Assembly: GCA_014650475.1 (NCBI GenBank)
Contig: BMVA01000032.1
Location: forward strand, 1 to 44,589
From: Streptomyces albogriseolus
GTDB taxonomy: Bacteria; Actinomycetota; Actinomycetes; Streptomycetales; Streptomycetaceae
Reading direction: 5' to 3'
Length of the DNA stretch: 44,589 nt
Shown here: positions 1 to 44,589 of the stretch, in pieces
Position numbering within the stretch: the first letter of the stretch is position 1
How the letters are laid out: each line of letters starts with the position of its first letter
The notes under the pieces: model-generated
The model's input: only the letters and a program-made list of their open reading frames with translations
Told to the model about the DNA's origin: nothing
Database searches by the model: none
Translations under genes and position numbers: made by a program

Positions 1-463
1 CCAACCGCATGACGTCAATCGCCAAGGCCGTCCTCACCCTGGAGCTGCAACGCTGAAGAAGCTCAATGAACGCATCCGGATGGACCGCCTGCACATCCCA
101 CACAGACAGCTTGTCCGCAGGGAAGTCCTTCAGATTGAACGTGACGATGACCTGCGCCTTCGCGCGAATGGCGGCTGCGAGGACGTGACGATCATCAGGG
201 TCTGGCAGATCAACTATCTCGATCAGTGGTTCATACCCTTTGACTAATACGTCCCGAATCGCGCCAGCCATCAGTTCCCGCGTTCGATTCAACTTGTGCG
301 GGTCCAGGTCGGGTCGGTTCTCCTTCAGGTTGCGAAAGGTCTCGTCGAGGATCTGATCCGTCCACTTCGCTTGCACCAAGCCACCTTGCGCCACGCGGAT
401 GAGGACGTCGCGCAAGGTGCTCGGGTACAGAACGTTGGCGTCGTAGACGGCGATGAAAGCCAT
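1..463 (-). CDS. PIN-domain protein, probable toxin of a toxin-antitoxin pair (3' end cut off)
   Basis: The reading frame starts with ATG at 463 and runs off the left edge, leaving about 154 residues. The N-terminus reads MAFIAVYDANVLYP, a typical PIN start with acidic D8. E41 (ILDETFRNL), D90/D91 (DPDDRHVLAAA) and the TFNLKDF segment with D113 supply the other expected acidic residues. PIN proteins are Mg-dependent ribonucleases and commonly act as VapC-type toxins. The start lies 3 bases after the stop of the upstream DNA-binding partner gene, so the two are surely co-transcribed. RNA target is unknown. It is probably cargo of the integrated element rather than chromosomal. Confidence 0.85.
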   Translation of the reverse strand, partial: MAFIAVYDANVLYPSTLRDVLIRVAQGGLVQAKWTDQILDETFRNLKENRPDLDPHKLNRTRELMAGAIRDVLVKGYEPLIEIVDLPDPDDRHVLAAAIRAKAQVIVTFNLKDFPADKLSVWDVQAVHPDAFIELLQRCSSRVRTALAIDVMRL

Positions 464-466
464 GAC

Positions 467-928
467 CTAGATCATTCCCATCTCCTGGCCGAGCTTGGTG
501 AGCTCATCGGCCACCAGCCGGCGGCGGTGGTCATCCTTCCGCTGGTACTCCAGCAGAGATGACGCAGTGATTCTGCGATGCGTGCCAACGGTCCTGTACT
601 CGATCTCTCCAGCGTCCAACAGCCCGATAAGGAAGGGACGGGACACGTTGAGCATGTCGGCGGCTTGCTGAGTGGTGAGCTCGGCGTCGGAGGGGACGAT
701 AGACACGGCCCGACCCGCTCCCAAGTGGGCGAGCAGTGATGCCAGGAGCTCTACGGCCTCGCGAGGGAGGACCAAGGACTCACGGTCTCCTCCGTCTCGA
801 ACGTTGACTTGAATCTGGGATGCATGCTGATGCTCGGCCAGGTAGCTCCTGACCTTGGCGAGCGCATGATTGGCGGTCTCCTGCTTGTCGTCCGGAAGCT
901 TCACCGGGCGGAAATCAGTCTTGGTCAT
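467..928 (-). CDS. Excisionase-type helix-turn-helix protein, probable antitoxin
   Basis: This 153-residue protein has a C-terminal MerR/excisionase-like DNA-binding fold: LTTQQAADMLNVSRPFL followed by the wing-like RTVGTHRRITASSLLEYQ. Its position immediately upstream of a PIN-domain gene is a known toxin-antitoxin arrangement in actinobacteria in which the HTH protein binds both toxin and promoter. I chose ATG at 928 (MTKTDFRPVK) because a GGGG stretch lies about 8 bases upstream. A GTG at 976 would add 16 residues with no family-like content. Inverted repeats at 1009-1062 lie upstream and could be its operator. Confidence 0.75.
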   Translation of the reverse strand: MTKTDFRPVKLPDDKQETANHALAKVRSYLAEHQHASQIQVNVRDGGDRESLVLPREAVELLASLLAHLGAGRAVSIVPSDAELTTQQAADMLNVSRPFLIGLLDAGEIEYRTVGTHRRITASSLLEYQRKDDHRRRLVADELTKLGQEMGMI

Positions 929-975
929 TTGTGCGCCCCTAGATGCTGTGGGTGGGCGCCAGTGAGAGTCCGCCA

Positions 976-1062
976 CCGTTGGCGCGGCGGCAGGCTGGCG
1001 ACGACGATGGATCCCGTAGCCGTTGGCGCGGTTGCGGGATCCACTGCCGTGAAGGGCAGTGG
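976..1062. promoter_or_regulatory. Cluster of direct and inverted repeats upstream of the antitoxin gene
   Basis: The 12-mer ccgttggcgcgg occurs at 976-987 and again at 1020-1031. The second copy sits inside an inverted repeat ggatcccg/cgggatcc (1009-1016, 1035-1042). A further inverted repeat ccactgcc/ggcagtgg follows (1041-1048, 1055-1062). The position fits an autoregulatory operator for the toxin-antitoxin genes. Integrase arm-type sites are the alternative. The rest of 929-1247 holds the integrase terminator and nothing else I recognise. Confidence 0.5.
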
Positions 1063-1190
1063 TAGGTCTTTGGCGGGTGTTTGGTCGAGTTCAGCGCTGT
1101 CTCACTAATAGAAGTATCCGCAATAAGCGAAACAAACGCAACAGCTGCTGAGCTTCTCGTCCTGGATCATGCCGCTGACGCAGTGACGTA

Positions 1191-1235
1191 GTGCGAGGCG
1201 GGGAAGCCTCAACCTGCGGCTTCCCCGCCTCGCAC
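1191..1235 (-). terminator. Hairpin terminator after the integrase gene
   Basis: A perfect 18-bp inverted repeat, gtgcgaggcggggaagcc (1191-1208) against 1218-1235, with a 9-base loop, lies 12 bases beyond the integrase stop. There is no T-run, as is common for Streptomyces terminators. It separates the element backbone from the toxin-antitoxin genes. Confidence 0.75.
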
Positions 1236-1247
1236 CTCTGTCGATCT

Positions 1248-2450
1248 CTAGGTGAGGGTGTGGCCGAGCTTGCGAAGCGCCTTTCGCTGCTCATCTAGCG
1301 ACGCATGCGCATAGACCTTCATGGTCACTCCGATGTCGCTGTGGCCAACGATCTGCCGGACGATGTGCGGCGGCGCGCCCAGGTTGAGCAGCAGCGATAC
1401 AGCCGAGTGACGCAGATCATGAAATCTGATCTCCAAGCCCAGCCGCTTCCGAAGCGGGTCCCAACTCCGACGCAGATTGTCCGGCTCCAGCGGTGTGCCG
1501 ATGCGGGACGTGAAGATCAGCCCGTGTTCCTTCCATCCCATGCCGGCCGCCGCCCGCTCCTGCGCTTGCCGCTCGCGGTGCTCGCCCAGCGCCTTCACCA
1601 CGAGAGGTGGGAGCGGGACAGTGCGGACTGACGCCAGGGTCTTGGGCCTGACCAACCGCAGCTCCCCGCCGACGCGCTGTAGCGCGCGTTCGATGGTCAG
1701 CGTCTCGCGGTCCAGGTCCACCGCGTCCCAGCGAAGCCCCAGCAGCTCACCCCGCCGCATCCCCAGGACCAGGGCGAGCGCGTAAAGGGCGTGCAACCGG
1801 TCCTCTGCCGACTCCCGGAGCAAGAGCCGGGCGTCCGCGACGCTGAGCCCTTTCCCCATGTCGTACGACGGCGTAGGCACCTGCACGAGCTGGGCGACGT
1901 TCCGTACGATCAGCTCTTCCCGTACGGCGTTCTGCAACGCGTTCCGCAGGACAGCGTGGATGGACTGCACCATGCGGCGGGAGAGCAGCGCCTTGCAGCA
2001 TTCCGCCGCCGCACAGCACTGCGGCTCCGGGCGCTCCTTGTCCCATCCGTGCTTGCAGCACTGGCACTCGGAGGCGACGCGAGCGAGCCACGTCCGGACC
2101 TCCGCGGCTCGCAGAGTACGGATCTTCTTCCGCCCTAGTCCGGGCACGAGGTGGACCCGTACAACACTCTCGTAGCCCTGGTAGGTCTTCGGCCGTCGGT
2201 GGACCTTGACCACGGTGGCGAGCCAGTAGGTCAGGTACTCGTCCAGCCTCATGTTCGTGTCCGGCACGGGGATGCCCTGGTTCTCCTGCGCCTGGAGTTC
2301 GGTGATCTTCTGCCGGACCTCGTCACGGGTCTTTCCGTAGACCGAGACGCGCTTGCGGATACCGCTGGTCGTCGTGACGTACACGCGACCGTGATAGGTG
2401 CCGTCCTTGCGGATGGTGATGCTGCCTTCACCGTTGGCACGCTTGGCCAT
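1248..2450 (-). CDS. int: Site-specific tyrosine integrase of the element
   Basis: This 400-residue tyrosine recombinase should integrate and, with the excisionase, excise the element at a tRNA gene. The catalytic residues are visible: R232 in GMRRGELLGL, H344 and R347 in FHDLRHS, H370 in VGHSD and nucleophile Y380 in KVYAHA. The N-terminal part begins MAKRANGEGSITIRKDG, the usual SAM-like arm-binding start. A Cys-rich insert (ECQCC, QCC, ECC, seven cysteines) lies between the core-binding and catalytic parts and could bind a metal. ATG at 2450 overlaps the excisionase stop by one base (TGATG), so translation is probably coupled. A longer frame back to 2729 only shadows xis and non-coding DNA. 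Confidence 0.95.
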   Translation of the reverse strand: MAKRANGEGSITIRKDGTYHGRVYVTTTSGIRKRVSVYGKTRDEVRQKITELQAQENQGIPVPDTNMRLDEYLTYWLATVVKVHRRPKTYQGYESVVRVHLVPGLGRKKIRTLRAAEVRTWLARVASECQCCKHGWDKERPEPQCCAAAECCKALLSRRMVQSIHAVLRNALQNAVREELIVRNVAQLVQVPTPSYDMGKGLSVADARLLLRESAEDRLHALYALALVLGMRRGELLGLRWDAVDLDRETLTIERALQRVGGELRLVRPKTLASVRTVPLPPLVVKALGEHRERQAQERAAAGMGWKEHGLIFTSRIGTPLEPDNLRRSWDPLRKRLGLEIRFHDLRHSAVSLLLNLGAPPHIVRQIVGHSDIGVTMKVYAHASLDEQRKALRKLGHTLT

Positions 2451-2647
2451 CAGTTGTTGTCCCCCAACTGGTTCTCGATGTAGATGCGTAGGGCATCGGC
2501 CGGGACTCGTCGGGCACGGCCGATCGTGAAGCTCTGGAGTTGCTTGGACCTGATGAGGTCGTAGACCTTGAAGCGGCTGAGACGCAGCGCGGCCATGACC
2601 TCGGGAACCGTGAGCGCTTCGTGGCTCGGGGGCAGGGCGGTGGTCAT
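2450..2647 (-). CDS. xis: Excisionase / MerR-like DNA-binding protein
   Basis: A 65-residue protein with one winged HTH: LTVPEVMAALRLSRFKVYDL followed by FTIGRARRVPADALRIYI. This is the usual excisionase directly preceding an AICE integrase, where it bends attachment-site DNA and favours excision. A GGAGGAG ribosome site lies about 8 bases before ATG 2647. The stop overlaps the integrase start. Upstream lies the GTAGCGG repeat cluster, which may contain its promoter. Confidence 0.9.
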   Translation of the reverse strand: MTTALPPSHEALTVPEVMAALRLSRFKVYDLIRSKQLQSFTIGRARRVPADALRIYIENQLGDNN

Positions 2648-2701
2648 GCGATGACTCCTCCGGGGCAGTCCTGCGGGGGGCCTCTCTGGGGGGCGCTACT
2701 T

Positions 2702-2855
2702 CCGCTACCGCCGCTACCTCGCAGGTCAAGAGCCTGTTGGAGGTAGCGGGAAGGGGTAGCGGTAGCGGATAGGTAGCGGCACGCGATGGCGGTTGCCGCT
2801 ACCCCGTTTGCACTGGTCAAGCGGCGGTTTCGGTGCCCGGTAGCGGAAGTAGCGG
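2702..2855. repeat. Nine GTAGCGG/CCGCTAC iteron-like repeats; candidate replication origin or operator
   Basis: Exact 7-mers occur at 2702, 2711 and 2796 (as CCGCTAC) and at 2743, 2756, 2762, 2773, 2840 and 2849 (as GTAGCGG). The last two overlap the 3' end of the DUF3631 gene; the rest fill the space before xis. Clustered short repeats beside replication genes are typical of iteron origins, and a repressor-binding array is the alternative. I infer an oriV because the neighbouring genes encode a primase-polymerase and a DUF3631 ATPase. Confidence 0.55.
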
Positions 2856-3965
2856 ACTTTCCGGGGGTGGGGGGCAGTAGCGCTGCCATGCGTCGTGCAG
2901 ATCGGTGGCGTAGTAGCCCTTCAGCACGCTCCCGGCGGTCTTGATGTTGCGGGAGGCGATCGGCTCGTTGTCGGCCGTCATGTACTCCGCGAGCATCCGC
3001 GACAGGCGCCGGTTGTCGAGCGGCTTGCCGTTGAGGTCGGCCCACGGGGCATCGTCCAGGGCGTTGAGCCGGTCCAGGATGGCAACGGTGGGCAGGCGGT
3101 CGATGCCGACCATGACGTGGTCGCGTAGGTCGGTCAGCAGTCGCACGCCCAGACTGCCCTTGTCGTTTGCCTTGGATGCCTTGACTAGGGTCACGCACGC
3201 TTGGCGGGCCCGGTCGGGCCAGTGGCCGCCGACGGCGTCGGCGACGGCGAGCAGGGGTTCCCACACGTCCGCCGGCCGGTCGGTCACCCCGTCGGGCATG
3301 TCCGGCCACGCCCCCATGACGCGCCCGCGTGCCTGCTCCGCCCATGCCGCGAGCCGGTCCCGCAGGGCCTGCCCCTCGGCCTCGTGGATGCGGGCCCGGA
3401 AGGGCTCCACCTTCTCGTTCCTGGCCCGGCGGCGCATGCGGATGACGACGGAGCGGCTGAGGATCGTGTCCGGCAGCGAGCCGAGACCGGCGACCGCGAC
3501 CGCACAGTACGAGGGGAAGGCCTGCACGGTCTGCTGTCCGCCGTCACCGATGCACCGGTAGGTGACCCCGGTCCGGCGGTGCCCGGCGTTGAGGAACCCG
3601 CGCAGTTCCTCGTTGTCCCCCGCCTTGGGGCCGAAGACGGTATCGATCTCGTCGAACAGGATGGTGGGCTTGCCGGTGCCGGCGGAGACGGACCGGAACA
3701 GGGCGGCGGCGGAGGCGTTGACGGCCGTCATGGGCTGCGGCACCAGCGTCTCCACGATCTCCAGCGCGCGCGTCTTGCCCGACCCCGGTTCGGGGGACAG
3801 GAAGGCGATGCGGGGGGTGGAGTCGAAGCAGTCGAGCAGGTGCGCGTGGGCGTCCCACAACGTGACGGCGACGAACGCGGCCTCGGTGGGGAAGACGTTG
3901 AACCGTCGGTGGAAGGCTTCCACCTCGTCCAGCAGCGCGGCCCCGTCGATCGTGGTGGGGGTCAT
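2817..3965 (-). CDS. DUF3631-type ATPase, probable replicative helicase of the element
   Basis: This 382-residue protein has a Walker A motif SPEPGSGKT (K64) and a Walker B motif ILFDEID, followed by the conserved DUF3631 C-terminal region. Homologues accompany primase-polymerase genes in AICEs and are thought to supply the ATPase or helicase for element replication; the exact reaction is inferred. ATG 3965 overlaps the stop of the upstream gene (ATGA), so the four replication-region genes behave as one coupled operon. A longer frame to 4136 only shadows the neighbour. The repeat cluster begins within its last codons. Confidence 0.85.
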   Translation of the reverse strand: MTPTTIDGAALLDEVEAFHRRFNVFPTEAAFVAVTLWDAHAHLLDCFDSTPRIAFLSPEPGSGKTRALEIVETLVPQPMTAVNASAAALFRSVSAGTGKPTILFDEIDTVFGPKAGDNEELRGFLNAGHRRTGVTYRCIGDGGQQTVQAFPSYCAVAVAGLGSLPDTILSRSVVIRMRRRARNEKVEPFRARIHEAEGQALRDRLAAWAEQARGRVMGAWPDMPDGVTDRPADVWEPLLAVADAVGGHWPDRARQACVTLVKASKANDKGSLGVRLLTDLRDHVMVGIDRLPTVAILDRLNALDDAPWADLNGKPLDNRRLSRMLAEYMTADNEPIASRNIKTAGSVLKGYYATDLHDAWQRYCPPPPESPLLPLPGTETAA

Positions 3966-4393
3966 GCGGCGTTCCTCCGTTCGGTGCCCAGGGCGGGCAT
4001 GCCGGTGCAGAAGTGCTTGTGCGCGGCGTACTCGGTGACCAGCGCGGCCACGGCGTCCTGCCCGCGGGCGGTGCCGGTGTGCCCGCAGGGGCAGGCGTAG
4101 GCGGCGGTGGGAATGCCGCCGTGCCGCTTGGACCAACGGGCCCCGTCCCAGTGGTGGCGGTAGACCGGCGGGGCGTAGATGCGGAGACCGGGCCGCTCCG
4201 GCGTCGGGTCGGCACTGGGGTGCGCGCCGTCGGCCGGGAACCGCTTCGAGCGAGGAAGAGCAGTGACGACGCCCTTGCGGGCGGCGTCCTTCAGCTCGCC
4301 CACGCCCGCCGTGCTCACAGGTTGTGGGGCGGCGTGCGGGCCGGGGGCCGGTGTGGGTTGGCCTTCCAAGCGGGGGCGGGGTGCGGTGGTCAT
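3962..4393 (-). CDS. Small Cys/His protein between the primase-polymerase and the ATPase
   Basis: A 143-residue protein of unrecognised function. The first half is Pro/Ala-rich and low in complexity. The second half contains WDGARWSKRHGG and a probable metal site, CPCGH followed by HKHFC about 25 residues later. Both ends overlap neighbouring genes by four bases (ATGA), so it is translated together with the replication proteins. A role as accessory replication factor is inferred from position only. Confidence 0.75.
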   Translation of the reverse strand: MTTAPRPRLEGQPTPAPGPHAAPQPVSTAGVGELKDAARKGVVTALPRSKRFPADGAHPSADPTPERPGLRIYAPPVYRHHWDGARWSKRHGGIPTAAYACPCGHTGTARGQDAVAALVTEYAAHKHFCTGMPALGTERRNAA

Positions 4394-5292
4394 GCGGCCT
4401 CCCGCGGGCGGACGGTTCGCAGGCTGCTGTCGAGCGCGCTGCGGATGGTGGTGCGGCACTCGGCAGCGGTGAGTCCGGCCGCCTCGCCCGCCGCTTGGAA
4501 GGCGTCCTCTGCCACGTGGCGGGGGAGGTCGCCCCATGCGACGAACCGACCCACCTTGAACGCGCTGCGATTCAGGGTGGTGTTGCGCAGCCCTTCCGGG
4601 GCGGCGGCCACCGTCGCGCACTCCGCTTCCAGTGCGGCCACGGCCGCGCGGCTGCCGTCGACCGCAGGCGGCCGCAACGGGCCCGCCAAGCACGCGGGAG
4701 CCGGACGCAGGATGCCGAGCAGCCATTCGGGCAGCGGGGCGGTCACAGCGGCGTTCAGCGCCTCGTACCGCCCGGCGGTGACGATGCTTCCGGCGGCGAC
4801 GACGTAGCCACCGGCCGCGCGGGTGTCGACGGACTCCGCGACCGTGCCGGCGGTGTTCGGGAGGTGCACACCGTCCGGGGTGGTGAAGTACAGGTGCGTT
4901 CCGCCGCTCGCGGTCCGCACCCGGTAGGTGGTGGGGACGGCGTGCCCGGCGCGCTCGCAGAGCGCTGCGAAGGTCGCCGCGCCGCAAGGCGCGTCCGAAC
5001 TACCCTTGTCTTTGGGCACGTCCAGGTCGACCACGACCAGCCCCGAGGGGCCGGTGGCGATCCCGACGTTGAACGGCGCTCGCGACCACGCGGCCCGGAT
5101 GCGGGCCTGGTCAGTAGTGGCGCGTTGCTCCCACTTGAGGTGCCCGTCCGCGCACGGGCCGGTGCGGGTGCAGGTCTTCTCTCCGTGCAGGGCGGGCCGC
5201 TTGGTGCCGGGCCGTAACGGGAAGACGTGCCAGCCGCGCGCGGCGGCGTCCAGCGCTGCGCACAGCAGCGCGGAGTGGGGGTCTTGGTTCAT
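4390..5292 (-). CDS. Bifunctional DNA primase/polymerase (prim-pol)
   Basis: A 300-residue protein with the N-terminal prim-pol domain. VVVDLDVP gives the metal-binding D89 and D91, SGGTHLYF is the second conserved motif, and AGGYVVAAGS is the third. The family makes primers and extends them, and initiates replication of excised AICE circles. The N-terminus (ALDAAARGWHVFPLRPGTKRP) is the classic family start, supporting ATG 5292; a GGAG lies about 10 bases upstream within a small inverted repeat. It is followed by overlapping genes for a Cys/His protein and a DUF3631 ATPase, the usual replication set. Confidence 0.92.
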   Translation of the reverse strand: MNQDPHSALLCAALDAAARGWHVFPLRPGTKRPALHGEKTCTRTGPCADGHLKWEQRATTDQARIRAAWSRAPFNVGIATGPSGLVVVDLDVPKDKGSSDAPCGAATFAALCERAGHAVPTTYRVRTASGGTHLYFTTPDGVHLPNTAGTVAESVDTRAAGGYVVAAGSIVTAGRYEALNAAVTAPLPEWLLGILRPAPACLAGPLRPPAVDGSRAAVAALEAECATVAAAPEGLRNTTLNRSAFKVGRFVAWGDLPRHVAEDAFQAAGEAAGLTAAECRTTIRSALDSSLRTVRPREAA

Positions 5293-5380
5293 GCTGGAGG
5301 TCTCCAGTTCCTTGACGGGTGCTGGCTGGACAAGGGCGGTCCCGGTTCTTTGGCGAGATGCGGGGGCCGCCCTTGGCGTA

Positions 5381-5833
5381 CTAGCCGTGGAAGTGGTTGC
5401 GTTTGAACACGGCCCGGCGGATGTTCACTGTGGTCCCGCCCTTGTGGCCGCTCCCGCTGAGCACCTGGACGGCGATCCAGCCGCCGAAGATGACGGCCGC
5501 CAGGATGATGAGCTGGGTGACGAACGCGGTCAGAGCCGCGATGAACGACGTGAGTAACAAAAGCCCGCCGCACACCGCGAGGAACCCGACGCCTCCGAGA
5601 GCGACGTTCACCGCCGTCCGGGAGACGGCCGGCGGGTCGGTGACCGGTTGGGGCTGCGGGTGGTCGATGGCGTAGCCGGTGACGACGCGGCCGTCCGGGA
5701 GGACGATGCTCGCTACCGTCGGCAGCGTGCTCGGCTGCATCGGAATGACCGGCGCCGGGTGGGCGACCGGGGGCGGTATCGGGGTGGGCTGGTGGACTTC
5801 CACGGACCGCTGAGGGGTGTGGTTGGGGTGCAT
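5381..5833 (-). CDS. Small membrane protein, possible Spd (plasmid spread) protein
   Basis: A 150-residue protein with a Pro-rich N-terminal third (about 1-60), then two or three hydrophobic segments (about 73-120: AVNVALGGVGFLAVCGG, LLLLTSFIAALTAF, LIILAAVIFGGWIAVQVL) and a short basic tail. It lies between traB with its candidate transfer locus and the replication genes. Small membrane proteins in this position of Streptomyces plasmids and AICEs take part in intramycelial spread. No specific motif is recognised, so the role is inferred. Confidence 0.7.
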   Translation of the reverse strand: MHPNHTPQRSVEVHQPTPIPPPVAHPAPVIPMQPSTLPTVASIVLPDGRVVTGYAIDHPQPQPVTDPPAVSRTAVNVALGGVGFLAVCGGLLLLTSFIAALTAFVTQLIILAAVIFGGWIAVQVLSGSGHKGGTTVNIRRAVFKRNHFHG

Positions 5834-5925
5834 GCGGAATCCCTTCCGGCGCGTGGCTAGGGAGGCGGAGACACCCCCTTCGGGGTGCCGTGTGGAGGGG
5901 TGTTTCGGGGGTCTGACCTGCGGGC

Positions 5926-6037
5926 CTCCCTGACTCCCTGAACGATCATTCGTGCAGGTCAGGGCCAGGGAGGCGGGTCAGGGAGGTGGTCAGGGAGTTC
6001 TCCCTGCCTCCCTGACCCGCAGCGGGTCGGCTCCCTG
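5926..6037. repeat. Eight CAGGGAG/CTCCCTG repeats just after traB; candidate clt transfer locus
   Basis: Exact copies occur at 5926, 5934, 6000, 6008 and 6031 (as CTCCCTG) and at 5966, 5979 and 5991 (as CAGGGAG). The nearest is 4 bases beyond the traB stop at 6041. Streptomyces TraB proteins are known to recognise arrays of 8-bp repeats (TRS) in the clt locus, often next to or in the end of traB. Location and spacing fit that role. A small hairpin (acacccc/ggggtgt, 5871-5903) lies just beyond. Confidence 0.6.
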
Positions 6038-6040
6038 CGA

Positions 6041-8158
6041 TCAGTTGGCGGAAGCGGAACCGTCGGTGTCGCGGTTGGCGAGGGCGCGGGCGACGCGGTC
6101 GCGGGAGACGACCATGACGCCGTCGGACTTGTAGGGCTCGGCGCCGGCGTCGTCCAGGACGCGCTTGAGGTCGATGAACGACCACTCGCCGTACGCGCCG
6201 GGGTTGCGGGTGGCGAGGCGGGCGAGGACGTCCTTGGTACGGACGCGGGTCGCGTCACCGATGACGGCGGCGATGTCCGCGAGCGGGTCGCGCTCCTCGG
6301 TCCGGTCGATGGCGTGGAGGGTGGTGACGCCGTCGCGCAGGGCTTTGGCCCGGTCGGTGATGGCGGTGGCCGCGTCGTCGTCGATGTAGTGCGTGCGCAC
6401 CGTGATGGACGACTGCCCCGCCGGGATCGTGATGCCGTCAGAAGCGACCACCAGCGTGCCCCGGTCCAGGCCCGGGCGCAGCAGGTTCGGCGCCGCGCCG
6501 CCGTCGACGGCCTTGTCCCCCAGCGCCATGCGGGCCTGCGACTCGGTGCCGAGGGCGAGCGAGGCGCGGGTGTGGGCGCCCTCGCGCACCAGCTTGGGAA
6601 GGTTCTCGTTGGTGGGGTCCTGGGTGCCCTGCCACATCAGCACGTTCACCGCCCGCCCCTGGTTGTGAATCTTGCGGACGGCCATGAAGTACCGGGAGTT
6701 CGCCTTGCTGCCGCCGTAGGGGCGCTTGTCCTCGTCCTTGGCCGGGCACATGAACGCCATCTGTGCCTCGTCGACGAGCACGATCAGCGCCGGGAAGGTG
6801 GTGCCGGGCGGGGCCTGGATGCGGCGGTTCATCTCGTCCACCGCGCCCTCGACCATCTCGGTTACCTGGATCACGTGCTCATCCGTCGGCCCCTGGATCA
6901 GCGTGGTGGCCAGGCCGTCGAACATGGCCCAGTCACCCACGCCCTTGAGGTCGCCGATCAGGAACTCCACCGACCGGTCAAGGGCCAGCCACAGCGCGAG
7001 GGAGCGCAGGGCCACGGTCTTGCCCTGGTTCGACAGGCCCGTGATGAGAAGGTGCCGCTGGTAGAGGGAGAGGGCGGCGGCGTCGCCGCGCAGGTCCTGC
7101 CCCCACGGGGCCTTGCCCTTCTTGTAGTCGGCGGTCATCGTCTCGTCGGTGACCAGCGGCGACGGGCCGATCGGCTCATCCAGCGCACCGGAGTCGGCGA
7201 TCCACAGCCGCACCGTCCGCGCGGCCTGCGGGATCGTGATGAACACCTCATGCTCGTGCCGGGTCAGGTTCTCCGCGAGCTTGCGCCGCTTGCCCTGGAC
7301 CTCGTTCGTCGACACCCCCGAGGGAAGCGTCACGTCGACTTCCACCCCGCATCCCGCGATGGTGATGGGCCCGAGCATGGACGCGCCGGCGTCGCCCATC
7401 TCCTTGATAGCCCTGGCCAGGGCCGGGACTCCGAGGTCGCGCAGGGCCTTGACCACGATGGACGGGGTGATCGGCTCCCCCTCGCCCGAGCGGACGTTCG
7501 CGGGCAGCGCCCACTGAGGTGCGGCGTGCTGCTTCCGTCCGACCGACCACAGCGCGAGCAGCGCGAGGAACGGGCCGATGCTGACGGCGGGGCCCCACAC
7601 CACTTGCACGATGCGAATCAGTAAGGCGATGAAGTCGATGGTCGCTGTGAGCGGCGTGACCACGTCGGCGGCCTGGCCGGTGCTGATGGCGAGGACGACG
7701 CCGAGGGCGACCAGCACACCGACGCTCATGCCGGCGCCCACGGCCACGCCCTTGGCGGCGTCGACCGGGGAGTGGAGCAGGTCCATGCGGCGGTGGTGGC
7801 GGGCGGCGCGGAAGCGCTGCAACCGCTCCTCCCACTCCTCCGCCGCTTCCAGGTTCCCCGCGGCCTCCGCCGCCCGGATCATCCGCTCATACCGGGAGCC
7901 GGTGCGGCCGTCCCACGCCCGACGCGCGGCGATCCGGCCGCCGTTGAACGTGTAGAGGCTGTGCCGGACGACCGCGCGGCCGGCCGACCGGGTGCGCTCG
8001 TGCGTGACGGCGGTCTTCACCGCGCGACCGGAGCGAACCCACAGCGGCACCGGCCGCGCGGGCGGCGCGTCCGGGACGACGGTGAGCACCGTCGGGGTCG
8101 TGTCCACGGTCCCCGGGGTGTCGGTGTGCTTGTGGAGGTGCACGACGTTCTCAGACAT
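6041..8158 (-). CDS. traB: TraB-like FtsK/SpoIIIE DNA translocase for conjugation
   Basis: This 705-residue membrane ATPase is the transfer protein of the element. Two or three membrane segments lie at about 136-205, then a motor domain with Walker A GLSNQGKT (374-381) and Walker B LIVLVDEAQ (D463, E464). The C-terminus (about 640-700, with FIDLKRVLDDAGAEPYKSDG) resembles the FtsK gamma winged helix that reads DNA repeats. The family pumps double-stranded DNA between hyphae after binding clt repeats. ATG 8158 (MSENVVHLHKH) is chosen because AGGAG lies 10 bases upstream; the frame extends to 8239 without support. The candidate binding repeats follow the stop directly. Confidence 0.93.
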   Translation of the reverse strand: MSENVVHLHKHTDTPGTVDTTPTVLTVVPDAPPARPVPLWVRSGRAVKTAVTHERTRSAGRAVVRHSLYTFNGGRIAARRAWDGRTGSRYERMIRAAEAAGNLEAAEEWEERLQRFRAARHHRRMDLLHSPVDAAKGVAVGAGMSVGVLVALGVVLAISTGQAADVVTPLTATIDFIALLIRIVQVVWGPAVSIGPFLALLALWSVGRKQHAAPQWALPANVRSGEGEPITPSIVVKALRDLGVPALARAIKEMGDAGASMLGPITIAGCGVEVDVTLPSGVSTNEVQGKRRKLAENLTRHEHEVFITIPQAARTVRLWIADSGALDEPIGPSPLVTDETMTADYKKGKAPWGQDLRGDAAALSLYQRHLLITGLSNQGKTVALRSLALWLALDRSVEFLIGDLKGVGDWAMFDGLATTLIQGPTDEHVIQVTEMVEGAVDEMNRRIQAPPGTTFPALIVLVDEAQMAFMCPAKDEDKRPYGGSKANSRYFMAVRKIHNQGRAVNVLMWQGTQDPTNENLPKLVREGAHTRASLALGTESQARMALGDKAVDGGAAPNLLRPGLDRGTLVVASDGITIPAGQSSITVRTHYIDDDAATAITDRAKALRDGVTTLHAIDRTEERDPLADIAAVIGDATRVRTKDVLARLATRNPGAYGEWSFIDLKRVLDDAGAEPYKSDGVMVVSRDRVARALANRDTDGSASAN

Positions 8159-8205
8159 GCTGGGAGAGCTCCTGACTGCCCCTGTGGGGCGGTTGTGGGT
8201 GAGAG

Positions 8206-8244
8206 CCGGGGTGGCCGGGTCCGTGGAAAGAGCGGCCACCCCGG
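8206..8244 (-). other. Hairpin in the leader of traB
   Basis: A 12-bp inverted repeat ccggggtggccg (8206-8217) against 8233-8244, with a 15-base loop, lies between the 105-residue gene and traB. There is no T-run on the leftward strand. It could limit read-through into traB or protect the transcript. Only the structure is seen. Confidence 0.45.
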
Positions 8245-8260
8245 TGCAGGTCGGGGCTGG

Positions 8261-8578
8261 TCACCACCAGCCGGAGGACTTCTTGGCCGCCTTAGCGCGG
8301 GCGGCCTCGGTGATGAGCCGCTGCCGCTCGCCGTGCAGGGCGTTCAGCTCGGCGGTCAGCCGCATCTCAGCGGCCGACGCGGTGGACTCCATCTGCGTCT
8401 CGGCGCGGCCGGTGCTGCGGCCCCGCGCGGTGCGGTAGGCGCCACCGGCGGCGGCGCGGAGCATGGCCCGGCGCTCGCGGCCGTTCAGCGGCCACAACTC
8501 ACCCCGCCGCACGGCCTCCAACTTCTTGCTGGTGGCCCTGATCTCGCGGTCCAGGCGGCGCAGGTCGGCGTTGCTCAT
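8261..8578 (-). CDS. Small helical protein upstream of traB
   Basis: A 105-residue, highly charged protein of unrecognised function. Two long helical stretches (LRRLDREIRATSKKLEAVRR and MRLTAELNALHGERQRLITE) suggest a coiled coil, separated by a basic Gly/Arg-rich middle. It ends KKSSGWW. Its ATG overlaps the stop of the upstream zinc-binding gene by one base (TGATG), so it belongs to the transfer operon. Similar small coiled-coil proteins are frequent in AICE transfer regions. Confidence 0.75.
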   Translation of the reverse strand: MSNADLRRLDREIRATSKKLEAVRRGELWPLNGRERRAMLRAAAGGAYRTARGRSTGRAETQMESTASAAEMRLTAELNALHGERQRLITEAARAKAAKKSSGWW

Positions 8579-8925
8579 CAGGTGCTCCCATCGGACCCGT
8601 GCGGGTCGGCATCGGCGCAGGGCACGCAGGTGCCCAGCGAGGTGGGGATGACGTATCCGGCATCACGCCGGCAGACAGGGCAGACGCGGCGCGCCCGGTT
8701 GGCCGCGGCGAGCGCCGCACGCCGTGCCGGGGTCATCGGACGCACCGGCACCGCGAGGTCGACGCGGTAGAGGTAGGCGACCAGCGGGCCGCGCCTGCGG
8801 CGGGGCCGTTCGAGCTGCGCGGCCACGTCCTGACCACCGGGGCGGAGGCCGAGGGCGCGGAGTTGGCGGCGGGTGGCGTAGCCGTCCGGGGCGAGGCGCC
8901 ACCGGAACACCGGCAGCGCCCCCAT
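8578..8925 (-). CDS. RRQRL-motif zinc-binding protein
   Basis: A 115-residue protein common on Streptomyces AICEs. It shows the family features GYATRRQLRALGLRPGGQDV, then AYLYRVDLAVPVRPM, and a C-terminal four-cysteine site (CPVC, then CVPC about 18 residues later) that should hold zinc. Its function is unknown. ATG 8925 (MGALPVFRWR) overlaps the stop of the SpdB-like gene by one base and is preferred over a GTG at 8943 in the same frame. Confidence 0.8.
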   Translation of the reverse strand: MGALPVFRWRLAPDGYATRRQLRALGLRPGGQDVAAQLERPRRRRGPLVAYLYRVDLAVPVRPMTPARRAALAAANRARRVCPVCRRDAGYVIPTSLGTCVPCADADPHGSDGST

Positions 8926-9785
8926 CACGCCACGCGCTTCCACGCGGCCCGCAAGCGGACCTCGGACGCGGAGTGACCGGCCGCCCGGAACCGGGCCGCC
9001 ATCTCCCGGTAGGACAGGGCCGGGGTCTCGCTGGTGCGGATCTCGTCCACGATGACGTCTAGCGCCTCATCGGTGAGCGCGGGTGCGCTCTCCAGCGAGC
9101 GGGCCGCGAGTGGCTCGGTTGGGCCCCACACGGGGAGTTCCCAGCGGGGTGTGACACCGGGCGTGACGCGGGCCGTCACGCTGGTCAGCGCCCTGCCGGT
9201 CTCCTCGCCCGCGCGGGCCGTCTCCAGCGTCGACCACGCCGACGAAAGAGTCTGCGCGGTCTTCGCCTGGACGCGTGCGACGCGAGCACCGGCCTCCGTC
9301 ACGGCCGTCAACCGCGTCTCCTCGGTGGCCGCTTCCGCCCGCAGCCTGGCCCGGGCCACGGCCGCCCCGTCGCGCGCTTCCTGCTGAATCCCCCGGATGG
9401 CGTCCAGTGCGACGGGGGTGAGGGCTGTGCGCTCCCACATCGCGTGGACCAGCCACAGGGCTTTAGCCGCGAGTGGGAGCCAGGCGACGGCCAGCCACGC
9501 CCCGGCGGAGTGCTCGGCCGTGAGGGCGTGGGCGACCAGGACGCCGGCGGCGAGGATGCCGAAGGACCAGCCGACGGCGGTAACGGCCCGGTTGTGGTCG
9601 CCCTGGGCGGCGAGGCGGCGTTCGTAGGCGAGGGTGGCCAGCCATCCCCCGTCGATACCCAGACCGACGACCAGGGCGACCGGCCACGGCACCGCCGTCC
9701 CGAGCCACATGACGACCACGGCCAGGGTGAGCACCATGGACACGGCCGTCATCGCGACGGCCGGCAGAACAGTTTTCGCCCTCAT
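8925..9785 (-). CDS. SpdB-like four-helix membrane protein
   Basis: A 286-residue protein with four predicted membrane helices (about 9-29, 33-54, 68-90 and 94-117). A long helical, Ala/Glu-rich region follows (about 130-195), and then a C-terminal HTH-like segment ending SYREMAARFRAAGHSASEVR. This layout is known from SpdB and DUF2637-type proteins of Streptomyces conjugative plasmids, which help spread incoming DNA through the mycelium. Start and stop overlap the neighbouring genes, placing it in the transfer operon. Confidence 0.8.
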   Translation of the reverse strand: MRAKTVLPAVAMTAVSMVLTLAVVVMWLGTAVPWPVALVVGLGIDGGWLATLAYERRLAAQGDHNRAVTAVGWSFGILAAGVLVAHALTAEHSAGAWLAVAWLPLAAKALWLVHAMWERTALTPVALDAIRGIQQEARDGAAVARARLRAEAATEETRLTAVTEAGARVARVQAKTAQTLSSAWSTLETARAGEETGRALTSVTARVTPGVTPRWELPVWGPTEPLAARSLESAPALTDEALDVIVDEIRTSETPALSYREMAARFRAAGHSASEVRLRAAWKRVA

Positions 9786-10063
9786 GCCGCACCCCCGTCC
9801 CGACCGTGCACCGTGACGGCCGCGATCAGCAGGACCGGGGTGGAGTCGTCGTCGGGGTCCCGGCTGTCCTCAGTCCAGGACCACACCGCGCCCGGCGCCA
9901 CCTCGTAGCCGAGGGCAGCCAGCGCCGCCCGACGCTCCGCCCCCGTGGGGACCGGAGCGGTGCGCTCCCACTGGAAGGTGGGCCACTCGGTCTCGCCGTA
10001 CAGCACCACGTACAGGTGCCACGCCCGGCCGGTGTTCGACATCTGCGCGGTCAGCGTCCTCAC
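9782..10063 (-). CDS. Small conserved AICE protein, possibly DUF6303
   Basis: A 93-residue protein beginning MRTLTAQMSNTGRAWHLYVV and containing TEWPTFQWERTAPVPT. I associate this pattern with DUF6303, from memory and not with certainty. No catalytic motif is visible. GTG 10063 overlaps the stop of the preceding gene (GTGA), and its own stop overlaps the SpdB-like start (ATGA). Function unknown. Confidence 0.75.
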   Translation of the reverse strand: MRTLTAQMSNTGRAWHLYVVLYGETEWPTFQWERTAPVPTGAERRAALAALGYEVAPGAVWSWTEDSRDPDDDSTPVLLIAAVTVHGRDGGAA

Positions 10064-10329
10064 GCGGCACCCCCCGACACGGTCGCGGCGGCATTGCGGT
10101 TGAGCAGGGCGACGCGGGCGGCCAGCGCGCGGCGGCGGGCCCGGCGGATGCGCCGGTTGTCCAGCTCGGTCGGGATGCGGTCCAGGGTGACGATGTGCGC
10201 GTCCAGCAGCTCGACGTCCGCCAGGATGACGGGCATCTCCCGCTCGATCGCGTCCAGTTCCGCGTCCGTCGGCTCCACGAAGTCGGAGAACGCGGTAACG
10301 GCGTCCTGAACAGTGACGATGGGGTTCAT
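10060..10329 (-). CDS. Small conserved AICE protein, possibly DUF6284
   Basis: An 89-residue, mostly helical protein: acidic N-terminal half (VEPTDAELDAIEREMPVI) and basic C-terminal half (RRIRRARRRALAARVALL). This matches my memory of DUF6284 proteins that accompany SpdB and TraB genes on Streptomyces elements. Function unknown. It is translationally coupled to the next gene and lies downstream of a strong hairpin at 10368-10397. Confidence 0.75.
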   Translation of the reverse strand: MNPIVTVQDAVTAFSDFVEPTDAELDAIEREMPVILADVELLDAHIVTLDRIPTELDNRRIRRARRRALAARVALLNRNAAATVSGGAA

Positions 10330-10367
10330 TGGGTCGTGTTTCCTCTCACGGTAGGACGGCCCGAACA

Positions 10368-10397
10368 GCGCCCCCGGAGCTGCAACTCCGGGGGCGC
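10368..10397 (-). terminator. Strong hairpin inside the operon leader
   Basis: A perfect 12-bp stem, gcgcccccggag (10368-10379) against 10386-10397, with a 6-base loop, lies between the 57-residue gene and the DUF6284-like gene. On the leftward strand it could partly terminate transcription so that the first gene is expressed more than the rest. No T-run is present. Confidence 0.55.
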
Positions 10398-10421
10398 GCC
10401 GTTGTGGGATAGGGTCCGCTG

Positions 10422-10595
10422 TCAGCGGTGGAGGATCTTGCGGATCTCGACGTTGCGGCCGTAGCCGTCGCGCAGACGGACGACCTTGAAGCAGCCGCCG
10501 CCCACGTCGGTGATCAGGTGCTTCTCGCCCTCGTAGTCGACGACCGTGCCGACCTGGTCGACGTAGATGTGCTTGGGGTTGGTGATCCGGCGCAT
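10422..10595 (-). CDS. 57-residue protein, first gene of the transfer operon
   Basis: A short frame starts at ATG 10595: MRRITNPKHIYVDQVGTVVD, with a basic C-terminus ending VEIRKILHR. A purine-rich GAGAGGGG site lies about 6 bases upstream. It looks like a small beta-rich fold of the kind found at the head of AICE transfer operons. I recognise no motif. A strong hairpin follows, separating it from the coupled genes downstream. Confidence 0.65.
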   Translation of the reverse strand: MRRITNPKHIYVDQVGTVVDYEGEKHLITDVGGGCFKVVRLRDGYGRNVEIRKILHR

Positions 10596-11021
10596 GCCTG
10601 CCCCTCTCGGGTCGCTCGGACGGGGTGGACGACCGGCCCGCCCGAGGTGGGCGGGGACCCGGCTCCCCTCAGCGCCGCACGTACAAGACGCGCAGCGGAG
10701 GCAACCGGCCGCAGCCGATGAGCTGCGGAAAGGCTGAAGTGCGTGGTGTCTCCTTCGGGAACACGAGCTCCCGATTTAGGCGTGTGGAGACGCGACCTTT
10801 CGGTCTAAGCCCTCCCGAATGACAAGGGTCGGGTGCGCCCTCGGCCCGCTCTGTCCCGGGCCCCTGATCGTGCAGGTCAAGCAGCGGCAACGACGCTCCC
10901 CCATCTTGCTTAGGGGGGGTTGCGCCCTCGCTTGATAGGCACGGTAAGCAAACAGGCGGATGCGCGCAACCCCCTCTGGCGATACAGTCGGATAGCCCCC
11001 CTAGGCGATGATTGGAGAGTC
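10596..11021. promoter_or_regulatory. Divergent control region between backbone operon and cargo
   Basis: This 426-base gap separates the leftward backbone from the rightward cargo and should contain both promoters. It holds an 11-bp inverted repeat gggggttgcgc/gcgcaaccccc (10915-10925, 10964-10974), outer taggggggg and ccccccta blocks (10911-10919, about 10995-11003), and a gtctcc/ggagac pair near 10748-10790. No convincing -35/-10 pair was found. It is the most likely site of copy-number or transfer control by a KorA-like or cargo regulator. Confidence 0.5.
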
Positions 11022-11867
11022 GTGCACGACGACATGGAGCGAGTCGCTGGGATCGCAGAGCCCGTCGACCGAGCTAAGGCGGCAATCGACCTGATGGCGA
11101 CGTATCAGGGGTGGGTGCTGGAGCTGTCTCGCATCCGCCGCGAAGCCATCGAAGAAGCGCAGGCGGCAGGCATGACTCAAGCGGAGATTGCTACTCGATT
11201 GGGGGTGAGCCGTGGGCGTGTCGGCCAACTCGCATCCGCTGGCCCGCCTCCGGAGCGAGCGTTCTTCGGTACCGACCTTGTGACTGTCTCCCTAGGAGGC
11301 AAGTACGAGGCTGGGAAAGGGCCCGAGCAGAACCCCGGCGAGGTAGTAGCCAGGGAGGACCTCGACAACTTCGAGCACCTGCGCAAGCTGTTGAGCGGCA
11401 TGAAGCTTGACGCGCAGTACGAGGTGATCCCACCCTCCGGCATCGTCAACCTGAACCGCGACAACCACGTCGTTGTGTGCGGTCCCCGCCTGTCGCCCAT
11501 CGTGGCGCAGGTGCTGGAAGGGGACGACTACCTGCGGTTTGAGAAGGATCATGCCTGGCACCTGGTCGACCAGAAGACCGGGCAGCGGTACCGGTCACCG
11601 ATGGATGCGGAAGGAACCTCTGGGGACTTCGGCTACCTCGGTCGTCTTCCGCGGCTCGATGGTCGCGGCACCTTCCTTTATGTGGCCGGCATCCATGCCA
11701 TCGGGGCGAACGGAGTCGTCCACTACCTGGAGAACAACCTTGCTGAGCTGTACCGAGAGGTCCGCACGAAGCGCTTCTCCACGCTGATCTCGTGCCGCTA
11801 CAACCCCGACACCCTGGAAGTGCTGGAGAGCCGCAGGGTGACCCCGCTGTACCGACACGAAGGTTGA
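11022..11867 (+). CDS. HTH protein with an unrecognised C-terminal domain, paired with a phosphatase
   Basis: A 281-residue protein. An N-terminal helical region leads into a sigma-region-4 or resolvase-like HTH (MTQAEIATRLGVSRGRVGQL). The C-terminal half contains a beta-alpha pattern with NHVVVCGPRLSPIVAQVL, GDFGYLGRLP and FLYVAGIHAIGANGVVHYL, which looks like a Rossmann-type ligand or nucleotide sensor, though I cannot name the family. GTG 11022 is chosen because GGAGAG lies 5 bases upstream; the frame continues to 10920 without support. It ends 2 bases before a PP2C-like gene, so the two are co-expressed cargo. DNA-binding sensor is an inference. Confidence 0.75.
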   Translation: MHDDMERVAGIAEPVDRAKAAIDLMATYQGWVLELSRIRREAIEEAQAAGMTQAEIATRLGVSRGRVGQLASAGPPPERAFFGTDLVTVSLGGKYEAGKGPEQNPGEVVAREDLDNFEHLRKLLSGMKLDAQYEVIPPSGIVNLNRDNHVVVCGPRLSPIVAQVLEGDDYLRFEKDHAWHLVDQKTGQRYRSPMDAEGTSGDFGYLGRLPRLDGRGTFLYVAGIHAIGANGVVHYLENNLAELYREVRTKRFSTLISCRYNPDTLEVLESRRVTPLYRHEG

Positions 11868-11869
11868 TC

Positions 11870-12679
11870 ATGCGCGTCTGTTTTGACACAGCGAGCGGGG
11901 GCGCCAACCCCAACGAAGATTGGGTGGGTGGATCGCACAACCTGGCCGTAGTGCTAGACGGGCTAAGCACTGCCGGACTACCCACAGGATGCCAGCACGG
12001 TGTCCCTTGGTTCGTGGCCCACCTGGGAGGGCACCTCATGGCCGCCTTGGCGGACCCGAGCGCCACGCTGACCAACGGGCTGGCATCTGCGCTCGAACGG
12101 GTCGCGGCGCTTCACCCCGATTGCGACCTTGCCAACCCCGGTACACCGTCCGCCACGGTCGCGGTCCTACGGCAGCGGCACGCAGAGCTCGACTACCTCG
12201 TGCTCGCTGACTCTCCCGTGGTGTTGGAGGAGGCGGGAGGCGACCATACGGTGATCACTGACCTTCGCGTGGACGACGTGCTGCCAGAGCTCCGGGCGGA
12301 GGTAGAGAGTTACGAAACGCACACCCCAGAACATAGAGAGGCTTTGCGGCGGTTGGTGCTCGCTCAGCGTCAGGTGCGCAACACGCAAGACGGTTACTGG
12401 GTGGCGGCGGCAAAGCCAGAAGCAGCACAACACTGCGTCACTGGTTCGACCAAGCTCGGTGATGTCCGTTCCGCCGCCGTGATGTCTGATGGCGTCTCGA
12501 GGCTGGTCACTGAGTACAGCACGGCAACTTGGGAGCAGGTCTTCAGCACACTGCGAATGGAGGGACCGACCAGTCTAATTGCCTCTGTCCGCAAGACAGA
12601 AGCGATGGATCCGACGGGTCGACGCTGGCCACGCTACAAGTCAGGGGATGACGCAACCGTGGCTTATTGCTGCTGGTGA
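11870..12679 (+). CDS. PP2C-like serine/threonine phosphatase
   Basis: A 269-residue protein carrying the PP2C metal-binding aspartates: NEDW (D17), VVLDGLS (D30), MSDGVSR (D207) and GDDATVAY (D260, D261). PSATVAVLR and LVLADSPVV fit the intervening strands. An intact site predicts an active, Mn- or Mg-dependent phosphatase in the cytoplasm. Its substrate is unknown, and the adjacent HTH protein (2 bases upstream) is the obvious candidate partner. No kinase gene is adjacent. A strong terminator follows. Confidence 0.85.
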   Translation: MRVCFDTASGGANPNEDWVGGSHNLAVVLDGLSTAGLPTGCQHGVPWFVAHLGGHLMAALADPSATLTNGLASALERVAALHPDCDLANPGTPSATVAVLRQRHAELDYLVLADSPVVLEEAGGDHTVITDLRVDDVLPELRAEVESYETHTPEHREALRRLVLAQRQVRNTQDGYWVAAAKPEAAQHCVTGSTKLGDVRSAAVMSDGVSRLVTEYSTATWEQVFSTLRMEGPTSLIASVRKTEAMDPTGRRWPRYKSGDDATVAYCCW

Positions 12680-12724
12680 GCGGAGTGGGGCCCGAGCCGG
12701 CCCTTCGCCCGGGCCCCACTCCGC
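12680..12724. terminator. Bidirectional terminator between convergent cargo operons
   Basis: A 15-bp perfect stem, gcggagtggggcccg (12680-12694) against 12710-12724, with a 15-base loop, starts directly after the phosphatase stop and ends 10 bases before the stop of the opposing metallopeptidase gene. Confidence 0.8.
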
Positions 12725-12734
12725 CTAGAACTTG

Positions 12735-13955
12735 CTACCGGCCGGCAAGCTGCCTGCGCGCACTCAGGGAAATCACGTCCGCCATACTCCCCGGATGAGG
12801 ACTAGCCTCATCAATCGACCCACTGAAATCCCGCGCCCAAGCGGTAACTTGCCCGCTAAACAAGGTCTTCAAAAAGTCAGCCCTCCACCCAAACACCTTG
12901 GGTTCCAGCGACTCTGGGTCTACCGTCGCACCGAATGCCTTCTCCGCCACCATCGCAACTAGCTTCGGCCGTTCCACTTCCCTATCACGCCAGCCAGGTT
13001 CACGGATGCGCATGCGTTCACCCGAAGCAGGATCACGCCTATTCGACATCTGCTTGTAAAGGCTCGTCCGCTGCCCGCCTGATAGCAAGCCGTTGCGATA
13101 ACCATGCTCGATGAGCGCGGCGAGAGACATTCCCCACGTCTTCTTTACAGGAACAAGAGACGTCAAGGTTACACTTCTCGGCCATTCCCTCTTTAGGGTC
13201 TCCACTGGCAACAAGAACTCTGCGGCGAAGGCGTACGCCTCAGCCTCCAGGTCACCCTCACGACGTGTCTGATGCATGCTTAGATGGCCCAGTTCATGTG
13301 CCACTGACATCCTCGTGCGCTCCCAGGAGTCACTCGCCCTCACACCGATAAGCGGTCGATCAAGCATGGGGCCAATCCAAGTGGAGAACGCATCGTGATT
13401 CTTGGCGTGCAAGCTACCGTCAAAGTCGATCGTCGCAACATAAACCCCGCCTCGCTCAAGGGTCCTAATGAGGTGAGGAACGGGCTCGCTTCGAGGAACA
13501 CCCAAGGCCTGACGTACGAACCTAGCGGCGTCAACGGGACCCACTTCAATCGGGATTCGTGGAACGCGCAGCAATGGAAGACGCAAACGAGGCTCGGCCG
13601 CGTGGATAACGTCACCAACAAGGCGCGCCCACGATACCAGTAGGTCCTCTTCGGCCTTTGGAAGGTTCTTCTTCGCCCGGAATAGAAGACTTTCCCGCTG
13701 AACAGCCGTGACCGGCGGAGAAGCCAGGAAGCCAACTGGGAAGCCCAGAGCACCGGCAAGGTCATTTGCCTTTTGCCAATCCAGTTTAGTGGAAATGGCA
13801 TGCTCCAGCTTCGAGTACCACGACTGCGAGACGCCGGCCCGTGTCGCGACCTCACCGGAGCGCAAGCGCTGAATCAGGCGAGCATCCCGCAGTCGTTCCC
13901 CATAGACCTCTACGTCAGGCTTGTCCCCCCACAGTGGAGTTGCCTTCGTCGTCAT
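12735..13955 (-). CDS. XRE regulator fused to an ImmA/IrrE (M78) metallopeptidase
   Basis: A 406-residue protein. An N-terminal XRE HTH lies at about 17-55 (RLRDARLIQRLRSGEVATRA, then GVSQSWYSKLEHA). The peptidase domain has the zinc motif HELGH (H220, E221, H224) with downstream EAEAYAFAAEFLLP providing the third ligand. ImmA-type proteases cleave repressors to derepress mobile elements, and XRE-M78 fusions also act in toxin-antitoxin-like stress systems. ATG 13955 overlaps the upstream gene by 41 bases, with GAGG about 8 bases before. Base composition is visibly less GC-rich than the backbone genes, suggesting separate acquisition. Confidence 0.9.
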   Translation of the reverse strand: MTTKATPLWGDKPDVEVYGERLRDARLIQRLRSGEVATRAGVSQSWYSKLEHAISTKLDWQKANDLAGALGFPVGFLASPPVTAVQRESLLFRAKKNLPKAEEDLLVSWARLVGDVIHAAEPRLRLPLLRVPRIPIEVGPVDAARFVRQALGVPRSEPVPHLIRTLERGGVYVATIDFDGSLHAKNHDAFSTWIGPMLDRPLIGVRASDSWERTRMSVAHELGHLSMHQTRREGDLEAEAYAFAAEFLLPVETLKREWPRSVTLTSLVPVKKTWGMSLAALIEHGYRNGLLSGGQRTSLYKQMSNRRDPASGERMRIREPGWRDREVERPKLVAMVAEKAFGATVDPESLEPKVFGWRADFLKTLFSGQVTAWARDFSGSIDEASPHPGSMADVISLSARRQLAGR

Positions 13956-14595
13956 CGCGGTTGTCCTCGTCGCGGGCGTCGGATACTTCCTGCTCCGACC
14001 GAATGTCCTCTTCGTCGTCCCATACGCCGACTACACCCGCAAGGTCGTCGTCCTCGTTGCGCGAGCCCAGCGGCGCACCGAACAGAGGCGTCTCGACCGT
14101 ACCAGCCGGGATCGCAGGGATCTTGACCTCCTCCAGGATGTCGCAGGAGATCCCCCATCGCTTCATACTCTGCACGCGGCTGAGGGTGAGTGAGCGCAGA
14201 GATCCGAACCCATCCCAGGTCCACAACAACACGATGGATCCCGCCGGCCCGAAGAGGGTCGGCTCGCCGAACAGCGTCGGCTCGACCTGCTTCGCCGTCG
14301 GGGGCCGCATGCGCAGGCGCGGCTGCGCCTCCGCCCCTTCCAGGACGACGCGCACCCATGCGGTCCCAGCCTCGCGGATTCGCATGCGAGATCGACGCAC
14401 CTCCAGAGATGACTCGGAGGCTGCGATCAGTTCGGTGCGAGCCAGGGCCGACATCGCAGGACCGTTCGGCGCCTTGGCCGCGTCGCTGGTCATCAAGGCG
14501 ACCTTCTGGACGCAGCCGTCGAGAAGGCGGTGGAGCAGGGAAAGCTCCGCCTCGTACTCGTGCGCCATCAGGCGAAGCATGAGGGGTGATCTCAT
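13915..14595 (-). CDS. Unrecognised partner gene of the M78 metallopeptidase
   Basis: A protein of about 226 residues from ATG 14595 (MRSPLMLRLMAHEYEAELSL); a GTG at 14622 would add 9 residues. The first part is helical. The middle carries EPTLFGEPTLFGPAG, a doubled PTLFG motif, and TVETPLFGAPLG repeats the theme later. The last 40 residues are very acidic (DDEEDIRSEQEVSDARDEDN). It overlaps the start of the XRE-M78 gene by 41 bases, so the pair is translated together and probably acts together. It could be the substrate or antitoxin partner of the protease; that is inference. Confidence 0.7.
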   Translation of the reverse strand: MRSPLMLRLMAHEYEAELSLLHRLLDGCVQKVALMTSDAAKAPNGPAMSALARTELIAASESSLEVRRSRMRIREAGTAWVRVVLEGAEAQPRLRMRPPTAKQVEPTLFGEPTLFGPAGSIVLLWTWDGFGSLRSLTLSRVQSMKRWGISCDILEEVKIPAIPAGTVETPLFGAPLGSRNEDDDLAGVVGVWDDEEDIRSEQEVSDARDEDNRDDDEGNSTVGGQA

Positions 14596-14922
14596 GAGGA
14601 ATATTTCTACCCCTGTTTTCACTCATCGTCCAGCATGCCCTTTGTTCGATTACAACCCCCACGGCAGTGAAGGCTAGCAGCAGAATGGCCATCTGAACTG
14701 CAGAAATGCACGATACGCAGAATCGAACAAGCTACCCGCAAGCGACACTGCGGCAGCCGACTGTGATCAACGTCTCTCCGGCTCGTGCTTGATCACATCC
14801 CTCACTGGAAGACAGCGCTTCGTCGGCACTACGCCAACGTCTACGCCAACAGCGGCGTACGTCCGCGTGCAGCGACGGTCCTTCCCAGCGCACCGAACCA
14901 GCGCTTCCCGCCTCTGGCACGG
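14596..14922. other. Non-coding element end with repeats, possible integrase arm sites
   Basis: No convincing gene. Seen here: inverted repeat ttgttcgatt/aatcgaacaa (14642-14651, 14721-14730), inverted repeat tgtgatcaa/ttgatcaca (14762-14770, 14789-14797), and a direct repeat ctacgccaac at 14829-14838 and 14841-14850. The first pair probably lies in the promoter of the leftward gene pair. The repeats near the tRNA fragment are candidates for integrase or excisionase binding. Confidence 0.5.
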
Positions 14923-14965
14923 CCTGAAAAGCGGAAGGTCGCCGGTTCGACCCCGGCCCCAGCCA
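14923..14965 (+). repeat. attR: duplicated 3' half of a tRNA-Phe gene
   Basis: The sequence gives an anticodon loop CTGAAAA (14924-14930, anticodon GAA), a variable loop, a perfect T-arm (GCCGG TTCGACC CCGGC, 14941-14957), the 3' acceptor strand CCCAGCC (14958-14964) and A73 at 14965. The bases upstream do not supply the 5' anticodon strand, D-arm or GGCTGGG acceptor strand, so it is not a whole tRNA. Tyrosine integrases of AICEs typically recombine in tRNA 3' halves, so this is read as the right attachment site, with the intact gene left of the window. Confidence 0.85.
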
Positions 14966-14970
14966 CAGCA

Positions 14971-14997
14971 AAGGCCCCGATCTCTGATCGGGGCCTT
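14971..14997 (+). terminator. tRNA-Phe terminator
   Basis: A 12-bp stem, aaggccccgatc (14971-14982) against 14986-14997, with a 3-base loop, lies 5 bases after the tRNA 3' end. It is the original chromosomal terminator of the tRNA gene, now cut off from it by the inserted element. Confidence 0.8.
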
Positions 14998-15059
14998 GTT
15001 GTGTGCCCCGGCAAAATGGCTCGCCGCGTTTTTCCGCGGTCTGAGATCCTGGAGTCCGT

Positions 15060-18000
15060 ATGTCTACGCACTCTGCCCCCGCCCTCGGCTCCCTCGCCCC
15101 CCGTCTCTCCGAGCTGTCACTGCGCGATGCGCACCGGCTCGGGCGGCGGCTCGAGGGCGCCCGCAAGATCCGTAAGCCGGAGGCCCGCGCCGCGGTGCTC
15201 GGCGAGATCGAGGCGGAGGTCGCCGCTGCAGCGGAGCGGATGGCGGCGCGCCGGGCCAGGGTGCCGCAGGTCAGGTATCCCGAGCAGTTGCCCGTCAGCC
15301 AGAAGAAGGACGCCATCGCCGAGGCCATCCGTGATCACCAGGTGGTGATCGTGGCGGGTGAGACGGGCTCCGGCAAGACCACGCAGATCCCGAAGATCTG
15401 CATGGAGCTGGGACGCGGCGTCCGCGGCATGATCGGGCACACCCAGCCCCGCCGGATCGCGGCCCGCACAGTGGCCGAGCGGGTCGCCGAGGAGCTGGAC
15501 ACCCCGCTCGGCGAGGCCGTCGGCTGGAAGGTCCGCTTCACCGACCAGGTGGACCCGGAGGCCACGTTCATCAAGCTGATGACGGACGGCATCCTGCTCG
15601 CGGAGATCCAGACCGACCGCGAACTGCGCGCCTACGACACGATCATCATCGACGAGGCGCACGAGCGGTCCCTGAACATCGACTTCCTGCTCGGCTATCT
15701 CGCCCAGCTGCTGCCGAAGCGTCCCGACCTCAAGGTCGTCATCACCTCGGCGACCATCGACCCCGAGCGCTTCTCCCGGCACTTCGGCGACGCCCCGATC
15801 ATCGAGGTCAGCGGGCGGACGTACCCGGTGGAGGTTCGGTATCGGCCGCTGCTGGAGGAGGACTCCGACGACGCCGACCGGGACCAGATCACCGCGATCA
15901 CCGACGCCGTCGAGGAGCTGATGGCGGAGGGCCCGGGCGACATCCTGGTGTTCCTCTCCGGCGAGCGGGAGATCCGGGACACGGCGGACGCGCTGAACAA
16001 GAAGCGGTACCGCTCCACGGAGGTGCTGCCGCTGTACGCCCGGGTGTCGCACGCCGAGCAGCACCGGGTGTTCCAGCCGCACGGCGGACGCCGGATCGTC
16101 CTGGCCACCAATGTGGCCGAGACCTCCCTCACCGTCCCCGGCATCAAGTACGTCATCGACCCCGGCTTCGCCCGTATCTCGCGCTACAGCCACCGCACCA
16201 AGGTGCAGCGGCTGCCGATCGAGCCGGTCTCGCAGGCCAGCGCCAACCAGCGCAAGGGCCGCTGCGGCCGTACCTCGGACGGTATCTGCGTCCGGCTGTA
16301 CAGCGAGGACGACTTCCTCTCCCGTCCCGAGTTCACCGACGCGGAGATCCTGCGGACCAACCTCGCCTCGGTCATCCTCCAGATGACGGCGGCCGGCCTG
16401 GGCGAGATCGAGAAGTTCCCCTTCATCGACCCGCCGGACCACCGCAACATCCGCGACGGCGTCCAGCTGCTCCAGGAGCTCGGCGCGCTGGACCCCACGC
16501 AGAAGGACCCGCGCAAGCGCCTCACCCAGACCGGCCGGAAGCTGGCCCAGCTGCCGGTGGACCCGCGTCTCGCCCGCATGGTGCTGGAGGCGGACCGCAA
16601 CGGCTGCGTCCGCGAAGTCATGGTCATCGCGGCGGCCCTGTCCATCCAGGACCCGCGCGAGCGGCCCGCCGACAAGCAGACGCAGGCCGATCAGCAGCAC
16701 GCCCGGTTCCGCGACGAGACCAGCGACTTCCTCGCCTTCCTCAACCTGTGGCGGTACATCCGCGAGCAGCAGAAGGAGCGCGGCTCGTCGTCGTTCCGGC
16801 GGATGTGCAAGCAGGAGTACCTGAACTTCCTGCGCATCCGCGAGTGGCAGGACATCTACGCCCAGCTGCGGACCGTCGCCAAGCAGATGGGTCTCCATCT
16901 CAACGACCAGGACGCCCCCGCCGACCGCATCCACGTCTCCCTGCTGTCCGGTCTGCTCTCGCACATCGGCATGAAGGACGTGAAGGAGTCCAAGGACTCC
17001 GGGCAGGGCGGCGGCCGGCGCGACGGCGGGCGCAACGAGTACCTCGGCGCGCGCAACGCCAAGTTCGCCGTCTTCCCGGGCTCCGCGCTGTTCAAGAAGC
17101 CGCCGCGGTTCGTGATGTCGGCGGAGCTGGTGGAGACGTCCCGGCTGTGGGCGCGGGTCAACGCGAAGATCGAGCCGGAGTGGGTCGAACCGCTCGCCGA
17201 GCACCTGCTCAAGCGCACCTACAGCGAGCCGCACTGGGAGAAGGACCAGGCGGCCGTGATGGCGTACGAGAAGGTCACGCTGTACGGCGTGCCGATCGTG
17301 GCGCAGCGGAAGGTGAACTACGGGCGGATCGACCCGGAGCTGTCCCGTGAGCTGTTCATCCGGAACGCCCTGGTCGAGGGCGACTGGCGCACGCACCACA
17401 AGTTCTTCGCGGACAACCGCAAGCTGCTGACCGAGGTCGAGGAGCTGGAGCACCGGGCGCGGCGCCGGGACATCCTGGTCGACGACGAGACCCTCTTCGA
17501 CTTCTACGACCAGCGGATCCCCGACCATGTGGTCTCGGGGGCGCACTTCGACTCGTGGTGGAAGCACAAGCGGCGCGAGCAGCCCGACCTCCTCGACTTC
17601 GAGCGGGAGATGCTGATCCGTGAATCGGCGGACGCGGTCACCAAGGCCGACTATCCCGACACATGGCGCCAGGGGCCGCTGAAGTTCCGTGTGACGTACC
17701 AGTTCGAGCCCGGGGCGGACGCGGACGGCGTGACCGTCCACATCCCGCTCCAGGTGCTGAACCAGGTCACGGACGAGGGCTTCGACTGGCAGATCCCCGG
17801 GCTGCGCGAAGAGGTCGTCACGGAGCTGATCCGCTCCCTGCCCAAGCCGATCCGGCGCCACTACGTGCCGGCGCCGAACTACGCGAAGGCGTTCCTGGAA
17901 CGCGCGGTGCCGCTGCAGGAGCCGCTGACCGTCACCATGGCCCGCGAGCTGAAGCGGATGGTCGGGGTGCCGTTCGAGGCGGACGACTTCGACTGGTCCC

Positions 18001-19040
18001 GCGTGCCCGACCACTTGAGGGTGACGTTCCGGATCGTCGACGAGCGGCGCCGCACGCTCGCCGAGGACAAGGACCTGGAAGCGCTGAAGCTCACGTTGCG
18101 GCCCAAGGCGCGCAAGGCGCTGTCGCAGGCGGCCGCCGCCACGGCGCAGCGTCAGGGCGGGGAGTCGCTGGAGCGCACGGGGCTGACGGACTGGACGATC
18201 GGTTCGCTCACCCAGGTGTTCGAGACGCGCCGGGCCGGCCAGCCGGTGAAGGCGTATCCGGCGCTGGTGGACGACGGCGACTCGGTGTCGGTGCGGCTGT
18301 TCGACTCGGAGGCCGAGCAGGCGGAGGCGATGTGGAAGGGCACCCGGCGGCTGATCCTGCTGGGCATCCCGGTCAACCCCGCGAAGTTCGCGTCCGAAAA
18401 GCTGACCAATCCTCAGAAGCTCGCCCTGTCCGCCAATCCGCACGGCTCGGTGCAGGCGCTGTTCGACGACTGCGCCATGGCCGCGGCGGACAGACTGATC
18501 GCGGACTTCGGCGGCCCGGTGTGGGACGAGGAGTCGTACCGGAGGCTGTTCGACAAGGTGCGCGCGGAGATCGTCGACACGACGGTCCGCGCGGTCGGCC
18601 AGGTGCAGCAGGTGCTGGCCGCCTGGCAGGCCTGTGAGCGCCGTCTGAAGGGCGTCCGCAGCCCCGCGCTGCTGCCGAACCTCCAGGACGTCCGCACGCA
18701 GCTGGACGGTCTGGTGAAGCCGGGCTTCGTCACCGAGGCGGGGCTGCGCCGGCTGCCGGACCTGATGCGGTACCTGGTGGCCGCGGACCGGCGGCTCCAG
18801 CAGATGCCGGCGAACGCGCAGCGGGACACCACGCGCATGGCGAAGGTCCACGAGATGCGGGACGAGTACGCCTGGCTCCTGGAGCAGATGCCGCAGGGCC
18901 GGCCGGTGCCCCAGCAGGTGCGGGACATCCGCTGGATGATCGAGGAGCTGCGGGTCAGCTACTTCGCCCACGCGCTGGGCACGGCGTACCCCGTGTCGGA
19001 CAAGCGGATCGTGAAGGCGATCGACGCCGCTGCGCCGTGA
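15060..19040 (+). CDS. hrpA: ATP-dependent RNA helicase HrpA
   Basis: A 1326-residue DEAH-box helicase, the usual length for bacterial HrpA. Walker A GETGSGKTT (100-108), DEAH at 198-201 (IIIDEAHERSL), SAT motif (VITSATIDPE), and the helicase C-terminal motif QRKGRCGRTSDG are all visible. They are followed by the HA2/OB region and the long HrpA-specific C-terminal domain. It should unwind RNA, possibly for mRNA or ribosome turnover. GGAG lies 6 bases before ATG 15060. It is the first chromosomal gene beyond the element. Confidence 0.97.
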   Translation: MSTHSAPALGSLAPRLSELSLRDAHRLGRRLEGARKIRKPEARAAVLGEIEAEVAAAAERMAARRARVPQVRYPEQLPVSQKKDAIAEAIRDHQVVIVAGETGSGKTTQIPKICMELGRGVRGMIGHTQPRRIAARTVAERVAEELDTPLGEAVGWKVRFTDQVDPEATFIKLMTDGILLAEIQTDRELRAYDTIIIDEAHERSLNIDFLLGYLAQLLPKRPDLKVVITSATIDPERFSRHFGDAPIIEVSGRTYPVEVRYRPLLEEDSDDADRDQITAITDAVEELMAEGPGDILVFLSGEREIRDTADALNKKRYRSTEVLPLYARVSHAEQHRVFQPHGGRRIVLATNVAETSLTVPGIKYVIDPGFARISRYSHRTKVQRLPIEPVSQASANQRKGRCGRTSDGICVRLYSEDDFLSRPEFTDAEILRTNLASVILQMTAAGLGEIEKFPFIDPPDHRNIRDGVQLLQELGALDPTQKDPRKRLTQTGRKLAQLPVDPRLARMVLEADRNGCVREVMVIAAALSIQDPRERPADKQTQADQQHARFRDETSDFLAFLNLWRYIREQQKERGSSSFRRMCKQEYLNFLRIREWQDIYAQLRTVAKQMGLHLNDQDAPADRIHVSLLSGLLSHIGMKDVKESKDSGQGGGRRDGGRNEYLGARNAKFAVFPGSALFKKPPRFVMSAELVETSRLWARVNAKIEPEWVEPLAEHLLKRTYSEPHWEKDQAAVMAYEKVTLYGVPIVAQRKVNYGRIDPELSRELFIRNALVEGDWRTHHKFFADNRKLLTEVEELEHRARRRDILVDDETLFDFYDQRIPDHVVSGAHFDSWWKHKRREQPDLLDFEREMLIRESADAVTKADYPDTWRQGPLKFRVTYQFEPGADADGVTVHIPLQVLNQVTDEGFDWQIPGLREEVVTELIRSLPKPIRRHYVPAPNYAKAFLERAVPLQEPLTVTMARELKRMVGVPFEADDFDWSRVPDHLRVTFRIVDERRRTLAEDKDLEALKLTLRPKARKALSQAAAATAQRQGGESLERTGLTDWTIGSLTQVFETRRAGQPVKAYPALVDDGDSVSVRLFDSEAEQAEAMWKGTRRLILLGIPVNPAKFASEKLTNPQKLALSANPHGSVQALFDDCAMAAADRLIADFGGPVWDEESYRRLFDKVRAEIVDTTVRAVGQVQQVLAAWQACERRLKGVRSPALLPNLQDVRTQLDGLVKPGFVTEAGLRRLPDLMRYLVAADRRLQQMPANAQRDTTRMAKVHEMRDEYAWLLEQMPQGRPVPQQVRDIRWMIEELRVSYFAHALGTAYPVSDKRIVKAIDAAAP

Positions 19041-19131
19041 CGGTGCCCGCACACAGGGTGAGTTCGACCCGGGGGCTCCTGCTCCTGTACAGTCCTTCTC
19101 GCAGCGCAACGCAGGAAAGCGCCGCGAATCT

Positions 19132-19206
19132 GGTCCTGTGGAGCAGTTTGGAGTGCTCGCCACCCTGTCAAGGTGGAGGCCGCGGGTTCAAATCCCGTCA
19201 GGACCG
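19132..19206 (+). tRNA. tRNA-Asp (GTC)
   Basis: Acceptor GGTCCTG (19132-19138) pairs with CAGGACC (19199-19205), and discriminator G is at 19206. Anticodon loop CTGTCAA lies between CCACC and GGTGG, with T-loop TTCAAAT. The 3' CCA is not encoded in full. It lies about 90 bases after hrpA. Confidence 0.95.
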
Positions 19207-19211
19207 CATAC

Positions 19212-19250
19212 CGGAAGGCCCGCCCCCCGTAAGGGATGGCGGGCCTTCCG
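19212..19250 (+). terminator. tRNA-Asp terminator
   Basis: A 13-bp perfect stem, cggaaggcccgcc (19212-19224) against 19238-19250, with a 13-base loop, lies 5 bases after the tRNA. Confidence 0.8.
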
Positions 19251-19423
19251 CATGTGCAGACCCGTCCGGACACCTCAGGGCCGCCCGGAGGGCTTTGTGG
19301 CAGGCCGTGGGCCCGCAAGGGCGCTCGAGCCCTCGTCCCGGGCCCGTGCGCCGTCTTGACGGCCTCCCGGCCCCTCGGTACTCCAGGAACAGGGAACGTG
19401 TCCGCGGGGACCGGAGGTGGCGC

Positions 19424-19642
19424 ATGACGGCATCGGCCAGGCACGAGACACGGGCACTGCTCCGCGCGCATCTCGCGGCCGCGTCGTCGTACCGGCATCT
19501 CACCCGTCACTGCCCGGTCTGCCGCCGTCTCCAGCGTCTGGCGATGGACTCGGCGCCCTTCGACGGCACCGAGTCTGTCGAGCCGTCAGAACCCGCCGAG
19601 GGTCCACAGGAACAGGCCGTCGTCAACGCGCGTTCCGTCTAG
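19424..19642 (+). CDS. Small conserved Streptomyces protein, probably DUF6274
   Basis: A 72-residue protein beginning MTASARHETRALLRAHLAAA and carrying HLTRHCPVCRRLQRLAM, a possible CxxC metal site with a flanking His. I associate this with DUF6274, from memory. ATG 19424 has an excellent GGAGG 7 bases upstream; the frame extends to 19037 through the tRNA and cannot be coding there. The C-terminal third is acidic and low in complexity. Function unknown. Confidence 0.8.
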   Translation: MTASARHETRALLRAHLAAASSYRHLTRHCPVCRRLQRLAMDSAPFDGTESVEPSEPAEGPQEQAVVNARSV

Positions 19643-19895
19643 CGCATATGCCGTCGGCTCAACAACCCAGTCGGTATGTGACGGGTGTCACCGCATGAGT
19701 TTTCGCAGGGGCGGAACTTACACCTCGCTTACCACTGGTCAATTTAATATGTGCAATTGCACTTCCCTGGGCCCTCCGCCCCGGCCCTTCCGGGTCCGAC
19801 CCCACAGGCGTCCTCAGACTCCGACAAGCCCGCGCACAGAAGGCCGTTGAGGCCGGCCCGGCCCGCACGCGGACCCACCACCGGCGCACAAAAAA
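19643..19895. other. Non-coding region with an AT-rich palindrome
   Basis: No gene seen. An AT-rich patch (ggtcaatttaatat, 19737-19750) is followed by a perfect 12-base palindrome gtgcaattgcac (19751-19762), unusual in this GC-rich background and suggestive of an operator or promoter. Which gene it would control is unclear, because only the 3' end of bldC lies to the right. Confidence 0.4.
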
Positions 19896-19929
19896 GATCG
19901 CGCTGGACCCGGCGGAGTCCAGCGCGATC
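19896..19929 (-). terminator. bldC terminator with T-run
   Basis: A 13-bp stem, gatcgcgctggac (19896-19908) against 19917-19929, with an 8-base loop. On the leftward strand it is followed by six T residues (aaaaaa on the given strand, 19890-19895), a classical rho-independent terminator about 150 bases after the bldC stop. Confidence 0.85.
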
Positions 19930-20078
19930 GACGACGCACCCGGTGTTCAGTTGGCTGTGACGCTCTGATTCGGTGGGGCCAGAGGGCTGTTGGGGCAGTC
20001 CTCGCGTCGCTTGGAGCTAAAGTTCCCGGGCGTCGCGACCGGTGGGGGACCAGCCGGTTCTGCCCGGTTCATGCAGGT

Positions 20079-20285
20079 TCAGGCCTCGCTGCGCTGCTGC
20101 GGGATGCCCGCGAGCAGTGCGCGGACCTCGGCCTCGCGGTAGCGGCGGTGCCCGCCGAGCGTGCGGATCGACGTGAGCTTGCCGGCCTTCGCCCAGCGCG
20201 TGACCGTCTTCGGGTCGACGCGGAACATGGTGGCAACCTCAGCGGGGGTCAGCAGCGGCTCGGCATCAGGGGTGCGAGCGGTCAT
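20079..20285 (-). CDS. bldC: BldC, MerR-like developmental regulator
   Basis: A 68-residue protein: LLTPAEVATMFRVDPKTVTR is the HTH and IRTLGGHRRYREAEVRALL the wing. It matches my memory of Streptomyces BldC throughout. BldC binds AT-rich direct repeats cooperatively as a filament and delays sporulation by keeping vegetative growth going. It lacks the dimerisation coil and effector domain of true MerR proteins. It is transcribed alone: a terminator lies downstream and a leader region of about 540 bases upstream. A purine-rich GAGG lies about 9 bases before ATG 20285. Confidence 0.97.
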   Translation of the reverse strand: MTARTPDAEPLLTPAEVATMFRVDPKTVTRWAKAGKLTSIRTLGGHRRYREAEVRALLAGIPQQRSEA

Positions 20286-20824
20286 GAGCGGCCTCCTCGG
20301 GAGAACCGAACCTTCTCGGTTCTTTCCTCTAAATTCTGCACCTTGACCCGCGTTGCCCGAAATGGCGGACGCGAGTCGAGTCGGTTATAGGACGAACGGC
20401 TTGTCCTCGGCACTACAACTACACCATCTGTCCAGCCACGTCGGCCAAACCGATGGAATTGCCCTCCCAGGTGTTCATCAGCCGCGGAAGCCGATGGACC
20501 ATGCCATAGCGGACAGTCACGCCCCTGTGACGATCAGTCACGGCAGCATGCAGGAGTCACCGGACCCCCCAAAGCGTGCAATGCTGAGATTCCGCCCATA
20601 GTGGAGCACAGCAGGACGGAGGAGTCCTCCCCGGACTCCTTGTCCTATTTTGGCATGAGGAGGGGCAAGGGACGCAAGGGCCTTGTACGTGCGGTCCGTC
20701 ACGCTTGACACGCTTGGGACTTACGCCCGGAACAGCCGCTACGTCCGATGTCGCATCCGGACTGACGCGACTTCAACCACCTCAGGGCGAAGACAAAACC
20801 CCAAGAAGGGCGCCAGGTCAAACG
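20286..20824. promoter_or_regulatory. Long upstream region of bldC
   Basis: No gene is supported. Close to bldC an inverted repeat agaaccga/tcggttct (20302-20309, 20316-20323) lies in the 5' leader. A TATAAC-like -10 on the leftward strand is at 20384-20389. A gtcac/gtgac pair (20516-20520, 20527-20531) with another agtcac shortly after resembles regulator half-sites. The length fits complex control of a developmental switch gene. Promoter calls are weak. Confidence 0.4.
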
Positions 20825-21667
20825 TCAGTTCGCCGAGCGCAGGTCACGGACCGCGCGCCAGCGCTCGACGAGGCGCCCGTAGGCATCCGCCGCGCCCCCC
20901 TCGTCGCCCCTCCGCAGCGCCGCGATCCCCTCGCCGACGTCCGCCGCCGAGTGGTCGCCCTCCAGGGCGCCGGCCGGCAGGGCGTGCACCAGCCCCCCGT
21001 AGTCCAGCTCGACCAGCGACCGCGGGTGGAACTCCTCCAGCCAGCGGCCGACGTCCACCAGACCGTCGATCAGCGGGCTCTCGTCCACGGCGTCCCGCAG
21101 CGCCCGCAGCCCCCGCGCCACCCGGCGCCGCGCCTGGACCATGGGCGTGCGGTAGCGCAGGACCGGGACCTCCCCGGCGGAGCCCTTGGCGTACTCGCGC
21201 TCCTCGTCGGCGAAGAGCACGAACCAGTTGATCGGCACCTGCCAGGTGGAGGTGCGGATCCACGGCCGCGCGTCGGGGTGCTCGGCCAGCCACCGCTCGT
21301 AGTCCCGGCTCACCTCGTGCCGCACGACCGGGGGCAGCAGGGCGTCCAGGACCGGCAGCGGGTACTCCTCCGCGAGCCCGCCCAGGGCCTGCCAGCCGCG
21401 CAGCCGGGTGCGCCACGGGCAGACCCGGACCTCGCCGTCCGTCTCCAGCACGAAGGCGTCGTCGCTCTCGTGCACCGGGACCGGCGTCGGCGGGAGGGCC
21501 GCGAGGCCGGCCAGCGACCGGCGCAGCTCCTCCTGGTAGGAGGGGAGGTCGTCACGCCGGGCGTACCGCTCCCAGTGGCCGCGCTCCGGCTCGGGGAAGG
21601 CGGCCAGCGGTTCGTACACGCGCAGGTAGGAGGCGTAGGGGACGATCACCGAGGACACCTTGGTCAC
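20825..21667 (-). CDS. Conserved hypothetical protein between bldC and vdh
   Basis: A 280-residue soluble protein without signal peptide or membrane segments. It begins [20 protein letters not shown] and contains [21 protein letters not shown]. Rich in Trp, Arg and acidic residues. I recognise no catalytic motif, but the gene holds this position beside vdh in Streptomyces. GTG 21667 is chosen because GGAGGG lies about 9 bases upstream; the frame extends to 21784 without support. It is divergent from vdh and may share its promoter region. Confidence 0.8.
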
Positions 21668-21887
21668 GCTCTGCTCCCTCCCCCGCGGACCGCTGCGAAA
21701 ACCTGCCCGGCCCCCGCCCGGACGGGTGAGGAACCCCGGCAAATCGTCGCACGCGATACTCCGGACGGAGGTGATCCGGGACACAGTGCCGCCGTCGGGC
21801 GCGGGAGGATCTACTCTCGTGCCACAGCCCCCGCCACCCGTACGGGAGCCCGTCCCACCCGCCGCTACTTACTCAGGAGTCACCACA

Positions 21888-22976
21888 GTGACCGACGTAT
21901 CTGACGGCGTCCTGCACACCCTGTTCCGTTCGGACCAGGGCGGCCACGAACAAGTCGTGCTCTGCCAGGACCGTGCCAGCGGCCTCAAGGCCGTCATCGC
22001 CCTCCACTCCACCGCTCTGGGCCCCGCCCTGGGCGGCACGCGGTTCTACCCGTACGCCTCCGAGGAGGAGGCCGTCGCCGACGCGCTCAACCTCGCGCGC
22101 GGGATGTCGTACAAGAACGCCATGGCCGGTCTCGACCACGGCGGCGGCAAGGCCGTGATCATCGGCGACCCGGAGCGGATCAAGACCGAGGAGCTGCTGC
22201 TGGCCTACGGCCGGTTCGTCGCCTCCCTCGGCGGCCGCTACGTCACCGCGTGCGACGTCGGCACCTATGTCGCCGACATGGACGTCGTGGCCCGGGAGTG
22301 CCGCTGGACCACCGGCCGCTCCCCCGAGAACGGCGGCGCGGGCGACTCGTCGGTGCTCACCTCCTACGGCGTCTACCAGGGCATGCGGGCTGCCGCCCAG
22401 CACCTGTGGGGCGACCCGTCGCTGCGGGACCGCAAGGTGGGGATCGCGGGCGTGGGCAAGGTCGGGCACCACCTGGTGGAGCACCTGCGGGCCGAGGGCG
22501 CCGAGGTCGTGATCACCGATGTGCGTGAGGACGCCGTCCGCCGGATCCTCGACCGGCACCCCGAGGGCGTGTCGGCCGTGGCCGACACCGAGACGCTGAT
22601 CCGCACCGAGGGCCTGGACATCTACGCCCCGTGCGCGCTCGGCGGCGCCCTGAACGACGCCACCGTGCCGGTGCTGACCGCCAGGGTGGTCTGCGGCGCG
22701 GCCAACAACCAGCTCGCCCACCCGGGCGTGGAGAAGGACCTCGCGGACCGCGGGATCCTCTACGCGCCGGACTACGTGGTGAACGCCGGCGGCGTGATCC
22801 AGGTGGCGGACGAGCTGCACGGCTTCGACTTCGACCGGTGCAAGGCGAAGGCGTCGAAGATCTTCGACACCACGCTCGCCATATTCGCACGTGCGAAGGA
22901 GGACGGTATTCCGCCGGCCGCCGCGGCCGACCGGATCGCCGAGCAGCGGATGGCGGAGGCGCGTCCGCTGCGGTGA
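21888..22976 (+). CDS. vdh: Valine (branched-chain amino acid) dehydrogenase
   Basis: A 362-residue NAD-dependent Glu/Leu/Phe/Val dehydrogenase that converts L-valine to 2-oxoisovalerate and ammonia, feeding branched-chain precursors for macrolides and fatty acids. The catalytic lysine K88 lies in [10 protein letters not shown] and the NAD-binding GxGxxG at 188-193 (GVGKVG). ANNQLAHP and [10 protein letters not shown] are further family motifs. GTG 21888 has AGGAG 8 bases upstream; the frame to 21660 is non-coding. Single-gene unit ending at a large hairpin. Confidence 0.95.
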
Positions 22977-23026
22977 GGTCCGTGCGGGGCGCTCCCGATC
23001 GGGGTGTTTTCGCACACATGAGCGGT

Positions 23027-23073
23027 ACCCGCCGGGAGACACTTGGAGAGAACTCTCACTTCTCCCGGCGGGT
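23027..23073 (+). terminator. vdh terminator
   Basis: A 13-bp stem acccgccgggaga (23027-23039) against 23061-23073. The 21-base loop contains its own small gagag/ctctc hairpin. It lies about 50 bases after the vdh stop. The rest of 22977-23295 shows an AT-rich stretch (ggttaaaatcgcgattgacc, 23088-23107) but no gene. Confidence 0.75.
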
Positions 23074-23295
23074 CGGCCGTCGATAAGTGGTTAAAATCGC
23101 GATTGACCAGCGAGGACGGGGCGCCTCGGCGGTCCCGGGCGCGGGCACGTCATGCGGGCGACGTACCGTATGGGCGCGGGCTCAGGTACCGTGGAAGCCC
23201 TACGGACCGGTCTCTCCACGGAGAGCCCGTTCTGGACCATGAACGCGTGTCAAGACTCTGGGGCCGTCGAGCCCCGTCGTTGAGGGGGTCGAGCC

Positions 23296-23544
23296 ATGGG
23301 GCGCGGCCGGGCCAAGGCCAAGCAGACGAAGGTCGCCCGCCAGCTGAAGTACAACAGCGGTGGGACTGACCTCTCACGCCTGGCCGAGGAGCTGGGCGCA
23401 TCGACGTCGAATCAGTCACCGAACGGTGATCGTTTCGAGGACGATGAGCAAGACGACGACCTGTACGCAAAGTACGCCGACCTCTACGGGGACGACGAGG
23501 AGGACGAGGACGGCCCGTCCTCGCAACAGCGTCGCGGCGCCTGA
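23296..23544 (+). CDS. DUF3073 family protein
   Basis: An 82-residue protein conserved across actinobacteria. It begins MGRGRAKAKQTKVARQLKY, a strongly basic N-terminus likely to bind nucleic acid. The C-terminal half is very acidic (DEQDDDLYAKYADLYGDDEE). Function unknown. A GAGGGGG ribosome site lies 7 bases before ATG 23296. It faces purM, with two hairpins between. Confidence 0.93.
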   Translation: MGRGRAKAKQTKVARQLKYNSGGTDLSRLAEELGASTSNQSPNGDRFEDDEQDDDLYAKYADLYGDDEEDEDGPSSQQRRGA

Positions 23545-23562
23545 CGTTGCGTGATGCATGAG

Positions 23563-23592
23563 CCCGGTCGGTGACCTCGGTCACCCGCCGGG
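23563..23592 (+). terminator. Hairpin after the DUF3073 gene
   Basis: ggtgacc/ggtcacc (23570-23576, 23579-23585) is extended outward by cccgg/ccggg (23563-23567, 23588-23592) across a 2-base mismatch. It begins about 20 bases after the stop. Confidence 0.6.
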
Positions 23593-23626
23593 TTCAGTGC
23601 TGCCCGGACCGGCTCCGTCCACCGGC

Positions 23627-23659
23627 GTGCTGCCCGCCCGTTCACCGTGCGGGCAGCAC
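23627..23659 (-). terminator. Hairpin after purM
   Basis: An 11-bp perfect stem gtgctgcccgc (23627-23637) against 23649-23659, with an 11-base loop, lies 8 bases beyond the purM stop. It probably ends the leftward purF-purM transcript and may work in both directions. Confidence 0.7.
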
Positions 23660-23667
23660 TCCCGTGC

Positions 23668-24735
23668 TCAGTTCGCGTAGTCACCGACAAGAGCAGCACC
23701 CGTGGTGTGGTCATCGCGCTCGGTGATCTCGCCGGCCACCCAGGCTTCCACGCCGCGGTCGGCCAGCGTGGTCAGCGCCACGTCGACGGACTCCTGCGGC
23801 ACGATCGCGATCATGCCGACGCCCATGTTCAGCGTCTTCTCCAGCTCCAGCCGCTCGACCGAGCCGGTCCGCCCGACCAGGTCGAACACCGGGGCGGGCG
23901 TCCAGGTGGAGCGGTCCACCGTGGCGTGCAGCCCGTCCGGGATCACCCGGGCCAGGTTGGCCGCCAGTCCGCCGCCGGTGACGTGGCTGAACGCGTGCAC
24001 CTCGGTCGTGTGGATCAGCGCCAGGCAGTCCAGCGAGTAGATCTTGGTGGGCTCCAGCAGCTCCTCGCCGAGGGTGCGGCCCAGCTCGTCGATCCGGGCG
24101 TCCAGCGACAGCCCCGCCCGCTCCAGCAGCACATGACGGACGAGCGAGTAACCGTTGGAGTGAAGTCCGGAGGACGCCATGGCGATCACCGCGTCACCCG
24201 AACGGATGCGGTCCGCGCCGAGCAGCCGGTCGGCCTCCACCACGCCCGTACCTGCCCCGGCGACGTCGAAGTCGTCCGGACCCAGCAGACCCGGGTGCTC
24301 GGCCGTCTCGCCGCCCACCAGGGCGCATCCGGCCAGCACACAGCCCTCCGCGATGCCCTTCACGATGGCGGCGACGCGCTCGGGGTGGACCTTGCCGACG
24401 CAGATGTAGTCGGTCATGAACAGCGGCTCGGCGCCGCACACCACGATGTCGTCCATGACCATCGCGACCAGGTCGTGGCCGATGGAGTCGTACACGCCCA
24501 TCTGACGCGCGATGTCGACCTTGGTGCCGACGCCGTCCGTGGCGGAGGCGAGCAGCGGACGCTCGTACTTCTTCAGGGCGGAGGCGTCGAAGAGGCCGGC
24601 GAATCCGCCGAGGCCGCCGAGGACCTCGGGGCGCTGCGTCTTCTTCACCCACTCCTTCATCAGCTCGACGGCGCGGTCGCCCGCTTCGATGTCGACGCCC
24701 GCCGCTGCGTAGCTGGCACCAGTGTTCTGGGACAT
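23668..24735 (-). CDS. purM: Phosphoribosylformylglycinamidine cyclo-ligase (AIR synthetase)
   Basis: A 355-residue PurM that closes FGAM to AIR with ATP, the fifth step of purine synthesis. The family motifs YAAAGVDIEAGDRAVE, LLASATDGVGTK, DDIVVCGAEPLFMTDYI, and HVTGGGLAANLARV are intact. The length is normal. It follows purF by 33 bases on the same strand and is presumably co-transcribed with it. Confidence 0.97.
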   Translation of the reverse strand: MSQNTGASYAAAGVDIEAGDRAVELMKEWVKKTQRPEVLGGLGGFAGLFDASALKKYERPLLASATDGVGTKVDIARQMGVYDSIGHDLVAMVMDDIVVCGAEPLFMTDYICVGKVHPERVAAIVKGIAEGCVLAGCALVGGETAEHPGLLGPDDFDVAGAGTGVVEADRLLGADRIRSGDAVIAMASSGLHSNGYSLVRHVLLERAGLSLDARIDELGRTLGEELLEPTKIYSLDCLALIHTTEVHAFSHVTGGGLAANLARVIPDGLHATVDRSTWTPAPVFDLVGRTGSVERLELEKTLNMGVGMIAIVPQESVDVALTTLADRGVEAWVAGEITERDDHTTGAALVGDYAN

Positions 24736-24768
24736 GGCTGTGAGAGCTTTCGTGTCGTCCGTCAGGGC

Positions 24769-26295
24769 TTACGGGCGGCGGATCGCGTCGACCGCGGCCG
24801 GGGCGGCGGTGCCGGCGGCCAGCTCGGTCTCCAACAGCTGCTTGCCGAGGAGCTCGGGGTCGGGCAGCTCCATCGGGTACTCGCCGTCGAAGCAGGCGCG
24901 GCACAGGTCGGGCTTGGCGATGGTGGTCGCCTCGATCATGCCGTCGAGGGAGATGTACGCCAGGGAGTCGGCGCCGAGCGAGGTGCCGATCTCCTCGATG
25001 GTCATGCCGTTGGCGATCAGCTCGGCGCGGGTGGCGAAGTCGATGCCGAAGAAGCAGGGCCACTTCACGGGCGGCGAGGAGATCCGGATGTGGACCTCGG
25101 CGGCGCCCGCCTCGCGGAGCATGCGGACCAGGGCCCGCTGGGTGTTGCCGCGCACGATCGAGTCGTCGACGACGACCAGGCGCTTGCCCTTGATGACTTC
25201 CTTGAGCGGGTTCAGCTTCAGGCGGATGCCGAGCTGCCGGATGGTCTGCGAGGGCTGGATGAACGTACGGCCGACGTACGCGTTCTTGACCAGGCCGGCG
25301 CCGAAGGGGATGCCGGAGGCCTCCGCGTAGCCGATGGCGGCCGGGGTGCCCGATTCCGGGGTCGGTATGACCAGGTCCGCCTCGACCGGGGCCTCCTTGG
25401 CAAGCCGGCGGCCCATCTCGACGCGCGAGAGGTACACGTTCCGGCCGGCGATGTCGGTGTCCGGGCGGGCCAGGTACACGTACTCGAAGACGCAGCCCTT
25501 GGGCTTCGCTTCCGCGAATCGGGAGGTACGCAGACCGTTCTGGTCGATGGCGACGAACTCGCCCGGCTCGATCTCGCGCACGAAGCTCGCGCCGCAGATG
25601 TCGAGGGCGGCGGACTCGGAGGCGACGACCCAGCCGCGCTCCAGCCGGCCGAGGACCAGGGGGCGGATGCCCTGCGGGTCACGGGCCGCGTAGAGGGTGT
25701 TCTCGTCCATGAAGACGAGGCTGAAGGCGCCCTTGACCTTGGGCAGGACCACGTGCGCGGCCTGCTCCACGGTCACCGGCTCGCCGTCGGCGGCGCGCTG
25801 GCCGGCCAGCAGGGCGGTGATCAGGTCGGTGTCGTTGGTCGCGGCCACCTTGGGCGCGCGGCCGTTCTCCTTGGGGAGCTCGGCGACCATCTCGGCGAGC
25901 TGCGCCGTGTTGACCAGGTTGCCGTTGTGGCCGAGCGCGATGGATCCGTGCGCGGTGGCGCGGAACGTCGGCTGGGCGTTCTCCCACACGGAGGCGCCCG
26001 TGGTCGAGTAGCGGGCGTGACCGACCGCGATGTGACCCTGGAGGGAGCCGAGGGAGGTCTCGTCGAAGACCTGGGACACCAGGCCCATGTCCTTGAAGAC
26101 GAGGATCTGGGAGCCGTTGCTGACCGCGATACCCGCGGATTCCTGGCCCCGATGCTGGAGGGCGTAGAGCCCGAAGTACGTGAGCTTGGCGACCTCTTCG
26201 CCCGGAGCCCAGACACCGAAGACGCCGCAAGCGTCCTGGGGGCCTTTCTCACCGGGGAGCAGGTCGTGGTTGAGTCGTCCGTCACCACGTGGCAC
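24769..26295 (-). CDS. purF: Amidophosphoribosyltransferase
   Basis: A 508-residue PurF, which makes phosphoribosylamine from PRPP and glutamine, the first committed purine step. Nucleophile C23 in DACGVFGVW implies a 22-residue propeptide removed after translation. The glutaminase part has LQHRGQESAG and HNGNLVN. The PRPP loop is VVVDDSIVRGNT. Cysteines near the C-terminus (CFFGID, LCRACFDGEYP) fit the Fe-S type. GTG 26295 is the only sensible start, although GGAGG ends just 1 base before it, an unusually short spacing. Confidence 0.96.
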   Translation of the reverse strand: MPRGDGRLNHDLLPGEKGPQDACGVFGVWAPGEEVAKLTYFGLYALQHRGQESAGIAVSNGSQILVFKDMGLVSQVFDETSLGSLQGHIAVGHARYSTTGASVWENAQPTFRATAHGSIALGHNGNLVNTAQLAEMVAELPKENGRAPKVAATNDTDLITALLAGQRAADGEPVTVEQAAHVVLPKVKGAFSLVFMDENTLYAARDPQGIRPLVLGRLERGWVVASESAALDICGASFVREIEPGEFVAIDQNGLRTSRFAEAKPKGCVFEYVYLARPDTDIAGRNVYLSRVEMGRRLAKEAPVEADLVIPTPESGTPAAIGYAEASGIPFGAGLVKNAYVGRTFIQPSQTIRQLGIRLKLNPLKEVIKGKRLVVVDDSIVRGNTQRALVRMLREAGAAEVHIRISSPPVKWPCFFGIDFATRAELIANGMTIEEIGTSLGADSLAYISLDGMIEATTIAKPDLCRACFDGEYPMELPDPELLGKQLLETELAAGTAAPAAVDAIRRP

Positions 26296-26357
26296 GCCTC
26301 CGAGTGTAGGCGAGACCGACCACTGGTCCGAATGCGGGATGCGGCCCCGCGGGTGGG

Positions 26358-27140
26358 TCAGCGGGACGCGACGGCCCGTACCTCGGTGCCGTTTTGGCTG
26401 GTCAGCGTGAGGGTGTCGCCGTCGACGGCGTACCGGGCGGTGCCGTTGAAGAGCTTCGTCAAGGCCTTCTCGGCGACCATGAGTGAGTCTTCGCACATCA
26501 TTCGGGTCAGGGACGGGAGGCCGAGGGTGATATGGCCGTCGCGCACGGTGGCCTCGGCGTTCACCTGGTTGCAGCCCAGGTTCCCGGAGACCGTGCCGCC
26601 CTCGTCGAAGGTGAGGTGGGCGCGGCCTGCCCCGTCGGGGGTGGTGACGTTCCAGCGGGTGCCGTGCAGCGGGCTGTCCTCCGCCTCGCTGAGGCGCACG
26701 GTGTCGCCGGACGCGGTGGTCAGCGTGAGGCGGCCGCCGCTGACGTCGGCCTTCAGCTCTCCGGCGGCCAGGGCGCGGGAGACGGCGCTCTCGCCCGCCA
26801 TGACCTGGTCGTCGCAGGCCCGCAGGGTGGTCTCCGGTTCGCCGATGCGGACACGGTCGCCGTCGGTGCGGACGCGGGCCTCGAAGAGGTTGCAACCGTA
26901 GCTGCCGGTGGCCCGGCCGTCCTCGCCGAGGGTGAGGTGGGCGCCGTCGGGGGCACGGTGGGTGGCGCCGTCGACGGTGACGCTGTCGACGGTCCAGCGG
27001 ACGCCGGTGACCGGCCGCTCCGCCTCGGCGGCGCCGCTGCCGGCGCCCGCCTTCTCGCTGCCGCACGCTGCGGCGAGCGGGACGACGAGCACGGCGACGG
27101 CGGCCAGGGTCCTGCGCGAGGTGTGCTTCTGTCGGTCCAT
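26358..27140 (-). CDS. Lipoprotein with two META (HslJ-like) domains
   Basis: A 260-residue secreted lipoprotein. The signal peptide RRTLAAVAVLVVPLAAAC places the lipidated cysteine at 26, with A at -3 rather than the usual Leu. Two META-type repeats follow: VRWTVDSVTV with GSYGCNLFEA and RACDDQVM, then TRWNVTTPD with GNLGCNQVNA and RMMCEDSLM. Matching cysteines in each could form disulfides. META proteins sit at the cell surface and are linked to stress or motility, with no known enzyme activity. ATG 27140. Confidence 0.88.
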   Translation of the reverse strand: MDRQKHTSRRTLAAVAVLVVPLAAACGSEKAGAGSGAAEAERPVTGVRWTVDSVTVDGATHRAPDGAHLTLGEDGRATGSYGCNLFEARVRTDGDRVRIGEPETTLRACDDQVMAGESAVSRALAAGELKADVSGGRLTLTTASGDTVRLSEAEDSPLHGTRWNVTTPDGAGRAHLTFDEGGTVSGNLGCNQVNAEATVRDGHITLGLPSLTRMMCEDSLMVAEKALTKLFNGTARYAVDGDTLTLTSQNGTEVRAVASR

Positions 27141-27196
27141 GCCGCTTCGACGGAGGTGCGGAGCGGGCGGTTCCCCCCGGTTTCGCCGCCCGCTTC

Positions 27197-27994
27197 TCAG
27201 CCGAGCAGCGGCAGGTACGGCCCGAGGTCGGCCCGCTCCCCGCCGGCGCTGACCTCGGCGGAGGCCACGGCGTCCGGCCAGGAGAGCCGTCCGCCGGCCA
27301 GCCGGATCCAGGTCAGCGGGTCGGTCTCCACCACGTTCGGCGGGGTGCCGCGGGTGTGCCGGGGCCCCTCGACGCACTGCACCACCGCGAACGGCGGCAC
27401 GCGCACCTCCGTGGAGCCGCCGGGCGCCTTCGCGGCGAGCGCGTCGGCCAGCAGCCGCACACAGGTGGCGAGCGCCTGCCGGTCGTACGGGACGTCCAGG
27501 CCGGGGACGGCGGCGTTCAGGTCGTCGGTGTGGACGACCAGCTCCACGGCGCGGGTGACGACGTAGTCGGTGAGGGGCAGGGCGCCCGCGCTGGTCGGGA
27601 GCAGCCTGCCGCTCGGGTGGGCGTCGAGGCGGGCGGTGAAGCGCCGCTCGGCGTCCGCCAGGTAGGCGTCGAGGTCGGGGTGGCCGGCGGCGAGCCGGTG
27701 CGCGGTGCCGGCGATGGCTCCGGCGTCGGCGCCGATGGCGGAGGGCCAGTCGGTCAGCCGGGCGTCCTGCCTGGCGGGCTCCGGCTCGTCCAGCAGCCGG
27801 TCGACGGCCAGCAGCGCGACCCCGATGTGGGCGACCAGCTCCCGGACGGTCCAGTCGCCGAGCCTTGTCGGCGCGGCGAGCTGCTCCGGGGTGAGGGCGC
27901 CGACCGCGGTGCGCACGTTCCCGAACTGGGCCAGGACGGCGGCGCGGGTCTTGGCGGGGTCGTAGGAGCGGGGGCGTTTCCTGGCCGGTGGCAT
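27197..27994 (-). CDS. Maleylpyruvate-isomerase-like / sterol carrier family protein
   Basis: A 265-residue protein with the N-terminal DinB-like four-helix domain of mycothiol-dependent enzymes (LTPEQLAAPTRLGDWTVREL VAHIGVALLAV). The metal ligands expected are H56 in VAHI and the later histidine in ELVVHTDDL. The C-terminal part (PPNVVETDPLTWIRLAGG) is the small SCP-like domain. Such enzymes use mycothiol as cofactor for isomerisation or detoxification; the substrate is unknown here. It starts 9 bases after the M23 peptidase stop. Confidence 0.85.
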   Translation of the reverse strand: MPPARKRPRSYDPAKTRAAVLAQFGNVRTAVGALTPEQLAAPTRLGDWTVRELVAHIGVALLAVDRLLDEPEPARQDARLTDWPSAIGADAGAIAGTAHRLAAGHPDLDAYLADAERRFTARLDAHPSGRLLPTSAGALPLTDYVVTRAVELVVHTDDLNAAVPGLDVPYDRQALATCVRLLADALAAKAPGGSTEVRVPPFAVVQCVEGPRHTRGTPPNVVETDPLTWIRLAGGRLSWPDAVASAEVSAGGERADLGPYLPLLG

Positions 27995-28003
27995 GGCGGA
28001 AGC

Positions 28004-28840
28004 CTATGCGGGGGCGCCGGCCCGCCGGGCGGGTATCTCGAACACCTCGTTGTTGCGGGGGACGCCGGTGCCGCGCCAGGTGAAGGGGATGCCGCGCGCG
28101 GTGTCCGGGTCGGGGCCGTCCATCAGCTGGAAGTGCAGGTGGGGCTCGGTGGAGTTGCCCGAGTTGCCGACCTGGGCGAGCACCTGTCCCGCGTGCACCC
28201 GGTCGCCCTCGCGGACGGTCAGGGAGCCGCGCCTGAGGTGGGCGTAGAGGGCGTACACGCCGTCACCGAGGTCGAGGACGACGTGGTTGCCGAGGATCTT
28301 TCCGGCGCCGAGCAGGTCGCGCACGTTCGCCTCGAGGATCATCAGATAGGCCAGCGCGGGCAGCGAAGTGCGGCTGAGGTGGTCGCGGGCCCGGTCGGCG
28401 GCGCGGACGACGGTGGCGTCGGCCACCGCGTGCAGCGGGGCGCCGTAGGCCGGGAAGTCGGTGTTGCGGCGGGCTACGGGCCACAGCGCGCGGAACCCCG
28501 GACGGGAGCCCGGCTCGGGTTCGGCGACCACGTCGATGGCGAAGGTCTGGCCGTAGGCGTGGGTGTGGTGGCTCGGGGTGTGGTCCGCCGGGCTGTTCAG
28601 CGCCGTCCAGCGGCCGGTGACCGGGGGCTCGACCTCGACGGGTTCCCGGGCGGCGCCAGGGCTGTCCGGGGCACCGCCCCATCGGTTGGCGACGACCAGG
28701 ACGGCATAGGCCAGCACCAGCGGCAGGAAGTCCCACCACACCGGATGGCCGAGGTCCAGCGTCACATGGGCGATCACCAGGGCGAAGAAGGCGATCTGGA
28801 GCGTGCGGTAGGCGGTCATGGCGAGTTTGCGTGCGGACAT
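28004..28840 (-). CDS. Membrane-anchored M23 family peptidase
   Basis: A 278-residue protein. Two N-terminal hydrophobic segments (about 10-30 and 35-53) precede an extracellular LytM-like domain. NHVVLDLGDGVYALYAHLRR and EPHLHFQLMDG contain the conserved zinc and catalytic histidines (HxH), and HAYGQTFAIDV carries the first part of the site. It may cut peptidoglycan cross-links. GGGGGA lies 5 bases before ATG 28840. It follows the ArsR-like gene by 26 bases, so its expression is probably controlled by that regulator. Confidence 0.88.
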   Translation of the reverse strand: MSARKLAMTAYRTLQIAFFALVIAHVTLDLGHPVWWDFLPLVLAYAVLVVANRWGGAPDSPGAAREPVEVEPPVTGRWTALNSPADHTPSHHTHAYGQTFAIDVVAEPEPGSRPGFRALWPVARRNTDFPAYGAPLHAVADATVVRAADRARDHLSRTSLPALAYLMILEANVRDLLGAGKILGNHVVLDLGDGVYALYAHLRRGSLTVREGDRVHAGQVLAQVGNSGNSTEPHLHFQLMDGPDPDTARGIPFTWRGTGVPRNNEVFEIPARRAGAPA

Positions 28841-28866
28841 GCTTCCCCCTGTGTTCGTCGGTGCGG

Positions 28867-29367
28867 TCAGGGCCGCGCCGCCGCCAGCGCCACCAGCAGC
28901 GGCACCACCCGGCCCGCCGGGACCTCGTGTCGGCCCCGGCCGGTGTTGTGCAGCCAGCCGGCGGCGGTCAGCTGGCGCAGGTGGTGGTAGATCTGCCCGG
29001 TCGTGCCGATGTCGTCCAGCTCCGCCAGTTCGGCGGCGGTGCGGCGGCCGCCCGTTATCTCCCGGAGCAGCCGGAGCCGGACCGGGTGACCGAGGGCCGC
29101 GAAGGACTCGGCGGCGTCCGGCCACTCGTAGGCGAGCAGGTCCGAGGTGAGCGCCCCGTGCTGCCAGTCGTACCGCTCACCGGTCGGCAGCCGCACCGCG
29201 CCGGTGAACAGCACGCCTCCGTCGGCGGCCTTCAGCTCGGCGAGCTGCTCCTTGAGCCCCTCCAGGGCCCAGAAGTCGCCCTCCCCCGTGCCGGGAGCCG
29301 TACGGTCGGCGGCTTCGAGGGCCGCGATGCGGCGCTCGAGCTCGGTCATGCGCTGTTCCAGTTCCAC
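28867..29367 (-). CDS. ArsR-like winged-helix regulator with N-terminal coiled coil
   Basis: A 166-residue protein. A short coiled coil (MTELERRIAALEAADR) opens it. The wHTH lies at about 95-150: LGHPVRLRLLREITGG, TAAELAELDDIGTTGQIYHH and LRQLTAAGWL. Start is uncertain: GTG 29367 or ATG 29349; the longer frame to 29667 enters purL. A palindrome attacg/cgtaat lies 10 bases before the GTG and is the likely autoregulatory operator. It precedes and probably controls the M23 peptidase gene. The ligand is unknown. Confidence 0.85.
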   Translation of the reverse strand: MELEQRMTELERRIAALEAADRTAPGTGEGDFWALEGLKEQLAELKAADGGVLFTGAVRLPTGERYDWQHGALTSDLLAYEWPDAAESFAALGHPVRLRLLREITGGRRTAAELAELDDIGTTGQIYHHLRQLTAAGWLHNTGRGRHEVPAGRVVPLLVALAAARP

Positions 29368-29376
29368 GTGTTCGAG

Positions 29377-29394
29377 ATTACGTAACTTCGTAAT
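29377..29394. promoter_or_regulatory. Candidate operator of the ArsR-like gene
   Basis: attacgtaacttcgtaat is an inverted repeat (attacg 29377-29382, cgtaat 29389-29394) in a notably AT-rich patch directly before the start codon. Repression by blocking RNA polymerase here would be typical for ArsR proteins. Confidence 0.6.
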
Positions 29395-29437
29395 TCCGCG
29401 CAAGAGGACGTGCACACCTGTGGACGACCGGACACGA

Positions 29438-29468
29438 CGAAGCCCCCGCCGGAAGGGCGGGGGCTTCG
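29438..29468 (-). terminator. purL terminator
   Basis: A 13-bp stem cgaagcccccgcc (29438-29450) against 29456-29468, with a 5-base loop, lies about 65 bases past the purL stop and just before the ArsR-like promoter. Confidence 0.75.
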
Positions 29469-29533
29469 TGCGCGAAGAGCGGCGGAGAGCCGCGAAGGAC
29501 GGCGACGGGCCGTGGCTCAGGCCAGCAGCGCCC

Positions 29534-31788
<2,255 letters not shown>

Positions 31789-31792
<4 letters not shown>

Positions 31793-32469
31793 GCGTTGAC
31801 CAGCTTCTTGAGGATCGACGTGAAGAACGGCAGGCCGTCGGTACGGCCCGTACCGATCAGCGACTCGACGGCGTGCTCGGGGTGCGGCATCAGGCCGACG
31901 ACGTTCCCGGCCTCGTTGGTGATGCCGGCGATGTCGTTGAGCGAGCCGTTGGGGTTGAAGTCCAGGTAGCGGAAGGCCACGCGGCCCTCGGCCTCCAGCT
32001 CGTCCAGCGTCCGCCGATCGGCGACGTAGCGGCCGTCCATGTTCTTCAGCGGGATGTGGATCTCCTGGCCGGCCTCGTAGTCCGTGGTCCAGGCGGTGTC
32101 CGCGTTCTCCACCCGCAGCTTCTGGTCGCGGCAGATGAAGTGCAGGTGGTCGTTGCCCAGCATGCCGCCGGGGAGCAGGTGCGCCTCGGTGAGGATCTGG
32201 AAGCCGTTGCAGATGCCGAGCACCGGCATGCCCGCCCGGGCCTGGTCGATGACGGTGTCCATGACCGGCGAGAAGCGCGCGATGGCGCCGGCGCGCAGAT
32301 AGTCGCCGTAACTGAAACCGCCGCAGAGCACCACGGCGTCGACCTGCTTGAGGTCCTTGTCCTTGTGCCAGAGGGCGACGGGTTCGGCGCCGGCGACGCG
32401 GATCGCGCGCTGGGTGTCCCGGTCGTCCAGGCTGCCCGGGAAAGTGACGACGCCAATACGAGCGGTCAC
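31789..32469 (-). CDS. purQ: Phosphoribosylformylglycinamidine synthase subunit PurQ (glutaminase)
   Basis: A 226-residue class I glutamine amidotransferase that supplies ammonia to PurL. The nucleophile is C87 in LGICNGFQ, and MPHPEHAVE provides the catalytic His and Glu. [16 protein letters not shown] is the PurQ-specific segment. Both ends overlap neighbours by four bases. Confidence 0.97.
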
Positions 32470-32729
32470 TTGGCCGCCTCCGCCACTTCCTCGACGCGGA
32501 CGGTGAAGTCCTCGATCACGGTGTTGGCGAGGAAGGATTCCGCAAGATCGTGGATACGGGCGAGCGCGGCCTCGTCGACCGGCCCGTCAACTTCCAGTTC
32601 GAATCGCTTTCCCTGACGGACGTCCGAGATCCCTTCGAAACCCAGACGCGGCAGTGCGCGCTGCACCGCCTGGCCCTGGGGGTCGAGGATCTCCGGCTTG
32701 AGCATGACGTCGACTACGACGCGTGCCAC
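32466..32729 (-). CDS. purS: Phosphoribosylformylglycinamidine synthase subunit PurS
   Basis: An 87-residue PurS, the small dimeric subunit that holds PurQ and PurL together. [29 protein letters not shown] and [10 protein letters not shown] are typical. GTG 32729 is preferred because GGGAG lies 5 bases upstream; a GTG at 32735 would have the ribosome site abutting it. It is the first gene of purSQL, with a phased repeat box about 60 bases upstream. Confidence 0.95.
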
Positions 32730-32786
32730 TGGCACTCCCGGTGTGTGGTGCTGAGCAGGTCCCTTCAGACTACCCGCACAAAATTT

Positions 32787-32814
32787 CTACGCGAGTAGAG
32801 TTGTAGGAATCTAC
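32787..32814. promoter_or_regulatory. Phased CTAC/GTAG box upstream of purSQL
   Basis: Four 4-mers start exactly 8 bases apart: ctac 32787, gtag 32795, gtag 32803, ctac 32811, forming two facing inverted repeats (tctac/gtaga and gtag/ctac) in an AT-richer patch. It resembles a regulator site for the purSQL promoter. The regulator is unknown. Confidence 0.4.
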
Positions 32815-33084
32815 GTGAGCACCGTCACGATTCGGCATCGCGGGGAGACCCGCTGGAAAAGATCCGGGAAAGATCCGCCTTCTCCCGCACACCGCTATTG
32901 CGCCCGGACACGCGGACAGATTTAGTCGGGCTTCCCATTGCATTGCCGGGCACTGTACAAATGAATTGTCATTAGCAGATACTTTGCCCGATTACACGCG
33001 GACAGCCGGCATCTCGGCGACCGTACCGGCACGTCATCACGGACGGCCGGACGGAAGAGGTGTCGCACGAAGGGACCGATATTC
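32815..33084. promoter_or_regulatory. Upstream region of lsrL, AT-rich
   Basis: No gene is supported. An AT-rich segment (about 32957-32985, including acaaatgaattgt) contains ttgtca (32966-32971) and a weak gattac -10 (32990-32995) on the rightward strand. A direct repeat aagatccg lies near 32858-32880. AT-rich DNA here would suit binding by Lsr2-type proteins, so autoregulation is plausible. Confidence 0.35.
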
Positions 33085-33402
33085 GTGGCGCAGAAGGTCG
33101 TGGTCACTCTCTTCGACGACATCGACGGCTCGGAAGCGGCGGAAACGATCGCCTTCGGGATCGACGGCACGTCGTACGAGATCGACCTCAACGAAGCCAA
33201 TGCCAGGAAACTGCGTGAGGCGCTCGAGCCCTACGTGGACGCCGGCCGCAAGCGCGCCCGCTCCGGCAAGGCCTACCGGCAGACCGAGGTCGCCCCGGAC
33301 CCGGCGGCCGTACGCGCCTGGGCGCAGGCGAACCGGATGGACGTCCCGGCCCGCGGCCGCATCCCCAAGAAGGTCTACGAGGCGTTCGCCGCGGCCCGCT
33401 GA
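33085..33402 (+). CDS. lsrL: Lsr2-like nucleoid-associated protein (LsrL paralogue)
   Basis: A 105-residue Lsr2 family protein that bridges AT-rich DNA and silences foreign genes. The N-terminal dimerisation domain begins VAQKVVVTLFDDIDGSEA, with DGTSYEIDLNEANA following. The C-terminal DNA-binding part holds the AT-hook-like RGR at 90-92 (ARGRIPKKVYEAF). Streptomyces have two paralogues, and the one beside purSQL is the second (LsrL), an assignment made from gene order. AAGGGA lies about 13 bases before GTG 33085. Confidence 0.93.
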   Translation: MAQKVVVTLFDDIDGSEAAETIAFGIDGTSYEIDLNEANARKLREALEPYVDAGRKRARSGKAYRQTEVAPDPAAVRAWAQANRMDVPARGRIPKKVYEAFAAAR

Positions 33403-33582
33403 ACCGCGCCCGGCTCCGCGCCCGGAACCGCACCCGCGTACGGAGCCGGCCCCGGCCGGGTGACCCCGCCGACGGCCGGTCACCGGGCGCCCCGGGCAAC
33501 CGACTTGCGCAGCCCCCCTGCTGATCAGCTAAAGTCTGGAGCACGCCGAGGGGCGAGGCCGAAGGGCCCGGTCCGAGGACAT

Positions 33583-33654
33583 GCGGGTGTAGTTCAGTAG
33601 TAGAACATCCCCCTTCCAGGGGGAAGGCGCAGTGTGCAATTCCTGTCACCCGCT
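33583..33654 (+). tRNA. tRNA-Gly (TCC)
   Basis: Acceptor GCGGGTG (33583-33589) pairs with CACCCGC (33647-33653), and discriminator T is at 33654. The anticodon stem CCCCC/GGGGG encloses a loop with TCC. The T-loop is atypical (TGCAATT region). No CCA is encoded at the end. Confidence 0.93.
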
Positions 33655-33733
33655 CTGCACCACATACCGACCACACTGGTGGATCAGGTAAGCTGGTGCC
33701 CGCGCCGATCGGTGAGAGCCGGTCGGAGGCAAT

Positions 33734-33806
33734 GCGGACGTAGCTCAGTTGGTAGAGCGCAACCTTGCCAAGGTTGAGGTCGCGAGTTCGAGCCTCGTCG
33801 TCCGCT
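33734..33806 (+). tRNA. tRNA-Gly (GCC), copy 1
   Basis: Acceptor GCGGACG (33734-33740) pairs with CGTCCGC (33799-33805), and T73 is at 33806. Anticodon stem CAACC/GGTTG with loop TTGCCAA. T-loop TTCGAGC. Confidence 0.95.
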
Positions 33807-33813
33807 CGGGAAC

Positions 33814-33842
33814 AAGACCCCGGTCCCTCGGACCGGGGTCTT
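33814..33842 (+). terminator. Terminator of the tRNA-Gly pair
   Basis: A 13-bp stem aagaccccggtcc (33814-33826) against 33830-33842, with a 3-base loop. The 3' arm runs into a short T-run (33841-33844), a classical intrinsic terminator. Confidence 0.85.
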
Positions 33843-33970
33843 TTCGTGTGCCCGCCCCACGGCGCTCTCTCCGTCCGGCCTCCGATCCGTACGGCCCCTC
33901 TGACATTTGTCATGTCCCGTGATGACACCGCGCACTGCCGAGTCCTTCCGCCGGCCGCGAGGCTCGAGGC

Positions 33971-34942
33971 ATGGAAACGAACGGACTTGAGCACGTGATC
34001 GAGGTCACAGGGCTGCGACGCGTCTACGGGGGCGGGTTCGAAGCGGTGCGCGGGATCGACTTCACCGTGCGACGCGGGGAGATCTTCGCCCTGCTGGGCA
34101 CCAACGGCGCCGGCAAGACCTCCACCGTCGAACTCCTCGAAGGACTGGCCCCGCCGGCCGGCGGACGGGTCCGGGTCCTCGGCCACGACCCCTACAGCGA
34201 GCGCGCCGCCGTACGGCACCGCACCGGCGTGATGCTCCAGGAGGGCGGCTTCCCCTCCGAGCTGACCGTCGCCGAGACCGCCCGCATGTGGGCGGGCTGC
34301 GTCAGCGGCGCCCGACCCGAACGGGAGGTGCTCGCGATGGTGGGCCTGGCCTCCAAGACCGACGTCCGGGTCAAGCAGCTGTCCGGGGGCCAGCGCCGCC
34401 GGCTCGACCTGGCGCTCGCGCTGCTCGGCGACCCCGAGGTGCTGTTCCTCGACGAGCCGACCACCGGACTCGACGCCGAAGGCCGCCACGACACCTGGGA
34501 GTTGGTGAGCGCGCTGCGCGACGCCGGCACCACCGTGCTGCTCACCACGCACTACCTGGAGGAGGCCGAGAACCTCGCCGACCGGCTCGCGATCATGCAC
34601 GACGGGCGGATCGCCGTCACCGGCACCCCGGCCGAGGTCACCGCGACCGAGCCGTCCCGGATCACCTTCGACCTGCCCGACGGCTACCACCTGGGCGACC
34701 TCCCGCCGCTCGGCCCGATCGGCGTGGGCGACCACACCGTGGACGGCCGCACCGTCCGGCTGCGCACCCGCGACCTGCAGCGCTCGGCCACCGAGCTGCT
34801 GGTGTGGGCGCGGGACGCGGGCGTGGAGCTGCGCCGGCTCGACGTGCGCTCGGCCTCCCTGGAGGAGGCCTTCCTCACCATCGCCAAGGACGCCTCGGCC
34901 TCCGCGCCGAACGACGTGACCACGCGGGAGTACGCGGTATGA
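33971..34942 (+). CDS. ABC transporter ATP-binding protein (drug-export type)
   Basis: A 323-residue ATPase. Walker A GTNGAGKT (43-50), signature LSGGQ (137-141) and Walker B VLFLDEP (D161, E162) are intact. The C-terminal extension resembles that of DrrA-type exporters. It energises the permease encoded next, whose start overlaps its stop (ATGA). The substrate is unknown; the linked two-component system suggests response to cell-envelope stress or an antibiotic. GAGG lies only 1 base before ATG 33971, so the start is not certain. Confidence 0.92.
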   Translation: METNGLEHVIEVTGLRRVYGGGFEAVRGIDFTVRRGEIFALLGTNGAGKTSTVELLEGLAPPAGGRVRVLGHDPYSERAAVRHRTGVMLQEGGFPSELTVAETARMWAGCVSGARPEREVLAMVGLASKTDVRVKQLSGGQRRRLDLALALLGDPEVLFLDEPTTGLDAEGRHDTWELVSALRDAGTTVLLTTHYLEEAENLADRLAIMHDGRIAVTGTPAEVTATEPSRITFDLPDGYHLGDLPPLGPIGVGDHTVDGRTVRLRTRDLQRSATELLVWARDAGVELRRLDVRSASLEEAFLTIAKDASASAPNDVTTREYAV

Positions 34943-35715
34943 GCACCACCACGACCACCCCGGCCGGCCGGATGACGTCCCTGGCCCGGGCCGAACTGAC
35001 CCTGCTGGGACGCAGCAAGGGCACCCTCTTCGCCGCGCTGTTCGTGCCGCTGATCATGCCGCTCAGCGTGCGCTCCGCCGCCGAGGAGATGGACCTCGCG
35101 GAGGCCGGGCTCACCGCCGGTGAGCTCGTCCTGCCCGCCGCCGTCGGCTTCTCGCTGCTGTTCGCCGTGTACTCCTCGCTCGTCGGCGTCTACGTCGTCC
35201 GGCGCGAGGAGCTGGTGCTGAAGCGGCTGCGCACCGGCGAGCTGCGGGACGCGGAAATCCTCGCCGGGTCCGCGCTGCCGGCCGTCCTCACCGGGCTGCT
35301 GCAAAGCCTGCTGCTGATCACGGGCTGCACCGTGCTGCTGGACCTCTCCGCGCCCTCCGCTCCCCACCTGGCCGTCCTCGGGCTGCTGCTGGGCCTCGTG
35401 CTCAGCGCGGCGCTCGCCGCCGTCACCGCGAGCTGGACGCGCACCGGCGAGAGCGCCCAGGTCACGCCCATGCCGCTGCTGATCGTGTCGATGCTGGGCT
35501 CCGGGATGTTCGTCCCGCTGGAGCTGTTCCCGGACCGTCTGGCGTCGGTCTGCGAGCTGCTGCCGCTGACCCCGGTCGTCAGTCTGGTGCGCGGCGGCTG
35601 GACCGGCGACCTCACGGCCGGGGAGTCCCTCCGGGCCCTCGTGATCGCCCTGGCCTGGACCGCCCTGGCGGTGTTTGCTGTACGGCGGCGGTTCCGCTGG
35701 GAGCCGCGGCGCTGA
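34939..35715 (+). CDS. ABC-2 type transporter permease
   Basis: A 258-residue membrane protein with about six hydrophobic segments, including GTLFAALFVPLIMPL, LPAAVGFSLLFAVYSSLVG, LPAVLTGLLQSLLLITG and LLLGLVLSAALAAVTAS. The ABC-2 pattern (MLGSGMFVPLELFPDRL, LLPLTPVVSLVRGGW) near the C-terminus is clear. It forms the export channel with the preceding ATPase. Confidence 0.9.
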   Translation: MSTTTTTPAGRMTSLARAELTLLGRSKGTLFAALFVPLIMPLSVRSAAEEMDLAEAGLTAGELVLPAAVGFSLLFAVYSSLVGVYVVRREELVLKRLRTGELRDAEILAGSALPAVLTGLLQSLLLITGCTVLLDLSAPSAPHLAVLGLLLGLVLSAALAAVTASWTRTGESAQVTPMPLLIVSMLGSGMFVPLELFPDRLASVCELLPLTPVVSLVRGGWTGDLTAGESLRALVIALAWTALAVFAVRRRFRWEPRR

Positions 35716-35792
35716 GGCGCTGAACAGGGGGCGGACGGCCGCACCCCGGTGACGGGTGCGGCGGCGGACGACGGTACGGACAGGAGCGGTGG

Positions 35793-37025
35793 ATGGGCAG
35801 CCCGGGCGGCTGGTGGGGGCGCAAGAGCACGCCCGCCAAGGTGGAGACGTACACGCGGTGGTCGTTCCACTTCATCGCGCTGTCCGAGCCGACGGTGATC
35901 GGTGTGACCGCCTTCGGCCATGTGGAGGCGCGGTTCGCGCTGCTGCTGATGGTGCCGGTCGCGGCGCATGTCGCGCTGGCCATGGTGACCGCCTCCCGCG
36001 CCCTGGACTGGACGTGCGGCCGGCGACCCCAGCCGCTGCGGCTGCTGTGGGCGCTCGGCGCCGTCACCGCCGCGCTCGCCGTCACCGCCCTCGTCCTCAG
36101 CCGGCACGGACCCGGCGGGGAGGACACGGCCACCGTCCTGGGCTCGGTCTTCGGCGCCACGCTCAGCTACGGCGTCGGCATGATGGCCCTCGGTGTGAAG
36201 GACCGGCGGAACGTCGTCCGGCTCGTCCTCGGGTACGGGGCGGGCGCGGGTCTGGTGGCCTGGCCGGCCGGCATGCCCGCCCTCGGCGCGCTGGCCGCGG
36301 CCGCGTTCCTGACGGCCGCGAGCGGCTTCTTCGCGGCCACCTCCTGCTTCTCCGTCTGGCTGCTCAAAGCCGTCTACGCCCTCGACGAGGCGCGGGAGAC
36401 CAGGGCCCGGCTCGCGGTCGCCGAGGAGCGGCTCCGCTTCGGCCGCGACCTGCACGACGTCATGGGCAGGAACCTCGCCGTGATCGCGCTCAAGAGCGAG
36501 CTGGCCGTCCAGCTCGCGCGGCGCGAACGGCCCGAGGCGGTCGAGCAGATGATCGAGGTGCAGCGCATCGCCCAGGAGTCCCAGCGGGAGGTGCGCGAGG
36601 TGGTCCGCGGTTACCGCCGGGCCGACCTGGAGGCCGAACTCCACGGCGCCCGCGGCGTGCTGCGCGCGGCCGGGATCGACTGCGAGGTCAGCGGCGGCAC
36701 CGACGGGCTGCCCGCCGAGGTGCAGTCGGCGCTCGGCTGGGTGGTGCGGGAGGCGACCACCAACGTGCTGCGGCACGGTGACGCGAAGAAGTGCACCGTC
36801 ACGGTGCTCAGGCCGGAGGGGCGTGTGGTGCTGACGGTGCGGAACGACGGGGCGACCGCCCCGCACGGGTCCTCCCGTACGGGCGGAACGGGGCTGGCCG
36901 GGCTGCGGGAGCGGCTGTCCGCCGTGGGCGGCACGCTGGACGCCGGAGAGGCCGGGGACGGCGAGTTCAGCCTCGTCGCGGAGGTTCCGCTGACCGCGCG
37001 TTCCGCGCTGGAGGTCGCGTCGTGA
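35793..37025 (+). CDS. Sensor histidine kinase (HisKA_3 / NarL type)
   Basis: A 410-residue kinase. Roughly five to six membrane helices fill residues 25-200 with short loops, so the signal is probably sensed in or at the membrane. The phosphorylated H221 lies in RFGRDLHDVMGRNLAVI. The ATPase domain has REATTNVLRHG (N-box) and GTGLAGLRERL (G-box). AGGAG lies 6 bases before ATG 35793. It overlaps its response regulator by four bases, and the ABC exporter lies 77 bases upstream. Confidence 0.93.
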   Translation: MGSPGGWWGRKSTPAKVETYTRWSFHFIALSEPTVIGVTAFGHVEARFALLLMVPVAAHVALAMVTASRALDWTCGRRPQPLRLLWALGAVTAALAVTALVLSRHGPGGEDTATVLGSVFGATLSYGVGMMALGVKDRRNVVRLVLGYGAGAGLVAWPAGMPALGALAAAAFLTAASGFFAATSCFSVWLLKAVYALDEARETRARLAVAEERLRFGRDLHDVMGRNLAVIALKSELAVQLARRERPEAVEQMIEVQRIAQESQREVREVVRGYRRADLEAELHGARGVLRAAGIDCEVSGGTDGLPAEVQSALGWVVREATTNVLRHGDAKKCTVTVLRPEGRVVLTVRNDGATAPHGSSRTGGTGLAGLRERLSAVGGTLDAGEAGDGEFSLVAEVPLTARSALEVAS

Positions 37026-37636
37026 CCGGTGTGGTGCGGCTGCTGCTCGCCGACGACGAGCATCTGATCCGCGGGGCGCTGGCCGCCCTGCTGTCCCTGG
37101 AGGACGACCTCATGGTGGTCGCCGAGGCCGCGTCCGGCCCGGAGGCCCTGGCGATGGCGCGGGCCCACGCCCCGGACGTCGCCGTGCTGGACCTGCAGAT
37201 GCCCGGCGCGGACGGTGTGAAGGTCGCCACAACCCTGCGCGCCGAGCTGCCCGGCTGCCAGGTGCTGATCGTGACCGGGCACGGGCGCCCGGGGCATCTC
37301 AAGCGGGCGCTCGCGGCGGGGGTGCGGGGCTTCGTCCCCAAGACCGTCAGCGCCCAGCGGCTCGCGGAGATCATCCGCACCGTGCACGCGGGAAACCGCT
37401 ACGTCGACCCCGAGTTGGCCGCCGACGCGATCGCCGCCGGCGACTCGCCGCTCACCGCGCGCGAGGCGGAGGTGCTGGAGCTGGCGGCGGACGGGGCGCC
37501 CGTGGCGGAGATCGCGGAGCGGGCCCGGCTGTCCCAGGGGACCGTGCGGAACTATCTCTCCTCCGCCGTCTCGAAGCTCGGCGCGGAGAACCGCCACACA
37601 GCGGTGCGTCTCGCCCGCGAGCGCGGTTGGGTATAG
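37022..37636 (+). CDS. NarL/LuxR-family response regulator
   Basis: A 204-residue regulator. The receiver has acidic DDE at 11-13, phospho-acceptor D57 in VAVLDLQMPG and the conserved lysine in FVPKTVSA. The C-terminal LuxR HTH reads LTAREAEVLELAADG, then IAERARLSQGTVRNYLSSAVS. It probably controls the adjacent ABC exporter in answer to the kinase. GTG 37022 overlaps the kinase stop (GTGA). Confidence 0.95.
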   Translation: MTGVVRLLLADDEHLIRGALAALLSLEDDLMVVAEAASGPEALAMARAHAPDVAVLDLQMPGADGVKVATTLRAELPGCQVLIVTGHGRPGHLKRALAAGVRGFVPKTVSAQRLAEIIRTVHAGNRYVDPELAADAIAAGDSPLTAREAEVLELAADGAPVAEIAERARLSQGTVRNYLSSAVSKLGAENRHTAVRLARERGWV

Positions 37637-37661
37637 TGGTGCTCGCGCCACGGCGCAGCAG

Positions 37662-37734
37662 GCGAACGTAGCTCAGTTGGTAGAGCGCAACCTTGCCAAG
37701 GTTGAGGTCGCGAGTTCGAACCTCGTCGTTCGCT
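37662..37734 (+). tRNA. tRNA-Gly (GCC), copy 2
   Basis: Acceptor GCGAACG (37662-37668) pairs with CGTTCGC (37727-37733), and T73 is at 37734. Anticodon loop TTGCCAA. It differs from the copy at 33734 only by a compensated acceptor pair (G-C to A-T) and one T-loop base (TTCGAAC). It begins about 25 bases after the response regulator. Confidence 0.95.
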
Positions 37735-37740
37735 CAGAGG

Positions 37741-37773
37741 ACGAAGGCCCCGGTCACCGACCGGGGCCTTCGT
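37741..37773 (+). terminator. tRNA-Gly terminator, also facing purC
   Basis: A 15-bp stem acgaaggccccggtc (37741-37755) against 37759-37773, with a 3-base loop, lies 6 bases after the tRNA. It is symmetrical enough to stop the leftward purC transcript as well. Confidence 0.8.
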
Positions 37774-37835
37774 CGTGTGCCATCTCCCTGGGGGCGGGGC
37801 CGAGGCGTCGTGCGCCCCGGCCCCCGTGCCGCGCG

Positions 37836-38735
37836 TCAGCTCCAGGTGACGCCCGTCAGACGCTCGTACGCCTCCACGTACTTCGCCCGGGTGGCGTCCA
37901 CGACCTGCTGCGGCAGCGGCGGCGGAGGCTGCTCGCTCTTACGGTCCCAGCCCGACTCGCCCGAGGTGAGCCAGTCGCGCACGAACTGCTTGTCGTACGA
38001 GGGCTGCGCGCGCCCCGGCTCCCACTGCTCGGCCGGCCAGAAGCGGGACGAGTCCGGGGTGAGCACCTCGTCCGCGATGACCAGGCTGTCCCCGTCGTAC
38101 CCGAACTCGAACTTGGTGTCCGCGAGGATGATGCCCCGGTCGCGGGCGATGTCGCGGGCGCGGGAGTAGGCGGCGAGGGTCGCCTGGCGCAGCTGGGCGG
38201 CGGTCTCCGCGCCGACCTGGCGGGCGACCTCCTCGTAGGAGACGTTCTCGTCGTGCTCGCCGACGGCGGCCTTGGTGGCCGGGGTGAAGATCGGGGCGGG
38301 CAGCTCGGAGCCGTCGACCAGGCCGTGGGGCAGGGCCAGTCCGCAGACCGTCCGGGTCTCGTTGTACTCGGCGAGGCCCGACCCGGTGAGGTAGCCGCGG
38401 GCCACGCACTCCACCGGGACCATGTTCAGCGACTTGCACACCAGGGTGCGGCCCGCCCAGTCGGCGGGGGCGCCCTCCGGGAGGTCGGTGCTCAGCACGT
38501 GGTTGGGGAGCAGGTCGGCGAGCTGGTCGAACCACCACAGGGAGAGCTGGGTGAGCACCCGGCCCTTGTCCGGGATCTCGGTGGGCAGCACCCAGTCGTA
38601 GGCGGAGATGCGGTCGCTGGCGACCATCACGAGGTCGCCCGCCTCGTTCCGGTACAGCTCGCGCACCTTGCCGGTGTGCAGATGCACCAGGCCCGGAACC
38701 TGGATCGGCTCGGGCTTGTCGACGAATCCGGACAC
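37836..38735 (-). CDS. purC: SAICAR synthase
   Basis: A 299-residue PurC that joins CAIR and aspartate with ATP to give SAICAR. HTGKVRELY, ASDRISAYDWVLPTEIPDKG, VECVARGYLTGSG and DTKFEFGYD are the conserved segments. The length matches the long (about 300-residue) form. GGAGGAA lies 5 bases before GTG 38735. It stands alone, facing the tRNA-Gly, with 178 bases separating it from the next upstream gene. Confidence 0.97.
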   Translation of the reverse strand: MSGFVDKPEPIQVPGLVHLHTGKVRELYRNEAGDLVMVASDRISAYDWVLPTEIPDKGRVLTQLSLWWFDQLADLLPNHVLSTDLPEGAPADWAGRTLVCKSLNMVPVECVARGYLTGSGLAEYNETRTVCGLALPHGLVDGSELPAPIFTPATKAAVGEHDENVSYEEVARQVGAETAAQLRQATLAAYSRARDIARDRGIILADTKFEFGYDGDSLVIADEVLTPDSSRFWPAEQWEPGRAQPSYDKQFVRDWLTSGESGWDRKSEQPPPPLPQQVVDATRAKYVEAYERLTGVTWS

Positions 38736-38913
38736 GGTTCCTCCGCGTGGTTGACCAGAAGGGACGCCCGCAGCGCTCCCGGCTCCCGCGCAAGCTCCCG
38801 GAGGGCGGTGGCGGGAAGGGGCCGGACGGTAGGTCGATTCTCCCGTATGTGCGGACGGGACGGCGGCCGGGGTGGTGCGGGCGGGTTCGACGGGCGCGGG
38901 TGCGCGCACCCCT

Positions 38914-40278
38914 TCAGTCACGTTTGCAGATGCGGTCGAGCAGGTTGGCGGTGGCCCGCTGGACGCGGGGGTCGGCGTGCCCCGGCCGGGCCAGCGCCGG
39001 GGACCAGGCGAGCGTGCCCGAAGCGAACACCCAGGCCCCGGACGGCGCGCGGTACAGGGACGTCTCCTGGTGGCGCCGGGCGCCCTGCCGGTCGCCGTAC
39101 GGGGAGTGCGCGAGCAGGATCCGCTCGTCGTGGGCGGGCAGCGGGGTGCGCGGGTAGTAGCGGTCGGCCCCGCCCGCGACCAGGCCGTCGAGCGCGTCGC
39201 CCTCGTGTGCGCCGGTCGCCTCCCACAGCCAGTGGCCGGCGTTGCGGACGATCAGCGGGCGCGGTCTCGGCACCGGGCCCGCGTACTGGATGCCGAGCAG
39301 CAGCTGTTCGGCGCGGTCGCTCTCCCGCCACAGCGCGGGTCCGGTCCGGCCCCGGCGTCTGCCGCAGGTGAGCAGGCGGTCGGGGCCGGAGGGGGCGGGG
39401 GCCAGCTCGGCCTGCCGGTGCAGGGTGCGGGCGGAGAGGAACACCAGCGAGGTGCCGTGCTCGCGGGCGCGCTCCACGGCCGTGCGCATCCGCGCCGTCC
39501 AGTACTCGTCCCGGCCGGGGAAGACCAGACCCCGGTGGCGACCAGGGTCGACGCGGCCGGCGTGCAGGTCGTGGGCGGTGGCGTAGCCGAGGTCGTAGCC
39601 GTAGCGCTCCGCCCAGCGGATCACGTCGTAGGCATGCCCGGCCTCCGGCGGGAGCCCGTCGCCCGCGTACGGACGGTCGAAGGAGACGGTCGTGACCGGG
39701 TCGGCCGCGTCGTGCTCGTCGTCGGCGGGGGCGAGACTCGCGCCGGTGCGGCCGTCCGCCGCCGGATACGGGTTGTACGCCTGCCACGTGAGGTCCGGCA
39801 GCACCAGCAGCAGGTCGGCCGCGCGGTCGTCCCGGACGGTGAACGGGACGTGCGCGTGGTGCCGCCCGTCCTCCGTGGCCAGCACGGCGACGTACGCGCC
39901 GACACTCCAGTACGACGGGACCGCCAGCCGCCAGGACAGCCACCAGTGGTGGCAGGAGACGGTGCGTCCGGCGGTGAGCGGCGGGAGCTGCGCCGTGCCG
40001 TGGAGGCGGGGGCTGGTGGTGATCTCGGCGGCGCCCCGGCCGTCGTAGTGGCCGATGCGGTGGATCGTGACGCGGAACGGCCGGGGCGGGTCGACGGTGA
40101 CGTGGAAGTCGACCGAGTCGCCGGGGGCGACGGCCGGGGCGGAGGCGAAGCCTTCGATGCGGCCGTCGGCGTCGTGACCGGAGGGAGCCGGCCAGGGGAA
40201 GCTGACGGGTGCGAAGGGGTCGGCGGCGCCGGGCGCCGGTGCCCCTGTCGCTTCGTGGCGGACTCGCGCCGGTCGCAT
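38914..40278 (-). CDS. N,N-dimethylformamidase beta-subunit-like protein
   Basis: A 454-residue protein. Its N-terminal part is beta-rich (FHVTVDPPRPFRVTIHRIGHYDG). The C-terminal part has the DMFase-like segments DLTWQAYNPYPAADG, SFDRPYAGDG, HRGLVFPGRDEYWTARMRTA and HWLWEATGAHEGD. Dimethylformamidase cleaves DMF to dimethylamine and formate, but most homologues in Streptomyces are uncharacterised and act on unknown substrates. No signal peptide is obvious. GGGAGGGGG lies 6 bases before ATG 40278. Confidence 0.82.
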   Translation of the reverse strand: MRPARVRHEATGAPAPGAADPFAPVSFPWPAPSGHDADGRIEGFASAPAVAPGDSVDFHVTVDPPRPFRVTIHRIGHYDGRGAAEITTSPRLHGTAQLPPLTAGRTVSCHHWWLSWRLAVPSYWSVGAYVAVLATEDGRHHAHVPFTVRDDRAADLLLVLPDLTWQAYNPYPAADGRTGASLAPADDEHDAADPVTTVSFDRPYAGDGLPPEAGHAYDVIRWAERYGYDLGYATAHDLHAGRVDPGRHRGLVFPGRDEYWTARMRTAVERAREHGTSLVFLSARTLHRQAELAPAPSGPDRLLTCGRRRGRTGPALWRESDRAEQLLLGIQYAGPVPRPRPLIVRNAGHWLWEATGAHEGDALDGLVAGGADRYYPRTPLPAHDERILLAHSPYGDRQGARRHQETSLYRAPSGAWVFASGTLAWSPALARPGHADPRVQRATANLLDRICKRD

Positions 40279-40390
40279 GGCCGTCCCCCTCCCCTGAGCG
40301 TGAACGGCCCCAGCACATCACATGACGTACGGATGTCGTCACCGTTCGTCGTGAGTGCGTTGAAGTGGAGGAATGCGCTCCGGGCGCGGC

Positions 40391-42154
40391 TCAGGCGAGG
40401 CGTACGGGCTTCTCGGGGCGTATGCCCTGCCGGGTGAGCCAGCTCCGCAGGCCCGAGGGGTCGCCGTCCTCGATGAGGGTCAGCACCTGGGGCGGGAGGT
40501 CCGTGGCGCGGGCGCCGCCGACGAGGAGGGTGGGTCCGTCGAGCCAGTCGAGACCGGGGACGGCGCCCACCGTGTCCATCGCCGCGCAGCAGACCATCGC
40601 CGTGATGTGGTCGGCGAGCAGCTCCCGCCCGGTGCGGGGCGGCTGGAGCGGGAAGAGGGGGAGCGCGCGGTCGTCGCGCAGGGGGTCGGGATCGGGCGCC
40701 GCGGCGCTCTGCGGACCGGCGGGTACGGCGGCCGCGGCGGCCTCCTCGCGGGCCAGCTCGGCCGTGAGGCGCGCGGCGAGGGCGGCGCTGTGGGCGGTGC
40801 CGCCGGCCGGGTCGTCGTCGTCCGGGGCGACGGCCGTGACGGCCGGCACGGGCGCCGGGTGCGGGCCTGGTGCGGCGGTCAGACGGGTCAGGACGCGGGC
40901 GAGGGTGGGGCCGTCGGGGGCCTGTGTCTCCTCGTCCGCGAGCGGTACCCGCAGGGTGTCGAGTATCCGGTGCAGCCGGGCGGCGTCGGTGCGCCACTTG
41001 CGGCCCGCGACCTCCTCCGGATAGTCGCCCCAGTGGACCGGCGACCAGTCGGGGCCGGCCTCCGCCGGGCCGCCGTGGAAGAGGCGGGCGGCGAGCAGGG
41101 AGGTGGCCTCGTCGACCGCGCCGGGCTCCTCCAGCAGGTCGCAGGCGGGACGCTCCCCGAGCCGGGAGGCGAACCCCTCGGCCAGCCGGTCGCGCCGGGA
41201 CAGCTCGGTGAGGGCGGCGACCACGCCCGCGTTGAGCCGGGCGGGCCAGCGGCCCATCCGCCAGGCGGGCAGCGCCACCCGGGTGAGCAGCCGGTCCCAG
41301 CCCGCGTAGGCGAGCCCGACCTGCTCCTGGGCGACGATCCGCAGTCCGTAGTCCACGGCCTTGGCGCGCTCGGCCGCGGCGGCGGCGACCCCACGCTCCA
41401 TCTCGGCCGCGTGCACCCGGCTGCCGTGCAGCAGCAGGCGGGCCACCCAGCCGACCCCGGCGAGCACCGCGCGGAACACCGGCCCCCGGTCCGGCGCCGA
41501 CGACACGGCGACCGCGGCGTCCAGGCCCTGGACGAAGCGCCGGGCGGCGGCTATGTCCGGGTGCGCCGACGGTCCCGTGCCGGCGACGACCGGGGCCAGC
41601 AGGGCGCGCAGCTCGGCCACCCGCATCCACCACAGGAACGGCGAGCCGATGACCAGCACGGGCGCGGCGGGCGCGCGGCGCGCGGACCGGCCCGCGTGGG
41701 CCACGTCGTCGTGATCCTCCGGGGGCGGCGGGGCGTGCGCCGGGTGCGTACGGTCCTCCAGCCAGCTGTCGCAGTCCGGGGTGAGCGCTATGGCGGACGG
41801 CGCGGGGACGCCGAGGCGGTCGGCGAGGTCCCGCACCATCCGGTACAGGTCCGGGGCCGCCTCCTCGGCGATCGGCACGGTCGGGCTGACGGCGGGCCGG
41901 GCGCGGGCGACGACCAGGGCGACACCGGCGGCGAGCAGCAGCACCAGCACGGCGACCGGCGTCACGATCCGGCGGGCGAGGTCCCAGCCGGGGCCGGGGA
42001 GATGCCCGGTGGACCCGCCGGCCAGCAGGATCACCGCGGCGGCGGCGGGCAGCAGCGCGACGGCCAGCGCCCGGCTGCGGACGTGCAGCACGGCCAGCGC
42101 ACGGGCCCGGGCGCCCTGGGCGCCCTGCTCTCTCCTCGCACCGCTCACGCTCAT
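40391..42154 (-). CDS. M48-like membrane protein, apparently without the zinc motif
   Basis: A 587-residue protein with two N-terminal membrane helices (about 29-47 and 66-84). The next part resembles M48 peptidases: APDLYRMVRDLADRLGVPAP, VLVIGSPFLWWMRVAELRAL. Where M48 enzymes have HExxH, this protein has LAPVVAGTG, and no HExxH is found elsewhere. The C-terminal half is Ala/Pro-rich and variable. It is probably a pseudoprotease with a structural or regulatory role at the membrane; that is inference. It lies between the DMFase-like gene and purD. Confidence 0.7.
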   Translation of the reverse strand: MSVSGARREQGAQGARARALAVLHVRSRALAVALLPAAAAVILLAGGSTGHLPGPGWDLARRIVTPVAVLVLLLAAGVALVVARARPAVSPTVPIAEEAAPDLYRMVRDLADRLGVPAPSAIALTPDCDSWLEDRTHPAHAPPPPEDHDDVAHAGRSARRAPAAPVLVIGSPFLWWMRVAELRALLAPVVAGTGPSAHPDIAAARRFVQGLDAAVAVSSAPDRGPVFRAVLAGVGWVARLLLHGSRVHAAEMERGVAAAAAERAKAVDYGLRIVAQEQVGLAYAGWDRLLTRVALPAWRMGRWPARLNAGVVAALTELSRRDRLAEGFASRLGERPACDLLEEPGAVDEATSLLAARLFHGGPAEAGPDWSPVHWGDYPEEVAGRKWRTDAARLHRILDTLRVPLADEETQAPDGPTLARVLTRLTAAPGPHPAPVPAVTAVAPDDDDPAGGTAHSAALAARLTAELAREEAAAAAVPAGPQSAAAPDPDPLRDDRALPLFPLQPPRTGRELLADHITAMVCCAAMDTVGAVPGLDWLDGPTLLVGGARATDLPPQVLTLIEDGDPSGLRSWLTRQGIRPEKPVRLA

Positions 42155-42442
42155 GGCCCGCCCTCACCCCCTCCCGGCGCCTGACGCAGTCCTGGCTTGC
42201 CCATGCCCCCACTGTGGCACCCGCCACCGACATCGCAATGCCGGTGGGCCAAGTGCCGGAACGCTTGCGCGGCACCCTAGTTGGGGCCTCGGCCCCCGTC
42301 AGCCGGATAGCACATCGCTCACTCGATGGAATGGCTTTGGGGAGAGGTGGTCGACGGACGGCAAGGGTCAGGCCCCGGATCCTGGAGGGATCCGGGGCCT
42401 GTGAGAAGACCTGTGAGAAGGGGGAAGCGCCGTGCGTGCCGC
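42155..42442. other. Non-coding gap upstream of the M48-like gene, with the purD terminator
   Basis: No gene is supported. A degenerate inverted pair (gtggcacccgccac, 42216-42229) and a direct repeat ctgtgagaag around 42400-42420 are seen besides the terminator at 42369-42401. Confidence 0.4.
42369..42401 (-). terminator. purD terminator
   Basis: A 14-bp perfect stem caggccccggatcc (42369-42382) against 42388-42401, with a 5-base loop, about 40 bases past the purD stop. Confidence 0.8.
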
Positions 42443-43696
42443 TCAGGCGCCCTGCGCCGCCTTCCGCGCGATGTCCGTGCGGTGCTGGGAGCCGTCGAGG
42501 CGGATGCGGGCCACGGCACGGTAGGCGCGGTCGCGGGCCTCGGTGAGGTCCTTGCCGGTCGCCGTCACGGACAGCACGCGCCCGCCCGCGCTGACGACCG
42601 TGTCGCCCTCCCGCCGGGTCCCGGCGTGCAGGACGTACGCGTGCGGGGCGTCCTGGGCGGCGACCTCGTCGAGGCCGGTGATGGGGTCGCCGGTGCGCGG
42701 GGTGCCGGGGTAGTTGTGCGAGGCGACGACCACGGTGACCGCGGCGTCGTCGCTCCAGCGGACCGGCTCCAGGTGGGCGAGGTTGCCGGTGGCGGCGGCC
42801 ATCAGCAGGCCGGCCAGCGGGGTCTTCAGCCGGGCCAGCACCACCTGGGTCTCGGGGTCGCCGAACCGGGCGTTGAACTCGATCACGCGGACACCGCGCG
42901 AGGTGATCGCCAGACCGGCGTAGAGCAGACCGGAGAACGGCGTGCCGCGGCGGCGCATCTCGTCCACGGTCGGCTGCAGCACGGTCTCGACGACCTCGTC
43001 GACCAGCTTGGGGTCGGCCCAGGGCAGCGGGGAGTACGCCCCCATGCCGCCGGTGTTCGGGCCCTCGTCGCCGTCCAGCGCGCGCTTGAAGTCCTGGGCG
43101 GGCTGGAGGGGCACGACGGTCTCGCCGTCGGTGATCGCGAAGAGGGAGACCTCGGGGCCGTCGAGGAACTCCTCGACGACGACCCGGTCGCATCCGGCGG
43201 CGTGCGCGCGGGCCGCCTCGAGGTCGTCGGTCACGACGACGCCCTTGCCGGCCGCGAGCCCGTCGTCCTTCACGACGTACGGGGCGCCGAAGGCCTTGAG
43301 GGCCGCGTCGGCCTCGTCCGGGGTGGTGCACACGTAGGAGCGGGCGGTGGGCACGCCGGCCCCCGCCATGACGTCCTTCGCGAAGGCCTTGGAGCCCTCG
43401 AGCCGCGCGGCCTCCTTGGAGGGACCGAAGACGGGGATGCCCGCCTCGCGCACGGCGTCGGCGACCCCGGCGACCAGGGGCGCCTCGGGGCCGACCACCA
43501 CGAGGTCCGCGCCCAGCCGCACGGCCAGCGCGGACACGGCGGCGCCGTCGAGGGCGTCGACCTGGTGCAGCTCGGCGACCTCGGCGATGCCGGCGTTGCC
43601 GGGCGCGCAGTGCAGCGCGGTGACATCGGGGTCGAGGGACAGGGAGTGGCACAGGGCGTGTTCGCGGGCGCCGCTGCCGATGACGAGGACCTTCAC
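42443..43696 (-). CDS. purD: Phosphoribosylamine-glycine ligase (GAR synthetase)
   Basis: A 417-residue ATP-grasp enzyme that joins phosphoribosylamine and glycine, the second purine step. [56 protein letters not shown] and [12 protein letters not shown] are all intact. Length normal for bacterial PurD. It reads leftwards, 144 bases after dnaX, and is probably transcribed separately or with it. Confidence 0.98.
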
Positions 43697-43840
43697 GGGG
43701 GTCAGCCTAACGGCAGACGGGGGGCGTTCTTTGTGCGGGCTTCCGAACGGGTGGGGAGGGGGCGGTCGTGCGTTCCTCCAAACCGGCCGGTCACGGGGGT
43801 GCCGGCGCTGAGGCCCGGACGGCGGCGCCCTGCTCGTCCG

Positions 43841-44589
43841 CTACTCGTTCGTGAACTCCTCGACGACCGTCGCGCCCAGCTCGCGGACCAGGAGCTCCTG
43901 CCCGGAGAGGGCGGACTCGTCGAGGTCGGGGTCGTCGTCCTCCGGGATGTCGTCCTCGGGCGAGACCGGCGCGGGCGGCTCCGGGGCGGCGGGCCGGGAG
44001 GGGGCGGCCGGAGCGGGCGCCGAGGGAGCGGGGGACGGCGGTGTGGGGGCCGACGCCTGGGGGCTGGGGGGCCGACGGGTGTCGCCGGGACCGCCGCCGC
44101 CCGGTGCTCCGTAGCCGCTGCCGCCGCTGCGTCCGCCGGACGGGCCGCCCGCCGGGCCGGACGCGGCCGGGCCGCCACCGCCGGACGGGTCGACGACCGC
44201 CTCGATCTTCCACTGCACGTTGAACTGCTCGGTCAGCGCCTGACGCAGCACGTCCTCGCTGCCGCTGCTGACGAAGTTGTCGCGGGCGCCCGCGTTCACG
44301 AAGCCGAGCTGGAGGGTGGTGCCGTCGAAGCCGGTCACCTGGGCGTTCTGGCTGAGCAGGATCCAGGTGAAGCGGCGGCGGTTCTTGACCGTCTCCAGGA
44401 TGTTCGGCCAGAGCATGCGGGGGTCGAGGCCGCCGCCTCCGCCACCGGGCGGCGTGGCGGGCGTGGCGGGCGCGGGGGGTGCCGACGGGGTCGCGGAGGC
44501 CGCGGGGGCCGACGGGGCGGTGGGCTGCGGCGACTGGGCCCTGCTCGCGCCGCCGCCCGTGGGGGCGGCCGTGGGCCAGCCGCCGGGCC
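43841..44589 (-). CDS. dnaX: DNA polymerase III subunits gamma/tau, C-terminal part
   Basis: The frame is open to the right edge and ends at TAG 43841. It gives about 248 residues: a Pro/Ala/Gly-rich linker, then LDPRMLWPNILETVKNRRRFTW, the tau C-terminal domain that contacts the polymerase alpha subunit, then FVNAGARDNFVSSGSEDVLR, a second low-complexity Gly/Pro/Ser linker and an acidic end. DnaX is the clamp-loader motor; its ATPase part lies outside the window. Identification rests on the tau domain and on gene order next to purD. Confidence 0.85.
   Translation of the reverse strand, partial: PGGWPTAAPTGGGASRAQSPQPTAPSAPAASATPSAPPAPATPATPPGGGGGGLDPRMLWPNILETVKNRRRFTWILLSQNAQVTGFDGTTLQLGFVNAGARDNFVSSGSEDVLRQALTEQFNVQWKIEAVVDPSGGGGPAASGPAGGPSGGRSGGSGYGAPGGGGPGDTRRPPSPQASAPTPPSPAPSAPAPAAPSRPAAPEPPAPVSPEDDIPEDDDPDLDESALSGQELLVRELGATVVEEFTNE

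Follow-up and report, generated by a model that had tools for sequence, protein, structure and literature searches.

The repeat array at positions 5926-6037 of the window (the whole 44,589-nucleotide stretch of Streptomyces albogriseolus DNA analysed here) is very likely the clt of an integrative conjugative element, carrying a new class of repeat unit whose recognition appears to be switched by a residue in the wing of the TraB C-terminal domain. The assignment as a clt, first proposed in the first-pass annotation of this DNA, is strongly supported because of the position of the array, its conservation behind traB in relatives, its dissociation from replication genes, the joint switching of repeat and protein, and its presence in loci that lack TraB.

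The array contains eight copies of CAGGGAG in 112 bases, three on the plus strand (5966-5972, 5979-5985 and 5991-5997) and five on the minus strand (5926-5932, 5934-5940, 6000-6006, 6008-6014 and 6031-6037), with start-to-start spacings that include 8, 12 and 13 bases. Window counts and simulations confirm this part of the earlier description: the array is the densest 7-mer cluster of the window, the maximum for any 7-mer in 40 windows simulated with an order-3 Markov model was five copies per 112 bases, and CAGGGAG occurs 18 times in the whole window against 9.75 expected from shuffles. The array was also said to begin right after the traB stop codon, and it does, the stop lying at 6041-6043 and the nearest unit ending three bases past it. 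A degenerate ninth unit (CTAGGGAG, 5857-5864) occupies the position, immediately ahead of the spd-like gene, at which relatives have CTCCCTG, and the spacer at 5941-5965, which reads approximately TGAYCWGC..AAA in the sense of traB, is by eye roughly kept in both repeat classes described below, in distant TraB loci and in loci without TraB. The pSVH1-type motif as given by the first-pass annotation, GACCCGGA, is dispersed through the window in nine scattered copies, with none in the array and no cluster anywhere in the window, bearing out the view that the present motif is of another type. Chromosomal clt-like sites cannot be argued from GGTCAGGGAG, since its whole-genome count of 44 is little above the 35 of the reversed control.

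The array is flanked by genes of a conjugative element encoded on the minus strand. The traB-like gene (6041-8239) encodes a translocase of the FtsK/SpoIIIE family (PF01580) that resembles the NCBIfam plasmid TraB equivalog model NF041214 only distantly (18.5 bits, below the cut-off of 800); its start codon is uncertain, and in many relatives the match starts only at residue 17-28. Downstream of the array, on the same strand, are a gene for a small membrane protein (5381-5833, no Pfam match), which we take to be spd-like from its position, a Prim-Pol replication gene (4390-5292), a DUF3631 replication gene of RepAM type (2817-4136) and a tyrosine integrase gene (1248-2729, start codon uncertain). 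Integrase, replication gene and FtsK/SpoIIIE translocase are thus combined in one element, and it is by such domain combinations that AICEs are recognised in the accessible text of PMC3218068. No att repeats or borders of the element were found within the window. A gene for an RRQRL zinc-binding protein lies at 8578-8943, and one is likewise annotated upstream of FtsK in two circular records with AICE gene content, NZ_CP108827.1 (13.5 kb, a relative) and NZ_CP107792.1 (18.5 kb), both of which have repeats downstream of their FtsK genes too. The product of 12735-13955, an HTH and IrrE-like peptidase (M78) protein, matches spr1629-type repressors/antitoxins partially and under the curated cut-off.

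Of 392 Streptomyces genomes, 108 encode relatives of this TraB (E up to 1e-80). From named genomes 80 loci were taken, the best of 211 found, and combined with those of the Streptomyces genome set, giving 110 loci and the window; removal of 19 repeated regions and two truncated loci (L023, L041) left 90 distinct regions of 240 bases downstream of TraB, in which the window is represented by its copy L081. The array, placed between traB and the start codon of the next gene, is found in 87 of the 90 as four to nine copies of CAGGGAG, against a chance expectation of 0-0.14 per 240 bases derived from the rest of each locus. The other three regions have no CAGGGAG and show the same layout with CGGGGAG/TGGGGAG units instead. 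In the sense of traB, this layout usually comprises a unit, 16 bases, two direct units 8 bases apart and AA, followed by inverted units, the TGAYCWGC..AAA spacer and two further direct units 8 bases apart, and in the variant regions the direct and the inverted units switch motif together. The elements therefore carry cis repeats adjacent to a tra gene, as published clts do. Inverted repeats of this kind can also pair in RNA, as a terminator or attenuator in the traB-spd message would, yet we regard such a role as extremely improbable and have rejected it, given that direct and inverted units change together, that arrays also occur beside integrases without traB, and that Rfam returned nothing above a family threshold, its sub-threshold look-alikes being nearly all eukaryotic miRNAs.

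The repeats could instead mark a replication origin, being iterons bound by the Prim-Pol or DUF3631 proteins. Iterons are likewise short direct and inverted repeats, the replication module adjoins the array, and an iteron occurs alongside a clt in pWTY27 according to the accessible text of PMC3583192. The association of the array with these genes was assessed in 75 of the 80 named loci, leaving out those with less than 5.3 kb downstream (L001, L023, L025, L041 and L066) and requiring four or more CRGGGAG within 150 bases for an array. A traB-side array was present in 73 loci, the remaining two (L044, L051) carrying variants, and it was retained irrespective of whether DUF3631 was found (24 loci) or not found (51 loci). 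The DUF3631 genes have an array of their own, CCGCTAC/GTAGCGG, at 2702-2855 of the window and thus at the 3' end of the gene, which was detected in 23 of the 24 loci with DUF3631 and in none of the 51 without. From this dissociation it follows that the element has two arrays, one tied to traB and the other to the replication gene, and the CCGCTAC/GTAGCGG repeats are probably the replication iterons rather than a clt. A separate AGCGTCC/GTCCGC array, near xis in about half of the TraB-less loci considered below, also speaks against an iteron origin at the CAGGGAG array. That reading, very unlikely on these grounds, was rejected on the 75-locus comparison in favour of a clt.

The three regions without CAGGGAG provided a link between array and protein, as their TraBs have KSHG where nearly all others have KSDG. 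The variable position, residue 706 (Asp in the window, codon 6122-6124, minus strand), belongs to the C-terminal domain (residues 641-732, 6044-6319, minus strand), for which an AlphaFold2 model built with 69 sequences (mean pLDDT 84.9) shows helices and strands in the order of a winged helix and places residue 706 at the predicted tip of the wing, between its two strands. The modelled domain matched solved winged helices weakly, with modest scores; its best VIA match was an EF-hand domain, FtsK gamma was absent among the matches listed, which was not counted against FtsK gamma, and the TraB sequence gave no match to solved structures.

Addition of 99 further loci extended the comparison to 180 distinct regions (L023, L041 and L188 being dropped as short), which were labelled A or G according to an excess of CAGGGA or [CT]GGGGA in 150 bases. 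The 157 TraBs with an identity of 69% or more comprise 155 that received a label and two, both with Glu, that were mixed (L035, L075). Residue 706 predicts the class in all 155, with Asp (120), Glu (4) or Asn (3) in class A and His (28) in class G, and is the best of 712 alignment columns, followed by 712, 715 and 700. When the last 92 residues of TraB are left out of a FastTree tree, the label changes 17 times along it, and all 15 independent pairs on well-supported branches show residue and repeat changing in the same direction (p 6e-5). In a unit scan that permitted only A or G at the second base and fixed GGGA, that base is A in 99% of 931 class A units and G in 96% of 196 class G units.

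This covariation could arise if residue and repeat travelled together merely as one adjacent piece during recombination, as the array starts right after the C-terminal codons. At fourfold-degenerate sites in codons 691-732 the information on class never exceeds 0.117 bits, compared with 0.681 for residue 706. At the silent sites that vary and lie between this residue and the array (codons 707, 708, 713, 717-719, 723 and 731; entropy 0.62-1.06 bits) the maximum is 0.047 bits; codons 727-730 are almost invariant and so uninformative on linkage. Because the variable silent sites barely track class, physical linkage is not the explanation, and this source of the covariation, which we consider highly improbable, was rejected. 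The suggestion in the first-pass annotation that this might be a TraB with a different specificity thus gains support from the repeat and residue sequences. Its expectation that the repeats are read by the C-terminal winged helix holds in so far as class tracks a residue of that domain; the comparison of recognition helix and repeats across relatives that it proposed did reveal covariation, but this is located in the wing and not in the recognition helix. The tie found here between repeat specificity and the Tra C-terminal winged helix is one of covariation.

Repeats occupy the corresponding position behind many more distant TraBs (28-68% identity), frequently with a different motif. Such motifs include AGTGA (L191, in about three copies only), TGATGGA (L193), GGGGAAG (L239, L240), CGAGGGA (L242-L246), CTAGAG (L251, L252) and CCGCTAG (L257), and the genome that contains the window encodes a second, distant TraB (L249, contig C24) with GGTGCTAC repeats directly downstream. 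By eye there was no clear array behind TraB in L247, L250 and L253-L256, and the sequence of L248 was cut short in this comparison. The simple Asp/His rule does not hold among these distant proteins.

Arrays of the same kind are also present in loci without TraB. The core CRGGGAGNCRGGGAGNNCTCCC has 122 sites in 91 of the 392 genomes and none in the reversed control, and 91 of these sites lie 30-51 bases past a TraB match. The other 31, examined as 27 loci, comprise seven loci in which the array adjoins TraB or a fragment of it, three without an array by the criterion applied (L213, L231, L237) and 17 with an array and no TraB. In these 17, of which L232, L233, L235 and L236 begin or end at a contig end, tblastn with eight TraBs detected no TraB, and neither did an HMM of 19 TraBs, which recovered six of eight positive controls and missed two of only 63-71 residues. 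One integrase family is present in 15 of the 17 and is located beside the array in 14, always on the same side of it, and an excisionase-like gene is present in 15 (HTH_17 was checked in three). The label rep-like for other genes is weak, except in L216, which has a P4-type primase, as ORF frames are probably wrong for some (family 2 has no Pfam match in L211, L230 and L224). Convincing flanking direct repeats, 8.7-11 kb apart, bound eight of the 13 loci tested (L216, L218, L220, L224, L229, L230, L232 and L235); L211, L212, L217, L222 and L227 gave none, the 13 not including L236. L235 is a whole contig of 9303 bases with identical 24-base ends, and is perhaps a circle.

These loci bear on the proposal that TraB or another protein of the element binds the array to regulate the traB-spd genes, with transfer independent of it. 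The array does lie between traB and the start codon of the next gene, and the covariation shows only that TraB and array belong together. The TraB-less loci, however, keep arrays of up to four classes beside the integrase, and tblastn gave no match to the spd-like gene and the genes at 8261-8578 and 8925-9785 in a number of loci that bear the array. A purely regulatory site is therefore improbable, and retention of the array without TraB lends indirect support to a clt required in cis for transfer.

Several of the TraB-less loci hold two to four array classes. Class A and class G arrays stand in tandem in five (L211, L216, L222, L230 and L232), one of which, L211:8516-14931, is on contig C9 of the same genome as the window and has its CAGGGAG and CGGGGAG arrays between xis and int, with no element borders found. 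A second motif with at least four copies within 700 bases occurs in 13 of the 17, a raw count uncorrected for chance, and arrays recognised by eye consist of GGTAGAG (L212, L217, L227, L230), GTCACACC (L230), CTACTGC (L229), GCTTGCGC (L222) and GGGGGAG (L220). Were the GGTAGAG array a clt too, one would expect to find it behind another traB. Its pattern, CTYTACCCCGGTAGAGGG, has seven sites in seven of the 392 genomes and none in the reversed control; five are in TraB-less loci (L212, L214, L217, L227, L230), one (L300) immediately follows a TraB that is 24-32% identical to the queries, and at the last (L298) a spd-like gene follows the array and the stretch ends before traB.

The integrase family itself is not tied to CRGGGAG-type arrays alone. 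In 39 further relatives of the L211 integrase, for which 1.3 kb upstream were compared with 20 shuffles, 15 have an upstream 7-mer cluster denser than any shuffle, mostly of TGACG-type motifs that are probably rep iterons, and only L262 has seven CRGGGAG. Seven to eight TGACGCA are found upstream of the integrases of L258, L259, L261, L276, L284 and L287, with ATGACGC in L274, and are probably iterons of another replication type. The TraB-less loci are probably satellites of double-stranded DNA conjugation, that is, small integrative elements with an integrase, an excisionase-like gene, regulators and a row of two to four clt classes beside the integrase, which could be loaded by the TraBs of several different helper elements. 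This result, again drawn from sequence comparison, is more novel than the clt assignment and less certain.

In published systems, clts adjoin tra and are bound by Tra, as far as the accessible text of PMC3583192 describes them. The clt of pSVH1, with 8-bp repeats, resembles the present array in consisting of short repeats tied to an FtsK-like TraB and read by its C-terminal winged helix (as cited in the accessible parts of PMC3583192 and PMC4170104), and differs in that the motif here is CAGGGAG and not GACCCGGA, the residue tracking specificity lies in the wing, and TraB is only distantly like the plasmid model. The clt of pWTY27, described in the same portion of PMC3583192 as four TGACACC units footprinted by TraA, is similarly located in the end of tra and adjacent non-coding DNA, but has another motif, whereas in the window direct pairs 8 bases apart face inverted pairs. 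The AICE pSAM2 is likewise an integrative element moved by an FtsK-like protein; unlike for the element in the window with its putative clt, no clt motif is on record for pSAM2 according to the available text of PMC9513070. The TraB-less elements would, like IMEs, borrow the transfer system of a helper, although IMEs depend on single-stranded, relaxase-based transfer according to the accessible text of PMC5704250, and the arrays here would serve a double-stranded DNA pump. Neither of two reviews of mobilizable elements (PMC5704250, PMC11389934) mentions, in its accessible portions, an element that hijacks TraB, and the titles and opening lines of abstracts searched in the accessible literature contained no description of these repeats or of TraB-less clt elements.

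By analogy with pSVH1 and pWTY27, from which we infer physical binding, hexamer loading and the need for transfer, the C-terminal winged helices of TraB pump subunits would read the CAGGGAG units, TraB would load as a hexamer on the excised and replicated circle, and the circle would then be pumped as double-stranded DNA into a neighbour. Residue 706 at the wing tip would distinguish which base stands at the second position of the unit, A being matched by Asp or Glu and G by His. The satellites, if truly such, would be a kind of hitchhiker with several docking sites, not encountered in the accessible parts of the literature searched. The present results provide a probable clt for a TraB family whose relatives occur in 108 of the 392 Streptomyces genomes, together with a one-residue hypothesis for which TraB can move which element.
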